The position numbers were made by a program, and so were the translations under genes. A model generated the notes under the pieces. It was not told the DNA's origin, did no database searches, and was given only the letters and a program-made list of their open reading frames with translations. A DNA stretch of 64,000 bases from Natronogracilivirga saccharolytica (GTDB lineage Bacteria > Bacteroidota > Rhodothermia > Balneolales > Natronogracilivirgulaceae): NCBI RefSeq assembly GCF_017921895.1, contig NZ_JAFIDN010000001.1:372001-436000 (forward strand), written 5' to 3'. Of the stretch, positions 1 through 64,000 are shown one piece after another. Each line of letters opens with the position of its first letter. Position 1 is the stretch's first letter.

Positions 1-222
1 CGGCACTTCAGAACGCAACAGGTTCCTTGCCTCATCATCAGGATGCCCGTTCCGTTTCGTGTTTTCATCAAATATGAGATACTGAATCTCCAGAATATCA
101 TTTTGAATGACCTGCATAACCGATCGCAGGCCTTCAATCAGGAACAGCCCCTTTTCGTACCGTTCTGATCGCTTTTTAAGCGCCTTTATTTGTTTTGCCC
201 TGTTTTTGGAGAGTGGGTTCAT
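1..222 (-). CDS. SpoU/TrmH-type RNA 2'-O-methyltransferase, N-terminal part
   Basis: The gene runs off the left edge of the window, so only about 74 N-terminal residues are visible. They begin MNPLSKNRAKQIKALKKRSE and continue through KGLFLIEGLRSVMQ. That pattern (lysine/arginine-rich helix, then a strand ending in EG) is typical of the substrate-binding domain that precedes the knotted SpoU methyltransferase domain in 23S rRNA and tRNA 2'-O-ribose methyltransferases. The catalytic SPOUT motifs lie outside the window. In-frame ATGs at 243 and 234 could also be the start; no convincing ribosome-binding site separates them. The family call is an inference from the N-terminus alone. Confidence 0.6.
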   Translation of the reverse strand, partial: MNPLSKNRAKQIKALKKRSERYEKGLFLIEGLRSVMQVIQNDILEIQYLIFDENTKRNGHPDDEARNLLRSEVP

Positions 223-380
223 CACATTTATCATACTTTTCATACAATCAGGAATAGGGAAAATCTGCTGCCTGAGCAGTTTTTTTGAACTGCCCTGCCC
301 ATACGGCATCCCCGGTTAAACAAAAGTATAGGAAATTTTGCACTCTGAAACGGCATTTCATACTTGTAGATAAAAAGGAT

Positions 381-401
381 GCATTATAGATTGTATAATG
401 C
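381..401. promoter_or_regulatory. Perfect inverted repeat with a TATAAT in each arm
   Basis: GCATTATA (381-388) and TATAATGC (394-401) are exact reverse complements around a 5-nt centre. Each arm reads TATAAT on one strand, so the element could hold back-to-back -10 boxes for the divergent genes at 222 (minus) and 451 (plus). It could equally be an operator or an RNA hairpin. No clear -35 partner is visible for either direction. Confidence 0.35.
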
Positions 402-450
402 ACGAAGAAAGCCGAAATCCTTTTTTAACCCCCCGTCTGACGTCTGACTT

Positions 451-2463
451 TTGAAGAGGCAAAAGCATATTTACCGGCGTACTTATCTGCTTGTCCGCTG
501 CCTGAGGCCATTCCTGATACTCCTTGTGGCACTGTGCACACTCAGTCCGGGTAATGCCCTGGCCCAGTTTCTCTCCCCTTTTTCCATTGGCGGGGAAACA
601 TCCTTCAACCGCCAGCTGGATGCAATGAGATGGCAATATGAGGGTGGCATTGATCTGGACAGGAACAATCTCAGCGTAACACTGCAAAACAGCTTCCGGT
701 CACGGCTCTATCTTTCCGATGGCGAGGCCAGAAATATTCAGGATGAAAACGAACTGCGGCTCAGCATGCGGCAATGGCTCAATGATCAATGGGCGGTAAC
801 CGGAGAGGCGCAATCCTACAGTTTCACAACCACCAATTTGCTGCAGAACAGAGCACATCTGGGAATGCTGTACAATCCCTACGAGCGAATCGAGCTTTCG
901 CTGATGGGTGGTATCATGAGCGACAGGCGAAGCGATAATCTGGACCAGGGGTGGTCTGGTTTGTTTCGTGCCCGAAGCAGGCCTGTAAGAACCGGTGATT
1001 TCATTTTTCAACCCTCTGCTGAGGCCCATTACGCTGATCTGGATCCGAGAACATCCTCGACTTACCGGGTGCAAACCGAGGGGGAGTACCGATTTGATGA
1101 TTTTATCATGCGGGGGGATATTGTCGCCTCAAGAGGCACAAGAGAAGGCTACCAGCCAAGCAGTTTTTTTAACCGCGGACTCACAAACATCATCGAATCC
1201 ATCCGCAATGATTCCACCGCATTTGACTTGCAGGTCAGAGTACCCGTCATTGAGTCTTTGCATCTGGAAATAGACCTCTACACACTCAGCAGTGTCCGTT
1301 CCGTAAACAGCCGGCCGTACACCGATGACCTGGATGACCCCGTTTCCGACACGCGCACACAGCGCCGTGAAGTTGAACTCAACTCCCGGGCCGAATATGA
1401 GTTCAGACGCAATCAGATCGCCCTGGGTTTCAATTTTGGATACATCAACAGAGGTTCGCGTCTGACCAACACGGAAGATTTTACCGAAGATCAGGTCACC
1501 CGCCGCAACGAGATACTCAGAAACTCCAATTTTGATCAAAGCCGGTTCGAGCTGTTCACAAGAAGCAGATGGCGAATCGCCGACAACAATGAGCTGCTGA
1601 TTCAGGGTCAGGCCGGAATTTTACGCTACGATACACCGGAGATCAATCAGGATGACAGGGACGAGCTGAATTACCGGATCCAGATCATCAACCGGCACGT
1701 CTTCTCTCCGTACTTTGACATAACACTGCGGGCCGGAGGTGAAGCGACCCACTATGTCTACCTCAGCGCCGCAAGAAGTATTGAAAACAACTGGCGCAGA
1801 ACCATCCGCCTGGCTCCCGAAATGCAATGGCAGCCTCTCGAACGCCTCCGGATACGCAATTCGCTGCTGGTCCGGGCAAATTACACAGTTGAGGATTATC
1901 AGCTGGAAGACCGGCCCAAAAATGATCAGTCCTCCAGGGAGTTCGCCGCTCAGACAAATATCGAATTCATGCTCACCGATTCATGGAGTCTTGAGCTCGG
2001 CGGATCGCGCAATGAGCTGCGCATCGGCAGGCTGTACTGGGACTCCTTTGAGGAAACCCCTACCGACACACTCATAACCTACAATGCCGAAGCCATGGCC
2101 GTGATGCAGACGGGAAATCACCGGATCGGTTTGGGCGGGCGCATTTTCTACCGGCGTGATTATCTTCCCCAGGCTGCCATAACAGCGGAAATACCCGATG
2201 AAGACGGTACACCGGTTCCGGTTACCCGCGCCGCACCCGGGGTTCAGACAACCAGACAAATCGGTCCCAATGTGGACATAAATCTGAACTTTTTCTCCGG
2301 TAACAGACTTGTCATCCGGGGATGGATGCAGCAGCAGTCCGTGCGCAGACGTCTCTACATCAACTATACGGAGGATGTTGCTGATGCTTTCCGGGAAGAA
2401 GAGCGGCGTGCTGTACGGCGAACGTATCCGAACCTGGAGATCCGGGCCGTCTTCAGTTTTTAG
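451..2463 (+). CDS. Putative outer-membrane beta-barrel protein
   Basis: A 670-residue protein with an N-terminal signal peptide: a basic start, a leucine/valine-rich core around residues 13-30, then a likely cleavage after NALA-Q. The rest is dense in short alternating strands, aromatic residues and Arg/Asp/Asn turns, and it ends in AVFSF with a terminal Phe, as outer-membrane barrels do. I do not recognise a named family. No ATG lies near the N-terminus; TTG at 451 is the only start that keeps the whole signal peptide. It is a single gene with about 230 bp of non-coding DNA behind it. A porin-like or structural barrel role is inferred. Confidence 0.7.
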   Translation: MKRQKHIYRRTYLLVRCLRPFLILLVALCTLSPGNALAQFLSPFSIGGETSFNRQLDAMRWQYEGGIDLDRNNLSVTLQNSFRSRLYLSDGEARNIQDENELRLSMRQWLNDQWAVTGEAQSYSFTTTNLLQNRAHLGMLYNPYERIELSLMGGIMSDRRSDNLDQGWSGLFRARSRPVRTGDFIFQPSAEAHYADLDPRTSSTYRVQTEGEYRFDDFIMRGDIVASRGTREGYQPSSFFNRGLTNIIESIRNDSTAFDLQVRVPVIESLHLEIDLYTLSSVRSVNSRPYTDDLDDPVSDTRTQRREVELNSRAEYEFRRNQIALGFNFGYINRGSRLTNTEDFTEDQVTRRNEILRNSNFDQSRFELFTRSRWRIADNNELLIQGQAGILRYDTPEINQDDRDELNYRIQIINRHVFSPYFDITLRAGGEATHYVYLSAARSIENNWRRTIRLAPEMQWQPLERLRIRNSLLVRANYTVEDYQLEDRPKNDQSSREFAAQTNIEFMLTDSWSLELGGSRNELRIGRLYWDSFEETPTDTLITYNAEAMAVMQTGNHRIGLGGRIFYRRDYLPQAAITAEIPDEDGTPVPVTRAAPGVQTTRQIGPNVDINLNFFSGNRLVIRGWMQQQSVRRRLYINYTEDVADAFREEERRAVRRTYPNLEIRAVFSF

Positions 2464-2695
2464 CCTTACCCCGCCAGAGTGTGCCGGGCAAAGAATTCAG
2501 ACACAAAGCAAAGCATCCGTCAATCCGTTGTGGATAAACTTCACAACCTTTCTGCAGGATATTGCTGTTTCAGATTTTTTAGGGTACGTTATGATATAAA
2601 TAACAGCTCTGCATATTCGGGAGCTGATTGTGAATCTTTCGTCATACTGCATCCAAGAAACTAACCTGAACCATCAGAAAATCGGAGAAGTTGCT

Positions 2696-4222
2696 ATGAG
2701 TTTTCTTTCACGCCTCGGCATCGAATCAGTAAATAACGGAACCTGGATAGGAAGCAAGAGTTACAGCTGGGAGCACCGTGAATATTTAAAAAGTATCTCC
2801 CCCATCGATGACAGCGTCATTGCTGAAGTGAGCTGGAGCTCTGATGATCAATACGAGGAAGTCGTCGAGGAGGCTCAAAAAGCATTCATTGCCTGGAGAA
2901 AGGTACCGGCCCCGCAGCGCGGGGAAATCGTCCGGCAAATCGGCGAATCACTGCGAAAGCACAAAGAGGATCTCGGCCGTCTTGTTTCTCTGGAAAACGG
3001 AAAGATATTGCAGGAAGGCATGGGCGAGGTGCAGGAAATGATCGATATCTGCGACTTTGCAGTGGGCCAGTCGCGGCAGCTGTACGGATTTACCATGCAG
3101 TCCGAAAGAGAGGAGCACCGTCTGTACGATCAGTATCATCCTCTCGGACCCGTGGGTATCATTTCCGCCTTCAATTTTCCGGTAGCGGTATGGAGCTGGA
3201 ACACTATGATCGCTGCGGTTTGTGGAAATGTCATGATCTGGAAACCATCCGAAAAGACACCGCTTACCGCGATTGCATGCCAGAAAATCGCCTCTGATGT
3301 CATGAAAAAGAACGACATGCCGGAAGGCGTGTTCAATCTTGTTATCGGTGACGCAAGCATCGGGGACAGAATGGCCGGTGACACCAGGCTGCCTTTGATA
3401 TCTGCAACCGGTTCTACGCGAATGGGGAAATCGGTTGGCCCGCGTGTTGCTTCACGGCTCGGAAAAAGCATACTTGAACTTGGCGGCAACAACGCCATCA
3501 TCGTCACGGAACATGCCGATATTGAAATGGCTGTCCGCGCCACCGTGTTCGGAGCGGTAGGAACGGCCGGACAACGCTGCACCTCAACACGGCGGCTGAT
3601 TGTGCAGTCTTCTGTATTTGAAAAAGTCAAAAAGCGCCTGCTTGAGGTATACGAAAAGATCACCATCGGCAATCCTCTGGAAGAGGGAACACTCGTCGGG
3701 CCTCTGATCGATCGTCAGGCTGTTGAAAACATGCAGAATGCTTTGTCGGAACTTAAAAAACAGGGCGGAGAAATATTGTACGGCGGAGAGCCTCTGGACA
3801 GCGGCGAGTACCCGTCTGCAAACTATGTAAGACCGGCACTCTGCCAGGCAAAAAACGAATATCCGATTGTCCAGGAAGAGACCTTTGCACCAATCCTCTA
3901 CCTGATTCCGTACGAAACCCTGGATGACGCCATTGCCATGCATAACGGTGTGGATCAGGGGCTCAGTTCAGCCATTTTCACGCTCAACCTTCGCGAGGCC
4001 GAGCGGTTTCTCAGTGCCACCGGATCGGACTGCGGCATCGCCAACGTCAACATCGGAACCAGCGGCGCGGAAATTGGAGGTGCCTTCGGAGGCGAAAAGG
4101 AAACCGGTGGCGGCAGAGAATCCGGTTCTGATGCGTGGAAAAGCTACATGCGCCGGCAGACGAATACCATCAACTGGAGCACGGAGATGCCGCTTGCGCA
4201 GGGTATCCGGTTTGATGTCTGA
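2696..4222 (+). CDS. Aldehyde dehydrogenase, ALDH7 (antiquitin/aminoadipic semialdehyde) type
   Basis: A cytosolic NAD-dependent aldehyde dehydrogenase of 508 residues. The ATG at 2696 is preceded by GGAGAAG at 2684-2690 with 5-nt spacing, which fixes the start. Visible landmarks are the cofactor segment FNFPVAVWSWN, the catalytic-base region SILELGGNN and the nucleophile in GQRCTSTRR. The C-terminal GGAFGGEKETGGGRESGSDAWK stretch (split here only by description) resembles the ALDH7 subfamily, which oxidises alpha-aminoadipic semialdehyde/piperideine-6-carboxylate in lysine breakdown. No lysine-catabolic partner lies next to it, so the substrate remains an inference. The downstream neighbour is convergent, across a 150-bp gap with no clear terminator. 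Confidence 0.85.
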   Translation: MSFLSRLGIESVNNGTWIGSKSYSWEHREYLKSISPIDDSVIAEVSWSSDDQYEEVVEEAQKAFIAWRKVPAPQRGEIVRQIGESLRKHKEDLGRLVSLENGKILQEGMGEVQEMIDICDFAVGQSRQLYGFTMQSEREEHRLYDQYHPLGPVGIISAFNFPVAVWSWNTMIAAVCGNVMIWKPSEKTPLTAIACQKIASDVMKKNDMPEGVFNLVIGDASIGDRMAGDTRLPLISATGSTRMGKSVGPRVASRLGKSILELGGNNAIIVTEHADIEMAVRATVFGAVGTAGQRCTSTRRLIVQSSVFEKVKKRLLEVYEKITIGNPLEEGTLVGPLIDRQAVENMQNALSELKKQGGEILYGGEPLDSGEYPSANYVRPALCQAKNEYPIVQEETFAPILYLIPYETLDDAIAMHNGVDQGLSSAIFTLNLREAERFLSATGSDCGIANVNIGTSGAEIGGAFGGEKETGGGRESGSDAWKSYMRRQTNTINWSTEMPLAQGIRFDV

Positions 4223-4372
4223 TGGATGTTCGATTTGATTGCACGCCCGGGCTGATCGCACATCGGGTCTGACTTTTCATCCGGCTTGACAGCATTTTCG
4301 TTTTGATGGCTGATGGATCAGCTGTTTGAGTGACCACGCTGTCGGGCTCAGCCGGGTCCGCGCAGCATGCTG

Positions 4373-5752
4373 TCATTCGGCCAGCCTTTCCAGACGTGTC
4401 ATCATCTCGGGGATAAAACCGAGATGCTCCGGCTTCATCAGCACACTGCGAAGTACCCTTATGTAATCCTGGTCCGGTTCAAGACCGGGCAGGAATCGCT
4501 CAGCCTGCTGCTTGTCAAGCTGCAATGTGCTGAGGTGCAGCCTTTCGTCCTGCGGTGCAGACATTCCCCGTTTTAATATCCGGTCTGTTTGCCGGCTCAC
4601 GGAGCGGTAGGTACCACCATTTTCGACAGGTACAAACGCGACAATGTCGAGATCCGGCTTCAGGACTGGTCGGTAAAGTGAAGACTCCTGTAAAGCCTCA
4701 TAGAGTTCAAGCGCCGCATTGCGGCAGGCACTGAGAATCCGTCCCAGTCCGTCCGCGTTCAGCGGAAGGAGCTCCAGGGTAAACCACAAAGCCACTGCGG
4801 CAGCACCGGCACGCGAGCATTCAATGCTGATTTCACCAAGATGCAGATCGTCAGTGGTAAAATAGGTATACGGAGAATCGTGTTTGTAAAACCTTCCCAC
4901 TTCCGGATCCCTGAACAGGACGGATCCGCATCCGTAGGGCTGCAAGCCGTGCTTGTGAGGATCAATCACCAGGCTGTCAGCCTGTGACAAAGTGTCCCAG
5001 GGCTCCGGATCAATGCTGCCTGAGTTGCGGATGGCATGAAAAAATCCGCCGTAAGCGGCATCCACATGAATGCGCACGTCATTTTGCCGGGCCCATGCCG
5101 TCATCCGGTGCAAGGGCTCGACAATTCCCAGCCCGGTAGTTCCCGCAGTCACCACAATCGTACCGGGAAGATTCTTGCTGCCTGCCCCCGGGCCGTTCAG
5201 CTTCGACAAATCCGGCATTCCGTCTTCATCATCAGGAATTTCAATCACCGGCAGACGAAGCAACTGCGCCATTCTCCGGTGCGTGTAGTGCGCCCGGGAC
5301 GAAATGGCAACCGGGCGGTCAGGGTGCAGCTCCCTGGCAACCCACAATGCTTCCAGATTGGCGATGGTGCCGCTGCTGGTAAGATGACCGATTGACTTAT
5401 CCGGAAAGCCCGCAAAAGAGACCAGCTTGCGGATGACTTCCTTTTCCATGTAAGATGCTTCCGGGCCGCCATCCAGTGCGTGATTATTTGGATTGATCGT
5501 CATTGCCAGGGTATATGCCAGCCAGGCGGCAGGGTGCGGTGGCTTGAGCATTTGTCCGGCATAACCGGGCTGGTGGAACGGGTAATGCCGGGAGAGGCGC
5601 TCGAGCAACTCATTAGCGGACTTCTGAAGTTGCTGCTCGCTGACATCCGGGACAGCACCGGTATGAGTTGTCGGAGACCGGTTGTCATCAAGCCGGCTCT
5701 GCAACCCGGCAAGCAGGTCAGGAAGGCGCTTCAGATATCTGTCCGGTATCAT
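4373..5752 (-). CDS. PLP-dependent group II amino-acid decarboxylase
   Basis: A 459-residue pyridoxal-phosphate enzyme of the glutamate/aromatic-L-amino-acid decarboxylase family. The N-terminal HPAAWLAYTLAMTINPNNHA segment, the cofactor-binding TSSGTIANLEAL, the VTAGTTGLG loop and the HVDAAYGG aspartate strand come in the usual order. The Schiff-base lysine sits in DPHKHGLQPYGCG. The length matches the family. Specificity (tyrosine, tryptophan, glutamate, aspartate or diaminobutyrate) cannot be read from the sequence. It stands alone: convergent with the aldehyde dehydrogenase and about 150 bp upstream of the DUF3078 gene on the same strand. It could supply amines or beta-alanine. Confidence 0.85.
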   Translation of the reverse strand: MIPDRYLKRLPDLLAGLQSRLDDNRSPTTHTGAVPDVSEQQLQKSANELLERLSRHYPFHQPGYAGQMLKPPHPAAWLAYTLAMTINPNNHALDGGPEASYMEKEVIRKLVSFAGFPDKSIGHLTSSGTIANLEALWVARELHPDRPVAISSRAHYTHRRMAQLLRLPVIEIPDDEDGMPDLSKLNGPGAGSKNLPGTIVVTAGTTGLGIVEPLHRMTAWARQNDVRIHVDAAYGGFFHAIRNSGSIDPEPWDTLSQADSLVIDPHKHGLQPYGCGSVLFRDPEVGRFYKHDSPYTYFTTDDLHLGEISIECSRAGAAAVALWFTLELLPLNADGLGRILSACRNAALELYEALQESSLYRPVLKPDLDIVAFVPVENGGTYRSVSRQTDRILKRGMSAPQDERLHLSTLQLDKQQAERFLPGLEPDQDYIRVLRSVLMKPEHLGFIPEMMTRLERLAE

Positions 5753-5898
5753 AATATGACCTTTAAAGATGACGCGGCATTAGATACAATATCCATGACC
5801 GGTCGTGATTCCGGAAAAACCTGAGTTGTAATAAACACGGTCATGGCATTTCACTTCGTTACCTTCGGCTCATGTGACCTTGGAAGTCAAAAATTTTA

Positions 5899-6780
5899 TC
5901 ACATGAAATGGAAATTGAGTCCGACTGAGAGAATCTGCTTGATTTGCAATGCATTGGTGACGTCGTTGTTGTATCGCATTGAAAATTCAAAATTCGTGGT
6001 GAGATAGTCGTTAATCTTCCCTTCAAATTCATTTGTAATAACAAAATCCGTGTTCAACAGGCTTTCCTGCAGGTTGCTGAACGTTTCTAGATAGCCCGTA
6101 TAGGAGACATTGTCCCAGATCTCCCTTTCATAGTTCAGAATAACCGTAAAACCTGCTTCATTTCGAAACCAGCTCCCCTTGTCAAGTCCGTAACGTTCCG
6201 AGAGGGAAGTGTCACTGATAAATGTCTGGCGAAGAGAGATACCCACGGTTGACTCCAGATAACTGTCGGGATCATATGACAGACCTACGGTTTCTGTGAG
6301 TGTGCCCGGTGCCATGAAGCGGGACTGCACTTCCTCAAAATCCCGGTCATACCCCTTGTCAAACTGGGTTTCAAAATTGATGTTGGCCGTAAGGCTGAAT
6401 CGTTCATCCTCAAACTTTCTCCGGAACTGATTCCGGATACGGATGCGGTCATCGCTTTTCCTGAAGGCGCCGCGATCCTGCCTGGTTTGTCCATAGCGCA
6501 GGTTTACACGCAAGCCGTACTGATACGGCCCTTCGGTGTAAACACCTGTGAAAACGGTATTGCCAATAACGGCTATACGGTCGACACCACCCTGTGCCCA
6601 TTCCCTGTAGTAGGCCTGGGAGCCGTTGATACCAACCCGGAACGTAAAGTCCCAGTCCCCTTCCTCTTCTGCGTCATTCAGCAGATCATCCGTTGGCATG
6701 GGTAATTGCTGAGCCTTTACAGACCATGCCCCCGACAGCATCAGAAACCCGGTTAATAATAAGACATACCACCAGCGCAT
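5899..6780 (-). CDS. DUF3078-family secreted protein (copy 1)
   Basis: A 293-residue protein with a signal peptide (MRWWYVLLLTGFLMLSGAWS, then VKAQ). The mature part has the DUF3078 pattern of Bacteroidota-type bacteria: an N-terminal INGSQAYYREWAQGG box, LRYGQTR, FRNEAGF, and alternating strands to the end (VGLNFHF). An outer-membrane or periplasmic barrel-like fold is likely; no function is established. The ATG at 6780 is preferred over a TTG two codons upstream. A 12-bp palindrome, GCAAATATTTGC, at 6788-6799 lies directly before the start and could be an operator. A homologous copy sits immediately upstream at 6975-7922. Confidence 0.8.
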   Translation of the reverse strand: MRWWYVLLLTGFLMLSGAWSVKAQQLPMPTDDLLNDAEEEGDWDFTFRVGINGSQAYYREWAQGGVDRIAVIGNTVFTGVYTEGPYQYGLRVNLRYGQTRQDRGAFRKSDDRIRIRNQFRRKFEDERFSLTANINFETQFDKGYDRDFEEVQSRFMAPGTLTETVGLSYDPDSYLESTVGISLRQTFISDTSLSERYGLDKGSWFRNEAGFTVILNYEREIWDNVSYTGYLETFSNLQESLLNTDFVITNEFEGKINDYLTTNFEFSMRYNNDVTNALQIKQILSVGLNFHFM

Positions 6781-6974
6781 GATCAATGCAAATATTTGCG
6801 ATAAACGTATAACAGATAAATTCGTGACTGTCTTTACGCATGGAGCAAGCTGATTATCGAAGAGGTAATAATGGATCTGCGAAATACAGCTTCAGGGGCC
6901 CGGATGCAGATTTTAATAACAATACACCCGGCATAGCGTATGTGACAAGCGACAATATAATGAATCCCTGATCA

Positions 6975-7922
6975 TCATTCACTTCCAAAAATGCTGTAGC
7001 TGAATCCCACAGAAATATTCTGCTTGACCTGGAGCTCATCGGTCACATCGTCATTATAGGCTAATGCAAATTCGATGTTGGCACTGATGTAGCGGTTGAT
7101 CTGACCGGTTATTTCATTTACGAACAGAACGTCCGTTGACAGCAGGCTTTTGTTGACATTGCTGAATGTTTCGACGTACCCGGCATAATATATGCTGTCC
7201 ATTATGCGCCGTTCGTAGCCCAGAAGCAAAGAGAAACCGGCTTCATTCCGGAACGTATCGCCTTCGGGGAGACCATAACGCTCAGAAAGATCGGTGTCAC
7301 TCACGAACGTTTGCTTCATGGCCAGACCGGTTTCAAACCGGAAATGACGGTCCGGATTGTAACTCACACCCAGAGTCTGGCTCAGGTATGCCGGAGCAAA
7401 AAAGCGGGATATCACATTCCTGGTCTCTCCTTCATCCGGTACCGGATTGTCATATCCTTTATCAAACTGCGTCTCAAAGTTGACATTGAAAATCGCACTG
7501 TAGCGCTCATCACGGAAAAGTCGCCTGGCCTGATTCCTCACCCGGATCACATCATCGCTTTTCACAAAATCACCGTCTCCGATTCGTGATTGTCCGTACC
7601 GGAGGTTCACACTGACCCTGTACCCCAGATGATCTTTTTTATATTCAGAAGAATAGGCCGTACTTGCAAGAACAGATACATTGTCCGTCCCGCCCTGACT
7701 CCAGTTCCGGTATGTTGATTGTGATCCGGTAAGCGAGAGCCGCAAATTGTGCTCCCACAAATCCGCTTTTTCATCATTGTTCTCCTGCTGCTCGCTGGCA
7801 GCAGCTCCGGACAGAGAAGCAGCCGAATTTTCCGCTCCGGCTCCCGGACCAGCGCTGAGAACAGGCGCAGTCATAAGCGACAAAAGTGCGGCGGTAATGA
7901 GTAAACGATGTATCATAGTCAT
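6975..7922 (-). CDS. DUF3078-family secreted protein (copy 2)
   Basis: A 315-residue paralogue of the next gene downstream on this strand. It shares LTGSQSTYRNWSQGG, NLRYGQSRIG, NFETQFDKGYD, SDTDLSERYGL, FRNEAGF and the closing NISVGFSYS. A signal peptide (LLITAALLSLMTAPVLSAG) is followed by an Ala/Gly/Glu-rich linker of about 35 residues that copy 1 lacks. The two copies clearly arose by tandem duplication but have diverged through most surface segments. The 195-bp gap between them suggests copy 1 may have its own promoter. The function is unknown; an envelope location is inferred from the signal peptide. Confidence 0.8.
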   Translation of the reverse strand: MTMIHRLLITAALLSLMTAPVLSAGPGAGAENSAASLSGAAASEQQENNDEKADLWEHNLRLSLTGSQSTYRNWSQGGTDNVSVLASTAYSSEYKKDHLGYRVSVNLRYGQSRIGDGDFVKSDDVIRVRNQARRLFRDERYSAIFNVNFETQFDKGYDNPVPDEGETRNVISRFFAPAYLSQTLGVSYNPDRHFRFETGLAMKQTFVSDTDLSERYGLPEGDTFRNEAGFSLLLGYERRIMDSIYYAGYVETFSNVNKSLLSTDVLFVNEITGQINRYISANIEFALAYNDDVTDELQVKQNISVGFSYSIFGSE

Positions 7923-7990
7923 GGTATTTGGAGATTGATTTTAATTTGGGGGTGTGCCTGCTTCGCACGTGAATAGAAAATCAAGACGAG

Positions 7991-8554
7991 TTACTTCTCT
8001 TCAGCTACGGAAGTTGCATGAAGCCAAACCGCCCCGGGTTCACCGTCACCGGTAAAATCGCAATGGACGTGTTCATCGAGCTTGGTCGGGCAGAACATGC
8101 CAAGATATTCAATATTCAGCGGGTAGCGCCGGTGCCCGCGGTCGACAAGTGCCGCAAGTTTGATCTCTGATGGAGTTCCGGCAGACATGAGCATCTGAAG
8201 CGTCCCGAACATGGTTTTGCCGCTGTAAATGACATCATCAACAATGATCACTTTTTTATTTTCAATATCCGGCAGTGTGTGCGCCAACGCTTCCCCTGCA
8301 GATTCGGCTGCTGATCCGGCATAATCCGGATTTTTCAGGTCGACAGGAAAGGCCTTTATCTTCGCTTTGAAAATTTCCGAGAGCTTTTTGGAAAGGATGG
8401 TGGCCAGAAGGGCGCCGCGTTTATTGATCCCAAGAATGACGAGATCACCGGAACCGCGGGTATCTTCAAAAATCTGGAATGCTATTCGGGTAAGGGTCCG
8501 TCCGATGCGGGACGCGCTCATCAGCAGGTGTTTTGTCGCATCCTGATCAGTCAC
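7991..8554 (-). CDS. PyrR-like phosphoribosyltransferase
   Basis: A 187-residue type I phosphoribosyltransferase. The PRPP-binding loop reads VIIVDDVIYSGKT, followed by the ALVDRGHRRYPLNIEYLG segment that is characteristic of PyrR (uracil phosphoribosyltransferase/pyrimidine attenuation regulator). Known PyrR proteins either bind pyr mRNA or salvage uracil; which applies here cannot be told, and no pyr operon leader is visible nearby. The start is a GTG at 8554, three bases after the stop of the upstream gene at 8558, so the two are probably co-transcribed and translationally coupled. A weaker alternative start is the ATG at 8521. Confidence 0.8.
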   Translation of the reverse strand: MTDQDATKHLLMSASRIGRTLTRIAFQIFEDTRGSGDLVILGINKRGALLATILSKKLSEIFKAKIKAFPVDLKNPDYAGSAAESAGEALAHTLPDIENKKVIIVDDVIYSGKTMFGTLQMLMSAGTPSEIKLAALVDRGHRRYPLNIEYLGMFCPTKLDEHVHCDFTGDGEPGAVWLHATSVAEEK

Positions 8555-8557
8555 AGC

Positions 8558-8998
8558 TTATTGAAACATTGATTTGATGTCGCCCCAGGTTCTTCGTACA
8601 GCGTTGGTGGTGTAACTTGACCTGATCTGATCGTACTCTTCACCGTCAACATAAAGTGTATAAGAGACTTCTACCTGGGATGCGGTTTCATTTTCCGGCT
8701 GCTTGTACAGGTCAGTATCCTTGTAGATAAACTCGTAGTCGCTGATCTTTTCAATATCCCTCGATACATCGGCGGTTTGTCCGTTGCTGTGATTGGTTCG
8801 CTCAAGTTTGAAAGAAGACAGAGGAATGGGTCCCTCATCGCGGCTCAATACCCTCCAGCTCACCACTATGGTTCTGTCTTCCAGTCGCTCTTCCGATGAA
8901 AATTCAATCTGATGGCCCTGCGCAAACAGGCTTTGCGAAAGCAATACCAGGAACGTTGCTGCAACAAAAGAGTAACAGATTTTCTGTAATGACTTCAT
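8558..8998 (-). CDS. Small secreted protein of unknown function
   Basis: A 146-residue protein with a clear signal peptide (ICYSFVAATFLVLLSQSLFA followed by Q). The mature part (about 120 residues) has a run of beta-strands, including TIVVSWRVLS and QVEVSYTLYVDGEE, that suggests a single Ig- or fibronectin-III-like domain. I do not recognise a family. It is the first gene of a two-gene unit with the PyrR-like gene, separated by three bases. That pairing offers no functional clue. Confidence 0.6.
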   Translation of the reverse strand: MKSLQKICYSFVAATFLVLLSQSLFAQGHQIEFSSEERLEDRTIVVSWRVLSRDEGPIPLSSFKLERTNHSNGQTADVSRDIEKISDYEFIYKDTDLYKQPENETASQVEVSYTLYVDGEEYDQIRSSYTTNAVRRTWGDIKSMFQ

Positions 8999-9084
8999 CT
9001 CTTACAAATCAGGTAGTTATTACATGCTGCAATGAAGCTTGACTTTTAATTTATGACATATGCGGCAATTAAACAAAACCAATA

Positions 9085-10278
9085 ATGATGAACATTATTC
9101 GCGAGGATTTTTTTCACTTTCTCTGGGAGCACCTGCACTTTTCTCAACCTGCATTGAGTACAACACATGGCCGGAAAGTGGAGATCATCCATCCGGGGTA
9201 TCCCCATACCGGTGACGGCCCCGATTACCGCTATGCAAAGATACGCCTGGACGGACTGCTTTTTTATGGTGATGTTGAACTGCACAAGAAGTCTTCGGAG
9301 TGGCTTCAGCACGGACATCACAGGGACTCACGTTATGAGAAGGTTATTCTGCACGTGGTCGTTCAGGACGATTTTCACCGGAAAAATGTGACGGCTTCTG
9401 ACGGAACCGGCATTCCAACTCTGGAATTAAGGTCAGCCCTGCCGGCCAATCTTGCCCGGCTGTGGCGCTCATTTCATCAGCCGGAAAGACTGCCCTGCGC
9501 GGGTCAGGTATCTGCGATTCCCGAAGATTATGTTCAGTCCGTCACAACCCGATGGGATGAGTATTACTTTCAATACCGCCTGAACCGGATGCTCACTCAC
9601 TACCCGGCTCACCTGCCGTTGTCTGCAGGCTGGAAGCGGATGATAAGGCGCGGCATATTCGAAGGGCTGGGTTACCACAAAAATCAGGCCTGCATGGTCC
9701 GGCTGGCTGATACACTGGAGGAAACCAACGGAAGTATTCACGGAAAAAAAGAATTACAGCTGACCGTCGGTTTTCTGTTGAGAAAATCGGGACTTACCGG
9801 CCATTCCGATGCCATAGTGACCAGAAACGAGTGGGACTTCAGTGCCTGCCGGCCGGCAAATCAACCTGCAGCAAGAATCAGGCAGGCCGCTGAAATCAGC
9901 CTTTTGCTCCAAAAAACAACACCCGCAGACTGGCTGCAGAATCCACCGGAAAAAATGTGGAAGAACATCAGCACATTGCGTGAAACGCCGTCACCGGGGC
10001 GGCAGCGGCAACTGGTCCTCCTTCACAATGTAGTACTGCCATCTGTCTATTTACTTGGCAAATGGACCCAAAAGCAAAGTGTCTGCAGAGAAGCGGAAAA
10101 ATCATGGGCAAGACAGCACATACCGCTTCCGAAAAAAATCTCTGCGACGCTGGAAGTGACCGGGTTTCCCGAAGGAGATCATGCCTTCAGGCTGGCAACA
10201 CTCCATCATTTTAAATATTTTTGCAAACCAAGGAGGTGCGGTGAATGTGATATCATGAAGTATCTGGTCCAAGCTTGA
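9085..10278 (+). CDS. DUF2851 family protein
   Basis: A 397-residue cytosolic protein that starts MMNIIREDFFHFLWEHLHF and continues VEIIHPGYPHTGDGPDY, GDVELHKKSSEW and VILHVVVQ. This is the conserved N-terminal half of the DUF2851 family, found mainly in Bacteroidota-like lineages. The GPDY...GDVELH layout with acidic residues and a lysine resembles nuclease-like active sites, but that is only a resemblance. The C-terminus has a CKPRRCGEC cysteine cluster that could bind metal. It is divergent from the secreted-protein gene at 8998 and followed by tRNA-Gln. Confidence 0.75.
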   Translation: MMNIIREDFFHFLWEHLHFSQPALSTTHGRKVEIIHPGYPHTGDGPDYRYAKIRLDGLLFYGDVELHKKSSEWLQHGHHRDSRYEKVILHVVVQDDFHRKNVTASDGTGIPTLELRSALPANLARLWRSFHQPERLPCAGQVSAIPEDYVQSVTTRWDEYYFQYRLNRMLTHYPAHLPLSAGWKRMIRRGIFEGLGYHKNQACMVRLADTLEETNGSIHGKKELQLTVGFLLRKSGLTGHSDAIVTRNEWDFSACRPANQPAARIRQAAEISLLLQKTTPADWLQNPPEKMWKNISTLRETPSPGRQRQLVLLHNVVLPSVYLLGKWTQKQSVCREAEKSWARQHIPLPKKISATLEVTGFPEGDHAFRLATLHHFKYFCKPRRCGECDIMKYLVQA

Positions 10279-10351
10279 CAACATTCAGGACATTTCATAA
10301 ATTAGAAGTCTGTCAATGAATTGAATTTTCAAGGAATTCAATCTTTGTGTT

Positions 10352-10422
10352 TGCCCGGTCGTCTAAGGGTAGGACAGCTGGTTTTGGTCCAGTCAGTGGG
10401 GGTTCGAATCCTCCCCGGGCAA
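10352..10422 (+). tRNA. tRNA-Gln (anticodon TTG)
   Basis: The cloverleaf is complete. The acceptor TGCCCGG pairs with CCGGGCA, the D arm is closed by GTC/GAC, the anticodon stem is GCTGG/CCAGT with loop TTTTGGT, and the T arm carries GGTTCGAATCC. Discriminator A is followed by CTT, so CCA is not encoded. A strong terminator begins 31 bases downstream. Confidence 0.95.
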
Positions 10423-10453
10423 CTTTTCAACACTTGTTTTTCGCATGACCCGT

Positions 10454-10486
10454 AAAAGGATGACCGCATCGGTTCCATCCTTTTTT
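10454..10486 (+). terminator. Rho-independent terminator after tRNA-Gln
   Basis: AAAAGGATG pairs with CATCCTTTT, an inner ACCG/CGGT stem extends the hairpin, and six T residues follow. It ends tRNA-Gln transcription just before prs. Confidence 0.85.
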
Positions 10487-10520
10487 AGTATTCACCGCAT
10501 AAAGCCGTCGCTCAAAAGTC

Positions 10521-11453
10521 TTGGATAAGCCTCTAGCCATATTTGCCGGCAGAAGCAACCTGGCACTGTCACGTGCCATTGCTGAAAAATTCGGCACCAA
10601 GCTTGGTGCCGTTACCATCAAGTCCTTTTCCGACGGTGAGCTGTATATCAAATATCAGCAAAGCATTCGCGGAGCCGACGTATTCATTGTCCAGTCCACT
10701 CCTCCGCCCGGTGACAACATAATTGAACTTCTTCTGTTGATCGATGCGGCCAAAAGAGCGTCAGCCCACCGGGTCACAGCAGTAATTCCCTACTTTGGAT
10801 ATGCCCGGCAAGACCGCAAGGACCAGCCCAGAGTATCCATTGCATCCAAACTGTTTGCAAACCTGCTGACCGGAGCCGGAGCCGACAGGGTCCTGACGAT
10901 GGACCTGCACGCACCCCAGATCCAGGGCTTTTTTGACATCCCGCTCGATCATCTGTATGCCAGTTCCATTTTTGTTGAACATTTCAGGCAAAACCCGACA
11001 GAAGATCTGGTTGTAGTAGCACCGGATGTGGGCAGTCTCAAGATGGCACGATCCTACTCCAAGCGTCTCCATGCCGGACTAGCATTTGTTGACAAACGCC
11101 GTCCGAATCAAAATATCGCCGAGGTCATGAATATTATCGGTGAAGTTGACGGAAAGAACATCCTGCTGGTGGATGATCTCATTGATACGGCCGGAACGAT
11201 CACCAATGCATCGGTTGCCCTGAAGGAACGCGGTGCAAAAAAAATCATGGCGGCCAGCACACACTCCATACTGTCAGGCCCGGCATACCAGCGAATAGAA
11301 GATTCTCCGATAGACAAGTTTCTGGTTACGGACACCGTTCCATTGAAGCGACCATCCGACAAAATTCATGTATTGAGTGTTGCCGGACTTTTTGCCGAAT
11401 CGATCAGGCGAATTTACACAGACGATTCGATAAGTACCTTGTTTGATGACTAA
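10521..11453 (+). CDS. prs: Ribose-phosphate pyrophosphokinase (PRPP synthase)
   Basis: It makes PRPP from ribose-5-phosphate and ATP for nucleotide, histidine and tryptophan synthesis. The 310-residue length is normal. Class I landmarks are present: LAIFAGRSN at the N-terminus, SFSDGELYIKYQQSIRGADVF split across the first domain, YFGYARQDRK (ATP loop), the metal site DLHAPQIQGFFD and the PRPP loop LLVDDLIDTAGT. The start is TTG at 10521: an in-frame TAA lies at 10500-10502 and no ATG occurs near the N-terminus, so no other start gives a full protein. It leads the prs-rplY-pth cluster, with 21 bases to the next gene. Confidence 0.96.
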   Translation: MDKPLAIFAGRSNLALSRAIAEKFGTKLGAVTIKSFSDGELYIKYQQSIRGADVFIVQSTPPPGDNIIELLLLIDAAKRASAHRVTAVIPYFGYARQDRKDQPRVSIASKLFANLLTGAGADRVLTMDLHAPQIQGFFDIPLDHLYASSIFVEHFRQNPTEDLVVVAPDVGSLKMARSYSKRLHAGLAFVDKRRPNQNIAEVMNIIGEVDGKNILLVDDLIDTAGTITNASVALKERGAKKIMAASTHSILSGPAYQRIEDSPIDKFLVTDTVPLKRPSDKIHVLSVAGLFAESIRRIYTDDSISTLFDD

Positions 11454-11474
11454 CCCTTAAGTGTTTTCTGAATC

Positions 11475-12161
11475 ATGGAAAAACCAATTATCATAGAAGT
11501 TGAAGCATCTGAACGCCCAAAAGGCAAATCCGCTCTGAAAAAATTGCGTCAGGACGGCATGGTTCCCGCGGTCTCCTACGGGCCGAAACTGGACAAAAAT
11601 CTCAACGTCTATATCCCGGAACTGGAGCTTGAAAAAGCCCTGTCCTCCGAAAAAAAGGCCCTTATCAATATCAATTACGAAGGGACCGAGTACATGACCC
11701 TGATACAGGCGGTTGATTTCCATCCTGTCACCGACCGTCCGCTTCACGTGGATTTGTTCGCCATGGAGGAGCAGACTCCGGTGACCATCGAGATTCCCAT
11801 CCGGCTGACCGGCACTCCCAAAGGTGCTGCCGAAGGCGGCCGTTTGTATCAGCCGCTTCGCAAAATCTCCGTGCTCTGTCTCCCGAAAGACATCCCGGCA
11901 GAAATTGTTCTGGATATCTCGCATCTGGATATCGGTGACACCATTGATGTTGAAGCGATCGACATCGAAGGTCTGGAGCCGCTGCGTGCTTCCTATCGTA
12001 CTATCGCCGTTATCCGTCCGCCGAAAGGTGGCCTCGCCGAGCTTCTCGGTCTTGAAGAAGAAGAGGAAGAAGGTGAAGAGGGTGAAGAAGGCGAAGAGAC
12101 AACAGCTGAAGGCGAAGAAGGCGGAGACGAAGCTGGCTCCAAAGAGGAAAGCGACAGCTAA
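11475..12161 (+). CDS. rplY: 50S ribosomal protein L25, Ctc/TL5 long form
   Basis: It binds 5S rRNA in the large ribosomal subunit. The 228 residues contain the N-terminal L25 domain (KGKSALKKLRQDGMVPAVSYG at about 17-37, quoted in part) and the C-terminal beta domain of the long Ctc/TL5 form (HVDLFAMEEQTPVTIEIPI, then GGRLYQPLRKISVLCLP). The last 35 residues are a low-complexity Glu/Gly tail, a common acidic extension in this family. It sits between prs and pth, a widely conserved order. Confidence 0.93.
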   Translation: MEKPIIIEVEASERPKGKSALKKLRQDGMVPAVSYGPKLDKNLNVYIPELELEKALSSEKKALININYEGTEYMTLIQAVDFHPVTDRPLHVDLFAMEEQTPVTIEIPIRLTGTPKGAAEGGRLYQPLRKISVLCLPKDIPAEIVLDISHLDIGDTIDVEAIDIEGLEPLRASYRTIAVIRPPKGGLAELLGLEEEEEEGEEGEEGEETTAEGEEGGDEAGSKEESDS

Positions 12162-12172
12162 ACCATTTCGTC

Positions 12173-12730
12173 ATGCCACTTATCGTGGGGCTGGGCAATA
12201 TAGGGGAAAAGTATACCGGTACACGGCATAATATCGGTTTTTCGATAGTGGACCGTCTTGCCGGTACACTGTCGGCAAGCATGGAACAGACCGACGACCC
12301 TTACATTCTGGGCGTCGGGCGTTTCAAGGGTGTGAAAACCATACTCATCCAGCCCACCACACTTATGAACAACAGCGGCAAGGCCGTTCTCAGAGCCTGC
12401 CGCATGTTCCGTTATCTGCCCGGTGACATCCTGGTCTGTTATGACGATGTCAACCTTCCAACGGGCAAGATCCGCCTCAGACCCGAAGGCAGTGCCGGCG
12501 GCCATAACGGAATTCAAAGTATTATAGATCATCTTGGCACACGCGATTTTCCGCGCCTGCGGTTTGGAATCGGTAATAATTATTCGCGCGGCCGGCAATC
12601 CGAATATGTTCTCTCTCCTTTTGATGATGAAGAAATGCCGGATGTAGAAGAGGGTTTGAAAAAGTCAGAAGAAGCAGCATTATGCTTTATCCGGGAAGGA
12701 ATAGTTATTGCTATGAATCATTTCAATTAA
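12173..12730 (+). CDS. pth: Peptidyl-tRNA hydrolase
   Basis: It releases tRNA from prematurely dropped peptidyl-tRNA. At 185 residues it has the normal length. Motifs are the N-terminal IVGLGNIGEKYTGTRHNIGF with the catalytic His of TRHN, the PTTLMNNSG segment with its conserved Asn, DDVNLPTGKIRLRPEGSAGG, and GGHNG. It starts 11 bases after rplY and closes the prs-rplY-pth operon; the gap of about 83 bases to the pyrophosphatase gene could hold a separate promoter. Confidence 0.95.
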   Translation: MPLIVGLGNIGEKYTGTRHNIGFSIVDRLAGTLSASMEQTDDPYILGVGRFKGVKTILIQPTTLMNNSGKAVLRACRMFRYLPGDILVCYDDVNLPTGKIRLRPEGSAGGHNGIQSIIDHLGTRDFPRLRFGIGNNYSRGRQSEYVLSPFDDEEMPDVEEGLKKSEEAALCFIREGIVIAMNHFN

Positions 12731-12813
12731 TAATATTCCCCCTGTCCTGCCATACAACGTCCTGACAGTCAAAAGATAGCGAACTCTACCACTTCACTTA
12801 ATCAGAAGCGATT

Positions 12814-15030
12814 ATGAATTACATATTTTACATTATACCGATTGCAGGTATTATCGCACTGCTGTTCACTTATATCAAATCAAACTGGGTCAACAAACAG
12901 GATACCGGCACCGAAAAAATGACACGGATTGCCGGCCATATTGCTGAAGGGGCCATGGCATTCCTGAAGGCCGAGTACCGTGTACTTGCCATTTTTGTAG
13001 TAATCGTTGCAGTTCTCATCGGGTTTCAGGGATCAGTGACTGAAGGATCGTCCCCGTTAATTGCCCTCTCGTTTATCGTCGGGGCGCTCTGTTCGGGACT
13101 GGCCGGTTTCATCGGAATGCGGGTGGCCACCAAGGCCAATGTCCGCACGGCGCATGCCGCTCGGTCAAGCCTTAACAAGGCGCTGACTGTTGCCTTCTCC
13201 GGCGGATCCGTTATGGGAATGGGCGTTGTAGGACTTGGCGTGCTTGGTCTTGGCCTGCTTTTCTGGCTCTACACCAGTGTTTTCGGTTTCATCCCCGGAC
13301 CTGATTCGGATGCTACCATGCAGGAAACACTCGCCACCATCGTAACTGTGATTACAGGTTTCTCATTTGGTGCGTCATCCATTGCTCTTTTCGCACGTGT
13401 CGGCGGCGGAATTTACACCAAGGCCGCTGATGTCGGTGCCGACCTGGTCGGCAAGGTCGAAGCCGGTATTCCGGAAGATCACCACCTGAACCCTGCCACC
13501 ATTGCCGATAATGTGGGTGACAATGTGGGCGACGTTGCCGGAATGGGCGCGGATTTGTTCGAGTCGTTTGTCGGGTCCATCATTGCCGCCATGGTACTCG
13601 GGGTTGTGTTTATGTCCTCACAGCATTTTGTCGATGAATCAGCATTCGGCAACATGAGCGGTGTCGTTCTTCCGCTTCTAATGGCCGGATCAGGAATCAT
13701 TATTTCCATCATCGGAACGTTTTTTGTTCGTGTCAAAGAAGGCGGCAATCCCCAGACTGCGCTCAATATCGGAGAAGTAGTTGCTGCAGGTATACTGATC
13801 GTTACCTTCTTCTTCCTTATAAACTGGGTTCTGCCTTCCAGCTGGACCTACACCGACATTCTTTACGGTGAAGAGCGGACCATCACCGCCAACGGCGTCT
13901 TTTTTGCCTCGATCATCGGTCTGATTGCCGGACTGCTGATCGGATTCATCACCGAATACTTCACCGGAGTTGGCAAAAAGCCGGTTATCAATATCGCTCG
14001 TCAGTCCATAACCGGCCATGCGACTAACATCATTGCCGGACTTGGGGTGGGGATGATTTCCACTGCTTTTCCGATTCTGATCATCGCCATATCCATCATG
14101 ACCGCTTTTGAATTTGCCGGTCTCTATGGTATTGCCATTGCAGCTGTGGGTATGCTTTCCACCCTCGGCATCCAGCTCGCAGTCGACGCCTACGGTCCGA
14201 TTGCCGATAACGCCGGTGGTATTGCCGAAATGTCCGAGCTGCCGCCTGAAGTGCGCGCAAAAACCGATCAGCTTGACGCTGTCGGAAACACAACAGCTGC
14301 CATTGGCAAGGGATTTGCCATCGGTTCAGCCGCACTGACAGCACTTGCCCTTTTCGGAGCCTACATGACATCGGCCGAGATCCAGGTCATTGATATATCC
14401 CAGGCCGGTGTGATTGCCGGACTCTTTGTCGGGGCGATGCTCGCCTTTGTTTTCTCGGCTCTTTCAATGGGAGCTGTAGGACGGGCAGCCAATTTCATGA
14501 TTCAGGAAGTCCGCCGCCAGTTCGCTGAGATTCCCGCGCTTAAAAATGCACTTGAAGTAATGCGCAGAAATGAGGGCAAAGAACAGGATCAATGGAGCGA
14601 TGAAGACAAAGAGACCTTTGCCAAGGCTGAAAATGCCGGAGAATATGGCAAATGTGTTGAGATCTCCACGAAAGCGGCACTCAAGGAGATGGTTTTCCCC
14701 GGACTTATGGCCATTGCCGTGCCGGTGCTTGTCGGCTTTATTTTCGGTCCTGAAGCACTTGGCGGTCTGCTTGCCGGTGTGACCGTTTCCGGTGTGCTCA
14801 TGGCGCTTTTCCAGGCCAATGCCGGCGGTGCCTGGGACAATGCCAAGAAAATGATCGAAGCTGATATTGAATTTGACGGCGTAACCTACAGCAAAGGCTC
14901 GGATGCACACAAAGCCGCTGTTACGGGAGACACCGTCGGTGATCCGCTGAAGGATACTTCCGGACCTTCGCTCAATATTCTTATCAAGCTTATATCCATC
15001 GTGGCGCTTGTAATTGCCACTGCCATATAA
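12814..15030 (+). CDS. hppA: Membrane-bound ion-pumping pyrophosphatase
   Basis: It couples pyrophosphate hydrolysis to H+ and/or Na+ export. The 738-residue protein has about 16 membrane segments. The catalytic loop contains [20 protein letters not shown] followed by [19 protein letters not shown], and the C-terminal loop has [17 protein letters not shown]. The subfamily position reads [10 protein letters not shown]: alanine here is the known mark of K+-dependent enzymes, whereas K+-independent ones have lysine. K+-dependent members are often Na+ pumps, which would suit a salt-loving host, but ion choice is inferred. A terminator follows at 15069. Confidence 0.95.
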
Positions 15031-15068
15031 GCACCTGATTAAATCAGCAGAACTATTCTGATTTTTTG

Positions 15069-15098
15069 AAGCCCCGGGAATGATTTCCGGGGCTTTTA
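15069..15098 (+). terminator. Terminator after hppA
   Basis: AAGCCCCGGGAA pairs with TTCCGGGGCTT (one bulged G) around a 4-nt loop, and the U tract begins in the stem (CTTTTATTTT). Confidence 0.85.
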
Positions 15099-15166
15099 TT
15101 TTATACAGGCAGTTATTCGGCGCTGAAATATTCAGGATAGTCATCCGGCATGCATTTACCTACCAT

Positions 15167-15191
15167 GCGGGATTCACTGCCTGAATCCCGC
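15167..15191. promoter_or_regulatory. Perfect 10-bp inverted repeat upstream of an unrecognised gene
   Basis: GCGGGATTCA and TGAATCCCGC are exact reverse complements around a 5-nt loop. No T run follows on either strand, so it is unlikely to be a terminator. It ends 38 bases before the ATG at 15230 and could be an operator or a leader hairpin. Confidence 0.4.
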
Positions 15192-15229
15192 CGAAGCTAT
15201 ATAGCCGAAAATCATCTGTGCAGCACATT

Positions 15230-16024
15230 ATGGAAATTCTAAAGATAATCTTTCAACACGACATTACCCTCGGACATTTGTCGGGGCACCAGGAGAAAAT
15301 CGCTCGTGAAACACGGGAAAACACCCTTGAAGCCTTTCTCCGTCCGGAAAAAACGTATAACCGGTATTACTTCACCGGTACAACCATTGCAGACACGGAT
15401 ACCGGCGCCGGCAGCGGCAGCCGGACAGAAAAAACAGCAGACACTGACCGTTCCGGAAGCAATATTGACGATTTCAGAAAGTTCCGGTTCGGACTGAACA
15501 CGCTGTCTGTCTGGCCTCTCATACTTTCAACACTGGAGCAGCTTATGGCTGATGAAAAGCGCCAGTCACCTGAAACGAAAGAGCCGGGGTGGTTTCATAC
15601 GGATGGTTCCGAAATTGCCACATTCAGTGAATATCTTCAGAAAAATCCGCGAACACATTCGGTATTCCTTTTTGGCAAAAATCCTCAGGGACAAAACAGG
15701 GAACTTGCCCGTCAGCTCATCCTGGACAATCACACCGGAATCCGGGAAAACTTCAGGCCATTGACGTCACTTCTTGACTCCGGATACTACGTCCTGCTTA
15801 CAGAAAAAGCACATCATGGCATTGATATTCATCTTTTTTCAGCGCAAAACCTGTACGAGACCATCTTTGACTCCTGTAAAAAGCTGATCGGCCCCGGACT
15901 CAGATATTTCAGCATAAATGCCAACAGGGTTGGCAGTGAAAGGCATTTCTATTTTGAAACCTGGACACTGGACCGGCCGCCTCACGGTTTTCAGGAAGTC
16001 ACAAAAGATGCCACGATCCGGTAA
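15230..16024 (+). CDS. Unrecognised 264-residue protein
   Basis: I do not recognise a family. The protein starts MEILKIIFQHDITLGHLSGH and has no signal peptide or membrane segment. Residues about 50-80 form a Thr/Gly/Ser/Asp-rich low-complexity stretch that probably separates two domains. The C-terminal part has alternating helices and strands (HSVFLFGKNPQGQNRELARQ, then GYYVLLTEKAHHGIDIHLFS). The ATG at 15230 was chosen over a GTG four codons upstream. Exact inverted repeats flank the gene on both sides (15167-15191 and 16042-16083), so it looks like an isolated transcription unit. Confidence 0.5.
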   Translation: MEILKIIFQHDITLGHLSGHQEKIARETRENTLEAFLRPEKTYNRYYFTGTTIADTDTGAGSGSRTEKTADTDRSGSNIDDFRKFRFGLNTLSVWPLILSTLEQLMADEKRQSPETKEPGWFHTDGSEIATFSEYLQKNPRTHSVFLFGKNPQGQNRELARQLILDNHTGIRENFRPLTSLLDSGYYVLLTEKAHHGIDIHLFSAQNLYETIFDSCKKLIGPGLRYFSINANRVGSERHFYFETWTLDRPPHGFQEVTKDATIR

Positions 16025-16041
16025 ACGGAGGTGATTCCAAG

Positions 16042-16083
16042 TGCAAGTTTATCAAACAAATCTCTTTTTTTGATAAACTTGCA
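16042..16083. terminator. Perfect 15-bp inverted repeat, possible terminator
   Basis: TGCAAGTTTATCAAA (16042-16056) is an exact reverse complement of 16069-16083, with a 12-nt loop that itself contains the T run. It lies 18 bases after the stop at 16024 and 65 bases before the TM2 gene. The U tract is inside the loop rather than after the stem, so termination is uncertain; RNA processing or protein binding are alternatives. Confidence 0.4.
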
Positions 16084-16147
16084 GAATTATTTATCGTATG
16101 ATGGTCTGTAAAAGAACCAAAACAGCCATATAAAACGGAGGGATTGC

Positions 16148-16489
16148 ATGGAGAAACAGCAGGTTGACATGTTTATCATGTCAAATAACAAATTCTTCGA
16201 ACCTCATCAAATATCATCCATCCGGCAAGCGATGCTGAATGCCGATGAATCTACTTTTTTAAGGCTTCAAGCCACAAATTTTAAAGATCCGATTATCAGC
16301 CTGGTTATCTCACTCATTGCCGGACCGCTTGGCGTGGATCGTTTTGTTATCGGGGATGTCGGACTGGGCATAGCCAAGCTTTTAACTTGCGGAGGTTTCG
16401 GCATCTGGACCATTGTGGACTATTTTTTGATCATGGGACGAACACGTGAAGTCAACTACGAAAAGATCCAGGAAATACTTCACTACTGA
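16148..16489 (+). CDS. TM2 domain membrane protein
   Basis: A 113-residue protein with a soluble N-terminal half (about 50 residues) and a two-helix TM2 domain: DPIISLVISLIAGPLGVDRF, then GDVGLGIAKLLTCGGFGIWT and a second helix containing VDYFLIMGR. The GxxGxDRF turn and the GGxGIW motif are diagnostic. TM2 proteins have no settled bacterial function. It opens a four-gene membrane cluster, with 13 bases to the next gene. A purine-rich GGAGG at 16137-16141, eight bases upstream, supports the start at 16148. Confidence 0.85.
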   Translation: MEKQQVDMFIMSNNKFFEPHQISSIRQAMLNADESTFLRLQATNFKDPIISLVISLIAGPLGVDRFVIGDVGLGIAKLLTCGGFGIWTIVDYFLIMGRTREVNYEKIQEILHY

Positions 16490-16502
16490 CAGCAGGGTCA
16501 GC

Positions 16503-16919
16503 ATGCTTGCAGGAAATCCCATATATGCACTCATTCTTGCACTTGCCCTGACCTCTTATGCCTTCATTGCATGGCTGTTCTTCCGCGCAGAAAGCGCAGG
16601 TATTTCAGCACAAATTTGTCCGGTCAACCGGCTGACCGGTTTCCCCTGCCCTTCCTGCGGCACAAGCCGTTCCATCGTATTGCTGCTTAACGGTGATGTT
16701 GCCGGATCACTGCTTATCAACCCGCTTGGTGTGATCGCTGCCGGTCTGCTGATCGTTCTGCCTGCATGGACCCTCTCCGACCTGATCAGAAAAAAAGAGA
16801 CCTTGTTATCATATTATCAACGCGCTGAAGCATATATTGGAAAACAATTCTGGCTTGCATCGGTTCTCATAATATTGGTACTTGCAAACTGGTTCTGGAA
16901 TATCCAGAAGGGCCTTTAG
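16503..16919 (+). CDS. DUF2752 membrane protein
   Basis: A 138-residue membrane protein with three likely helices. The central motif CPVNRLTGFPCPSCGTSRS, followed by LLLNGDVAGSLLINPLG, is the signature of DUF2752: three conserved cysteines and the NPL turn. The function is unknown; the cysteines suggest metal or redox chemistry at the membrane, which is only a guess. TM2 and DUF2752 genes are commonly adjacent in Bacteroidota-like genomes, and here the gap is 13 bases. An upstream in-frame extension overlapping the TM2 gene was rejected in favour of the ATG at 16503. Confidence 0.8.
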   Translation: MLAGNPIYALILALALTSYAFIAWLFFRAESAGISAQICPVNRLTGFPCPSCGTSRSIVLLLNGDVAGSLLINPLGVIAAGLLIVLPAWTLSDLIRKKETLLSYYQRAEAYIGKQFWLASVLIILVLANWFWNIQKGL

Positions 16920-16957
16920 TCAGTACGTTATTCCATCATTCGACCTTTACGGAACTC

Positions 16958-17389
16958 ATGATCAAACATCCTGAATTCAGTTACAAACCAGACGACTCAG
17001 AGCGTGAGAAAGCCTCCAACAGTTACCTCATGTCTCTTATCGCGATTATGGTCGGGGTGCCCCTGCCCGTTGCCAACCTTCTTGCCACTGGAATTTTCTA
17101 CCTTGGAAACCGCAAAGGGCCCTACTTCACCCGCTGGCACTGCACCCAGGCTATGCTTTCCCAAGTCACCATTTTTGTCGTCAATGTGATTACGGTCGGA
17201 TGGACCCTCAGCATCGTCTTCGGGTCCGGCGAGCTTGCAAATACCTACATTGCCTGGGTCATAACAGCTATGCTGATCAATCTGACCGAATTTGTGATGA
17301 CCATCTACACCGCCATTGTCACCCGCAAGGGTCGGCATGTCGAATGGTGGTTCTGGGGACCGTTAACCAATGCCGTCTGCAAGCCGTGA
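16958..17389 (+). CDS. DUF4870/Tic20-like membrane protein
   Basis: A 143-residue membrane protein with three to four helices (SLIAIMVGVPLPVANLLATG, then FVVNVITVGWTLSIVFG, then ITAMLINLTEFVMTIYTAIV). The RKGPYFTRWHCTQAM segment between the first two helices matches the conserved loop of DUF4870-type proteins, where an aromatic/His-Gln-Ala motif recurs. The role is unknown. It follows DUF2752 by 38 bases and precedes the M48 peptidase by 7, so all four genes probably form one operon. Confidence 0.65.
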   Translation: MIKHPEFSYKPDDSEREKASNSYLMSLIAIMVGVPLPVANLLATGIFYLGNRKGPYFTRWHCTQAMLSQVTIFVVNVITVGWTLSIVFGSGELANTYIAWVITAMLINLTEFVMTIYTAIVTRKGRHVEWWFWGPLTNAVCKP

Positions 17390-17396
17390 GATAGAT

Positions 17397-18191
17397 ATGA
17401 AAAAACCGCTGCTTCAGCTATTCCTGTCGATACTGGTGATTGCCGGAATCTGGTATGGCCTGAGCCGGATTGATTTTCTCGGTGAGACCACCACCGAATC
17501 GATTGGCAGGGAGACCGAAAAAAAGCTTGGGGAACTCCTGCTCAAACAGCTTGAGCTTCAGCATCCGCGTTCCGCCAATGACTCACTATTGTCCGTCATC
17601 GAGAATATTCACCGGGAACTGTGCGACTCCAACGGTGTCGACCCGGAGTCCATTGACATTCATTTGTTTGACAGTTCTGTGATCAATGCCGCCGTTATTC
17701 CCGGACGCAACATCATCATATTCACCGGACTGCTGGATTATACCGAAAATGCGGATGAATTTGCCGGTGTTCTTGCTCACGAGCTGGCCCATATCACCGA
17801 AAATCATGTCATGGAGCGTTTGCAAAGAGAGTTCGGCATTACCTTGCTGATGACACTCAGCGGCATGGATGCGGGCACGGAAATCATATCCAATGTATTG
17901 CGGATTCTCACCACAACAGCGTACAGCAGGCAGCATGAAAGGGAGGCCGATGAAAAGGCGTTTGAATACATGGTTGAGACCGGATGGGACCCTGCCCATC
18001 TTGCCAATTTTCTGCTTCGCATCTCAACCAAAACACGTGACGGCGTAACAGCTCCCCAGTGGATTCAGACCCATCCGGATCCGCGGGACAGGGCTGCGGC
18101 AATCATCGAAAAGAGCAACAAGCTGTCGTTGGATGAAGATGCATTCCGTCCGGTGTCGGACAGTGACTGGCAGTCTCTTGTGAGCCAGTAA
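17397..18191 (+). CDS. M48-family membrane-anchored zinc metallopeptidase
   Basis: A 264-residue peptidase with one N-terminal membrane anchor or uncleaved signal (LLQLFLSILVIAGIWYGLS) and a periplasmic M48 domain. Zinc ligands are visible in HELAHITENH and in EREADEKAFEYM further on, and the preceding AAVIPGRNIIIFTGLL is the usual M48 substrate strand. Related proteins (HtpX, LoiP, BepA) act in envelope quality control. The ATG at 17397 is preferred; an earlier ATG at 17370 would overlap the preceding gene. As the last gene of the TM2-DUF2752-DUF4870 cluster it may process or degrade those proteins, which is inference. Confidence 0.85.
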   Translation: MKKPLLQLFLSILVIAGIWYGLSRIDFLGETTTESIGRETEKKLGELLLKQLELQHPRSANDSLLSVIENIHRELCDSNGVDPESIDIHLFDSSVINAAVIPGRNIIIFTGLLDYTENADEFAGVLAHELAHITENHVMERLQREFGITLLMTLSGMDAGTEIISNVLRILTTTAYSRQHEREADEKAFEYMVETGWDPAHLANFLLRISTKTRDGVTAPQWIQTHPDPRDRAAAIIEKSNKLSLDEDAFRPVSDSDWQSLVSQ

Positions 18192-18274
18192 CGCTGAATA
18201 AGCTTTTCTGTTTTACCGTGCAGACGGAGAGCTGCTGCTTTGCACTCTTATATACAGTTCGCGATAGAGCAGGA

Positions 18275-18311
18275 AGATAAATAAATCATGGATACCATGA
18301 TTTATTTATCT
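18275..18311. terminator. Perfect 17-bp inverted repeat with 3-nt loop
   Basis: AGATAAATAAATCATGG is an exact reverse complement of 18295-18311 around the loop ATA. It lies between the convergent M48 and porin genes. The stem is AT-rich and has no T run after it on the plus strand, so it may end transcription in tandem with the neighbouring hairpin or act as a protein site. Confidence 0.5.
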
Positions 18312-18317
18312 GTCCTC

Positions 18318-18363
18318 AAAAAAAGAGCCCCTTCCAAACCGTTTTCGGATTGAAAGGGGCCTC
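18318..18363 (-). terminator. Rho-independent terminator of the phosphate module
   Basis: On the minus strand GAG-CCCCTT pairs with AAGGGG-CTC, an inner CAATCCG/CGGTTTG stem continues the helix, and seven T residues follow. It lies about 100 bases beyond the porin stop codon. Confidence 0.85.
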
Positions 18364-18463
18364 CTGCAGCTACGTTATATCAGCCTGTTACCGTGACTGA
18401 CAGATCCGGTTTAATTAGACGAAGGGATCCGGATCAATCCCCGTGGCGTCGTACTGAATATGA

Positions 18464-20101
18464 TTACCACTCATACTGGAATCTGAGAGCGAAGGACCAT
18501 CCTTTCGTGCTCCGCACTTCAGGATCGCCTGCGAGGTTCTCAACGGGCTTCTGATAGCGTCCGTCCATGTACATGACATTCAGCTTTGTAACAATTCCCG
18601 TCTCGGGGAACCAGTTCAGTCCCAGAGTAAAGCGGTCAACCTTCTGTCCGCCGGCATACTGATCACCCTCAAAAAGATCTTCATCAAACAGGTGATTTCC
18701 ATCAGCATCAACAGCATACTGATCGGTATAGCCGTTCATATGCGCATAACGGGCAGTAAGCATCCAGGCTCCGGCTCCGCCTTCAGATACCGGACTGCTG
18801 ACGTACTGGTTGCCAAAGTCACCGCTGAATGAGCGATAGGTCCGGCGGTCGTTGCTCAGGAAGAACGTGCCTTCGATGTACCATCCGCTTTGTGTAACGG
18901 TTTCGTCGTAATAGTCCAGCCATTCCACATTATCGATTTCTGCTTCTTCCAGTTCTCCGGCAAAATTATCAACCGTGAGGTCATCCGGACGGTTGAAATT
19001 GGCCCACAGATACTCACCCTGAAGTGTCAGTCTTTCATAACCCGTTGCAGCTTCGAGTGCATAGGTTTGATGGTGCTTGATCCCTTCAAGATCATGACGG
19101 CCTACAAAGCGAACCTCAGCGGCGCGCTGCCCCGTTCTGGTACGCTTTCGTACCGGCATGTATCCTTTGACCATTTCTTCTCCGTCACCGTCTACCGACA
19201 GGTCATCCCCACGTCCATAGGCGTTCTCGCGATGCTGGAAGCTACCGCCAAGGTGGACAAACAGCGCCTGTGACTGATCATCAAGCGGTGCAAAACTTCC
19301 CCGGAACGTTGTGGCCCATCCTTCGTTGATGTCCCGTTCGCGTTCCTGTGCGCCCCAGGTATTGCCGCCAAAAATTCCACCACCAAGATACCATCCCGGA
19401 CGGAGGGTCTCATACATCAGACCGATTGAACGGCTGCTGCTGGGACGAAGCGCATCAACAGGAGCGGCGCGCTCGAGGAAGGTGATTCTTCTTGAGCTGG
19501 TATGGCTTTCCATGCTGAAGGGCTCTTTGAAGTGACCGAATGCCAGACGACCATGATCAAACAGATAGGCCATATACAGGTTGGCAAATCGCACTTCTGT
19601 ATCACGGAACTCGGGTTCCACCTGCCATTCCCAGCGGTTATACATTACACCGAGCATACCCATTCGAATACGCCGGTGCCAGGTTCCGTAATGTGCGGTA
19701 CGCTCATCACCAAACTCGGCCCGGTTAACGGTATCGTTGCTGTCAAACAGGTTATAGGCCACGTCTGTCTGGAGACGACCGCGAATACCGATTCTGTGCT
19801 TTCCATCCGAGCTGGCGATGGCAAATTTGTGCGGGCGGATAATGACTTCCTGCCACTCAAGCGGAGTGGTGGGATCATATTCCAGTTCCGGATGCATGTC
19901 AATTGCCGCTTGCGGAACATCTTCGTCATGCTCATCTGCTGCTTCTTCGGCTTTTTCTTCTGTTGCTTCTTTTGTTTCCGGTTTCTTTTCATCAGCATCT
20001 GTGGCAAAAGCCGGCTGATAAAGCAGACCGGTCATCACAAATGCAACTACAATTGCCTGCAACCAGGGAATCTGGCTGTTTTTTTGTTTTGAATGTAACA
20101 T
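18464..20101 (-). CDS. OprO/OprP-type outer-membrane porin
   Basis: A 545-residue protein with a signal peptide (IVVAFVMTGLLYQPAFA), a Glu/Asp/Lys-rich linker and a porin O/P barrel. Supporting segments are HRIGIRGRLQTDVAYNLFD, WHRRIRMGMLGVMYNRWEW, LAFGHFKEPFSMESHTSSRR, FLERAAPVDALRPSSSRSIG, a C-terminal FTLGLNWFPE and a final aromatic (FQYEW). Members include phosphate- and polyphosphate-selective porins, which fits its place directly after the PiT gene. The ATG at 20101 has GAGG eight bases upstream; an ATG at 20119 overlapping the PiT stop (ATGA) is the alternative. The phosphate role is inferred from context and family. Confidence 0.85.
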   Translation of the reverse strand: MLHSKQKNSQIPWLQAIVVAFVMTGLLYQPAFATDADEKKPETKEATEEKAEEAADEHDEDVPQAAIDMHPELEYDPTTPLEWQEVIIRPHKFAIASSDGKHRIGIRGRLQTDVAYNLFDSNDTVNRAEFGDERTAHYGTWHRRIRMGMLGVMYNRWEWQVEPEFRDTEVRFANLYMAYLFDHGRLAFGHFKEPFSMESHTSSRRITFLERAAPVDALRPSSSRSIGLMYETLRPGWYLGGGIFGGNTWGAQERERDINEGWATTFRGSFAPLDDQSQALFVHLGGSFQHRENAYGRGDDLSVDGDGEEMVKGYMPVRKRTRTGQRAAEVRFVGRHDLEGIKHHQTYALEAATGYERLTLQGEYLWANFNRPDDLTVDNFAGELEEAEIDNVEWLDYYDETVTQSGWYIEGTFFLSNDRRTYRSFSGDFGNQYVSSPVSEGGAGAWMLTARYAHMNGYTDQYAVDADGNHLFDEDLFEGDQYAGGQKVDRFTLGLNWFPETGIVTKLNVMYMDGRYQKPVENLAGDPEVRSTKGWSFALRFQYEW

Positions 20102-20115
20102 ATAACTGCCCTCAT

Positions 20116-21438
20116 TCATTTATTAATAGTGTTGTACGACCCGGAATCTGCAAATTCATCTGCAGGAGAAACTCCGGTTGTTAGTGGCGAGCGTTTAATA
20201 CTGCTCAGAACCAACGGTCGCTCGCCGGTACCGTTTTTGTGCTGAAACTCTTTAATGCTTCGGGGAAAACCGGTACTGCACCGGATCTCTTTTTTATCGT
20301 TCATACCGGCATGTTCAATTACGAATGTATTTTCCGGAACAGGGCGCCACTCTGCCTTTTCCTGCAGCACAGAGGTCTGAAGGTCAATCCCCTGTTTTTT
20401 CACGACCTCCTGTTCAAATACATTTTGAACGAAGAAAAGTGCCACAAAACACAGGGCCGCGGCAATAACCGGTGTTATAACCCATCCGGAAGCAATGCGG
20501 CCGACTACCGCGTAGTTGATTCCGGTCCTCCCTTTCGCAATAGCCACACCCAGAATGGCGCCGATTATGGCTTGTGAGCTTGATACCGGTACAAGCGGTA
20601 ACGCCGGCAGCCCGATTGATAAAAGAAACCTTTCAATGCCCTGTGAGGCGAAGACAAAAAGCACCAGAGATTTGGCCAGCACAACTATCAGTGCCAGCAA
20701 GGGGGTAAGCTTGAAAATATCGTTGCCTACCGTTGTCATCACCCGGTAGGAGTAGGTGTAAATTCCGACCCCGATTGCCGCCGAACCAATGAGAAACAGC
20801 TGCTGCGTGCTGGTGAAGTCCAGTAAACCACCGATGGTCACCGTTTCAAAAGGATTGGCAAACACGAACATCCCCATCACGTTCGCAATATTGTTGGCTC
20901 CGAGACTGTAAGCCCCGAAAGCACCTACAACAATCAACCCCATGCGTGTCCAGGCATCCATCTGCAGCATGTGGATTTTGGCCGAGCCCAGATATTTTTT
21001 GGCAAGCAGGTAGAGCCCGATGGCAAATATTCCGGCCAGAATCGGTGAGAATATCCAGGTTCCCACAATTTCAGCCAGCGCTTTGTAGTCGGTCGGAGAA
21101 CCGGTAAACAGGTTCCAGCCCAGAATGGCACCTACTACAGCCTGGGAGGTAGAAACCGGAAGTTTCATGCGCGTCATTACCGTTACGGTAAATCCGGCCA
21201 TCAGTGCAACGGTAAAGGATCCTGCGAGAGCATTCACGGCTCCGAGCTGACCCAGTGTTTCGGTAGTCCCGGCCCCGCTTAACACGGCTCCAAGAATTAC
21301 GAATATGGTGGAAACCAACGCTGCTGTACTGAAACGGACCATACGGGTCCCGACGGCGGTACCAAAAATATTGGCACCGTCATTGGCTCCCAGCGACCAG
21401 CCGAGAAATAACCCGCTAATTAAAAAGATCCATTCCAT
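20116..21438 (-). CDS. PiT-family inorganic phosphate transporter
   Basis: A low-affinity ion-coupled phosphate permease with about ten membrane helices. Both internally repeated signatures are present: GANDGANIFGTAVGTRM near the N-terminus and SLGANNIANVMG in the second half, with PVSTSQAVVGAILGW and PVSSSQAIIGAILGV as the paired loops. The last 85 or so of the 440 residues form a hydrophilic tail that ordinary PiT proteins lack; it might bind the neighbouring DUF47 protein. It sits 17 bases after the DUF47 gene and runs into the porin gene. The coupled ion (H+ or Na+) cannot be told. Confidence 0.92.
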   Translation of the reverse strand: MEWIFLISGLFLGWSLGANDGANIFGTAVGTRMVRFSTAALVSTIFVILGAVLSGAGTTETLGQLGAVNALAGSFTVALMAGFTVTVMTRMKLPVSTSQAVVGAILGWNLFTGSPTDYKALAEIVGTWIFSPILAGIFAIGLYLLAKKYLGSAKIHMLQMDAWTRMGLIVVGAFGAYSLGANNIANVMGMFVFANPFETVTIGGLLDFTSTQQLFLIGSAAIGVGIYTYSYRVMTTVGNDIFKLTPLLALIVVLAKSLVLFVFASQGIERFLLSIGLPALPLVPVSSSQAIIGAILGVAIAKGRTGINYAVVGRIASGWVITPVIAAALCFVALFFVQNVFEQEVVKKQGIDLQTSVLQEKAEWRPVPENTFVIEHAGMNDKKEIRCSTGFPRSIKEFQHKNGTGERPLVLSSIKRSPLTTGVSPADEFADSGSYNTINK

Positions 21439-21455
21439 TGCTTAGTATATTTTTT

Positions 21456-22103
21456 CTATATGTAGCGTTTAATTGCAGCTATAGCCAGACGGTCGCAGAC
21501 ATCCTCAGCTTCATCGGCAATCTGCTCGATATTATGTGCAAAGTACCTGAGGTGGATTTTGTGACTCAGGCGCAGATTGGTTCGCTGAAACAGGTCACGC
21601 TTGTATTTTTCGGCGATCCGGTTGGTCTCCTCGCGTGAAAACTGAACCTGCTTGATATTGTCCCTTACTGCGGACAGATCCCGGAAATAGGCCCGGATGG
21701 CTTTCACCATATTTTCCGATGCCTCAATGGCATTAAATGCCAGATCTTCGTGAAGTTCGTTGAGATCTTCGAGGGTTTCAGGAATCTCGACGGAAAACTC
21801 AAGAAGGGTATCGGTAATCTTGTTCAGAACAGCGTCGGAATGTTCGAGCAGACCCAGGACATCGCCACGGAACTCGGGAATGAGCGTTCGCAGGTACAGT
21901 TTGGTCTCCACATTTCTCCGCAGCGTATCGGCCTGTTTTTCGAGACTTCTCAGCTCGCTGAGTCGTCCTTCAAATTCATCTTTTCTGCCGTGCAGATAAA
22001 ATTGTACACCTTTCTTGAACAGCAGACCTCCCTCTACTATCATATCAAGAAAGTCGTCAATTTCACCTTCAATCTGTTTGTGTTTGGTAAATAGCTGAGC
22101 CAT
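21456..22103 (-). CDS. DUF47 (PhoU-like) phosphate transport regulator
   Basis: A 215-residue all-helical protein of the DUF47/TIGR00153 family, related to PhoU. Features are the FLDMIVEGGLLFKKGVQFYL helix, SLEKQADTLRRNVETKLYL with the conserved E...AD metal-binding pattern, and the mirrored IEQIADEAEDVCDRL near the C-terminus. Such genes typically precede pit genes and are thought to gate or regulate PiT transport. Here the gap to the PiT gene is 17 bases, so co-expression is near certain. It acts at the inner face of the membrane. Confidence 0.9.
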   Translation of the reverse strand: MAQLFTKHKQIEGEIDDFLDMIVEGGLLFKKGVQFYLHGRKDEFEGRLSELRSLEKQADTLRRNVETKLYLRTLIPEFRGDVLGLLEHSDAVLNKITDTLLEFSVEIPETLEDLNELHEDLAFNAIEASENMVKAIRAYFRDLSAVRDNIKQVQFSREETNRIAEKYKRDLFQRTNLRLSHKIHLRYFAHNIEQIADEAEDVCDRLAIAAIKRYI

Positions 22104-22144
22104 GATATTCCGTTACATTGGATAAATGAGAGATTGTCTGTCTG

Positions 22145-23782
22145 TCAGAATATTCCGAATACACCATCCGGAGTGATACCCAGCCAGCGATAGTATGTTT
22201 CTCCAAGCAGAATGTTCAGGAAATATCCGATTACCATCAGGGTAAAACCGAACTTGAAGGCATCCTTGAGATCGTACCGGTCGGTTTCGTAAAGAAGTGC
22301 TGCTGGTTTACTGTTGAAATAGAGTACCCAGACATATTCAATCATGAATGCTGTCGGCAGTGCCAGACTGAGCACGCTGATATCAAACCGCTGGGCGACA
22401 CCGATCGCGATGGGTATGAAGAGCATGGTACGCATGGTTTTGGACTGGAAGATCAGCGCACTGTAACACATCACGCCGGTCATGAGCATATACAATACCC
22501 AGAACGGGGTCTCATCCTGAATACCCAGGCCGTCGAAAAAGGCATTGACACTGAGCGAGGGCAGATCTGTGTGATTGAATCCTGCCCCAAGTGTGTAAGC
22601 ACCGGCCGAAAACAGCATGAGGTGCCACGGGATATCGACCTGGTTCCATGTCACAATACCGTATCTCGGCAAGAGGGCAATAATAGCCCCGACAAATGCA
22701 ACCGCCGTAGCACTTACACCATGGATGCGGTCGGTTGCCCAGAGCGTCAGGATTGCGAGAAATATGATAATGGTTTTGATCTCCTGATAGTCGATCTTTC
22801 CTAGCTTATCATACTCTTTTTTGAGCATATCCATTCCCCCGCTGATCTGAGGCACACGCTCATCCGGCTTAAGCGGAAAAAAGACTTTCATGGCCAGAAT
22901 ATAGCCTATGAACATCATGCCGACCATTGTGGGAAACATGGCAACCATCCAGTCTGCAAAATAGACATTGCCATCAATGGCGCCGCTGATCAACGCTGCT
23001 GCAAGCAGGTTGGCTCCCGAACCGGTCACAAAAGCACCGGCACCGAGATTGATATTCAGCAGGTTTTGAAGCACAATACTTCGGCCAAAGTTGTTCTTTT
23101 TGTTTCCGCCTTCTGCTCCGTACACGGCTGCAATTACCATAAAAATGGGCAGGAGAATAGCTGCCTTGGCCGTCGTGGCAGATATGAACGCCGACAATAC
23201 CGTATTGATCAGAATAAAACTGATGAAAATGGATCCGGCATTTTTACCGAATTTCAGAATAAACCAGAGAGCGAAACGCTTCGCCACACCCGTTGCCACA
23301 AGCATGCTTGCCAGAACAAACGACATGATGTTCAGCCACATCACCGGATGCCCGAGCTGCGCGTATGCCTCCCTTTCCGGAAGCACACCGGTGAGAACCA
23401 GGGAAATAATCAGAATCAGAGAAACCTGATAGTTGGGGATGGCTGCAGTAATCCAGAGAATGATGGCTGCCAGAAAGATGGCCAGCATGAAATGATTTTT
23501 CTGGCTGAATTTGTCATCACCCACATCGGTAAGTATTTCCACAGCGGTGTCTGACTGGATCGAATCCACATCAAACTCCTGCAAATAGGGAATTTCAATA
23601 ACAAAAGCGAATAGTATGAATACCACGACCGCAAGCGGGGCTCCGATCGTGGCCATCCACTGCTCGGCGGGAGACTTCTTCCGGGTCGGAAGCTTTTCAA
23701 TGGAGTAATTCGTCATGTCCAGCGGATCATACGAATTTCCTTCCGCATCAGTTTTCAAGTGTTCCTTTTTGCTGTCACTCAT
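22145..23782 (-). CDS. SLC13/DASS-type anion:Na+ symporter
   Basis: A 545-residue inner-membrane transporter with about twelve helices after a 40-residue cytosolic N-terminus. The first transport motif region contains LSAFISATTAKAAILLPI and GAFVTGSGANLLAAALISG, and the second half has the inverted repeat around WHLMLFSAGAYTLGAGF. Family members carry dicarboxylates, sulfate or phosphate with sodium. Its place 41 bases before the DUF47 gene suggests an inorganic or phosphorylated anion, but the substrate is not readable. The canonical SNT triplet is replaced by SGAN in the first repeat. Confidence 0.8.
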   Translation of the reverse strand: MSDSKKEHLKTDAEGNSYDPLDMTNYSIEKLPTRKKSPAEQWMATIGAPLAVVVFILFAFVIEIPYLQEFDVDSIQSDTAVEILTDVGDDKFSQKNHFMLAIFLAAIILWITAAIPNYQVSLILIISLVLTGVLPEREAYAQLGHPVMWLNIMSFVLASMLVATGVAKRFALWFILKFGKNAGSIFISFILINTVLSAFISATTAKAAILLPIFMVIAAVYGAEGGNKKNNFGRSIVLQNLLNINLGAGAFVTGSGANLLAAALISGAIDGNVYFADWMVAMFPTMVGMMFIGYILAMKVFFPLKPDERVPQISGGMDMLKKEYDKLGKIDYQEIKTIIIFLAILTLWATDRIHGVSATAVAFVGAIIALLPRYGIVTWNQVDIPWHLMLFSAGAYTLGAGFNHTDLPSLSVNAFFDGLGIQDETPFWVLYMLMTGVMCYSALIFQSKTMRTMLFIPIAIGVAQRFDISVLSLALPTAFMIEYVWVLYFNSKPAALLYETDRYDLKDAFKFGFTLMVIGYFLNILLGETYYRWLGITPDGVFGIF

Positions 23783-23870
23783 CGTTCGAAATATTATTGA
23801 TTTAAAGCAACATTTAGTGGCAGGGACCTCCGCCGCGTTTCAGGCTTCTGAAAGCATTACATGAATGAAA

Positions 23871-23915
23871 TATGTCCGGCGGTCTGCACGTCCGACACAG
23901 ACCTGACCGGACATA
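23871..23915. repeat. Two-part inverted repeat between CYTH and SLC13 genes
   Basis: TATGTCCGG (23871-23879) pairs exactly with CCGGACATA (23907-23915), and inside it GGTCTG pairs with CAGACC. The 147-base gap it fills separates two halves of the phosphate module. No T run follows, so partial termination, mRNA stabilisation or protein binding are all possible. Confidence 0.45.
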
Positions 23916-23929
23916 CTCCTGCTACGGTC

Positions 23930-24397
23930 CTACCAGTTTTTATAGGGATTTTTCATTAGCATGGAATTGAAGTACCTGGCATCGCCGGTCACTTCTTCAC
24001 CCAGCCAATCCGGCTTTTCGAACTTCTGGTCAACCGAGTCAAGCTCCACTTCAGCGACCGTCAGTCCGTCGTTGTCACCATAAAATTCATCGACTTCAAA
24101 CGTATGCTGGCCTGCCTTCACCAGATAGCGTGTTTTATCGATCACACCGGGTTCGCAAATTTTGAGCAGGTCATTTGCTTCATCGGCAGGAATCTCTTTT
24201 TCCCATTCAAATCTGCTGGCACCGGATTCGTCACCGATTCCTTTGATGGTGAGGAATCCCTTGTCACCCTTCACCCTGACCCTGACCGTCCGTTCCGGCA
24301 CTGATGAAAGATAGCCCTGTATGATCCTTGTTTCCTTGAAGGCGTCCTTTTTAAAATCGCCTTTGACGAGAAACTTGCGTTCAATTTCCTGAGACAT
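23930..24397 (-). CDS. CYTH-domain (triphosphate tunnel) protein
   Basis: A 155-residue single-domain CYTH protein. It starts MSQEIERKFLV, the defining ExExK-type motif (here EIERKF), followed by RTVRVRVKGDKGFLTIKG and the FEVDEFYGDNDGLTVAEVEL stretch with alternating charged residues that line the tunnel. Bacterial members of this size hydrolyse inorganic tripolyphosphate or related triphosphates. Its place in a phosphate uptake cluster makes a tripolyphosphate or polyphosphate substrate likely. It is cytosolic and 66 bases downstream of the related 24464-25108 gene. Confidence 0.88.
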   Translation of the reverse strand: MSQEIERKFLVKGDFKKDAFKETRIIQGYLSSVPERTVRVRVKGDKGFLTIKGIGDESGASRFEWEKEIPADEANDLLKICEPGVIDKTRYLVKAGQHTFEVDEFYGDNDGLTVAEVELDSVDQKFEKPDWLGEEVTGDARYFNSMLMKNPYKNW

Positions 24398-24463
24398 AAT
24401 TTCGGTTATTTGAATTTGTATCGGTTTCAGTTTGATAATCCGCCCAATAATACCGGCTGTGCA

Positions 24464-25108
24464 TCATTCATTTGCAAGCGGCTTGTCGATCATCCCGGTT
24501 ACCCTTTTTATGGCCTGCAGATAGTTGATGTTTTCGACACTCTCAAGGCCGACATCAGCCATCGTCTTTTTAATATCTTCGATCTCGGTTGACTCGGAGT
24601 TGATCGTCGCGACTTTGGCGCCGTTGATGGTGACATAACCGAACTCACATATGGTGTCATTCACCATGTAGCCGAACCGCTGCTTGTGAACCCGTGCAGA
24701 TTCCAGTTCCGGATGGTCTTTGACCAGTTGAAGAAATTCTTCCAGCGTATATTCTTCTTTGGTCAGTTCTCCCATATCCACCTGGAATGCAGGAATAACC
24801 TCCTTTTCCAGCATCTCTTTTTTCATCGGGAACTCACCCTTCATGAGCGGATTCCATTGCTCCAGACCATCAACTGTCTTGATGAAGGTTTTGATGTCCA
24901 TCTTTCCGTCACGAATTTTGGTGTTGTTGACATCGTTGGTACGCGACAAAATGTATATCTCATCAGAATGGCGTTCCCATACTTTTTCCGGTACAGGAAC
25001 CGATAACCGGGACATTCTGTAATGAGCGTGACTAAAGTCCTGTCCGAAAGTCCGGAATTCGAATCTGGGTTTTGAAGCTTCGCCGATATTCAGTTTATCC
25101 TTACTCAT
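24464..25108 (-). CDS. Putative divergent CYTH-like protein
   Basis: A 214-residue cytosolic protein without an obvious named family. Several strands have the alternating charge pattern of triphosphate tunnel enzymes: RFEFRTFG near the N-terminus, TKIRDGKMDIKTF, HKQRFGYMVNDTICEFGYVT, INGAKVATINSESTE, and a closing ENINYLQAIKRVTGM that recalls the last CYTH helix. About 60 residues longer than its neighbour, it may have an inserted helical segment. The fold is my inference. The ATG at 25108 was chosen over a TTG three codons upstream. It is the first gene of the minus-strand phosphate module and faces the divergent sensor operon. Confidence 0.55.
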   Translation of the reverse strand: MSKDKLNIGEASKPRFEFRTFGQDFSHAHYRMSRLSVPVPEKVWERHSDEIYILSRTNDVNNTKIRDGKMDIKTFIKTVDGLEQWNPLMKGEFPMKKEMLEKEVIPAFQVDMGELTKEEYTLEEFLQLVKDHPELESARVHKQRFGYMVNDTICEFGYVTINGAKVATINSESTEIEDIKKTMADVGLESVENINYLQAIKRVTGMIDKPLANE

Positions 25109-25256
25109 GATTTTCAATTTTTTGGTGACTATTCCGGTTTAAACAAAGTTTGGTAAGCGCTTTTACAAACAGCATGCCAATTGCACTTCAAATCTGCAGA
25201 TCAGGCTCTTTTTTGATCTGAGGCATGTTGCATGCATGGTTTCGGACTCAGCAACC

Positions 25257-25312
25257 GGCGAAATACCGCCAGGATCGGCGACATATCGCCACTATCACGG
25301 CGAAATCTCGCC
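25257..25312. promoter_or_regulatory. Three phased palindromic boxes between divergent operons
   Basis: GGCGAAATACCGCC (25257-25270), GGCGACATATCGCC (25277-25290) and GGCGAAATCTCGCC (25299-25312) share the form GGCG-A-N-AT-N-N-CGCC, with centres 20 and 22 bases apart, close to two helical turns. They lie about 150-205 bases upstream of the phosphate module start (25108, minus) and 135-190 upstream of the binding-protein ATG (25447, plus). The rest of the 340-base gap shows no gene. Array geometry suggests cooperative binding of one regulator, for which the NtrC-family protein encoded next door is the obvious candidate; that link is inference. Confidence 0.65.
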
Positions 25313-25332
25313 ATTTTAATTGCTTTTCTCAT

Positions 25333-25354
25333 TGACGATGGCTAAATATCGTCA
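25333..25354. promoter_or_regulatory. Fourth dyad upstream of the sensor operon
   Basis: TGACGAT and ATCGTCA form an exact 7-bp inverted repeat with an 8-nt spacer, 20 bases beyond the third palindromic box. It shares the CGA...TCG core of the boxes but is looser. It may be a weaker site of the same array or a leader hairpin. Confidence 0.35.
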
Positions 25355-25446
25355 GGTTGAACCGTTTCTCTTTACGGGTACGGTTTTTGCTCCTTATGAA
25401 AACAACTACCGTGACTATTTCTCACCGACATTTATTTTCGCATCCG

Positions 25447-26373
25447 ATGATCAGAAAAAAGATCCTCGTAATAAGTCTTGTGATTTTTCTGTTTGCTGTT
25501 GTGTTTACGCTATTTCTCCACCGATCCATAGTAGACATCACATCGCCGTATCCCGGTGAAGTTGAAACCGTCGAAGTGCTCCACCGGAGTCCGGCTGACA
25601 CTGTTCATTTCGGGGTCATTTCGCGTTTTCCTGCAAACATTCTTTATCAGGGGTACCAGCCTGTAATGGATTACCTTGGCAGAGAGTCGGACTATCACTT
25701 TGAGCTGGTCATCAGCAGGTCCTACATTGAAACCGTTCAGGGACTGGGTTCCGGTGAGCTGGACGCAGCATTTTTAGGATCATATATCTACACCAAATCG
25801 CGTGATGAATATAACATCATCCCCATACTTAAGCCGCTGAATAAAAACGGAGAACCCTTCTTTCATTCTGTGGTCATTGTAAGAGAGGACTCTGACAAGC
25901 ATGGGCTCCCACACCTGAAAGGGCACAGCCTGGCACTTCCTTCGGCACAGTCCTACTCGGGCAACTGGCTGTTCCGGTCCGGTTTTGATCAGTACAATAT
26001 GACCCGTGATGATCTGTCTGCAATTGAATACTTCGATCATCATCACTCGGTTGTCTACGAAGTCATACGGGGAAGCTTTGATGCAGGGAGCGTAAAAGAT
26101 CGTGTTGCAAGAGAATTTGAAGGCAGGGGTATTCGCGTGATTGATCAGTCGCCCCCGGTACCGGGATCTCCGATTGTCGTGCCGGAAGATTATGATGAAT
26201 ACAAAGTGGAAGCGATCTCCTCTGCACTCCTGAATATTGATCCGGACCATCCCGATTTTCAGGAGCTTATATCACGCTGGGACAAGGAGTTTGCATTCGG
26301 TTTCACCAGGGCCGAACCGCGTGATTACGATCATCTTCTTCCACAAATCAACCAGCCGGAGAGACAGCCATGA
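25447..26373 (+). CDS. PhnD-like phosphate/phosphonate-type substrate-binding protein, membrane-anchored
   Basis: A 308-residue protein with an N-terminal membrane anchor (KKILVISLVIFLFAVVFTLF) and a periplasmic binding domain of the PhnD/PF12974 type: VHFGVISRFPANILYQGYQP, YLGRESDYHFELV, GELDAAFLGSYIYT, then GHSLALPSAQSYSGNWLFR and GSFDAGSVKDRVA. No lipobox is evident. No ABC permease or ATPase accompanies it. Its stop overlaps the kinase start (ATGA), so it is probably the ligand-sensing part of the kinase pathway rather than a transporter subunit. Upstream in-frame ATGs at 25357 and 25396 would add a poorly fitting N-terminus. Confidence 0.75.
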   Translation: MIRKKILVISLVIFLFAVVFTLFLHRSIVDITSPYPGEVETVEVLHRSPADTVHFGVISRFPANILYQGYQPVMDYLGRESDYHFELVISRSYIETVQGLGSGELDAAFLGSYIYTKSRDEYNIIPILKPLNKNGEPFFHSVVIVREDSDKHGLPHLKGHSLALPSAQSYSGNWLFRSGFDQYNMTRDDLSAIEYFDHHHSVVYEVIRGSFDAGSVKDRVAREFEGRGIRVIDQSPPVPGSPIVVPEDYDEYKVEAISSALLNIDPDHPDFQELISRWDKEFAFGFTRAEPRDYDHLLPQINQPERQP

Positions 26374-27869
26374 GATTACTGCAGGTTCTTCGGGAATGGT
26401 TCCGCTCCAGCATTAAATTCCGGATTCTTGCGGTTACCGGGGTTATTGTGTCGGTTCTGATGATCGTTATTTCCATAGGGATACTGCTCCAGTGGCGCAA
26501 CCTGATCATTGAGCAGCAAAAGGAGAATGCCTTGTCGGTTTCCAGGGCCTTCTCCATTCCGGTCATTGAAACACTTATCCAGTCTGAAAGAGAGGGGGTC
26601 ATCGGCGGCGATCTGCTTGAAAGTCACATCCAGAATTTTCTGGACAATGTGGAATCGATCACCTACATCTCTATTCAGGACAACGAGCACAGGATCATCG
26701 CCCACAGTGATTTGTCACAATATGACCAGACCATAACAGATTCTCGTCTGCTCAGTGTCATTGAAAGCCGAGAGCCGGTCACATCCGTGTTCAAGGATGA
26801 GGTGCACGGGTGGACCCTCGAAGCGCTTCAGCCGCTTCAGATCGGGGAGAAACGCTGGGGTAGCGCCATACTTGGTTTCGAAGCTCAGACTACCAGGGAC
26901 CGTATCAGCAGGTCCTTTTTTCAGCTCTTGTTTCTCACAGCGGTGGCGCTCACTGTAACCCTTTCATTGATCTACTATTTCATCAACCGTGTAATGGCCT
27001 CCCTGCGCAACCTGGTTGTGGAGGTGGACAAAATTGATCTGGGATCAAATGAACCGCTGGCCACAAATCCGGGCAACGATGAAATCGGCTTCCTGCTGAA
27101 GCATTTTGAAATGCTGAAAAAAAGGTTAAACCATTCCAGGCAGGAACTGGCCATGGCCCAGCATCAGATATATCAGGCCGAAAAGCTGGCTTCGATCGGC
27201 CGGCTGGCTTCCGGCGTGGCCCACGAAGTGAACAATCCGCTGAACGGCATGCGCTTCTGCGTGTATGGCATTCAAAAGGACATGGACAACAAAGAGCAGA
27301 CGCAGGAATACCTGAAACTGATAAATGAAGGGCTTGTCCAGATCGAATCGGTTGTCACCAAGCTGTTGGGGTACTCCCGACAGCGGCCCAAATCTTCCGA
27401 GCCGGTCCATATCGAGAAGAAGGTCAAAATGGTTCTGGACCTGCTGGAATACCGTCTGACTGAAAAAGCAATCAGGGTAACTATTGAAAAGGATGATCAA
27501 TTTCCGGAAATCAAGGCCGATCCCAACCTGATCCAGGAAATGCTCATGAATTTGCTGCTGAACAGCCTTGATGCTGTTGACAAGGAGGGCTTTATTCTTG
27601 TCTCACTTAAAATACCCGATGAAAATCACATTGAAATACGGATTCGTGACAACGGGACCGGCATTGCAGAAGAAGAGCGTGAAGTCATATTCGAACCGTT
27701 TTACACAACCAAAGAGACCGGCAGAGGTACCGGACTCGGTCTCTCCGTAACCCATGGCATTGTGCAGTCTCACAACGGAACCATCAAGGTCGACAGCAAA
27801 ATCGGAGAGTTTACAGAATTCATCATAACCATACCTGTGGAGTCAGCGCATGAAGATATTGATCGTTGA
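26370..27869 (+). CDS. Membrane sensor histidine kinase
   Basis: A 499-residue kinase: helix about 18-41, a periplasmic segment of about 140 residues, a second helix about 185-207, a HAMP-like linker, then the catalytic core. The phosphoacceptor is His285 in GVAHEVNNPLNG, an NtrB-like H-box. The ATPase domain shows LLLNSLDAVD (N box), IRDNGTGI (G1) and GRGTGLGLSVTHGIV (G2). It overlaps the binding-protein gene by 4 bases and the regulator gene by 20, so the three products are made together. The periplasmic part probably touches the PhnD-like protein; the signal is inferred to be a phosphorus compound. Confidence 0.9.
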   Translation: MRLLQVLREWFRSSIKFRILAVTGVIVSVLMIVISIGILLQWRNLIIEQQKENALSVSRAFSIPVIETLIQSEREGVIGGDLLESHIQNFLDNVESITYISIQDNEHRIIAHSDLSQYDQTITDSRLLSVIESREPVTSVFKDEVHGWTLEALQPLQIGEKRWGSAILGFEAQTTRDRISRSFFQLLFLTAVALTVTLSLIYYFINRVMASLRNLVVEVDKIDLGSNEPLATNPGNDEIGFLLKHFEMLKKRLNHSRQELAMAQHQIYQAEKLASIGRLASGVAHEVNNPLNGMRFCVYGIQKDMDNKEQTQEYLKLINEGLVQIESVVTKLLGYSRQRPKSSEPVHIEKKVKMVLDLLEYRLTEKAIRVTIEKDDQFPEIKADPNLIQEMLMNLLLNSLDAVDKEGFILVSLKIPDENHIEIRIRDNGTGIAEEEREVIFEPFYTTKETGRGTGLGLSVTHGIVQSHNGTIKVDSKIGEFTEFIITIPVESAHEDIDR

Positions 27870-29205
27870 AGATGAGAAAATAACCAGAATCACACTGGCC
27901 AACCTTCTGGATAAGGAAGGCTATGAAGTGCAAAGTGTGGCAGACGGCAGCAAGGGACATGAACTGGTCTGTGAGAACAGCTACGATGTGGTAATCACGG
28001 ATCTTCGCCTGCCGGGAAAAGGCGGACTGGACATTCTGAATGCTGCAAAGGAAAACAATCCTGAATGTGAAGTGATTGTCATAACCGCCTACGCCTCGGT
28101 CGAAACCGCGGTATCGGCACTCAAAAAAGGTGCATATGACTATATAACCAAACCTCTGTCGCCTGAAAAGTTTATCAGCCTGATGAACAACATCCACCAG
28201 TATCATGAAGTCCGTGATGAAAATCAGCAGCTGAAAAAGAGACTCGAACAGATTGAAAGCAAAACCATCATCGGCAACTCTCCCCCCATGCGCAAGCTGC
28301 TTGAAACCGTTGAAAATGTCGCATCACACGACTATACCGTTCTGATACAGGGTGAAAGCGGAACCGGCAAGGAGGTTGTCGCGCGTGCACTTCACCGTCA
28401 CAGCACCCGCAAAGACAAGCCGTTTATTGCCATCAATTGTGCCGCCATTCCGGAAACCCTTGTGGAAAGCGAACTGTTCGGACATGAAAAAGGGGCGTTT
28501 TCGGGTGCCATTCAGCAGCATGAGGGATACTTTGAACGGGCCGACGGAGGGACCATCTTTATTGACGACATTGATGATTTTCCCCTGCACCTGCAGGTCA
28601 AGCTTCTGCGTGTGCTGCAGGAGCGGCAGTTTGTGCGAGTTGGCGGATCAGAAACCGTAAACGTGGATGTCCGCGTCATCTGTGCCACAAAAATCGATCT
28701 GGAAGAGCAGGTCAGAAAAAACGAATTCAGGGAAGACCTCTATTACCGGCTTCATATTATTCCGGTCCATATACCACCGCTTCGCGACCGCAAAGAGGAC
28801 ATCCCGAACCTTGTCAATCACTTTTTCGGGAAACATGATGCCGGTCATATGCTTTCTGATCTGGATCCGGCTTTTTACGAAGCCCTTATGCAGTACAACT
28901 GGCCCGGCAACGTACGGCAGCTCGAAAATACCGTTGAGCGAGTGATTGCCACATCGGATCCCGATATTGTAACGGATCTGATTAATGAAAGGTCGGCACC
29001 CAACGGAGAAACCGGCAGCGATGATGATGCTGAGGGCGATGATTATCCGCCGTTTGAGCAGTATATGCATAACAAGGAGAAGGAGATCATCAACTGGGCA
29101 CTCAGAGAAGCCGACAACAATATATCACGTGCCGCCAAATTGCTTGACCTTCCGCGCGGCACGCTGCGGAGCAAGCTCAAGAAACTGGATGAAAACGGCG
29201 CTTAG
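27850..29205 (+). CDS. NtrC-family sigma-54-dependent response regulator
   Basis: A 451-residue regulator. The receiver domain covers about 1-120 with phosphoacceptor Asp51 (VVITDLRLPG), then an AAA+ domain with Walker A GESGTGKE, and a C-terminal Fis-type helix-turn-helix (ISRAAKLLDLPRGTLRSKLK). The sigma-54 contact loop reads GAFSGA instead of the usual GAFTGA, and the Walker B region reads GGTIFIDDIDD, with Asp where most relatives have Glu. Both are conservative changes. Serine variants are known, but reduced or altered sigma-54 coupling is possible. It is the output of the kinase encoded upstream and the likely binder of the boxes at 25257-25312. Confidence 0.92.
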   Translation: MKILIVEDEKITRITLANLLDKEGYEVQSVADGSKGHELVCENSYDVVITDLRLPGKGGLDILNAAKENNPECEVIVITAYASVETAVSALKKGAYDYITKPLSPEKFISLMNNIHQYHEVRDENQQLKKRLEQIESKTIIGNSPPMRKLLETVENVASHDYTVLIQGESGTGKEVVARALHRHSTRKDKPFIAINCAAIPETLVESELFGHEKGAFSGAIQQHEGYFERADGGTIFIDDIDDFPLHLQVKLLRVLQERQFVRVGGSETVNVDVRVICATKIDLEEQVRKNEFREDLYYRLHIIPVHIPPLRDRKEDIPNLVNHFFGKHDAGHMLSDLDPAFYEALMQYNWPGNVRQLENTVERVIATSDPDIVTDLINERSAPNGETGSDDDAEGDDYPPFEQYMHNKEKEIINWALREADNNISRAAKLLDLPRGTLRSKLKKLDENGA

Positions 29206-29209
29206 GAGC

Positions 29210-29243
29210 ATTCGGGGGCTGTTTACCCGGCTTACCCCCGAAT
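29210..29243. terminator. Hairpin between convergent genes
   Basis: ATTCGGGGG pairs exactly with CCCCCGAAT across a 16-nt loop, five bases after the regulator stop and 20 bases before the methyltransferase stop. No long T run follows; a bidirectional terminator is the simplest reading. Confidence 0.5.
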
Positions 29244-29263
29244 AATGATTACCCTTAGACCGT

Positions 29264-30037
29264 TCAGGAGCCCTTGTTCCCGGCGTAAAGGATGAGGCGG
29301 GGACTGCCGGCCGGGTCATATTCACTTCCATCGTAATCTCCGGCCGCCTGCGGGTCTTCCAGTCCGGCCTCCCGGAATTTGTCACGGAACCAGCTTCGGT
29401 CATACAGTTTGACCCGCTCCTGATAATTCTGATGCTCCCGGCTGCTTTGGTGCCGGAAATGAATCGTTTTGATGACGGTATCTTTTTCAATAACACGGGT
29501 GATTTCACACTGCATGGATCCGACCTCCAGCAGTTCATGCGGAACCAGATGCTTTTTGGTGTAATCCGCATTCAGGTAATCCATAACCAGATATCCGTCA
29601 TTTTTGATACTGGCCACCATGTTATTCAGCACCAACGCATTATCCCCGTCATCGTCAAAATACCCGAAACTGGTGAACAGATTGCAAACCAGATCAAACG
29701 GCCCGCCCCGCCAGGTACGCATATCTCCGATTTCAAACGCAGCAGAGGACGTTTTTTTTGTCTTGCGGAGTGAGCCGTTCTGTGCCTTTTCCAAAGCTTT
29801 CGAAATGGCGAGCGGTGACAAGTCCACTCCGGTCACCCGGTACCCTTCGTCCGCCAGCAGCAATGAATGGCGGCCTCTTCCGCAACCCATATCCAGCACT
29901 TCCGGGTGTTTTTCCGGAGGAAACCTGTGACGAATCCAGGAAACAAGACGTGCCGCCTCTTTGTCGTCTCTGTAGGAATAGAGCTGATCATAGAGCGGGC
30001 TGTCAAACCAGGATTCAAACCACCGGGATGTCTGCAT
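29264..30037 (-). CDS. Class I SAM-dependent methyltransferase
   Basis: A 257-residue cytosolic methyltransferase. Motif I is VLDMGCGRGRHSLLLADEGY, followed by the acidic strand end VTGVDLSP, GDMRTW (motif II) and FDLVCNLFTSFGYFDD (motif III/IV). The N-terminal WFDSPLYDQLYSYRDD segment is found in a common family of small-molecule or unknown-substrate methyltransferases. The substrate is not readable. It is convergent with the sensor operon and divergent from pyrF. Confidence 0.82.
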   Translation of the reverse strand: MQTSRWFESWFDSPLYDQLYSYRDDKEAARLVSWIRHRFPPEKHPEVLDMGCGRGRHSLLLADEGYRVTGVDLSPLAISKALEKAQNGSLRKTKKTSSAAFEIGDMRTWRGGPFDLVCNLFTSFGYFDDDGDNALVLNNMVASIKNDGYLVMDYLNADYTKKHLVPHELLEVGSMQCEITRVIEKDTVIKTIHFRHQSSREHQNYQERVKLYDRSWFRDKFREAGLEDPQAAGDYDGSEYDPAGSPRLILYAGNKGS

Positions 30038-30220
30038 GTCACAGATTGGATAAAATTGCCGTTTTCAAATGTTGCTGAATGACCCTAACAACGCCGGGCT
30101 CAAAATATATCCCGATTTTCCATTAAATCGGCAAAAAAAAGCCTCGGGATTATTGTATTTTCGGTGCGGTACAAAAAGGAACTAAATTACGGATAATTAC
30201 CATCCGATCATCTGCTGTCC

Positions 30221-31078
30221 ATGAGCTACATCTCCAAATTACAAGCCTCCATTCGCAACTCCCGCTCGGTCCTCTGCGTAGGCGTGGATCCCGTTCCGGA
30301 AACATTTCCCCGGGAAGTCAGAGCAATGGAGCAGTCTGAGAACGATATGACGGTCTTTTTCTGCAGACGCGTCATTGAACAAACCAAAACGGGAGCAGCT
30401 GCCTACAAATTCAACACAGCCTACTTTGAAGCACTCGGTGCGGATGGTTTCCATGTACTAAACGAAATCCTGGATGCGGTTCCCTCTGGAAAGGTGGTCA
30501 TTGCAGATGCCAAACGGTGCGATGTCCCGCATACCAATGCACGGTACAAGGCAGCCTGGTTCGACCGGTTCGGATTTGACGCCATAACTCTCTCCCCTTT
30601 TATGGGCACCGATACGCTGGCCCCGTTTCTTGATGATGCCGGACGTGCTGTCTATGCTCTTGCACTTACTTCCAACCCCGGCGCTGATGAGCTCATGACC
30701 CGGCCGTTTGGCACAGAGAAATCATTAAGTGCGTATATCGCCGGCAGGCTGCGGGAGGTGTCGGCCCGTTACCCCGGCTCACTGGGAATGGTCATCGGTG
30801 CAACACAACCGGAACACTACACGCCCGTTTTGCGGGCTTACCCTGAAGCGCCGCTTCTGATTCCCGGAGTTGGTGCCCAGGGCGGATCCGTTCCCGAACT
30901 TGACCGGGTCCTGTCCGGTCATGACGGACTGCCGCTTATCAATGCAAGCCGGGCTGTCGCCGCAACAGATCCGTCTCGTGAAGAGCCGTGGGATATTCAG
31001 ATTAGACATAATACCGACCGCATCAACAAATTGATTGCAACCATATCACAAAAATATCAGACCAAAGCTGATGAGTAA
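30221..31078 (+). CDS. pyrF: Orotidine 5'-phosphate decarboxylase, type 2
   Basis: It converts OMP to UMP, the last step of UMP synthesis. The 285-residue length and the opening LCVGVDPVPETFP match the longer type 2 enzymes. The catalytic tetrad region reads VIADAKRCDVPHT, keeping the Asp-x-Lys-x-x-Asp pattern, with Cys where most enzymes have Gly. PGVGAQGG and the closing NASRAV form the phosphate-binding end. The stop overlaps the rnhA start by 8 bases. Confidence 0.92.
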   Translation: MSYISKLQASIRNSRSVLCVGVDPVPETFPREVRAMEQSENDMTVFFCRRVIEQTKTGAAAYKFNTAYFEALGADGFHVLNEILDAVPSGKVVIADAKRCDVPHTNARYKAAWFDRFGFDAITLSPFMGTDTLAPFLDDAGRAVYALALTSNPGADELMTRPFGTEKSLSAYIAGRLREVSARYPGSLGMVIGATQPEHYTPVLRAYPEAPLLIPGVGAQGGSVPELDRVLSGHDGLPLINASRAVAATDPSREEPWDIQIRHNTDRINKLIATISQKYQTKADE

Positions 31079-31553
31079 GTCAAAAAGCAGCAGTGCATCC
31101 GTAAACAACAAAAAACAGCATGTCATTATCTACACGGATGGCGCCTGCAGCGGCAACCCCGGCCCGGGCGGATGGGGTGCGCTGTTGCAGTGGAAGGATC
31201 AGGAAAAAACGATCAGCGGAGGTGAAGCCAATACGACCAATAACCGCATGGAACTGCGGGCAATCATTGAGGCTCTCAGAATACTCAAAAAGCCCTGCAG
31301 GGTATCCGTTCACAGCGACAGTGCGCTCATCATAAATGCATTCACCCGGGGATGGATCGACAACTGGCTGCGCAAAGGCTGGAAAAAAGCGGATAAAAAA
31401 CCGGTGGAGAACCGGGATCTCTGGGAGGAGCTGCTTCAGGTGATGCAGCCGCACGATGTGGAATGGGTGAAAGTGAAGGGGCACTCTACTGATGAGCGCA
31501 ACAATCGTGTCGACAGGCTTGCCGTTGATGCAAGCAAAAAGTTTCAGGGATAA
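31071..31553 (+). CDS. rnhA: Ribonuclease HI
   Basis: It removes RNA from RNA-DNA hybrids. The 160 residues contain all four carboxylates of the active site: YTDGACSGNPGPGGWG, NRMELRA, SDSAL and DRLAVD near the end, plus the basic handle region WIDNWLRKGWKKADKKPVEN. The start is the ATG at 31071 inside the pyrF stop region, with an 8-base overlap, so translation is coupled to pyrF. The first 16 residues (Ser/Lys/Asn-rich) are a short non-conserved extension. Confidence 0.95.
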   Translation: MSKSKSSSASVNNKKQHVIIYTDGACSGNPGPGGWGALLQWKDQEKTISGGEANTTNNRMELRAIIEALRILKKPCRVSVHSDSALIINAFTRGWIDNWLRKGWKKADKKPVENRDLWEELLQVMQPHDVEWVKVKGHSTDERNNRVDRLAVDASKKFQG

Positions 31554-31606
31554 AGGGTAGCAGTGCTCATCCGGTGTTCATCTGACCGTCTTTGCCCGCC
31601 GCGGCG

Positions 31607-32626
31607 CTAACCTGATTTTTTCCAGTTGAACCGGGCGTACGGTTTCAGATGCAAGTCATCGAATAGGCCCTGATCGGCCTTGAACCAACCCGTTACGGCA
31701 ATCATTGCAGCATTGTCTGTACAATACCTGGGATGGGGAATGTGCAGTTTGACGCCTGACTTTTCAGCCATTTTTCTTGCCTTGTCACGAAGCATGGAGT
31801 TTGCCGATACGCCGCCGGCAATAATCACACTTTTCACGCCGGTTTGCCGCACCGCCTGCTGCAATTTGTTGACCAGCACATCAGTGATTGCCGAAGCCAC
31901 GCTGGCACAGAGATGGTCACGGTGCTTTTCAAGGAAGGCTTCCCGCTCCTTCTCCGGAATTTTCTGCAGGTAATAGAGCACCGAAGTCTTCAGTCCGGAA
32001 AAACTGAAATCGAGTCCCTTTTTCATCATTGCCCTGGGAAAATCATAAAATGCGGGATCACCTGATTTTGCCCGCCGGTCAATCTCCGGTCCGGCCGGAT
32101 AATCGAGTCCCAGAAGCTTGCCGATCTTGTCAAAGGCTTCTCCGGCGGCATCGTCCCGCGTCTGACCCATGAGTTCATGCTGCAGCGGTCGCGCAACATG
32201 AAATATCTGGGTGTGTCCGCCTGAAACCACGAGGCTTACAAAGGGGAGCTCCGGTTCTTCATCAATAAACGTGGCATAGATGTGGGCATCGATGTGATTG
32301 ACACCAATGACCGGTTTGTTCCACTGAATGGCAAGACCTTTGGCGAAGCAAAGTCCGACAAGCAGCGATCCCATCAGTCCGGGTCCCTCAGTAACTGCAA
32401 TGGCATCAATCCGGTCAGAAGTGACATCAGCCTGTCTTATGGCGGCCGCAACCGTATCATGAATAACGCGCTCGTGTGCCCGCGAGGCAAGTTCTGGAAC
32501 AATGCCGCCGTAATCCACATGATCACTTTGGGATGCGATCACACTGGACAGCAGCCGGTTGCCGTCATAGACGGCAGCAGCTGTTTCATCACACGATGTT
32601 TCTATTCCCAGAATGACTAAAGACAA
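31607..32626 (-). CDS. tsaD: tRNA N6-threonylcarbamoyladenosine synthase subunit TsaD
   Basis: It transfers the threonylcarbamoyl group to A37 of ANN-decoding tRNAs. The 339-residue ASKHA-fold protein has ILGIETSCDETAAAV, GGIVPELASRAH, the metal-binding GVNHIDAHIYA, SGGHT, and IIAGGVSANSMLR. The start is TTG at 32626; a TAG lies two codons upstream and no ATG is available at the N-terminus. It is convergent with rnhA and 33 bases downstream of the Asp-box gene on the same strand. Confidence 0.95.
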   Translation of the reverse strand: MSLVILGIETSCDETAAAVYDGNRLLSSVIASQSDHVDYGGIVPELASRAHERVIHDTVAAAIRQADVTSDRIDAIAVTEGPGLMGSLLVGLCFAKGLAIQWNKPVIGVNHIDAHIYATFIDEEPELPFVSLVVSGGHTQIFHVARPLQHELMGQTRDDAAGEAFDKIGKLLGLDYPAGPEIDRRAKSGDPAFYDFPRAMMKKGLDFSFSGLKTSVLYYLQKIPEKEREAFLEKHRDHLCASVASAITDVLVNKLQQAVRQTGVKSVIIAGGVSANSMLRDKARKMAEKSGVKLHIPHPRYCTDNAAMIAVTGWFKADQGLFDDLHLKPYARFNWKKSG

Positions 32627-32659
32627 AATCTATGGAACCTGGAGTGTGTCGGGTGTTTG

Positions 32660-33583
32660 CTATTCCATGATGAATACACCGGGATTACCGCCCACGACGG
32701 TGATTCCCCGGGATGAGGCTGCGGAATAAACCGGATGATCCGTCAAGCCGGCGGATTCCCAGGTCTCCCCTTCATCACCGGACACATACACACCTTTTCG
32801 CGTGGCCGCAATAAGCTGGTTGTCTTCACCGAGCGCCAGATCGTAAATCCCGGAATCTTCAAACTGATTTCCGGTGGCATGCCAGCTGCTGCCGTCATCA
32901 TCAGAACGATAGACACCGTCCTGAGTGGCAACAAACAGGTTGCCGCTGTTGTCAGCAATGATGGCATGAGCGCGGACATTCGGAAAGTCCGATTCCGTTT
33001 CTGTCCAGGTGTCACCCTCATCATCGGAACGGAAAATACGGTTGGTTATTCCGGCAAACATGGTACCATCAGCGTGGGCACCAAGTGCATAGGCAAAGTT
33101 GAGGGGTACCCCTTCATTGGCTTCCCTCCATGAATCCCCGTCATCGTCCGAGGTATAGATGCCGCCAACGAGTGTTGCGGCGAAAACCCGTCCGGATTCG
33201 TGAACAAACACAGACTGCACCCGGGTCTCTTCCATGCCGGATGACTTCCGCTGCCAGCTGCGTCCGTTATCATCGGAACGATAAACGCCGTCCTGGGTGG
33301 CGGCAAATATGGTCTCGCCGGATCCTTTGGCAAAATCATAGACCGATTCATTGTCAAGATTGCTATGCAGCCATGAATCCCCCTCATCAGTCGAGAAATA
33401 CACCCCGTGACTCAGGGTTCCGGCAAGAATAACACCGTCACCGGCGATATGAAGCGCCCAAACCGATCCGCCGTACGGTCCTTCGGCATGCTTCCAGGGT
33501 CCATCATAATCTACCGGGGTATTGCCGGCAACCGATCCGGCCGTCAGTGCGACAAAGAGTAAAGCAGCGGTGATCTGTTTCAT
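32660..33583 (-). CDS. Secreted Asp-box (BNR-type) beta-propeller protein
   Basis: A 307-residue protein with a signal peptide (ITAALLFVALTAGSVAG). Six Asp boxes are spaced about 40-43 residues apart: STDEGDSW, SDDNGRSW, SDDDGDSW, SDDEGDTW, SDDDGSSW and SGDEGETW, each preceded by a GVY/GIY-type strand. This predicts a sialidase-like or YCF48-like propeller of six or seven blades. No catalytic sialidase residues are apparent, so it is more likely a binding or assembly protein. The repeats are strikingly acidic. It lies 33 bases upstream of tsaD on the same strand. Confidence 0.8.
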   Translation of the reverse strand: MKQITAALLFVALTAGSVAGNTPVDYDGPWKHAEGPYGGSVWALHIAGDGVILAGTLSHGVYFSTDEGDSWLHSNLDNESVYDFAKGSGETIFAATQDGVYRSDDNGRSWQRKSSGMEETRVQSVFVHESGRVFAATLVGGIYTSDDDGDSWREANEGVPLNFAYALGAHADGTMFAGITNRIFRSDDEGDTWTETESDFPNVRAHAIIADNSGNLFVATQDGVYRSDDDGSSWHATGNQFEDSGIYDLALGEDNQLIAATRKGVYVSGDEGETWESAGLTDHPVYSAASSRGITVVGGNPGVFIME

Positions 33584-33763
33584 CAGTTTAGAATTTTGGA
33601 TTTATACAGTCATGATCGTTTTTAATCATGCGTCTGTCAACAGGCATTTCCATAAGATAATGCTTAGAGCGGAATAAACGAATGATTATGATGCCGATTG
33701 CGGTTTAAAAAATGACCGTATTGTAATAACTTTGAAGTTTTTCTTTTATCCTATTTCAATTTC

Positions 33764-36616
33764 ATGCCCAGGAACGCCATAACCATACGCGGAGCCCGCG
33801 AACACAACCTGAAAAATATTGATCTGGATATCCCGAGGGATCAGTTTGTCGTGATTACGGGTATTTCCGGTTCGGGGAAAACGTCCCTGGCTTTCGACAC
33901 CATCTATGCCGAAGGACAGCGACGGTTCATGGAATCTCTTTCTGCCTATGCGCGACAGTTTCTGGGAATGATGGAACGTCCGGAAACCGACTTCATTGAC
34001 GGACTCTCACCGGTGATCTCCATCGATCAGAAAACCACCAGCCGAAACCCGCGTTCGACGGTCGGTACGGTTACCGAAATTTATGACTACCTCAGGCTTT
34101 TGTTTGCCCGTGCGGGAACCCCGTACTCCTATATTACCGGGAATCAGATGAAAAAGCAGACTCCCGAAGAGGTGGTTGCCAGCATACTGCAGCTTCCGCA
34201 GGGTACCCGGGCCTATTGTCTCGCACCGGTGGTCCGCGGAAGGAAAGGCCATTACCGGGAGCTTTTTGAGCAGACGCTCAAGCAGGGATTCATCCGGGTC
34301 CGGATTGACGGAACGTTCCGCGAAATCGAAGAGGGCATGCAGGCAGACCGCTACAAAACCCACAATATTGAGGTCGTTGTGGATCGTTTTGTGATTTCTG
34401 AAAACAGCCGCAGCCGCATTGAGCAGAGTGTGGACATAGCCCTGGACATGGCCGACGGCAACCTGATACTGGCCATCGAGGACAAAGACCATCCGGACGG
34501 GTTCCGGGACATGCTCTTCTCCCAGAACCTGTTCGACCCGGAGAGCGGTTTGTCCTATGACGAGCCGGCTCCCAATATGTTCTCATTCAACTCACCCTAT
34601 GGCGCTTGCCCGGATTGTGACGGACTGGGCTATCGTTATGATGTCGACCCGAAACTTGTCATTCCCAACACCTCCCAGAGTATAAATGAAGGAGCCTTGC
34701 GCTACCCTGGAAAGCCCCGGAACATCTTTGTATTCAAACAGCTGGAGGCTGTATTTGATGCTTACAAAGCCTCGTTTGATACTCCGGTATCCGAACTTCC
34801 GGAAAACCTGCGGGAAATCATTATCCATGGCAGCGGCGAGGATAAATTCAATGTAACCTATGAATTCCGGAACAGCAGCGTTACCTACAAACACTCTTTT
34901 CCCGGTCTGATCACCCTGATCCGTGAACAGTATGAGGAGTCGAAAAGCCCGAAGCAGCGCGACAAGGCCAGAGCGTTCATGAATCGCATTGCCTGTGACA
35001 CCTGCGGCGGCGGCCGGCTGAAAAAAGAGGCCTTGTCTTACCGGATCGGCGATTACAATATTCACGACCTGGTCAGGCAGGATATCCGCACATTGCGTAA
35101 AACGGTTGATCAGCTTGATCTGGGGGAACGTCAGCGTGTCATCGCATCGCAGGTAGTCAAGGAAATACGTGACCGGCTCGATTTTCTGCTCAACGTCGGG
35201 CTGAACTACCTGTCCCTTGACCGCGAGGCACAGACCATCAGCGGAGGTGAGGCTCAACGGATACGGCTGGCCACACAAATCGGCACTCAGCTCGTCGGAG
35301 TTCTCTATATACTTGACGAACCCAGTATCGGACTGCATCAGCGGGATAATATCAAGCTGATCAACTCCCTTAAGCTTCTCCGCGACCTGGGAAACAGCGT
35401 CATCGTTGTCGAGCATGACCGTGAAACCATAGAGCATGCCGATTATGTAGTTGATCTGGGTCCGGGAGCGGGACGGTTCGGCGGGCATATTGTAACGGAA
35501 GGGCGGCCCGGCGAGCTGGATCAAAATTCGCTGACGGCCCGCTATCTGCATTACAAAGAGTCCATAGCCCTGCCTGAATCCCGAAGAAAAGGCAAGGGCA
35601 AAGAGCTGACCGTAACCGGAGCCCGGGGGCACAATCTGCAGTCGGTGGACATGAACCTGCCGCTCGGCACGTTTACATGCGTTACCGGTGTCAGCGGAAG
35701 CGGCAAAAGCTCTCTGATCAATCAGACCGTGGTTCCCCTGCTCAGCAGCCATTTTTACCAGTCCAAATCAGTGCCTCTCCCCTATGATCAGGTTCAGGGG
35801 CTCGATCATCTCAACAAAATCATCTCCATCGACCAGAGTCCGATCGGCAGGACGCCGCGATCCAACCCCGGCACATATACCAAAGTGTTCGATGTCATCC
35901 GCTCGCTTTTTGCCGAACTGCCCGACGCCAAAATCCGGGGATACGGACAGGGCCGGTTTTCCTTTAATGTCAAAGGGGGGCGCTGCGAGGCCTGCACCGG
36001 TGACGGTGTCAAAAAGATCGAGATGAACTTTCTGCCGGATGTTTATGTGACTTGTGAAAGCTGCAAGGGAAAACGGTACAATCGCGAAACACTGGATATC
36101 CGGTACAAAGGGAAAAACATCGCTGATGTACTGGAGATGCAGATTGAAGAGGCGGCTGAGTTTTTCGATGCCGTGCCGCGCGTAAAGCGGATACTCGAGA
36201 CCATGAATTCGGTCGGACTCGGCTATCTGACACTGGGGCAGTCCAGTACAACAATCAGCGGCGGGGAGGCACAGCGCATCAAGCTTGCAAGAGAACTTTC
36301 GAAAATCGGGACAGGCGACACCCTGTATGTGATGGATGAACCGACCACAGGCCTGCACTTCCAGGATGTCAAAATGCTCGTCAATGTGATCCAGAAGCTG
36401 GTCGACAAGGGGAACACGGTGGTAGTCATCGAACACAACCTCGACCTCATTCTTGCTGCCGACCACATCATTGATATGGGTCCGGAAGGGGGCTCAGAAG
36501 GCGGAAAGATCATCGCCGCCGGCACTCCCGAAGAACTGTCCCGTTCCGGCCATTCACATACCGGACGGTATCTGCGTGAGGAAATGGCGCGGGCCGGATA
36601 TAACATACCGGTTTAA
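33764..36616 (+). CDS. uvrA: Excinuclease ABC subunit A
   Basis: The damage-recognition ATPase of nucleotide-excision repair, 950 residues. Both ABC modules are complete: Walker A GISGSGKTSLAFDT and GVSGSGKSSLINQT, and the signatures TISGGEAQRIRLATQIG and TISGGEAQRIKLARELS. Zinc-finger cysteines are visible in CPDCDGLGY, CDTCGGGR, CEACTGDG and CESCKGKR. The 180-base upstream gap is AT-rich but no convincing LexA site was found. It is a monocistronic gene. Confidence 0.97.
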   Translation: MPRNAITIRGAREHNLKNIDLDIPRDQFVVITGISGSGKTSLAFDTIYAEGQRRFMESLSAYARQFLGMMERPETDFIDGLSPVISIDQKTTSRNPRSTVGTVTEIYDYLRLLFARAGTPYSYITGNQMKKQTPEEVVASILQLPQGTRAYCLAPVVRGRKGHYRELFEQTLKQGFIRVRIDGTFREIEEGMQADRYKTHNIEVVVDRFVISENSRSRIEQSVDIALDMADGNLILAIEDKDHPDGFRDMLFSQNLFDPESGLSYDEPAPNMFSFNSPYGACPDCDGLGYRYDVDPKLVIPNTSQSINEGALRYPGKPRNIFVFKQLEAVFDAYKASFDTPVSELPENLREIIIHGSGEDKFNVTYEFRNSSVTYKHSFPGLITLIREQYEESKSPKQRDKARAFMNRIACDTCGGGRLKKEALSYRIGDYNIHDLVRQDIRTLRKTVDQLDLGERQRVIASQVVKEIRDRLDFLLNVGLNYLSLDREAQTISGGEAQRIRLATQIGTQLVGVLYILDEPSIGLHQRDNIKLINSLKLLRDLGNSVIVVEHDRETIEHADYVVDLGPGAGRFGGHIVTEGRPGELDQNSLTARYLHYKESIALPESRRKGKGKELTVTGARGHNLQSVDMNLPLGTFTCVTGVSGSGKSSLINQTVVPLLSSHFYQSKSVPLPYDQVQGLDHLNKIISIDQSPIGRTPRSNPGTYTKVFDVIRSLFAELPDAKIRGYGQGRFSFNVKGGRCEACTGDGVKKIEMNFLPDVYVTCESCKGKRYNRETLDIRYKGKNIADVLEMQIEEAAEFFDAVPRVKRILETMNSVGLGYLTLGQSSTTISGGEAQRIKLARELSKIGTGDTLYVMDEPTTGLHFQDVKMLVNVIQKLVDKGNTVVVIEHNLDLILAADHIIDMGPEGGSEGGKIIAAGTPEELSRSGHSHTGRYLREEMARAGYNIPV

Positions 36617-36711
36617 CAGTCGTTTATCTGATTGGATCTTCGTAACAAACCAGCCTGTGGCAGCCAAAATCACATTGCCACCGAACCCTGATTTCGTTAT
36701 ATTGCGGGGTA

Positions 36712-37257
36712 ATGTCATATTTCCGCTCACATAGCATCAAAATAGCCGTACTGCTCCTGTTTGTAACAGGCATGCTGATTGTTGCCTGGCCGGGAAAAGA
36801 CCGGGCCAACAACGGTGAGTCGGTTTCGAACTGGCTTCTGGATTTGCGTTCGGATACAACCAATCCTGTGGTTCACAACAAAATCAGCTCGCTCAGCAAT
36901 CAGGACGGTGACATACCCGGACTTCTTCGCCAGGCTACATCCATCATAAGCAGTCATCAGGATGATTTTGTACTGCCTGTGAATTCCGGTGATGCTTCGG
37001 ATGATGACATTTATAATACGCTGCTGATCAAGTGGACCCTTCACCAGCAGGAAGCTGCTGCCGACACCGTCATGATCAGTGACCGGCAGTCACAGGTTCC
37101 CGTTGCTACCGAGAAGGACAACAAATCCTACCGGGATCAGATAACACAATCATTGAGTTTCGTAGTCGGTGCTTACAGCAGAATCAGCGAAGCCTGGGAC
37201 TACATCAGACTGATCCTTCGCCCGCTTGTCAGCGGAATTGCAATAAACGCCCCATAG
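36712..37257 (+). CDS. Hypothetical exported or membrane-anchored protein
   Basis: A 181-residue protein with one N-terminal hydrophobic segment (IAVLLLFVTGMLIVAWPG), either a signal peptide or an anchor. The remainder is hydrophilic, with helical stretches rich in Asp, Ser and Gln, and ends in a mildly hydrophobic SLSFVVGAYSRISEAWDY. No family is recognised. It stands between uvrA and the secD leader on the same strand. Codon use looks similar to that of its neighbours, so I regard it as real but of unknown function. Confidence 0.5.
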   Translation: MSYFRSHSIKIAVLLLFVTGMLIVAWPGKDRANNGESVSNWLLDLRSDTTNPVVHNKISSLSNQDGDIPGLLRQATSIISSHQDDFVLPVNSGDASDDDIYNTLLIKWTLHQQEAAADTVMISDRQSQVPVATEKDNKSYRDQITQSLSFVVGAYSRISEAWDYIRLILRPLVSGIAINAP

Positions 37258-37276
37258 CGACTTGTAGAGCAGATAT

Positions 37277-37342
37277 GCCGGGTTTGCTTACCCGTTATCC
37301 CGGCGCGTAATCAATTTTAAAACATGATTACCCGGTTCCGGG
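37277..37342 (+). promoter_or_regulatory. Structured leader region upstream of secD
   Basis: The 216-base gap before secD holds stacked inverted repeats. GCCGGG (37277-37282) can pair with CCCGGC (37299-37304), while the overlapping CGGGT (37279-37283) can instead pair with ACCCG (37290-37294); CCCGG-TT-CCGGG follows at 37331-37342. The mutually exclusive pairings are the kind seen in attenuators, but no known riboswitch class was recognised. Confidence 0.4.
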
Positions 37343-37473
37343 CAATATGCCTGTGATATCTGCAACAGCCCACCCCCCGGGAAAAGGACAGCAATGCTGA
37401 CGAAAACTATCCGGCTTCCCGAAATCAGTTTTTTCACAATACATTATTCACACGCAGAATCAGAATTGAATCT

Positions 37474-39306
37474 ATGAAAGGAAATGGAACCAAACTGGCC
37501 TTTATCGTCGCCTTTCTGGCAATGACGATATATTATTTGTTCCCCTCGTTCCAGTACTGGCTCGAAATGAGGAACATCGATAATATGCCCGAGGAAGAAC
37601 GCATCGTCTACCTCGAAGAAAATGAAGCCCGGATTGAGGGCATGAGAGAAAAAATACTGACTCTGGGTCTCGACCTTCAGGGCGGTATGCACGTGACACT
37701 GGAACTGGCAACCAATCAGCTGATGCGGGAGCTTGCCAGCGAATATGCTGATGATGAATTTGACGACGTCATGAGCGTAGCCTACCAGCGGTCCCGGGAT
37801 AACAATTCGGATGTCATCAATGAATTTGTTGAGGCTTTTGAAGAGCGGGATCCCAACGCACGGCTCAGTCGGTATTTCCGCTCGGATGCCGACAACATCA
37901 CCCGCCGGTCCAGCAACTCCGAAATTCAGGAATGGCTTCAGGAGCAGCGCGATGCCGCCGTTAACCGGGCTATTGAAATTGTGCGAAACCGGGTTGACCG
38001 TTTTGGTGTAACTGAACCTTCCATTGTCCGTCAGGGCAGTAACCGGCTGGTTGTGGAGCTGCCCGGTGTGACCGACGAGGAGCGGGTGCGCGATCTGCTG
38101 CGCGGAACGGCACGGCTTGAGTTCAGACTCACCGCTGATCCTGATGATCTGCGGCACTCACTCGAGCAAATCATCGCCCATTTTGATCCGCAGCAGGATG
38201 AAGACGATATAGACCTTGAAGATGAGTTCACCGATATGGATCAGGAAGAGCAGGATAACCCGCTGCTGCAGGTTCTGATGCCGCAGGGGCAGGGCGTCAA
38301 CTTCGGATCGGCGGCCGGACGCGATACTGCCAGGGTGAACGAGTTGATCAAGCAGGAAGATGTTCAGCGTTTGCTGCCCCGTGACATTGAACTGATGTGG
38401 ACAGCCAACCCTCAGTTTGAGTCCGAAGGGCGAGGTTATTACACCCTGATCGGGGTGCGGCGCCAGGTTGAACTGACCGGTGATGTCATCACGGAAGCCC
38501 GCCCGACATTCGACCAGCATACCAATCAACCCGAGGTCTCGATGAACATGGACCGTCAGGGCGCCCGGACCTGGGCTCGTGTAACCGGTGCCAACATCGG
38601 CAGACCCATTGCCATTGCACTGGACGGTGTGATTTACTCCTATCCGGTCGTACAGGGTCAGATAACCGGCGGGCGATCATCCATTACCGGACTGGCCAGC
38701 AGCGCCGAGGCTGAAGATCTTGTCAATATTCTGATGTCAGGTGCGCTTCCCGCCCCGCTGGATATTGTACAGGAGCGGACGGTCGGACCAAGTCTCGGCG
38801 AGGCCTCCATCCGGGCAGGATTCAACTCCGCGATGATCGGTCTGATGATTGTGGTTGTGTTCATGATGGTCTATTACCGTGCCGGAGGAGCAATTGCCGA
38901 CATTGCCCTTGTTCTGAACATTATCTTCATCATGGGTATTCTTGCCGCATTCAATGCCACGCTGACCCTGCCGGGTATTGCCGGAATTGTGCTTACCATT
39001 GGTATGGCGGTGGACGCGAACGTACTGATTTTCGACCGTATCAGGGAAGAACTCAGGGCCGGAAAAAGTCTCATTGCGGCCATCGACAGCGGATATTCCA
39101 ACTCCATGAGTGCGATCCTTGACGCCAATATTACCACCTTCCTTACAGCGGTAATTCTGTTCAGCTTTGGTGTCGGACCGATCAAAGGCTTTGCCATTAC
39201 ACTTATGGCTGGTATTGCCGCTTCACTCTTCAGTGCCATCATCATCACGCGTGTGATTGTAGACTGGATGACAAAAGACAAAAAGTGGAATATCAGCTAC
39301 GGTTGA
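37474..39306 (+). CDS. secD: Protein translocase subunit SecD
   Basis: It works with SecF to pull exported proteins across the inner membrane using the ion gradient. The 610-residue protein has an N-terminal helix, the conserved LGLDLQGGMHVTLEL, a large periplasmic P1 region with RVDRFGVTEPSIVRQG, and six-helix RND-type membrane domain segments (GFNSAMIGLMIVVVFMMVYY, then GIVLTIGMAVDANVLIFDRI with the transmembrane aspartate). Many Bacteroidota fuse SecD and SecF; here they are separate genes 41 bases apart. Confidence 0.96.
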   Translation: MKGNGTKLAFIVAFLAMTIYYLFPSFQYWLEMRNIDNMPEEERIVYLEENEARIEGMREKILTLGLDLQGGMHVTLELATNQLMRELASEYADDEFDDVMSVAYQRSRDNNSDVINEFVEAFEERDPNARLSRYFRSDADNITRRSSNSEIQEWLQEQRDAAVNRAIEIVRNRVDRFGVTEPSIVRQGSNRLVVELPGVTDEERVRDLLRGTARLEFRLTADPDDLRHSLEQIIAHFDPQQDEDDIDLEDEFTDMDQEEQDNPLLQVLMPQGQGVNFGSAAGRDTARVNELIKQEDVQRLLPRDIELMWTANPQFESEGRGYYTLIGVRRQVELTGDVITEARPTFDQHTNQPEVSMNMDRQGARTWARVTGANIGRPIAIALDGVIYSYPVVQGQITGGRSSITGLASSAEAEDLVNILMSGALPAPLDIVQERTVGPSLGEASIRAGFNSAMIGLMIVVVFMMVYYRAGGAIADIALVLNIIFIMGILAAFNATLTLPGIAGIVLTIGMAVDANVLIFDRIREELRAGKSLIAAIDSGYSNSMSAILDANITTFLTAVILFSFGVGPIKGFAITLMAGIAASLFSAIIITRVIVDWMTKDKKWNISYG

Positions 39307-39347
39307 TCCCTGTCAGAAACTTGTAAATAATAAAATTTTTGTAACTC

Positions 39348-40265
39348 ATGAGACTTTTTGAAACTGCAAATTACACCATTATACCGTACCGGAAAGTCGG
39401 GTATGTTATCTCGATTACACTGGTAGTGATTTCCCTGATAGCCATTTTCGGCAGGGGACTCCAATACGGTATTGACTTCCGCGGCGGAATCGAGATCATC
39501 CTCGAGTTTGAAGAACCCGCTTCCACGGATGAATTGCGTGCCGAACTCAGTGGACCGCTCGATGCCATGCCTGACATCCGCCGCCTTGGCGTTGGACGGG
39601 ATATGATTATCCGCATTGACACTGAAAAGAGCAGCTCCGAAGTACAGCAGATTATCACTTCAACGGCGGCTTCCCTGTATCCGGACAATCCGTCACAAAT
39701 TGTTCAGACGGAATCTGTGGGACCAAGCTTTGCTGATGACCTCAGGAATGCGGCTATCATGTCGATTATTTTTGCACTGATAGTCATTTTCCTCTACATC
39801 CTCATACGGTTCAAAAAATGGTCCTACTCTGCCGGAGCTGTGGCAGCGCTGGCTCATGATGTGATTATAACCCTGGGAATATTCACCATACTGCACGGGA
39901 TCGTCCCGTTCAGTCTGGACATCAACCAGGCGCTGATTGCCGCGTTTCTGACCATTGTGGGTTATTCCCTGAACGATACGGTGGTGGTGTTTGACCGTAT
40001 CCGCGAGAATTCCCTGATATTCAAAACCGAAAGTTTTGATAAAATGGTCAACCGCAGTATCAACAACACATTGAGCCGTACGGTAGTAACTTCCATTACC
40101 ACCTTGTTTGTAGTTACGATACTATTTATTTTCGGAGGTGATGTGTTGAAGGGGCTTTCGTTTGCATTGATCATCGGAGTATTGCTGGGTACATACAGCT
40201 CTATCTTTGTGGCCAGCTCGCTGTTGGTTGACCTGCAACTCAAGACACGCAAAAACGTAGCCTGA
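39348..40265 (+). CDS. secF: Protein translocase subunit SecF
   Basis: The 305-residue partner of SecD. It has the first helix, the QYGIDFRGGIEIILEF motif, and the membrane domain with DVIITLGIFTIL and IVGYSLNDTVVVFDRIREN, the last carrying the conserved Asp-Arg. The C-terminal helix ends in a short basic tail. It follows secD directly and precedes the STAS gene by 35 bases, so all three may share one transcript that ends at the hairpin at 40704. Confidence 0.96.
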   Translation: MRLFETANYTIIPYRKVGYVISITLVVISLIAIFGRGLQYGIDFRGGIEIILEFEEPASTDELRAELSGPLDAMPDIRRLGVGRDMIIRIDTEKSSSEVQQIITSTAASLYPDNPSQIVQTESVGPSFADDLRNAAIMSIIFALIVIFLYILIRFKKWSYSAGAVAALAHDVIITLGIFTILHGIVPFSLDINQALIAAFLTIVGYSLNDTVVVFDRIRENSLIFKTESFDKMVNRSINNTLSRTVVTSITTLFVVTILFIFGGDVLKGLSFALIIGVLLGTYSSIFVASSLLVDLQLKTRKNVA

Positions 40266-40300
40266 TTTCAACGGTTCTTCTAACCTAACTACTGCCAAAT

Positions 40301-40648
40301 ATGAGCTTCAATATATCAGAACGATACAATTGTGTTGTCATCGAGTTCAAGGGTGATGTCATGGGCGGCCCCGATGCACTGACGCTGAACGAGAAGCTTC
40401 ATGAGCTTATCGACCAGGGAAAGAAAAATGCCGTGGTTGACCTGAGCAAGGTCAAGTTTATGAACTCCTCCGGGCTCGGTATGCTGATAGGAGCGTTGAC
40501 AACAATGCGAAACGCCGGCGGCGACCTGCGCATTGCCAATGCCACCGACAAGATTCAAAGCCTGCTTATGATCACCAAACTGATAACGGTATTTCAACAC
40601 TTTCGTTCGCTTGAAGAAGCCGTGGAGTCATTTTCAAAACAGGAATAA
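40301..40648 (+). CDS. STAS-domain anti-sigma factor antagonist
   Basis: A 115-residue single STAS domain of the SpoIIAA/RsbV type. The phosphorylatable serine is in VKFMNSSGLGMLIG, and the fold is supported by the opening strands NCVVIEFKGDVMGG and the central AVVDLSKV. Such proteins free sigma factors or other partners when dephosphorylated by a PP2C phosphatase and are blocked by a serine kinase. Neither partner is in the window, so the pathway is unknown. It follows secF by 35 bases and is closed by a terminator. Confidence 0.88.
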   Translation: MSFNISERYNCVVIEFKGDVMGGPDALTLNEKLHELIDQGKKNAVVDLSKVKFMNSSGLGMLIGALTTMRNAGGDLRIANATDKIQSLLMITKLITVFQHFRSLEEAVESFSKQE

Positions 40649-42076
<1,428 letters not shown>

Positions 42077-42126
42077 CCCGTCCGGTTTTGAACTGATTTT
42101 CACTCCGGCACAGAAGTGAACCAGAA

Positions 42127-43317
42127 ATGTCCGACCGATTTCACGTCACTTACCGGCTGACGCTGCACGATGATGAATCCCCGGATGACCGGATTCGTGC
42201 TCTTCAGCTCGAGCAGAGTGCTGAACTGCCTGATGCAGTGGTGCAGGCTATGGACATGGATCATGTAACCGGCGATGTGATCCGCACGGATTTCCTGGAT
42301 CCGCTGCAACTGGATGTTACCATTGCCTGGCCGGCATCCAATCATGGCGAAGAAATTACCCAGCTCCTTAATATCCTCTTCGGGAACATCTCCATGAAAC
42401 AGGGCATTGCCATTGTCGACATACAGTGGGATGATCTTGCACCGCACCTTCTGGGCGGACCTTCCCTGGGCATTGAAGCCCTTCGCGCCCGTTGGCAGAT
42501 ACCGGATCGTGCGCTAAGCTGCACTGCACTCAAGCCAATGGGGCAGAACACCTCAGAACTTGCCGAATCGGCCTTCCGCTTTGCATTGGGAGGCATCGAC
42601 ATAATCAAGGACGATCACGGACTTGCCGATCAGAGCCATGCTCCGTTCGCCGACCGCGTTGCAGCCTGTGTCAGGGCGATGGATAAAGCAGCTCAAAAAA
42701 CCGGCCGCCGAAGCCGGTATTTTCCGAATATTACAACAGATCATTACCGGATCGGAGAGCGATATGAACAGGCAGCTGAAGCAGGCGCAGACGGAGTTCT
42801 GCTTGCTCCCATGCTGACCGGGCTTTCCGTCATGCATCAGCTGGCGCAAAACAGCACGGATTTGCCCGTCATGGCACACCCCGCTTTCAGCGGAACAATC
42901 ATAACGCACGCGACATCGCCGGGGTATGCACCGGGTTTTGCCCGGAAATCCGGCACCGAACCAACTGCTTCACGGACAGATCCGGAACGCTGTCACGGAT
43001 TTGATCCCGGGCTGTTTTACGGAGCATTATGGCGCGCGCTGGGTGCCGATTTTGTGATTTATCCCAATACAGGGGGACGGTTTTCTTTTCCCTATGAAAC
43101 CTGTTCGGCCATAAACCAGCAGGCAAGAAGAACCGATCTGCCATTTAAAACGTGTTTTCCCGTTCCCGGTGGCGGCATGAAACACAGCCGCATGGGTTAC
43201 TGGCTTGAACAGTACGGCGATGACACCACCTTTCTCATGGGGGGAAGCCTTTATGAGGATTCGAGGGGAATAGCTGAAGCCTCACGTTCGTTTTTACAGT
43301 CACTGATGCATAAGTAA
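42127..43317 (+). CDS. RuBisCO-like protein (form IV)
   Basis: A 396-residue homologue of the RuBisCO large subunit. The first active-site strand reads CTALKPMGQ (the Lys of TxKP is kept, the next catalytic Lys is Met). The metal-site motif is GGIDIIKDDHGLADQ, KDDH instead of KDDE. Later come MAHPAFSG, YPNTGGRFSFPYETC and FPVPGGGMK, where true RuBisCO has the serine-containing SGG. These losses exclude CO2 fixation. Known RLPs act as enolases or isomerases in methylthioribose salvage, or in apionate breakdown. The cupin gene that follows after 14 bases favours methylthioribulose-1-phosphate isomerase activity, as in Rhodospirillum rubrum; this is inference. Confidence 0.85.
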   Translation: MSDRFHVTYRLTLHDDESPDDRIRALQLEQSAELPDAVVQAMDMDHVTGDVIRTDFLDPLQLDVTIAWPASNHGEEITQLLNILFGNISMKQGIAIVDIQWDDLAPHLLGGPSLGIEALRARWQIPDRALSCTALKPMGQNTSELAESAFRFALGGIDIIKDDHGLADQSHAPFADRVAACVRAMDKAAQKTGRRSRYFPNITTDHYRIGERYEQAAEAGADGVLLAPMLTGLSVMHQLAQNSTDLPVMAHPAFSGTIITHATSPGYAPGFARKSGTEPTASRTDPERCHGFDPGLFYGALWRALGADFVIYPNTGGRFSFPYETCSAINQQARRTDLPFKTCFPVPGGGMKHSRMGYWLEQYGDDTTFLMGGSLYEDSRGIAEASRSFLQSLMHK

Positions 43318-43331
43318 TTAATACCAGAACC

Positions 43332-43793
43332 ATGGCTGATCAATCAAAAATTATCCGCAATGAGGAATTTAACTGGCCGGGCATTCAAAAGAAAAAGTAC
43401 AAGCCTGTTCCAGACCGCTACGACAGTGTTACACGCTACGTATTGTTAGGGGAAAATGATGATGAGCAAGGGCTTAACTTCCAGACCCGGTACTTTGAAA
43501 TCGGAACGGACGGATACTCTTCACTTGAAAGACACCGTCACCCTCACACCGTTATCATTGTGCGCGGTGAGGGAAGTATGATTCTCGGAAATGAGTATCA
43601 TCAGCTGGATACATTCGACACGGTTTACATCGCGCCGGAGACTGTCCACCAGTTTCATGCTGACCGGGGCAGTCCGCTTGGCTTTATCTGTATTGTCGAC
43701 CGCTACCGTGATCGTCCCGAAGTGCCGGCAAGCCGGCATGAACTCAAATCCTGGATTCCCGATCCGGATGTGCGCAATAAAGCCCGGTTATAG
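43332..43793 (+). CDS. Cupin-domain protein paired with the RuBisCO-like protein
   Basis: A 153-residue single cupin. Motif 1 reads SLERHRHPHTVIIVRGEGSM with three closely spaced histidines, and motif 2 reads DTVYIAPETVHQFHAD, giving the usual metal-binding set. The N-terminal 60 residues carry a conserved-looking NFQTRYFEIGTDGYSS strand pair. In R. rubrum a cupin beside the RLP gene is a 1-methylthio-xylulose-5-phosphate methylsulfurylase that yields deoxyxylulose phosphate and methanethiol. The same role here is proposed from the gene pairing; a sugar isomerase or dioxygenase is the alternative. Confidence 0.75.
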   Translation: MADQSKIIRNEEFNWPGIQKKKYKPVPDRYDSVTRYVLLGENDDEQGLNFQTRYFEIGTDGYSSLERHRHPHTVIIVRGEGSMILGNEYHQLDTFDTVYIAPETVHQFHADRGSPLGFICIVDRYRDRPEVPASRHELKSWIPDPDVRNKARL

Positions 43794-43857
43794 CCAGTTT
43801 TTTTATTCGGACCACTTGTCCTGATAAGGATTTTATTGTTATATTAAGAATCTACAA

Positions 43858-43930
43858 GCGAGAATAGCTCAGCTGGTAGAGCACAACCTTGCCAAGGTTG
43901 GGGTCGCGGGTTCGAGTCCCGTTTCTCGCT
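43858..43930 (+). tRNA. tRNA-Gly (anticodon GCC)
   Basis: The acceptor GCGAGAA pairs with TTCTCGC, the D arm is GCTCAGCTGGTAGAGC, the anticodon stem CAACC/GGTTG holds loop TTGCCAA, and the T arm is GCGGGTTCGAGTCCCGT. Discriminator T is followed by CAC, so CCA is not encoded. A terminator begins 28 bases downstream. Confidence 0.95.
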
Positions 43931-43957
43931 CACTTATTTTTCAGAATTACCCCCCTC

Positions 43958-43993
43958 AAAACCCGCCATACATCCCGTATGACGGGTTTTTTT
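43958..43993 (+). terminator. Terminator after tRNA-Gly
   Basis: AAAACCCG pairs with CGGGTTTT and an inner CATAC/GTATG stem extends it; seven T residues follow the outer stem. Confidence 0.85.
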
Positions 43994-44026
43994 ATGCCTT
44001 TCTATCACAGATTGAGGAAAAACGCC

Positions 44027-44089
44027 ATTGCCCGATATTGCCCGATAATGACCAATAATGACAAACTGATGGATAAATGCTGGATAAAT
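44027..44089. repeat. Three consecutive 10-11-bp duplications in a 350-base non-coding gap
   Basis: The gap from the tRNA-Gly terminator to the sensor gene (about 43994-44344) has no convincing gene. Within it ATTGCCCGAT occurs twice in tandem (44027-44046), AATGAC twice with a 10-base period (44047, 44057) and TGGATAAAT twice with an 11-base period (44070, 44081). The remainder up to 44344 is AT-rich and probably holds the sensor-kinase promoter. Helical spacing suggests protein binding; slippage duplications are the plain alternative. Confidence 0.5.
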
Positions 44090-44344
44090 TTTCAGCGCTC
44101 AAATGAGTCGAGCAGCATGCCGGTTGCGGTTTTTAACAGAGAAAGAGAGCAGTAGTTATTTCGGAAGGCGGGCTGTTTTACTAAAGCAATATTAAAATTT
44201 GCTTATCTATGTAAAAAATGTATATTCTGTTTATAGTGGAATTTCTCTATATTACAATGGGCAGTCTGTCCTGTCCGGATAAATTATTTTCAAGCCTGAC
44301 AATATTACTTCGAATTGAATAATCGTTGCGCCATACATCCCGCA

Positions 44345-47300
44345 ATGTTGCCTAAATACGCCTCAGCAACTTTGTGGCTGATTATCATAATGGCTTATGG
44401 TTCATCGCCATTATCTGCGTTTGATTACCATCTCGAGCTGACTACAGATGATGGCTTGCCTTCTTCGTTCATCAAACAAATCTCGGAGCTGCCATCCGGC
44501 GCGCTGGCCATAGCCACAGATGACGGACTATCCTTTTATGACGGCTACGAGTTCCATAACCGATCCATTCCTCACGGTCTTCCTGACAGATATGTCAAGC
44601 AAACACTCGTGTCCAGCGACAATACACTATGGGTCGCTACCGACAGCGGACCTGCATTTGCAAAGCTGGACGATGACAAACCCATACCCTATTCTTTCAC
44701 GACCCTTCCATTCGATCCTGATGACAATGACAAAAGAATACGCAGGCTGATTGAAATTAATGACGGCACCATTCTGATGGCCGGACAAAACCGGATATAT
44801 CGTATCAATGAAGATCACTCCATCGAGCCATTATCCTTCGATTTTGAACCGGAATTTCAAACCAACTTCGTCCGGTCCTACACTTTTTATAAAGACAAAA
44901 AAGGCAACATACTCATCCCGTCTACGGCTAACGGACTTTTGCTGATCGAAAACGGAGCTGATTATGTCCGGAAAATTCCTGATACCGGGCTTTCTGAGAG
45001 CCTTCTGGATATAGAAATCTCAGGTGTAATACCGGAGGATGGCTTGCAGCGATTCTGGGTCGCCAGTGACGATGGTATTTACAAGATGGATTGGGACTAC
45101 GAGTCCGCAAAGGTTATCAGATCACAGTGGATTGAGCAGAGCAGCGGCATTGATGTTGATGTCGTAAAGCCCCGGAACAGCGACCATTTGTTCATCGGTG
45201 GAAACGGGGAAGGCCTGTTTACCATGGATAAAGAAAGCCACGCCGTAAAACCAACACGCGATTTTTTTTCAAACTACATAAAGCATGTGCACATTGATCG
45301 CAGTAACAACATCTGGGTCAGCACGGATCATGGAATCAACATGCTGCCCGTTTTTCCCTTTGCCAATGTAGGCAAAGAAAAAGGACTGCCCAGACGATAT
45401 GTTACTGATGTGGTGAATGACAAGCTCGGCAACCTCTGGGTGGCAACACATGGTGGCATTTATTTCAGAGAGGCGGGGGAAGAAAATCTTCAGCAGCTCG
45501 ATTACCTTGAAAACGAATTTGTCAAAACGCTGCATTACGAACCGGGCAACAGTAATCTGATCGTCTTTTCACGAAATATCATCCACAATATTAACGTGCA
45601 TTCCCTTGAGGCGTCGATAATAGCCGAACTGGATCCGGTTATGGATGTGGAATTGGCAGTTTTGCAGGACAACAATCTGTACTGGATGGTTGACAATTCG
45701 GGACTGCTGTACCGCTATGATTCACTTCATGACTCACTCAGGGTTTTTGGCCCCGATGACGGCATCAGCGAGTCACTTTCCGGAATTACACTCACTGAGG
45801 ACAACACCGTCTGGGTATCAGGAACATCGCGGTTTCTTGCTTACTTCGATCCAGGAAATGAAGAGTTTATCAGTATCGACTGGGATGATTACTATGTGGA
45901 GCCTGATCCGGATACCTATTTCACCTACATCCACCCCGGAGTTGATAATCAGCTTTGGTTAGGCTCTACCGAGGGACTCTATCACCTGGATACTGCTCCG
46001 CACTCCGAACCGCATGACACGGTAGCTGAGCATCATTTCTGCACGACATTTGCGGGTGAAAGCACCCGGTGGATTAAAAACAGCGGCGAAATAACCTGGG
46101 TTGGAACCAATCAAAACCTGCACTGGATATATTCTGAAGATTTCTGCGATCCCGCACAACAAGTCATCCGTACGTTCTCAACCGTCAACGGACTGATGTC
46201 AACCAGTTTCAGCCACGGTGCCGCCTATCTGGACCAGGACGATTTTTTATGGATGGGTACCAATGTCGGCGTGAGTTATTACAACGGGGGGACTTTTTCA
46301 ACAAATGCCTCTCCGGTGCAGCTGCGCTACTGGCGTGTTCACGACGATGTTTTTCACACCGCTGAAGAGCGTGAACTGGATCATGATGTCAGTCATATGA
46401 CATTTGCCTTTACCACGTATGATTACCCTTCCGAAGACATTTATTACCAGACACGCCTGAAGGAAACAGGTGAATCCTGGTCTGAACCCACCAATCAATC
46501 TGTATTTTCACGATCATTTTACGGATCGGGCTGGTATACGTTTGAAGTCAGGGCATCACGCAATTCAACCGACTGGACAGAGCCGCTTCAGCTGAGTTTT
46601 TACATCCCCCCACCCTGGTGGATGCACAACTATATGATTGCAGCTTATGTTGTCGTACTGTTTTTTATGGTGGTCGGATTCATCAACTGGCGGTCCAGGG
46701 AGCTGAAGAAGCGAAACAAGGATCTTGCCAACTCTGTAAGAGAGCGCACCGAGCATCTCACTAAAACGGTGGATCGTCTGGAAAAGGAAATCGCACAGCG
46801 CCGCAAGATTGAAAGACAGTTGAAAGAGAGCAATTTCACCAAGGAGCGGCTGATCAAGATCATTTCCCACGACCTTCGGTCGCCGTTTCAGGGCATAGTG
46901 GGTTATGCCAGTATGCTGCGGGATGAGTTCGGGGAATTATCCGATGAAGAAAAAACGGGCATGATTGACCAGATTGTAACTTCATCCAACCGGGCTGTGA
47001 ACCTTTTGACACAGCTTCTTGAATGGGTTACTCTTCAAAGCGGAAAAATGAGTTTTGATCCGGATACACTGAGGCTTGCTGACCTTGTAAATGAAACCCT
47101 CGAATTGCTTCAGAGTCTTTCTGAAAGCAAAAATATCACCATCAGCCATAATATCGCCGATGACATTATGGTTTTTGCGGATAAACACATGCTTCAGACA
47201 GTACTCCGGAACCTGCTCAGCAACGCCGTCAAATTTACAGACTCCGGCGGGGAAGTAACTGTTGAAGCTGAGCAAAGCACATCAGGTACGGAAATCACAG

Positions 47301-47569
47301 TTTCAGACAACGGTGTGGGTGTAGAACAGCACACACTGGACCAGATACTTTCAAAGGAGAAGACGGTCAGCACAAAAGGAACCCAAAGAGAGGCGGGTAC
47401 CGGCCTGGGACTGGTTATGTGTGTTGAGATGATCCGGCGCCACGGGGGATCACTCTCGGGTCGAAGCAAACCAGGGGAAGGCTCTACATTTGTGATCTCA
47501 CTGCCCAGCGATAAAGGTATCAGCAGTGCACAAAACGGTTCCAAAAAAGAAGCCGGAGCCCTGACCTGA
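44345..47569 (+). CDS. Propeller-type (Reg_prop/Y_Y_Y) membrane histidine kinase
   Basis: A 1074-residue sensor: signal peptide, two tandem seven-bladed-type propellers of Reg_prop repeats (recurring DNTLWVATDSG, KLGNLWVATHGG, DQDDFLWMGTNVG), a Y_Y_Y Ig-like domain around 680-760, one membrane helix (NYMIAAYVVVLFFMVVGFIN) and a coiled-coil linker. The kinase core has His842 in IISHDLRSPFQG, then LRNLLSNAVKFTD, VSDNGVG and GTGLGLVMCVEMIRRHGG. Unlike classical hybrid two-component sensors it has no receiver or AraC domain, and no response regulator gene is next to it. The ATG at 44345 is preferred over a TTG ten codons upstream. Its periplasmic ligand is unknown. Confidence 0.88.
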   Translation: MLPKYASATLWLIIIMAYGSSPLSAFDYHLELTTDDGLPSSFIKQISELPSGALAIATDDGLSFYDGYEFHNRSIPHGLPDRYVKQTLVSSDNTLWVATDSGPAFAKLDDDKPIPYSFTTLPFDPDDNDKRIRRLIEINDGTILMAGQNRIYRINEDHSIEPLSFDFEPEFQTNFVRSYTFYKDKKGNILIPSTANGLLLIENGADYVRKIPDTGLSESLLDIEISGVIPEDGLQRFWVASDDGIYKMDWDYESAKVIRSQWIEQSSGIDVDVVKPRNSDHLFIGGNGEGLFTMDKESHAVKPTRDFFSNYIKHVHIDRSNNIWVSTDHGINMLPVFPFANVGKEKGLPRRYVTDVVNDKLGNLWVATHGGIYFREAGEENLQQLDYLENEFVKTLHYEPGNSNLIVFSRNIIHNINVHSLEASIIAELDPVMDVELAVLQDNNLYWMVDNSGLLYRYDSLHDSLRVFGPDDGISESLSGITLTEDNTVWVSGTSRFLAYFDPGNEEFISIDWDDYYVEPDPDTYFTYIHPGVDNQLWLGSTEGLYHLDTAPHSEPHDTVAEHHFCTTFAGESTRWIKNSGEITWVGTNQNLHWIYSEDFCDPAQQVIRTFSTVNGLMSTSFSHGAAYLDQDDFLWMGTNVGVSYYNGGTFSTNASPVQLRYWRVHDDVFHTAEERELDHDVSHMTFAFTTYDYPSEDIYYQTRLKETGESWSEPTNQSVFSRSFYGSGWYTFEVRASRNSTDWTEPLQLSFYIPPPWWMHNYMIAAYVVVLFFMVVGFINWRSRELKKRNKDLANSVRERTEHLTKTVDRLEKEIAQRRKIERQLKESNFTKERLIKIISHDLRSPFQGIVGYASMLRDEFGELSDEEKTGMIDQIVTSSNRAVNLLTQLLEWVTLQSGKMSFDPDTLRLADLVNETLELLQSLSESKNITISHNIADDIMVFADKHMLQTVLRNLLSNAVKFTDSGGEVTVEAEQSTSGTEITVSDNGVGVEQHTLDQILSKEKTVSTKGTQREAGTGLGLVMCVEMIRRHGGSLSGRSKPGEGSTFVISLPSDKGISSAQNGSKKEAGALT

Positions 47570-47589
47570 AACGTGTCAGCGGACTCCGG
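47543..47589 (-). terminator. Terminator of tRNA-Pro inside the kinase 3' end
   Basis: On the minus strand CCGGAG..CC..CTGAC pairs with GTCAG..GG..CTCCGG with small bulges, and six T residues follow. It lies just downstream of tRNA-Pro and overlaps the last codons of the sensor kinase gene on the other strand. Confidence 0.6.
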
Positions 47590-47595
47590 TTTGAG

Positions 47596-47672
47596 TGGTC
47601 GGGATGACAGGATTTGAACCTGCGACCTCCTCGTCCCGAACGAGGCGCGCTACCGGACTGCGCTACATCCCG
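47596..47672 (-). tRNA. tRNA-Pro (anticodon CGG), CCA encoded
   Basis: On the minus strand the acceptor CGGGATG pairs with CATCCCG, the anticodon stem CCTCG/CGAGG holds loop TTCGGGA, and the T arm is GCAGGTTCAAATCCTGT. Discriminator A is followed by a genomic CCA at 47598-47596. It lies 107 bases downstream of gapA on the same strand. Confidence 0.95.
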
Positions 47673-47778
47673 AAAATCCGGAAACCGAAAATAAAGGTTG
47701 CCGGACTCAAAGTAAATAACCAACTACTGACTATCCGCATTGTTACAACGGACAGTGCAGCAGTTGTTGCATATCATT

Positions 47779-48777
47779 TTATCCGATCCGGACAATCAGA
47801 TCAGCTGTTCTTTCTGAATAGCCGGCTTCGTTATCATACCAGCCAACAACCTTCACCATCTTGCCATCTACTTTGGTAATATCGGAATCGTAAATGGTTG
47901 AATGCGGGTTGCCGATGATGTCGGAAGATACGATGGGCTCATCGGTAAACTCAAGAATACCCTTCATTTCACCTTCGGCTGCTTTTTTGAAGGCTGCTGT
48001 CACTTCTTCAAGTGTAGTCTCCTTCTTGACCGTAGCAGTGAAGTCGGTCAGCGAGCCGGTAGCAACGGGTACGCGCATGGCACCGCCGTCAAGCTTGCCA
48101 TTCAGGTGAGGAAGTACCAGTCCTACAGCTTTGGCTGCACCTGTGGAAGTCGGCACAATGTTGATAGCAGCGGCACGGGCTCTGCGAAGATCTTTGTGCG
48201 GGCTGTCGACAGTGGGCTGGTCTCCGGTGTAGGCGTGGATGGTGGTCATGAATCCTTTTTCAACACCAAAGGCATCATCAAGAACCTTTACCATCGGCGC
48301 AAGGCAGTTGGTTGTGCAGCTGGCGTTGGAATAGATATTCACATCATCACTGATTTCATCATCATTAACGCCAATAACAATCGTCTTCACATCGCCTTTT
48401 GCCGGAGCTGAGATAACCACTTTTTCAGCGCCCGCCTGCAGGTGCTTGGAGGCACCGTCACTGTGGGTGAAAATACCGGTGCTCTCAACAACAGTGCGGA
48501 CACCATCCTTTCCCCAGGAGAGGTTTGACGGATCTTTTTCTGCTGTTACTTTGATTTTCTCTCCGTTGATAACCAGGCTGTCGCCTTCAGCGCGAACCTC
48601 ACCGTCAAATTTACCCTGAATCGAGTCATATTTGAAGAGATGAGCCAGGGTTTTGGCATCTGTCAGGTCGTTTACCGCAACTACCTGAATCTTGTCATTG
48701 TAGTTGGCAAGGATAGCACGGGTAACCAACCGTCCGATCCGTCCAAATCCGTTAATTCCTACTTTTATTCTTGACAT
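47779..48777 (-). CDS. gapA: Glyceraldehyde-3-phosphate dehydrogenase
   Basis: The phosphorylating glycolytic enzyme, 332 residues. The NAD site starts [16 protein letters not shown], and the Asp of VAVNDLTD suggests NAD preference. The catalytic cysteine is in [12 protein letters not shown], the partner His in [10 protein letters not shown], and the C-terminus has [15 protein letters not shown] lies seven bases before the ATG. The 284-base upstream gap contains an ATTTGCCC/GGGCAAAT dyad (48817-48849) and a palindrome at 49018. Confidence 0.97.
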
Positions 48778-48816
48778 AGTACAAGTCCTTTTTTAGTTAG
48801 TAGTCAATAATTGTTG

Positions 48817-48849
48817 ATTTGCCCCGGCACATAAAAAAATCGGGCAAAT
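48817..48849. promoter_or_regulatory. Inverted repeat in the gapA leader
   Basis: ATTTGCCC (48817-48824) and GGGCAAAT (48842-48849) are exact reverse complements with a 17-nt spacer, 40 bases upstream of the gapA start. An operator or leader hairpin is possible. Confidence 0.3.
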
Positions 48850-49017
48850 TTTGAGATAAAGCTTGTTTTCAAACCGCCTAAAGGTACCATTATTTCAGCC
48901 CTTTTTCAAGTTTGCACGGTATTCCGGCGAGCTGCTCATTACACCGGAATGTGCGCATTGCAGCGGGCTTTCACCAGGTCATTTTCTGAAGCCGGGCTGA
49001 TGTGATAGTGAATGTAC

Positions 49018-49033
49018 GTGTCATTTATGACAC
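49018..49033. promoter_or_regulatory. Crp/Fnr-like palindrome upstream of gapA
   Basis: GTGTCAT-TT-ATGACAC is a perfect 16-bp palindrome. It has the size and symmetry of Crp/Fnr-family operators and lies 240 bases upstream of gapA and 29 bases beyond the ankyrin gene stop. It may instead end the ankyrin transcript. Confidence 0.35.
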
Positions 49034-49061
49034 GAAAATGAAGAAGCGTCAATCAGGCTTT

Positions 49062-49763
49062 TTATTTTTCGCTCTGGTCTTCATCGGCAATATCATCATC
49101 GTCACTGCCAAGATCTACCTCATCGGAATCATCGCCATTGTCATCATCGTCGTCATCGTCATTCAGTGGCGGTGGCGGTGACTGCCTTTTTTTTGCCCTG
49201 CTCTCAGTGGCTCCGGCACTCCGAAGCACCACAGCAACATCCGACTGCTCGTTTTCAACGGCATGATTAAGGGCCGTATACCCGTTTTTGTCTTTTATTT
49301 TCACATCGGCACCGCTGGAAATCAGAAAACGAACAATTTCCAGATTTCCCTCTTTTGCGGCAAACATCAAAGCGGTCTGCCCCCAGTGCTGGGTGGCATT
49401 GACATCAGCGCCCTTCTCAATCAGTAATTTGACGGCATCAAGCTGTCCTTCCCTCGAAGCAAGAATCAGTGCAAGCGGGCCTATTTCTGCACCGTTGTCA
49501 AAAAGCAGCTTCATCATTTTGATATTGCCGTTTTCAGCTGCCCTGTTAAGTGCTGTGCCCCCAATTTTGTTCTTTTCATTTACACTGGCGCCTTTTTTCA
49601 GGAGCAGCTCAACAGCTTCAAGCTGATTGTTCTGGGCAGCATAAATCAAAGGCGTTGATCCGGTCGCAGAAACGGCATTTATATCAGCACCATCCTTCAG
49701 GCTCGCTTTGATTTCCTGAAGATCACCTGATTTGCACGCTTCTATGAGAGGAGAAGTTTCCAT
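49062..49763 (-). CDS. Ankyrin-repeat protein with acidic tail
   Basis: A 233-residue cytosolic protein made of about six ankyrin repeats (residues about 1-185): for example GSTPLIYAAQNNQLEAVELL, GGTALNRAAENGNIKMMKLL, GQTALMFAAKEGNLEIVRFL and GYTALNHAVENEQSDVAVVL. The third unit is degenerate and lacks the TPL turn. A basic RAKKRQSPPPP hinge leads to a tail of about 35 residues that is almost all Asp/Glu/Ser. It is a protein-binding scaffold of unknown partner. It has its own unit between fmt and gapA on the same strand. Confidence 0.85.
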   Translation of the reverse strand: METSPLIEACKSGDLQEIKASLKDGADINAVSATGSTPLIYAAQNNQLEAVELLLKKGASVNEKNKIGGTALNRAAENGNIKMMKLLFDNGAEIGPLALILASREGQLDAVKLLIEKGADVNATQHWGQTALMFAAKEGNLEIVRFLISSGADVKIKDKNGYTALNHAVENEQSDVAVVLRSAGATESRAKKRQSPPPPLNDDDDDDDNGDDSDEVDLGSDDDDIADEDQSEK

Positions 49764-49863
49764 GATTTTGATAAAAGTTTTATAGGGTAAACATTTCCCT
49801 GCAATTATGCGGAGTTGTTCTCAATCTTGCAACTCTTTTTTTATCAGCTTCCGGTAAACGATG

Positions 49864-50796
49864 TCACCTTCCAAGTATTGCTGAGCCGCCTGCACCCCGC
49901 AGGAAATCGGCACCGCTCATGACTTTCTTTCCTTCCGGACGCACCTCAGTCAGTTTGACACTCCCGTTGCCGCACCCGGCAAAAGCCTCTCCGCTTATCA
50001 ACTCTGCCTGACCCGGTTGCAACCGTATTTCCGGGGCCGGCTCCGAGCGTGTGATTTTCAGCTTTTTACCATCACATGTTGTCCATGCGCCGGGGAACGG
50101 ACTCATACCGCGGATCAGATTATGTACGGCAAAACCGTCCCGGTTAAAATCAATTTCGGCTTCTTCAACAGATATTTTGGGCGCTTTTGATGCGCTTTTA
50201 TCACTTTGCTGCTGCGGACGATGTTTTCCTTCAGCTATCTCATCAATGGTACGCAGCAACAGACCAGCCCCCATGACTTTCAGCCTGTCATACACATCTC
50301 CGGTGGTTTCCAGAAAGTCCACTGCCGTTTTTTGCAGGCCGAGTATTGCACCGGTATCCATGCCTTCATCAAGCAAAAATACCGTACAGCCTGTTTCCCG
50401 CTCTCCGTTAATAAGCGCCCGGTGGATAGGCGCCGCGCCACGGTATTTTGGCAGCAATGACGCATGAAGGTTCAGCGATCCCTTTGAAGGAATAGCAAGC
50501 ACATTGGGGGGCAGTAATTTGAATGCGACTACCACAAGCAGATCGGGCTGCAGCTGATTGATTTGGGCAGCAAACGCTTCGGTCCGGACATCATCCGATT
50601 CGATGACACGCAGCGACAGATCCAGCGCTTTACTCTTGACGGGAGATGGTTCCGGTTTTCCTCTGCGGCCCCTCCGCTTGTCTCTCCCGGTTACAACAGC
50701 TGAGATGTTATGATGACTGCCTGCAAGCCTCTCCAGCGAGGGAACTGCAAAATCGGGATTCCCCATAAACACGATGTCGAGTGGCCTCACTGTCAT
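49864..50796 (-). CDS. fmt: Methionyl-tRNA formyltransferase
   Basis: It formylates initiator methionyl-tRNA. The 310-residue protein opens IVFMGNPDFAVPSLERL and has the catalytic LNLHASLLPKYRGAAPIHRAL with Asn-His, the TVFLLDEGMDTG aspartate and the C-terminal RNA-binding domain (HNLIRGMSPFPGAWT). Its ATG overlaps the def stop by 4 bases (ATGA), the usual fmt-def pairing but with def upstream. Confidence 0.95.
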   Translation of the reverse strand: MTVRPLDIVFMGNPDFAVPSLERLAGSHHNISAVVTGRDKRRGRRGKPEPSPVKSKALDLSLRVIESDDVRTEAFAAQINQLQPDLLVVVAFKLLPPNVLAIPSKGSLNLHASLLPKYRGAAPIHRALINGERETGCTVFLLDEGMDTGAILGLQKTAVDFLETTGDVYDRLKVMGAGLLLRTIDEIAEGKHRPQQQSDKSASKAPKISVEEAEIDFNRDGFAVHNLIRGMSPFPGAWTTCDGKKLKITRSEPAPEIRLQPGQAELISGEAFAGCGNGSVKLTEVRPEGKKVMSGADFLRGAGGSAILGR

Positions 50797-51362
50797 TTCG
50801 GGATGGATTTTTTGGGCACCAATGAATATTCCGTGTCCACGTTTCCTGATTTGATCTCATTGAGTTTGTTTCTGATCAGCCGTTTGCGGAATGCACCGAG
50901 GTAGTCAATAAACAGCACACCCCGCAGGTGATCATATTCATGCTGAAGCACTCTGGCAAACCAACCCTGATGCTCTTCCTCATGCGCATAAAAATCCCGG
51001 TCAAGATAACGAATGCGGATCGAATCAGGCCGGGTCACTTTTTCCCTGACATCCGGGATACTGAGGCAGCCTTCTTCGGCATCCCACAAATAATCCTGAT
51101 CGGATACGATTTCCGGATTGATGTATACGCGCGGGCCATACGTGCCCTCTCCCTCGGCTTCGGTTATAGCATCAGCATCAACAACAAAAATCCGGAGTGA
51201 TCTGCCGACCTGCGGGGCGGCGAGTCCCACACCGCTGGCCTCATACATGGTCTCAAACAGGTCGTCGATGAACGTCTGGAGCTCCGGGGTATTGGATTCA
51301 ACCGGTTCTGCAGGATTTCTCAGTACTGGATCGTCGTACGTAACGATGGGTAAAATGGCCAT
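50793..51362 (-). CDS. def: Peptide deformylase
   Basis: It removes the N-formyl group from new proteins. At 189 residues all three family motifs are present: GVGLAAPQVG, EEGCLSIPDV and the zinc-binding LQHEYDHLRGVLFID. It has a short C-terminal extension of about 20 residues rich in basic and polar residues. It lies 11 bases after ruvX and overlaps fmt. Confidence 0.96.
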   Translation of the reverse strand: MAILPIVTYDDPVLRNPAEPVESNTPELQTFIDDLFETMYEASGVGLAAPQVGRSLRIFVVDADAITEAEGEGTYGPRVYINPEIVSDQDYLWDAEEGCLSIPDVREKVTRPDSIRIRYLDRDFYAHEEEHQGWFARVLQHEYDHLRGVLFIDYLGAFRKRLIRNKLNEIKSGNVDTEYSLVPKKSIPK

Positions 51363-51373
51363 TTCTGATCTTC

Positions 51374-51784
51374 TTACTGGGCGTCGAGATAATTCTGAAG
51401 AAGTATAGTGGCAGCTGTGGAATCAACCAAATCTTTTCTTTGCCTTTTTTTGCGGCCGGCACCGGAGTCACGGATGGATTGCTGGGCGATAGTTGAAGTA
51501 AAACGCTCATCCATGGTTTGGATGGGAGCGGATCCGGTCTTTTTTTCCAGGCGGGCGATGAATTTACGGACCATGTCAACTGAATCCTTTTCCTCTCCCC
51601 GGAGGGTGAGCGGCCACCCGATCAAAACGAGCCGCACTTCCCCTGCATTACATAGTTTTTCTATCTGAAGTAGCGCCTCGTTATAAGTAAAAGTGCCCAG
51701 CGGACTGGCCAGAATTCCGGTTTTGTCCGACTGGGCAATACCAACTCGTTTCAGGCCGACATCAACACCAATAATTCGCTGCAT
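51374..51784 (-). CDS. ruvX: YqgF/RuvX-type Holliday junction resolvase-like protein
   Basis: A 136-residue RNase H-fold protein. It starts RIIGVDVGLKRVGIAQSD (first acidic strand), has VLIGWPLTLRGEE, and TMDERFTSTIAQQSIRDSG with the second acidic residue, closing with DSTAATILLQNYL. Members process pre-16S rRNA ends and/or Holliday junctions. It sits between the HU-like gene (19 bases) and def (11 bases). Confidence 0.93.
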   Translation of the reverse strand: MQRIIGVDVGLKRVGIAQSDKTGILASPLGTFTYNEALLQIEKLCNAGEVRLVLIGWPLTLRGEEKDSVDMVRKFIARLEKKTGSAPIQTMDERFTSTIAQQSIRDSGAGRKKRQRKDLVDSTAATILLQNYLDAQ

Positions 51785-51803
51785 TAGTCAACCTGAGTTC
51801 GTT

Positions 51804-52127
51804 TTATGCTTCTTCCACTTCTTCTTTTTCCAGCGGCTGACGCAGAAATTCTTTCAGCAGCTTGCTGGGTTTGAAATGCGTTTTTCTATGCTCGGGAACA
51901 TAGATGACTTCGTTGGTCTTCGGATTGCGGGCCTTCGGCTTAGCCTTGGTCACCTTAACTTCAAATACACCGAAATCACGGATTTCAATCCGGCAGGTCG
52001 GATTGGCTTCCATCATGGTGTCTCGAATGGACTCAATCACGGCATCAACCCAGGGCTCAACCTGTACCATGGGTACATTTTTTTTCTCGGATATGCGACG
52101 TACGATGTCTCTTTTTGTGTATGTCAT
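51804..52127 (-). CDS. HU/IHF-family DNA-bending protein
   Basis: A 107-residue DNA-binding protein. The N-terminal dimerising helices (TYTKRDIVRRISEKKNVPMV) are followed by IEIRDFGVFEVKVTKAKPKARNPKTNE, quoted only in part here as the GVFEV strand and the ARNPKTNE DNA-clamping arm that carries the intercalating proline. The C-terminal 20 residues, ending in EKEEVEEA, are an acidic extension beyond normal HU length. The ATG at 52127 is preceded by a GTG that could also start it. An AT-rich repeat region lies upstream. Confidence 0.9.
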   Translation of the reverse strand: MTYTKRDIVRRISEKKNVPMVQVEPWVDAVIESIRDTMMEANPTCRIEIRDFGVFEVKVTKAKPKARNPKTNEVIYVPEHRKTHFKPSKLLKEFLRQPLEKEEVEEA

Positions 52128-52220
52128 CACTAATATATGGTTATGGTTATCGGTTTAATAATAAATCACCTCGAATACACCGGAAATCGGGACTGGTATG
52201 ATCATGCGACAACAGAAATA

Positions 52221-52301
52221 ATTCTATTTAAACCGGTGAATGAAGTACTGAGCGAGATTCTATTTAAAATGTAATATTTTGTTTAATATAGGTTTAATAT
52301 A
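52221..52301. repeat. AT-rich direct repeats upstream of the HU/IHF-like gene
   Basis: ATTCTATTTAAA occurs exactly at 52221-52232 and 52257-52268, and GTTTAATATA occurs at 52281-52290 and 52292-52301. They fill the 220-base gap between the RSH stop and the HU-like start. Regular AT tracts of this kind favour DNA bending, and autoregulation by the HU-like protein is possible. Confidence 0.45.
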
Positions 52302-52347
52302 CAAATAACGAACAATTAAGTAAATACGTATATCATATCTAAATTAA

Positions 52348-54594
52348 CTATTCATACCTGTATACCTCTTTAATTCCATCAATCTTCTGCAATTGAGCCA
52401 GCACTTTTTCAAGATGGTTGATTCCTTCAACCATGATAATGAGCGTGCCCTCAAACATCCCGCTGTCGCTGGTCACATTGATACTCTTCATGTTGGTTTT
52501 CAGCGTTTTCGAAATCAGACTTGAAATATCGCTGACCAGTCCGACCCGGTCTTCACCGATCACACGTATAGCAGCCATAAACTGTGATCCGCTGCTGCGG
52601 GCCCAGGAGACATCGACAATACGTTCTCCGTCGGTTTTAATGAGATGCCGTGTATTCTTGCAGCTTACCCGGTGGATTTTTATGTCCCCTTCCCGGCTGA
52701 TGAAGCCCACTATATCATCTCCGGGGATGGGATTGCAGCACCGGGCAAACGAGTATTTTACATCCGTAACCTGACCGTTCAGAATCAAACCTTCACTGGG
52801 TCCCTGGGGATTGGAGACATCGTAGGCAATTTTATAATGATCCGATGTCTGCAGCTCCTCTCCGGGTTCCTGCTCCTTCTCTTCATCCAGTCGCCCCTTG
52901 CTGACGTAGCTTTTTACTGCTTTGGTCAGTCGGTTGACATCAAAAACCCCGGAACCGATATCGAAAAACAGCTTTTGCAGGGAGGAGTATTTAAGCTTGG
53001 ACGCTATTTTGGCCAGTTCCTGATCGGATATTTCAATACCGGCACGTGCCGCTTTTTTATTCCACTGATGCCGCCCGTCCTCGGCAACTTTTCGCTCTTT
53101 CTGCTTGATAAACTGCCTGAGCCGTGCACGGGCTTTGTGTGTGACGACATCGTTGATCCAGTCCGGATTCAGATTGATCTGCTTTCCGGTTATGATTTCA
53201 ACCTGATCGCCGCTTTTGAGTTTCTGGCGCAACGGCACGATTTTGCCGTTTACTTTGGCGGCAAGGGCACGCTCACCGATCTCACTGTGTATTTCAAATG
53301 CGAAATCGATGGGCGTCGCTCCCTTGGGAAGCGTAATCAGCTCCCCTTTGGGAGAAAACACATAAATTTCATCGGTGTACAGATTCAGCTGAAAATCTTC
53401 GACGAACTCGGTGGCCGCATCGGGACGCGGATTGTCGAGCACATCCCGCACCCAGTCAACAAACCTGTTGATATCCTGTTCCTTTCTGGGTCCCTCTTTG
53501 TATCGCCAGTGGGCGGCAAAACCCTTTTCGGCGATTTCATCCATTTTTTCAGTCCGGATCTGTACCTCGACCTTTTGTCCGGTATTGGTAATTACGGTGG
53601 TATGCAGCGACTGATACCCGTTGGCTTTGGGTACCGATATAAAATCACGGAAGCGCTCCGGTATCGGCGTGTAGTAATCGGTGATGAAGGAATACACCCG
53701 CCAGCAATCTTCCTTGGTGTGAGGTTCGTTCAGAATGATACGGACGGCAAACAGATCATAGATTTCCTCAAACGGCTTCTGCTGCCGGGTCATCTTACGG
53801 TATATCGAATAGATATGCTTGGGACGTCCTTTTATCTCAAACCGGAAACCGGCATTCTCAAGCTGCTCCTCCACCGGCTCCATGAACCGTGCGATGAATG
53901 CTTCCCGCGCATCTTTTTTCTCACGAAGCTTCCTGGCTATGAATTTATACCCTGTGGGATCAAGAGCCCTGAAACTCAGATCCTCCAGCTCGCTTTTGAT
54001 GTTGTAAATACCGAAACGGTGAGCAAGAGGGGCAAACAGCTCCATCGTTTCGGTGGCAATGCTGAGCTGTTTCTTTCTCGGCAAATGCTGGATGGTACGC
54101 ATGTTGTGGAGACGATCGGCAAATTTGATCAGCACCACCCGCAGATCTTCCGCCATTGAAAGCAGCATCTTCATGAACGTCTCTGCCTGCTTTACACCTT
54201 TGTTTTTGAAGACACCGGAAATCTTCGTCATGCCGTCAATCAAATGCGCAACAACAGGACCAAATTCCTTCCGGATGTCATCAAGCGAGACACTGGTATC
54301 CTCCACCGTATCATGCAGCAGAGCCGCAGCTACAGAGACATCATCCATGCCGATCTCCTTGATCAGTATCCGGGCAACTTCCAGCGGATGAAGATAATAC
54401 GGCTCTCCGGATGCCCTGGTAATGCCTTCATGGGAAAAAAAAGAAAGCTTGAAGGCTTTGATGATCAGATCATCATCGCAGGAATCCAGATACTCATGGC
54501 ACTCATTGAGCAGCGTATTCAACTCAACCTGCTGAGCAGGGTCAAGCTGAAGATTTTCGATGTTATCGACAATATTTAAGTTCTGTGTCGGCAT
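52348..54594 (-). CDS. Bifunctional (p)ppGpp synthetase/hydrolase (RSH)
   Basis: A 748-residue RelA/SpoT-homologue. The hydrolase domain is intact: YYLHPLEVARILIKEIG and ALLHDTVEDTSVSLDDI with the HDxxED motif. The synthetase region has YDLFAVRIIL and SVPKANGYQSLHTTV, the TGS domain follows (YVFSPKGELITLPKGATPID), and a C-terminal ACT domain starts VIGEDRVGLVSDISSLIS. The intact HD motif argues for both activities. A short palindrome, AAAGGCA-GT-TGCCTTT (54612-54627), lies 17 bases before its start. Confidence 0.94.
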   Translation of the reverse strand: MPTQNLNIVDNIENLQLDPAQQVELNTLLNECHEYLDSCDDDLIIKAFKLSFFSHEGITRASGEPYYLHPLEVARILIKEIGMDDVSVAAALLHDTVEDTSVSLDDIRKEFGPVVAHLIDGMTKISGVFKNKGVKQAETFMKMLLSMAEDLRVVLIKFADRLHNMRTIQHLPRKKQLSIATETMELFAPLAHRFGIYNIKSELEDLSFRALDPTGYKFIARKLREKKDAREAFIARFMEPVEEQLENAGFRFEIKGRPKHIYSIYRKMTRQQKPFEEIYDLFAVRIILNEPHTKEDCWRVYSFITDYYTPIPERFRDFISVPKANGYQSLHTTVITNTGQKVEVQIRTEKMDEIAEKGFAAHWRYKEGPRKEQDINRFVDWVRDVLDNPRPDAATEFVEDFQLNLYTDEIYVFSPKGELITLPKGATPIDFAFEIHSEIGERALAAKVNGKIVPLRQKLKSGDQVEIITGKQINLNPDWINDVVTHKARARLRQFIKQKERKVAEDGRHQWNKKAARAGIEISDQELAKIASKLKYSSLQKLFFDIGSGVFDVNRLTKAVKSYVSKGRLDEEKEQEPGEELQTSDHYKIAYDVSNPQGPSEGLILNGQVTDVKYSFARCCNPIPGDDIVGFISREGDIKIHRVSCKNTRHLIKTDGERIVDVSWARSSGSQFMAAIRVIGEDRVGLVSDISSLISKTLKTNMKSINVTSDSGMFEGTLIIMVEGINHLEKVLAQLQKIDGIKEVYRYE

Positions 54595-54611
54595 TTACAA
54601 ATGTACTGCAA

Positions 54612-54627
54612 AAAGGCAGTTGCCTTT
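54612..54627. promoter_or_regulatory. Short palindrome before the RSH gene
   Basis: AAAGGCA and TGCCTTT are exact reverse complements with a 2-nt centre. The 300-base gap 54595-54894 holds no gene that I can support; it must contain the RSH promoter, and this palindrome is its only clear structure. Confidence 0.3.
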
Positions 54628-54894
54628 ACAATTTCGGATGATTTTGATCGGTTCGGATAAAATTTCCGGGATCATTACGCTATGTCGTTTGTTTCCCGAT
54701 GCTTACAATTAAAAACACGCTGCACGCAGGTAAAACGTTCCAAGGGGGTAACGTCTTCTGCAATTTTGAGCGTATGCATATACCTCGTACTATTCCCAGC
54801 ATACAAATATTATGTTAAATTTGCATGTAGCTGATCGCCTGTGCTGCGGGCAGAACTGTGCGCTTTTCTGTATTTCGGAATAAGCAAGCCGGTA

Positions 54895-56730
54895 CTAACG
54901 TTCCAGCGGGAATTCAAAACAAAAGGCAGCTCCGGACCCGTTGCTTCTCAGCCTGAAAGAGCCCCGCAGCTGTTTTGACAAGGCCGAGACAATCTGTAAA
55001 CCGAGTCCGCATCCTGTTGCCTGCCGGGTATCCCGCTCCTGATCCATTTCAACGACGGATTCCTGAAACGAGACCCCGGAAGATTGCTCAAACCCGGTGC
55101 TCAGACCGACTCCGTCATCCTTTATCTTAAGTTCGGCCATATTGCCATCCCGTTTCAGCACACAATGAATACTTCCTCTCTCCCTTCCCTCAAAGGCATG
55201 CTTTATGGCATTTGTAATGATTTCATTCACGACAAGAGAAAACGGAACCGCCTGATTGATGTTCACATGAATATCATCGCAGTCGTATTGAAACCGGATG
55301 TCACTATCCGGATTCAGCACAGCTACAAGGTCCGAGCTCAGCTTTCTGATACTTTTTGCAAGGTTTACAGCACTCAGCGTCTCATTCCGGTAGACCTGCT
55401 CATGAATCGTTGCGATGGTTTTTATGCGCGCAACACTGTCCAGAAGCTTCAAAGACAGTTCATCATTATCCTGTTCTGTTGCCTGCAAATGCAGCATGCC
55501 GGATATGACAGCCAGATTGTTCATTACACGGTGATGCACTTCCGCCAGGAGCGTTTCCTTTTCCTTCAGTGAAGCCAGAAGCTCTTGCTGATATTTCTTT
55601 CTCTCGGTTACATCCCTCTCGATGGATATCCAGTGAGTGTACTCTCCATGCTCATTGGTAACAGGAACAACAGAAACATGCATCCAGAAAGGTTCGCCGT
55701 TTTTCCTGTAATTTATCAATTCCACTTTGGCCGGACGCCATGCCTTCATTGCATTCAGAAGTTTTTGAAGCTCTTCGGTATCGGTTTCCGGTCCGTGAAG
55801 CAGATTAGCTGTATTGCCAATCACTTCATCCCGTTTGTATCCGGTAATTTCACAATAGGCATCATTTACATACAAAATTTTGCGGTCCGGATGCGTCGAA
55901 GGACTGGCCTCCACGATAACAACCGCCTCGGTGGTATGAGTGATAACCGATTCCAGCAGCTTCAGGCGCTCTTTTTCATTTTTCTCACCGGTAACATCCC
56001 TGGAGTTAATCACGAAGCCACTGACATCGGGATCCCGGCACAAATTTGTTACCGTACTTTGAATCCATCTCCAGTTTCCGTCTCCGTCCTTGTAACGATA
56101 TGGTTCCAGAGTCAACCGGGAGAAAGGGGCAATCGAATTAACAGAGTCCTTCACCGCATCACGGTCATCCTGGTGCAGCCGCTCAAATGCATTCTGATGC
56201 AAAAGTGAGTCAGAGGTCAGGTTCAAAATTTTTTTAACGGACGGACTGACGTAAGAAAAATGCAATTGTTCATCCAGTACCGCTATGAGGTCGGTTCCGT
56301 TTTGGACCAGCGACTTGAATCGTTTTTCGCTTCGGGCCAGATTGTGCTCAACTCTTTTTTGCTTGTCAATAATTTGGGTACTTCCAATGATCCGGCTGCA
56401 AGAACCGTCTTCAAATACCGGCTCTCCCGTTACCCTGACCCAGCGTCTGCTTGGCCCGGCAGTCCGGATTTTCAGTTCCAGATCAAAGTCTGTTCCTTCC
56501 TTCACCGCCGTTTCAATAGCTTCACGCAGCAAATTCCTGTGAAGTTCATCGTAAAAAAGAGTAAGAGATGATTCCAGGTCGGGATTGTAACCGGGTGGCA
56601 GTCCCTGCAAATTTTTGATTACATGTGACAAATTGACCTGATTGGTAGACAGGTCCAGCACCCAGCATCCAATTTCTGCCTTATTGAGAATTCTTTCAAG
56701 ATCCTCTTTAATCGGTCTGTTTGTGCACAT
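54895..56730 (-). CDS. Cytosolic multi-PAS histidine kinase (HisKA_2/HWE-like)
   Basis: A 611-residue kinase without membrane segments. Three PAS regions are visible: about 10-125 (PGYNPDLESSLTLFYDELH), 130-250 (VSPSVKKILNLTSDSLLH, ending in a PAC segment WRWIQSTVTN) and 255-375 (KILYVNDAYCEITGYKRDEV with ENG-like NYRKNGEPFWMHVSVVPV). The last is close to flavin-type LOV/PAS domains but lacks the NCRFLQ cysteine (it reads TANLLHG). The phosphoacceptor region is EVHHRVMNNLAVISGMLHLQ, followed by an HATPase domain (NAIKHAF, KDDGVGL, GCGLGLQIV). Such kinases usually act on single-domain regulators; none is adjacent. Confidence 0.88.
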   Translation of the reverse strand: MCTNRPIKEDLERILNKAEIGCWVLDLSTNQVNLSHVIKNLQGLPPGYNPDLESSLTLFYDELHRNLLREAIETAVKEGTDFDLELKIRTAGPSRRWVRVTGEPVFEDGSCSRIIGSTQIIDKQKRVEHNLARSEKRFKSLVQNGTDLIAVLDEQLHFSYVSPSVKKILNLTSDSLLHQNAFERLHQDDRDAVKDSVNSIAPFSRLTLEPYRYKDGDGNWRWIQSTVTNLCRDPDVSGFVINSRDVTGEKNEKERLKLLESVITHTTEAVVIVEASPSTHPDRKILYVNDAYCEITGYKRDEVIGNTANLLHGPETDTEELQKLLNAMKAWRPAKVELINYRKNGEPFWMHVSVVPVTNEHGEYTHWISIERDVTERKKYQQELLASLKEKETLLAEVHHRVMNNLAVISGMLHLQATEQDNDELSLKLLDSVARIKTIATIHEQVYRNETLSAVNLAKSIRKLSSDLVAVLNPDSDIRFQYDCDDIHVNINQAVPFSLVVNEIITNAIKHAFEGRERGSIHCVLKRDGNMAELKIKDDGVGLSTGFEQSSGVSFQESVVEMDQERDTRQATGCGLGLQIVSALSKQLRGSFRLRSNGSGAAFCFEFPLER

Positions 56731-56841
56731 AATTGCTTTTGCAGATGAATTAACCGGTTTGCTGCAATGTTTGGCTTTTAATAATTGTCAATGATGCCAG
56801 ATAGAACTTAATAAGGGAATCACACAGTGGCGAGTGCAGAC

Positions 56842-57057
56842 GGGATTCGCGGAACGGGGAATCCCATTTTCACTCACGTTAGTGCCTGTTTAAGATGTTA
56901 TCGGCAAAAGATCCTGCATTCTGAATCATCCGATATCATCGGATTCCGCCTGTCACACGTATGCCGATGATAAAATTCAGACTTTTAAACTGCAGATGAT
57001 ACCTTGCAGCGGATTATATTAAATTTTATTAATATTAACTAACGCAAATATTGCGTT
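56842..57057. repeat. Three separate inverted repeats in a 384-base non-coding gap
   Basis: Between the PAS kinase start (56730) and tRNA-Leu (57115) no gene is visible. The gap holds GGGATTC/GAATCCC (56842-56865, 10-nt loop), ATCCGAT/ATCGGAT (56928-56944, 3-nt loop) and AACGCAA/TTGCGTT (57041-57057, 3-nt loop), all exact. The stretch just before the last is very AT-rich and likely contains promoter elements. A small RNA or several operators are both possible. Confidence 0.45.
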
Positions 57058-57114
57058 GTAGATAATTCAGAACAGCGTTATTTTTTGTAGTTTGAAAGTT
57101 TTGATCAACAATGT

Positions 57115-57205
57115 GCCGCCGTGGTGGAATTGGTAGACACGTTGGACTTAAAATCCAATGGGAGCTTAAACTCCCGTGCCGGTTCGAGCCCGGCCGGCGG
57201 TACCA
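57115..57205 (+). tRNA. tRNA-Leu (anticodon TAA), CCA encoded
   Basis: The acceptor GCCGCCG pairs with CGGCGGT (terminal G-T), the anticodon stem TTGGA/TCCAA holds loop CTTAAAA, a long variable arm GGGAG/CTCCC is present, and the T arm is GCCGGTTCGAGCCCGGC. ACCA at 57202-57205 encodes the discriminator and CCA. Confidence 0.95.
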
Positions 57206-57248
57206 CTAAAGTTATTCATAGCAACATATTAGACTTGCATTTCTTTAT

Positions 57249-57285
57249 CCGGGGCACGTAGTGACCAGAGTGTATGCCCGGTTTT
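57249..57285 (+). terminator. Probable terminator after tRNA-Leu
   Basis: CCGGGGCA pairs with TGCCCGG (one bulge) across an 18-nt loop, followed by four T residues. It is the only terminator-like hairpin between tRNA-Leu and the convergent barrel gene. Confidence 0.4.
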
Positions 57286-57351
57286 CGTTCAAACCAGGGC
57301 CTGAACGACGAATTAAATTTATATCTTTCGCACACTTTATTTTCAGCGATC

Positions 57352-58188
57352 CTACCTGCTGAACAGTTTCCGGTTAATGTTGAATCCAATTCGTATGTCT
57401 CCTTCCCAGAAGCGGTCGTTGTTCTCGGACATGATGAACTGTGCGTTATGCCACTGCGATGCTGCAAGATACACTTGATATGTCAGCTGCTCGGTTTCAA
57501 AATGAAGGCCTATGCTCAGGGCATTGCTCGTATTTGAATTCCGGCTCCCCAAAACAGGAGCGAATTCACCGCTGATCCCCGCATCGGATGTTATCAGATA
57601 TTTCGCTGAAATCCCCAATCCAAAAAGCTGTGACTCCCGGCCTCCGGTGATGAAATTATAATGGGCAAACATGGGAGAAAGCTGAAACCTGAAATCGCCA
57701 AGTGACCGGGCTATCATCAGGCTGGTGAGATAGGAAAGCCGGTCACTGAATTCCAGGCCCTGCCCCGAACGCGTATCAATACCAGATGATACAAATAAGG
57801 CCGTCTCAAATGGAAACGCGGATAACCGGGATTGTGTAAACAGGGTATATTTCGCATGAAGATCCACCACATTCCGGAATGTCATCCGTCCCAGTCCTGC
57901 TGAAAAACGGTCCGTGAATCCATACTCCAGCCCCAGACGGGTATTGGCGCCATCGTCAAGACCGAAAAACCGGTCAATGCCACCGTCCACATGCCCAAAG
58001 GTGTGCTTGACGGATAATCTCATGGTGCCGGCATCGGCGCGGTATACGGTTGGCAGAACCACATTGGTATTGGCCCAGAAAATATTCTCATCAAGCTTTT
58101 CTCCTGTCACCGCTGATGCTTCCGAATGCGGATGAACAAGGACAAAGATCACAGCAAAAAACACGTATCTCACAGCCACTCCGGTCAT
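57352..58188 (-). CDS. DUF5777-like outer-membrane beta-barrel protein
   Basis: A 278-residue protein with a signal peptide (YVFFAVIFVLVHPHSEASA). The first mature strand, FWANTNVVLPTVYRADAGTM, and the following RLSVKHTFGHV and RLGLEYGFTDRFSAGLGRM resemble the DUF5777 barrel family. Further strands alternate to the end (IRIGFNIN). Such barrels are often found beside YceI and redox proteins in Bacteroidota, and here the divergent neighbours are Rieske and YceI genes. The ATG at 58188 is preferred over a GTG at 58209. The function is unknown. Confidence 0.65.
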   Translation of the reverse strand: MTGVAVRYVFFAVIFVLVHPHSEASAVTGEKLDENIFWANTNVVLPTVYRADAGTMRLSVKHTFGHVDGGIDRFFGLDDGANTRLGLEYGFTDRFSAGLGRMTFRNVVDLHAKYTLFTQSRLSAFPFETALFVSSGIDTRSGQGLEFSDRLSYLTSLMIARSLGDFRFQLSPMFAHYNFITGGRESQLFGLGISAKYLITSDAGISGEFAPVLGSRNSNTSNALSIGLHFETEQLTYQVYLAASQWHNAQFIMSENNDRFWEGDIRIGFNINRKLFSR

Positions 58189-58312
58189 AGTATCATCAGG
58201 TTTTATCACGAAAGTATCGAACTTATATCTACAGGAACCGATCTACACATTATTTCGTTGTTTATATTACTGCTTTTTAACAACATACCCTTAATAAAAA
58301 CATGTCTGTGTC

Positions 58313-58798
58313 ATGGAAAAACCTGAAGCAACCAATAATAATTCAATCAGCAGAAAGCAATTCCTCAAAACGGCCGGTTCCGCAAGTTTGTTTGCAGCTT
58401 TGGGTATCAGCCTGGCATCATGCGATGTTACTGACTCCAACAATGATGTTGATGACGAAGACACCGATGCTGTAACTATAGAAAACGGTACCGTTGTTCT
58501 GGACATCAGTGATGAAACACTTGAGTCACTTCAAAATGAAGGTGGTTTTTTGAGAGTTGCCACGGCCGGCCTGCTGGTTGTAAATGTTGATGGTGATTTG
58601 ATCCGGGCTTTTTCTGATGTCTGTCCCCATGATGGCTGCCGGGATGAATGGGAGTATGACAATCAGCACTTCACCTGCAACTGTCATGGATCCCGATTCG
58701 AAAACGACGGTACGGTGGTTCAGGGACCGGCCAACCGGGATCTGACCGAATACGACGTTTCCCGTGACGGGGACATGGTAACCATCCTTACCGACTAA
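58313..58798 (+). CDS. Rieske [2Fe-2S] lipoprotein, possibly Tat-exported
   Basis: A 161-residue protein with both cluster-binding boxes: CPHDGC and CNCHGSRF, giving two Cys and two His ligands plus the disulfide cysteines. The N-terminus has SRKQFLKTAGSASLFAALG, a twin-arginine-like motif with Lys in the second Arg place, ending in a lipobox LASC. An Asp-rich linker follows. It is therefore probably a folded electron-transfer lipoprotein in the periplasm. YceI follows after 5 bases; no cytochrome b gene is present, so it is not part of a bc1 complex here. Confidence 0.88.
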   Translation: MEKPEATNNNSISRKQFLKTAGSASLFAALGISLASCDVTDSNNDVDDEDTDAVTIENGTVVLDISDETLESLQNEGGFLRVATAGLLVVNVDGDLIRAFSDVCPHDGCRDEWEYDNQHFTCNCHGSRFENDGTVVQGPANRDLTEYDVSRDGDMVTILTD

Positions 58799-58803
58799 AT
58801 ATC

Positions 58804-59418
58804 ATGTCACGAACATCAAACTCACTTCGCATTTTTCTGATTCTGACGGCATTTATCGGTGGCAATATCCTTTTTACCCTGCCGGGTCCGGGATTTTCAA
58901 ATGATATCTACCGGTTGATCGAAGATGAGTCAGAAATGGAAATCAGCGGCCGGACCAACATTCGAAGCTGGAGCGCCAGGGTCGTCATATCAGATTATGA
59001 CATCAGGTCCGGCAAAAATGAGCGTGAGCTTCCGGTATTCAGTCATTTTACGGTGACTATGCCTGTGGAAACGATCGATTCAGGAAACAGTCGTGAAACC
59101 GGCAGTATCCACGAGTACCTGAAAGCAGACGAATATCCCGAAATCACTTTCGAACTGACATCCATGAATAATTTCACGTCCACCAACGGCGCTTACGAAA
59201 CACTGGCCGAAGGTATCCTGACGGTTGCCGGTATAAGCAGAAATATTGAAGTGAAGGGCACCTTGCAGGCTACAGACGATGAAAGAATCAGGATCACCGG
59301 AAGTCATGAGATGAAAATGTCAGACTTCGATGTTGAAACGCCAACCGCATTGCTTGGTGCCATCCGTGCCAGGGATGATATGAAGGTTTCGTTCGATCTT
59401 GTATTATCACCTGAATAA
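58804..59418 (+). CDS. YceI-family periplasmic protein
   Basis: A 204-residue protein with an N-terminal signal (IFLILTAFIGGNILFTLPG). The lipocalin-like YceI fold is indicated by EYPEITFELTS, the LTVAGISRNIEVKGTL segment and the closing KMSDFDVETPTALLGAIRARDDMKVSF, parts of which recur in nearly all members. YceI proteins bind isoprenoid or quinone-type lipids. The 5-base gap to the Rieske gene suggests a joint redox role, for example with a quinone ligand; that is inference. Confidence 0.88.
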   Translation: MSRTSNSLRIFLILTAFIGGNILFTLPGPGFSNDIYRLIEDESEMEISGRTNIRSWSARVVISDYDIRSGKNERELPVFSHFTVTMPVETIDSGNSRETGSIHEYLKADEYPEITFELTSMNNFTSTNGAYETLAEGILTVAGISRNIEVKGTLQATDDERIRITGSHEMKMSDFDVETPTALLGAIRARDDMKVSFDLVLSPE

Positions 59419-59471
59419 CGGCAATTTAAATCTGACTGTCCGGTCCCAGGATCCCGACAGCTGAGCACAAG

Positions 59472-60215
59472 ATGACCGAAACTACACGACCGGATACCCT
59501 CATCTTCGGGGAAAGGCAGGTTCTCAAAAAATACCGCAGTGATCACGAGATGCACGACTGTATTGCTGTGGCAAAAAGGCTTGAACAATTCACGCCCGGG
59601 GAACTCACATTCGGAAATGGTTATCAGGTGACCGTGCTGGTACCCTCACCTGTGGAAACGGATAACGCTGCCGCATCAATGCCACGCGCAGATGCGGTTT
59701 CTGTTCAATTCAGACTTCATTACAAAGAGATGCTGGACCTTACAAAAGCCGTTTCCGACTGGTTTGCGTATATACTGGATCAATCGCACACAACAGAAGG
59801 CACGTATGCCCTGCACGGTGATTTACATCTCAGGAATATTCTGCTGAACAGCGAAACCAGAACAATTTATATTATCGATCCTTCTGCCAAAGCTGTTAAC
59901 AGCTCGGTCAATATGGCCTGGCTGGACTTTCAGCTTTTTCTGATGAGCACTGCGATCTCCGTTTTTCCGCGTTACGATCATTTTTGGGTACCCGGGAGAA
60001 ATTTTCTCGACCGGGTTGAGCCCAATCTGGAGCGGTCCTCTGGCCTGTGGCTGCGGCTTCGATCGCATTTGCAACTGCTCAGATTTTTGATATCCAAATC
60101 GATCCGGCAAGGCCGGTTTGCAGAGCTGGGCCAATATATGATGGTATCCGGAATTATTGCCCTTCTTTTGGTTTTCCGCAGTCTCGTTACCCCGGCACCT
60201 CACAGTTCAGACTGA
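59472..60215 (+). CDS. Small kinase-like (APH/LPS-kinase fold) protein
   Basis: A 247-residue protein. The catalytic loop HGDLHLRNILLNSETRTIYI and the metal-binding DPSAK place it in the aminoglycoside-phosphotransferase/LPS-kinase-like superfamily. The N-terminal lobe is short: IFGERQVLKKYRSDHEMHDC may supply the ATP-binding lysine, but no glycine-rich loop is obvious. A hydrophobic segment near the C-terminus (MMVSGIIALLLVFRSLV) may be an anchor. The substrate is unknown. It follows YceI by 53 bases on the same strand. Confidence 0.7.
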   Translation: MTETTRPDTLIFGERQVLKKYRSDHEMHDCIAVAKRLEQFTPGELTFGNGYQVTVLVPSPVETDNAAASMPRADAVSVQFRLHYKEMLDLTKAVSDWFAYILDQSHTTEGTYALHGDLHLRNILLNSETRTIYIIDPSAKAVNSSVNMAWLDFQLFLMSTAISVFPRYDHFWVPGRNFLDRVEPNLERSSGLWLRLRSHLQLLRFLISKSIRQGRFAELGQYMMVSGIIALLLVFRSLVTPAPHSSD

Positions 60216-60330
60216 GTCGCCGGGTTTTTCTGATGTTTTGAAAACGCAACACTTCCACCCCAAAAAAACTTCAGGTCTCTCACTCCCTTGAATATCGGCC
60301 GGTATCTGGTGCAAACCGACCGGTAATCAT

Positions 60331-60369
60331 AAAAAGGGCCGGAAAGGTTTAACTCTTTCCAACCCTTTT
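60331..60369. terminator. Bidirectional terminator between convergent genes
   Basis: AAAAAGGG-CC-GGAAAG pairs with CTTTCC-AA-CCCTTTT around an 8-nt loop. T runs flank the stem on both strands, so it can serve the kinase-like gene and the cold-shock gene. Confidence 0.8.
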
Positions 60370-60391
60370 GAAAGTTTGTTTCCGGACTATA

Positions 60392-60604
60392 CTAAATCTT
60401 GGTTACTTCTTTTGCGTATAATCCTTTTTCCCCTTCATCAACAGTGAATTCAACTTTCTGGCCTTCGTCCAGTGTCTTGAAACCATCTTCATTGATTTCG
60501 CTGAAGTGCACGAAGATATCATCGCCACTATCCCGGCTGATAAATCCAAATCCTTTTCCACCATTAAACCATTTGACAACGCCGGTTTCTCGTTCTTCTG
60601 ACAT
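60392..60604 (-). CDS. Cold-shock domain protein (CspA family)
   Basis: A 70-residue single-stranded nucleic-acid chaperone. RNP1 reads [10 protein letters not shown] and RNP2 reads [10 protein letters not shown], preceded by the usual GVVKWFNG start of the fold. The N-terminal MSEERETG is a short acidic extension. AAGG lies seven bases before the ATG. A leader of more than 100 bases before the divergent deaminase could hold cold-responsive structure. Confidence 0.96.
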
Positions 60605-60779
60605 ATTTATACCTTTAACATTATTTGTTGTATCATGTAAATGCTATATATATCTGTTCATTACAACTGATGTTGCTGTAACTGCTAAATACACATAGCG
60701 ACCTAAAGATTAATGAAATTCTTTTGAATGTGCAATTATATTGATTTCCTTCTGTAAGAAATTTCAGATTTTTCCAAAG

Positions 60780-61259
60780 ATGGATATTGAATTCCTCAAA
60801 AAAGCCGCAAAAATTGCCCGTGAGGCTGAAGATAGCGGGAATATACCCGTCGGAGCTCTGATCACATTTGAAGGCAAGATTATCAGCGAGGGGAAAAATG
60901 CGGTACAAAATCCTGATTTTCATCCGGGACGCCATGCTGAAATGGAGGCACTTCGCAATGTCCCGGTGCATCTCTGGCCCAAAAGCAGACAGATGACGTG
61001 CTATACCACACTTGAACCCTGTGTCATGTGCTTTGGCAGCCTCATCCTCCATCGCATCGGCCGAGTTGTATATGGTGCTGCGGATCCGGAAGGCGGAGCC
61101 CGATACCTGACGGAGCATCTCCCCGGGTATTACAGCCGGCGGGAGGTTCCGGAGTTCTGCGGACCGTTGTTGCCTGAGTTGTGTGACCCCTTGTATCTTC
61201 GTGCTGCAGAAAAATTTAACAGGCTGATTAATAAAAAAAGCCCAAGAACGCACAAATAA
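60780..61259 (+). CDS. TadA-like nucleoside/tRNA adenosine deaminase
   Basis: A 159-residue zinc deaminase. The zinc site is complete: PGRHAEMEAL and TLEPCVMCFGSLILHRIGRV. The following VVYGAADPEGGARY and the basic C-terminus fit TadA, which makes inosine-34 in tRNA-Arg, better than guanine deaminase. However TadA usually has PCxMCAGA, and the FGS here is unusual, so assignment to TadA is likely but not certain. The ATG at 60780 is chosen because the DIEFLKKAAKIA helix follows directly. Confidence 0.8.
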   Translation: MDIEFLKKAAKIAREAEDSGNIPVGALITFEGKIISEGKNAVQNPDFHPGRHAEMEALRNVPVHLWPKSRQMTCYTTLEPCVMCFGSLILHRIGRVVYGAADPEGGARYLTEHLPGYYSRREVPEFCGPLLPELCDPLYLRAAEKFNRLINKKSPRTHK

Positions 61260-61378
61260 AATATGCGCCCTTCGGCTGTAAATATGCTGCGCTGCAAGCT
61301 GCTTCAGTTATGGTATCAGACCATTTTCAGTATGCATCTGCAACCTGCAGCTGTTATCGATGATCCTTGCCGGAATGC

Positions 61379-62215
61379 CTATTCTGCCGGCTCAAGTTCA
61401 ATCGTGCCAAGATCCGTTTCTTCACCGGCAAACACTTCCACATCCTCGATAAGTGCTTCGCTGAAATCTTCACTGGCAGGATCTACAGCAACAGTGTAAA
61501 CATCTTCAGGCAGTCCCATAAGCATAAACTCACCGGTATTCTCTTCGCCGCGGGTAGAGGCTACGGTATCTTCACCGGCAATGGCATATATCCAGGGATC
61601 GGCTTCTGCAGGTTCAACAGCCCCGCTTATGATGCCGGTCTCTGCCTGAGTGTAAGCCCGGATGACCGGCTTGAGCAGGTAAGGATACGGCCCCTGAGAT
61701 TGTCCTTTTTTGACTATGGACCGGGAGGCATCGAAGTCCAGATACACCGTATAAGTAATACCGGCTGTAATTTGTGCATCAATATTCAGCTTCAGTCCTG
61801 ACTGCTGCGCTGACGGTGTCTGAAGCGGATAGCTTTCTCCATTTACCACCAGTTCATTGTCATCACCAAGAATCAGGCGAATCTGGCGGTAGGTTCCTTC
61901 TTCCAGCTCCGCTTCACCCAGCACTTCCTGGGCGCCATTTACAAGTTCGAGCAAATTATAGCGTTCCTGCGGCTCATTGATCACAACCCATCCGGACTCT
62001 TCATCCTCCTGATTGTTAACCTCCACTCGCTGAACGTCTATCCAGAGCTCCTCATAGTCACCGGGATTGTCATGAAGTATGACCTCCATCGTGCCCGAAC
62101 CGTCGGATGAAGAACCGATCCACTGATCACATCCTGTGAATAAAAACAGCATCAAAGCCATCGACATGGTTGTAAATACTGCCGGACGATTCGTTGCTAC
62201 TTTCTGTCGTTCCAT
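61379..62215 (-). CDS. DUF4382 lipoprotein
   Basis: A 278-residue envelope lipoprotein with lipobox LFTGC, Ser/Gly linker, and a DUF4382 domain: MEVILHDNPGDYEELWIDVQ, VEVNN, then LLELVNGAQEVLGEAELEEG, RLILGDDNELVVNGESYPL and a following SGLKLN strand. The C-terminal 80 residues look like a carboxypeptidase-regulatory-like domain (GIISGAVEPAEADPWIYAIA). The protein is very acidic. AGAGGTG six bases before the ATG gives a strong ribosome-binding site. The function is unknown. Confidence 0.82.
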   Translation of the reverse strand: MERQKVATNRPAVFTTMSMALMLFLFTGCDQWIGSSSDGSGTMEVILHDNPGDYEELWIDVQRVEVNNQEDEESGWVVINEPQERYNLLELVNGAQEVLGEAELEEGTYRQIRLILGDDNELVVNGESYPLQTPSAQQSGLKLNIDAQITAGITYTVYLDFDASRSIVKKGQSQGPYPYLLKPVIRAYTQAETGIISGAVEPAEADPWIYAIAGEDTVASTRGEENTGEFMLMGLPEDVYTVAVDPASEDFSEALIEDVEVFAGEETDLGTIELEPAE

Positions 62216-62422
62216 GGTACACCTCTTTGTTTATGTATCTGATTAAAACAACTACTAAATATTTGGGTTATTCGTATGACGCATGAAAAAGAAACTGGTT
62301 ACAAAAAGAATTGCATTTAAATCCCTCTTCATCTTGAATTACTATTACTACAGCAATTTTCAATGCAATGCCTGGTAATTTCATAGAATTGCGTAATCTA
62401 TCATGTCAGGTACCGTTATATA

Positions 62423-63397
62423 CTACGGTGAATCCGGAGGTCCGCCGGGCGGATCGTCAGGTGGTCCGCCGGGCGGCTCATCAGGTCTTCGGTCCCGCCC
62501 TCTGCCTCTGCCCTCATCACCATCTCCTCCCAAACCGGGTGGTGCAAAACCGGGCGGGCCTCCTCTTACATTTCCCTGAAACAGATTTTTCAGGATATGC
62601 TCACTGGGTACACCTTCTTCCATTTGTCTGTTCATACCTCTTGCAATGTGTTCTGCCGGCATTTCACTCCGAAATTTCGCCGACCGGAGGGCATCAGGCA
62701 GCTGCTGAATTTCTCCGGCACTGAAGCCTGATTTCAATGCCCGAATCAGAATTATGTTGCTCGATGCCGGATCGTCTCTTGAGGTGGGCAAATCCGGAAA
62801 AGCGCGAACAGCAGAAGCTACGGAAGACAGACCGCTTTGGTCGATGACATTTTCACTAATGACATGACTCAGAAAGTTCCTGATGGCATCCTCCCCAATA
62901 TCCTGCTGCAACGCGTATGATGTGTTTTCCAAAAGCTGATTACGAAGCTGCCTGATAACAATCTGCTCATCCCTGTCACCAAGAGCAGATATAACAGATG
63001 ATCTGACCCTTTCCTGCTGCATCCAGTCATCTATGATTGTTGCCGATCGATTCAGTCCCTCGGTCATCTGGTTGAGAACATTTCGGATGTTATCTGGCGG
63101 AACTCGCTTTGCCATACCTTCCATGGCTTTCTGGAGTACACTATGATAAGGCAGATCAGCTTCAGCGAGCGAAATTGCCGGAGTGAGAAGTTGGTCAAGC
63201 TGCTCCGGACCAATCTGCCGATCCCGCGCCCGTGAGATCACCGTTTCCAGCCCATCTGCATCCATACCCGCTTCAACTCCTCGCTGCAGCATCTGACGAT
63301 ATTCATCTGCACCGCGAGCATGCGTGCCACTGACCAAAACAAGGAACAGCACAACCAATGCAGCGAATACCCTTTGCAAATCAAATTTTCCAAACAT
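62423..63397 (-). CDS. Secreted protein with Gly/Pro/Asp-rich repeat tail
   Basis: A 324-residue protein with a signal peptide (VFAALVVLFLVLVSGTHARG), a helical body of about 240 residues, and a 50-residue tail of GGPPDDPPGGPP-type units. No family is recognised; the helical body with repeated QLLTP, MEGM and GLNRS segments could be a coiled or HEAT-like bundle. An in-frame ATG at 63571, 12 bases after the upstream stop, would add 58 polar residues before the signal peptide; the later ATG is preferred because it puts the signal peptide at the N-terminus. The end of the tail lies only about 200 bases from the DUF4382 gene start. Confidence 0.6.
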   Translation of the reverse strand: MFGKFDLQRVFAALVVLFLVLVSGTHARGADEYRQMLQRGVEAGMDADGLETVISRARDRQIGPEQLDQLLTPAISLAEADLPYHSVLQKAMEGMAKRVPPDNIRNVLNQMTEGLNRSATIIDDWMQQERVRSSVISALGDRDEQIVIRQLRNQLLENTSYALQQDIGEDAIRNFLSHVISENVIDQSGLSSVASAVRAFPDLPTSRDDPASSNIILIRALKSGFSAGEIQQLPDALRSAKFRSEMPAEHIARGMNRQMEEGVPSEHILKNLFQGNVRGGPPGFAPPGLGGDGDEGRGRGRDRRPDEPPGGPPDDPPGGPPDSP

Positions 63398-63583
63398 TCG
63401 TTCTGAGATATATCTGTTTTTGAGATTAAAGGATCGCACGTCAGCCTGTATTACATTCCATTTTTCATTCATTGGATGAGCAGAGAGCTCCGATATATTA
63501 CCTTCGGCTCTTTTCCGATCAGTTTGTTGGCTTTCTGAGTCATAATATTCTGTTCTGATCTGATTTTTCATAGTCTTCTTCGC

Positions 63584-64000
63584 TCATTCATCGATAAAAA
63601 CCCTGCCGTTGCGACCACCAAATCCGTCACTCACGGTTTCAGCATTATCTGGAAGCTCAAGCCATTCCAGACTGCCATTATCTTTTTTCCCGATTTTAAA
63701 TTCATGCGCTCCAATCTGCATATCCAGCTCCGCACGATATTCATTACGTCCGGATTTGATCAGTGGTTCGCCGGGTTCCTCCCAGTCATTAAAATTGCCG
63801 GTGATATACAGATCTGCCTGTTCGCTGTACCTGACAGAAATAACGGCACTGCCCGGTTCTGTCGATTTCCATCTCACGGATTTCAGGTCCCCTTTTCTTC
63901 TGACATTAACTGAAAAAGGAACCCGAACCCCTGCGGAAACCTGAAAATCGGGTACAATGCGATCGTCCTGACTGCTGGTCCATAACAGTCCGGATACCGT
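63584..64000 (-). CDS. Partial gene: C-terminal E-set/AMPK-type glycan-binding-like domain
   Basis: The frame is open to the right edge of the window, so this is the C-terminal part of a larger protein (at least 138 residues visible). The last 80 residues, with VRYSEQADLYITGNFNDWEE, GEPLIKSGRNEYRAELDM and GAHEFKIGKKDNG, match the CBM48/AMPK beta glycogen-binding or isoamylase N-terminal type of E-set fold, including the GNFNDW motif. The upstream part has an VPDFQVSAGVRVPFSV stretch typical of exported beta proteins. A GTG at 63877 could be mistaken for a start, but the reading frame continues past it. It runs in the same direction as the following gene, 12 or 186 bases away depending on that gene's start. 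Confidence 0.65.
   Translation of the reverse strand, partial: TVSGLLWTSSQDDRIVPDFQVSAGVRVPFSVNVRRKGDLKSVRWKSTEPGSAVISVRYSEQADLYITGNFNDWEEPGEPLIKSGRNEYRAELDMQIGAHEFKIGKKDNGSLEWLELPDNAETVSDGFGGRNGRVFIDE

What the first reader, a model, noticed from the sequence alone, without database searches (positions are those of the whole stretch)
42127..43793. RuBisCO-like protein and cupin side by side: possible methylthioadenosine-isoprenoid shunt
In Rhodospirillum rubrum an RLP isomerises methylthioribulose-1-phosphate and a neighbouring cupin removes methanethiol to give deoxyxylulose-5-phosphate. The same two families sit 14 bases apart here, directly after purA. If the parallel holds, sulfur and isoprenoid metabolism are linked in a lineage where this has, to my knowledge, not been shown.
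Basis: partly seen in the sequence, partly recalled or inferred. Interest (0 to 1): 0.75.

Follow-up and report, generated by a model that had tools for sequence, protein, structure and literature searches.

The report
Sulfur-to-isoprenoid salvage gene pair
Two neighbouring genes in a salt-lake-type bacterium of the Balneolales almost certainly form the known RubisCO-like-protein/cupin pathway that turns a sulfur-containing waste product into a building block for isoprenoids; the pathway itself is not new, but it had not been reported as a conserved trait of this lineage.

Summary
Observation confirmed. RLP (42127-43317) and cupin (43332-43793) lie 14 bases apart, 50 bases after purA; purA-RLP-cupin is conserved across Balneolales, including cultured Fodinibius. 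The RLP groups with R. palustris RLP (3QFW, DeepYkr type), apart from MtnW, Photo and apionate-decarboxylase (OiaX) clades. The cupin's best structural matches are 3KGZ, 3JZV (Rru_A2000, the characterised R. rubrum methylsulfurylase) and 3IBM (Halorhodospira). The genome has MtnA, Dxs, AdoMet decarboxylase and O-acetylhomoserine sulfhydrylase, and no MtnD, MtnB or MtnN. RLP, cupin and MtnA occur and vanish together among relatives. Gap: no MTA phosphorylase passes its curated cut-off; a purine-nucleoside phosphorylase may stand in. BshC is present, so bacillithiol probably replaces glutathione. The chemistry is known (R. rubrum, R. palustris) and the pair was already noted in Halorhodospira, Nitrococcus and Meiothermus; novelty is the lineage and order-wide synteny. 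Most interesting by-catch: a sister RLP clade (Bacillota, Lokiarchaeota, Nitrospiria, Chloroflexota, rhizobial plasmids) lacks the cupin and mostly has a split transketolase/Dxs-like pair in its place.

The parts
40796..42076 (+). purA, adenylosuccinate synthetase; conserved upstream neighbour of the pair
   Evidence: ORF; same neighbour in most Balneolales loci. Start at 40796 chosen by homology ([18 protein letters not shown]).
42127..43317 (+). RLP, form IV 'DeepYkr' type: predicted 5-methylthioribulose-1-phosphate 1,3-isomerase; KDDHG motif (K161, D163, H164), K136, H251, P252, R318
42913..42981 (+). disordered, hypervariable insertion (residues 263-285 of the RLP) after the HPAFSG motif, seen in the window's family and not in other Balneolales RLPs compared
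   Evidence: pLDDT under 50; absent from other Balneolales RLPs
43332..43793 (+). cupin: predicted 1-methylthioxylulose-5-phosphate methylsulfurylase; invariant E66, H68, H70, H72, H106, C120
43858..43930 (+). tRNA gene (GCC anticodon read by eye), after the cupin; a tRNA also follows the cupin in four Fodinibius loci

Best explanation
[quoted passage not shown] MTA (from spermidine synthesis) is split to adenine and 5-methylthioribose-1-phosphate, probably by a purine-nucleoside phosphorylase; MtnA (same contig, about 384 kb away) makes 5-methylthioribulose-1-phosphate; the RLP isomerises it to 1-methylthioxylulose-5-phosphate; the metal cupin, with a low-molecular-weight thiol (here probably bacillithiol), removes the methylthio group, giving 1-deoxyxylulose-5-phosphate (DXP) for the MEP pathway; the methanethiol released later is fixed to methionine by O-acetylhomoserine sulfhydrylase or lost. 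Shown here: genes, synteny, clade, fold, co-occurrence, presence or absence of pathway genes. Inferred: every reaction, the phosphorylase and the thiol.
For: RLP nearest to R. palustris RLP 3QFW by sequence, fold and tree; 3QFW is taken to be RLP1, shown to make 1-methylthioxylulose-5-P (PMC5893883), because 2QYG is titled rlp2. Cupin matches Rru_A2000, the methylsulfurylase (PMC4334135, PMC4958253). Genome: MtnA 435 bits (cut-off 279), Dxs 810 bits, AdoMet decarboxylase, OAH sulfhydrylase 682 bits, BshC; no MtnD, MtnB, MtnN. Co-occurrence in 26 relatives of at least 90% completeness, as both / RLP only / other only / neither: RLP-MtnA 19/0/1/6 (p 3e-5), RLP-cupin 18/1/0/7 (p 1.2e-5), not corrected for kinship; the one RLP without cupin sits at a contig end.
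Against: No MTA phosphorylase over the curated cut-off in any of 41 genomes and no MtnN in this one, so step 1 is unassigned. RLP only 37% identical to 3QFW; the R. rubrum RLP itself could not be compared. The characterised cupin uses glutathione, whereas these genomes carry BshC (gshA/gshB not searched). Neither enzyme has been assayed from this lineage.
Confidence: 0.86

Rival explanations
1. The RLP is an MtnW-type enolase in the universal methionine salvage pathway and the cupin is an acireductone dioxygenase or unrelated cupin.
For: RLP scores best against MtnW models among NCBIfam families (187 and 161 bits).
Against: Far below the MtnW cut-offs (409, 514 bits); separate clade; Glu204 replaced by His164 while MtnW keeps Glu; no MtnB or MtnD in the genome; cupin is not ARD.
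Confidence: 0.02
2. The RLP is a 3-oxo-isoapionate-4-phosphate decarboxylase (OiaX) in sugar breakdown.
For: OiaX-type RLPs next to a DUF1537-like kinase gene exist in this phylum, one (L135) in a genome of the same order.
Against: OiaX score 61 bits against cut-off 700; separate clade at 100/100 support; no such kinase nearby; the neighbour is the methylsulfurylase-type cupin.
Confidence: 0.01
3. The main substrate is the 5'-deoxyadenosine product of radical SAM enzymes: MtnA makes 5-deoxyribulose-1-phosphate and the RLP converts it straight to DXP; the cupin handles only a minor MTA stream.
For: Same chemistry without the methylthio group; salvage kinase and phosphorylase enzymes are reported to be promiscuous for 5-deoxy substrates (PMC6079011, PMC8102628); MtnP is not identified. 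Inference only.
Against: The RLP is nearly always paired with a methylsulfurylase-type cupin, which that route does not need; no literature on RLP with this substrate was found.
Confidence: 0.06
4. A variant of the best explanation in physiology, not in enzymology (so its probability overlaps): the pair is kept for MTA detoxification, methanethiol is vented and DXP is incidental.
For: In R. [quoted passage not shown] Dxs is present, so the shunt is not needed for isoprenoids.
Against: OAH sulfhydrylase is present.
Confidence: 0.3

Closest known systems
Rhodospirillum rubrum MTA-isoprenoid shunt (RLP Rru_A1998, cupin Rru_A2000)
   Same: Same two families, neighbouring genes; MtnA and OAH sulfhydrylase in the genome
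   Different: No MtnP passes its cut-off here; BshC suggests bacillithiol instead of glutathione; pair sits behind purA; lineage is Balneolales
Rhodopseudomonas palustris RLP1 / cupin (3QFW, 3KGZ; RPA2169/RPA2170)
   Same: Among the nearest solved relatives of both proteins; same KDDHG motif; same side of the tree as all cupin-linked RLPs
   Different: 37% and 41% identity; R. palustris also has the Ald2 DHAP-methanethiol shunt, and no MtnB/Ald2-type protein was found here with the MtnB model
Halorhodospira RLP-cupin pair (Hhal_0468 cupin, 3IBM)
   Same: RLP immediately followed by the cupin in Halorhodospira loci; 3IBM is the best sequence match of the cupin
   Different: No purA in front; Gammaproteobacteria
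MtnW (2,3-diketo-5-methylthiopentyl-1-phosphate enolase)
   Same: Sister clade in the RuBisCO superfamily, methionine salvage
   Different: Different clade, Glu instead of His at the fourth position of the KDDx motif, belongs to a pathway whose MtnB and MtnD are missing here
Split-transketolase RLP clusters (Clostridium drakei, Agrobacterium plasmid, Lokiarchaeota)
   Same: Sister clade with the same KDDHG motif, next to mtnA/mtnK in several
   Different: No cupin in the flanking DNA held; a split transketolase/Dxs-like pair instead

Membership tests
DeepYkr-type RLP (5-methylthioribulose-1-P 1,3-isomerase) | Groups with a biochemically shown member rather than with MtnW, Photo, OiaX or RuBisCO | tested here: met
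   All RLPs of this type incl. 3QFW form one branch (UFB/SH-aLRT 99/98), MtnW sister, OiaX and Photo apart
DeepYkr-type RLP (5-methylthioribulose-1-P 1,3-isomerase) | Active-site pattern: K175, K201, D203 kept; Glu204 to His; Arg295 to Pro | tested here: met
   K136, K161, D163, H164, P252; H164 invariant in 26 sequences and in 3QFW, Glu in MtnW/Photo/OiaX/RuBisCO
DeepYkr-type RLP (5-methylthioribulose-1-P 1,3-isomerase) | Converts MTRu-1-P to MTXu-5-P and MTRu-5-P at 3:1 | not testable with these tools
   needs assay
Cupin MTXu-5-P methylsulfurylase | Homology and fold shared with Rru_A2000 | tested here: met
   E 1.2e-23 by sequence; Foldseek rank 2, E 1e-13, 36% identity
Cupin MTXu-5-P methylsulfurylase | Cupin metal-site histidines and family-specific invariant residues | tested here: met
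   E66, H68, H70, H72, H106, C120 invariant in 21 sequences; metal binding itself not tested
Cupin MTXu-5-P methylsulfurylase | Thiol-dependent release of methylthiol giving DXP | not testable with these tools
   needs assay; thiol likely bacillithiol since BshC is present
MTA-isoprenoid shunt (pathway) | MtnA present | tested here: met
   435 bits, cut-off 279
MTA-isoprenoid shunt (pathway) | MTA phosphorylase (or MtnN plus MtnK) present | tested here: inconclusive
   No MTAP over cut-off and no MtnN; two purine-nucleoside phosphorylases; MtnK not searched
MTA-isoprenoid shunt (pathway) | mtnB and mtnD absent | tested here: met
   no match at E 1e-3 in own genome
MTA-isoprenoid shunt (pathway) | mtnC absent | not tested
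MTA-isoprenoid shunt (pathway) | Outlets: MEP pathway and O-acetylhomoserine sulfhydrylase | tested here: met
   Dxs 810 bits, OAHS 682 bits, both over cut-off; IspC not searched
OiaX (3-oxo-isoapionate-4-P decarboxylase) | Falls in the OiaX clade / passes the OiaX cut-off | tested here: not met
   61 bits against 700; separate clade
MtnW enolase | Passes MtnW cut-off and belongs to its clade | tested here: not met
   161 bits against 513.6; separate clade

The most novel reading that the evidence does not exclude
In these bacillithiol bacteria the RLP serves two salvage streams: 5-deoxyribulose-1-phosphate from 5'-deoxyadenosine is isomerised directly to DXP, while MTA-derived sugar goes through the RLP and a bacillithiol-dependent cupin, with one promiscuous purine-nucleoside phosphorylase feeding both in place of MtnP.
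Probability: 0.2. Interest if true: 0.65.

Novelty: new member of a known kind. Interest (0 to 1): 0.4.

Why it matters
It makes the oxygen-independent MTA-isoprenoid shunt a probable default route for sulfur salvage in the Balneolales, with cultured Fodinibius species in which it can be tested, and predicts a methanethiol source in saline and alkaline settings. It raises two concrete questions: which enzyme opens MTA when MtnP and MtnN are missing, and which thiol the cupin uses. The comparison also exposed a sister RLP family in which a split transketolase takes the place of the cupin, which may be an undescribed way of releasing methanethiol.

Tried and rejected
MtnW and OiaX identities for the RLP, rejected by cut-offs and two trees. 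MTAP: only two PNPs found; PNP1 carries Asp where PNP2 (and, from memory, human PNP) has Asn, but PNP1 is also present in relatives without RLP and MtnA, so it is a candidate and not a diagnosis. MtnD-like hits in G030 and G020 are partial cupin-barrel matches. G036 seemed to lack the cupin beside its RLP, but it lies about 9.5 kb away. G034 appears to lack it only because its RLP is at a contig end. The original R. rubrum papers (Erb 2012, Warlick 2012) are not held. The R. rubrum RLP sequence could not be obtained, so R. palustris 3QFW was used. No literature on the split-transketolase cluster was found.

Full report
What is there. The first is a RuBisCO-superfamily protein, the second a single-domain cupin. 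The window lies in a 3.75 Mb genome, 97% complete; the nearest named relatives of its RLP come from Balneolales metagenome genomes and, further off, cultured Fodinibius.

Which RLP. By sequence the best solved match is 3QFW, an RLP of R. palustris (E 1.8e-58), ahead of MtnW structures (E 1.7e-39). It falls far below the NCBIfam cut-offs for MtnW (161 of 513.6 bits), form III RuBisCO (105 of 497) and the apionate-pathway decarboxylase OiaX (61 of 700). In two maximum-likelihood trees it sits with 3QFW, Halorhodospira and other cupin-linked RLPs; MtnW is the sister group, while OiaX (recognised here by a neighbouring kinase gene) and the Chlorobium-type Photo RLPs are separate. In the second tree all cupin-linked RLPs form one side of a branch in 100% of 200 bootstrap trees. 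Its active site keeps the lysines and aspartate equivalent to K175, K201 and D203 of RuBisCO but has His for Glu204, Pro for Arg295 and Arg at the K334 column; His164 is invariant in 26 aligned relatives and present in 3QFW, while MtnW, Photo, OiaX and RuBisCO have Glu. The predicted structure is confident (pLDDT 90.7) except residues 263-285; the top PDB match is 3QFW. 3QFW is taken to be RLP1 because 2QYG is titled rlp2 and R. palustris has two RLPs; RLP1 was shown to make 1-methylthioxylulose-5-phosphate in vitro and in vivo (PMC5893883).

Which cupin. Sequence hits are 3IBM (Halorhodospira halophila), 3KGZ (R. palustris) and 3JZV, which is Rru_A2000 of R. rubrum; these three proteins are also the first three found by fold. 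Rru_A2000 is the methylsulfurylase that turns methylthioxylulose-5-phosphate into DXP, with glutathione as methylthiol acceptor (PMC4334135, PMC4958253). Glu66, His68, His70, His72, His106 and Cys120 are invariant over 21 cupins from more than one phylum.

Genome context. purA-RLP-cupin is conserved in Balneolales across several families. Own genome: MtnA 435 bits, on the same contig but about 384 kb away; AdoMet decarboxylase, hence MTA production; Dxs 810 bits; O-acetylhomoserine sulfhydrylase 682 bits; BshC. Missing: MtnD, MtnB, MtnN. MtnC, MtnK and IspC were not searched. Among 26 relatives at least 90% complete, every RLP genome has MtnA and all but one have the cupin, the exception being cut by a contig end; six genomes lack all three, and one (G027) has MtnA alone. 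The p values (3e-5, 1.2e-5) ignore kinship.

The gap. No protein passes the MTA phosphorylase cut-off in any of 41 genomes; two purine-nucleoside phosphorylases do exist. One has Asp in the base-recognition motif (ITDE instead of ITN), which from general knowledge of PNP and MTAP would favour adenine nucleosides, but it is also present in relatives that lack the rest, so its role is inference. A purine-nucleoside phosphorylase or a YlmD-type enzyme (from memory) could open MTA.

The thiol. The R. rubrum enzyme uses glutathione. BshC is found in 38 of 41 genomes, including all 26 of good quality, so bacillithiol is the likely partner; PMC6302742 raised this possibility in general terms. Glutathione genes were not searched.

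Mechanism. MTA to 5-methylthioribose-1-P (phosphorylase, unassigned), to 5-methylthioribulose-1-P (MtnA), to 1-methylthioxylulose-5-P (RLP), to DXP plus a methylthio-thiol adduct (cupin), then methanethiol to methionine (OAH sulfhydrylase). Gene presence is shown; reactions are inferred from characterised homologues. Since Dxs is present the shunt adds to, and does not replace, normal DXP supply; whether its main value is detoxification, sulfur recovery or isoprenoid carbon is open.

Novelty. Pathway and enzymes are known. PMC4958253 already lists RLP-cupin pairs in R. palustris, Meiothermus, Nitrococcus and Halorhodospira, and PMC10663253 scanned genomes for both genes. No paper on this pair in Balneolales was found. 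It is a new member of a known kind with order-wide conserved synteny.

By-catch. A scan of species genomes gave 525 relatives. Nine loci of the sister clade (Bacillota, Lokiarchaeota, Chloroflexota, Nitrospiria, Methylomirabilota) have no cupin in the flanking DNA held (up to 4 kb each side); six carry a split transketolase immediately upstream of the RLP, three of these behind mtnK-mtnA. Rhizobial plasmids have sugar transporter genes, then mtnK-mtnA-(Dxs-like N half)-(transketolase C half)-RLP, and these RLPs join that clade and carry KDDHG. Clostridium drakei has SAM riboswitches beside the cluster. A plausible reading (inference) is that a thiamine-diphosphate enzyme cleaves 1-methylthioxylulose-5-phosphate and expels methanethiol, replacing the thiol-dependent cupin. 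No description was found. This deserves its own study.

Noticed in passing
L115, L118, L122, L125, L128, L132, L184 (6062-9119), L185 (6056-9119): A sister clade of this RLP lacks the cupin and instead has a split transketolase/Dxs-like gene pair directly upstream of the RLP, often behind mtnK-mtnA, in Bacillota, Lokiarchaeota, Nitrospiria, Chloroflexota and rhizobial plasmids; possibly an undescribed methanethiol-releasing salvage route.
   Followed up: partly
L132 5239-5351 and 8101-8212: Two SAM riboswitches (91 and 88 bits) beside the Clostridium drakei mtnK-mtnA-transketolase-RLP cluster.
   Followed up: no
window 42913-42981; L010, L011, L012: RLPs of the window's family carry a hypervariable, disordered insertion after HPAFSG, and some (L011, L012) further low-complexity inserts in the N-terminal half, absent from other Balneolales RLPs compared.
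   Followed up: partly
G021, G024, G030, G033, G038, G040 (genus codes g11, g15): High-quality Balneolales genomes that lack RLP, cupin and MtnA together; one of them (G040) has an MtnN-type nucleosidase instead.
   Followed up: partly
G027:C1:1455438-1456427 (L014): MtnA without RLP or cupin in a 99% complete relative; the fate of its methylthioribulose-1-phosphate is unclear.
   Followed up: no
L027:7661-8500 and L028:7606-8466: Two purine-nucleoside phosphorylases; the first has Asp (ITDE) where the second has Asn (ITN) in the base-recognition motif, a candidate for MTA or adenosine phosphorolysis.
   Followed up: partly
G313 (L135): A genome of the same order holds both this RLP type and an OiaX-type apionate-pathway RLP next to its kinase gene.
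   Followed up: no
G036:C4 1752078-1753161 and 1762685-1763128; L068: RLP separated from purA, with the cupin about 9.5 kb away in G036; the RLP of L068 has neither purA nor cupin within 4 kb; a rearranged arrangement in one Balneolaceae group.
   Followed up: partly
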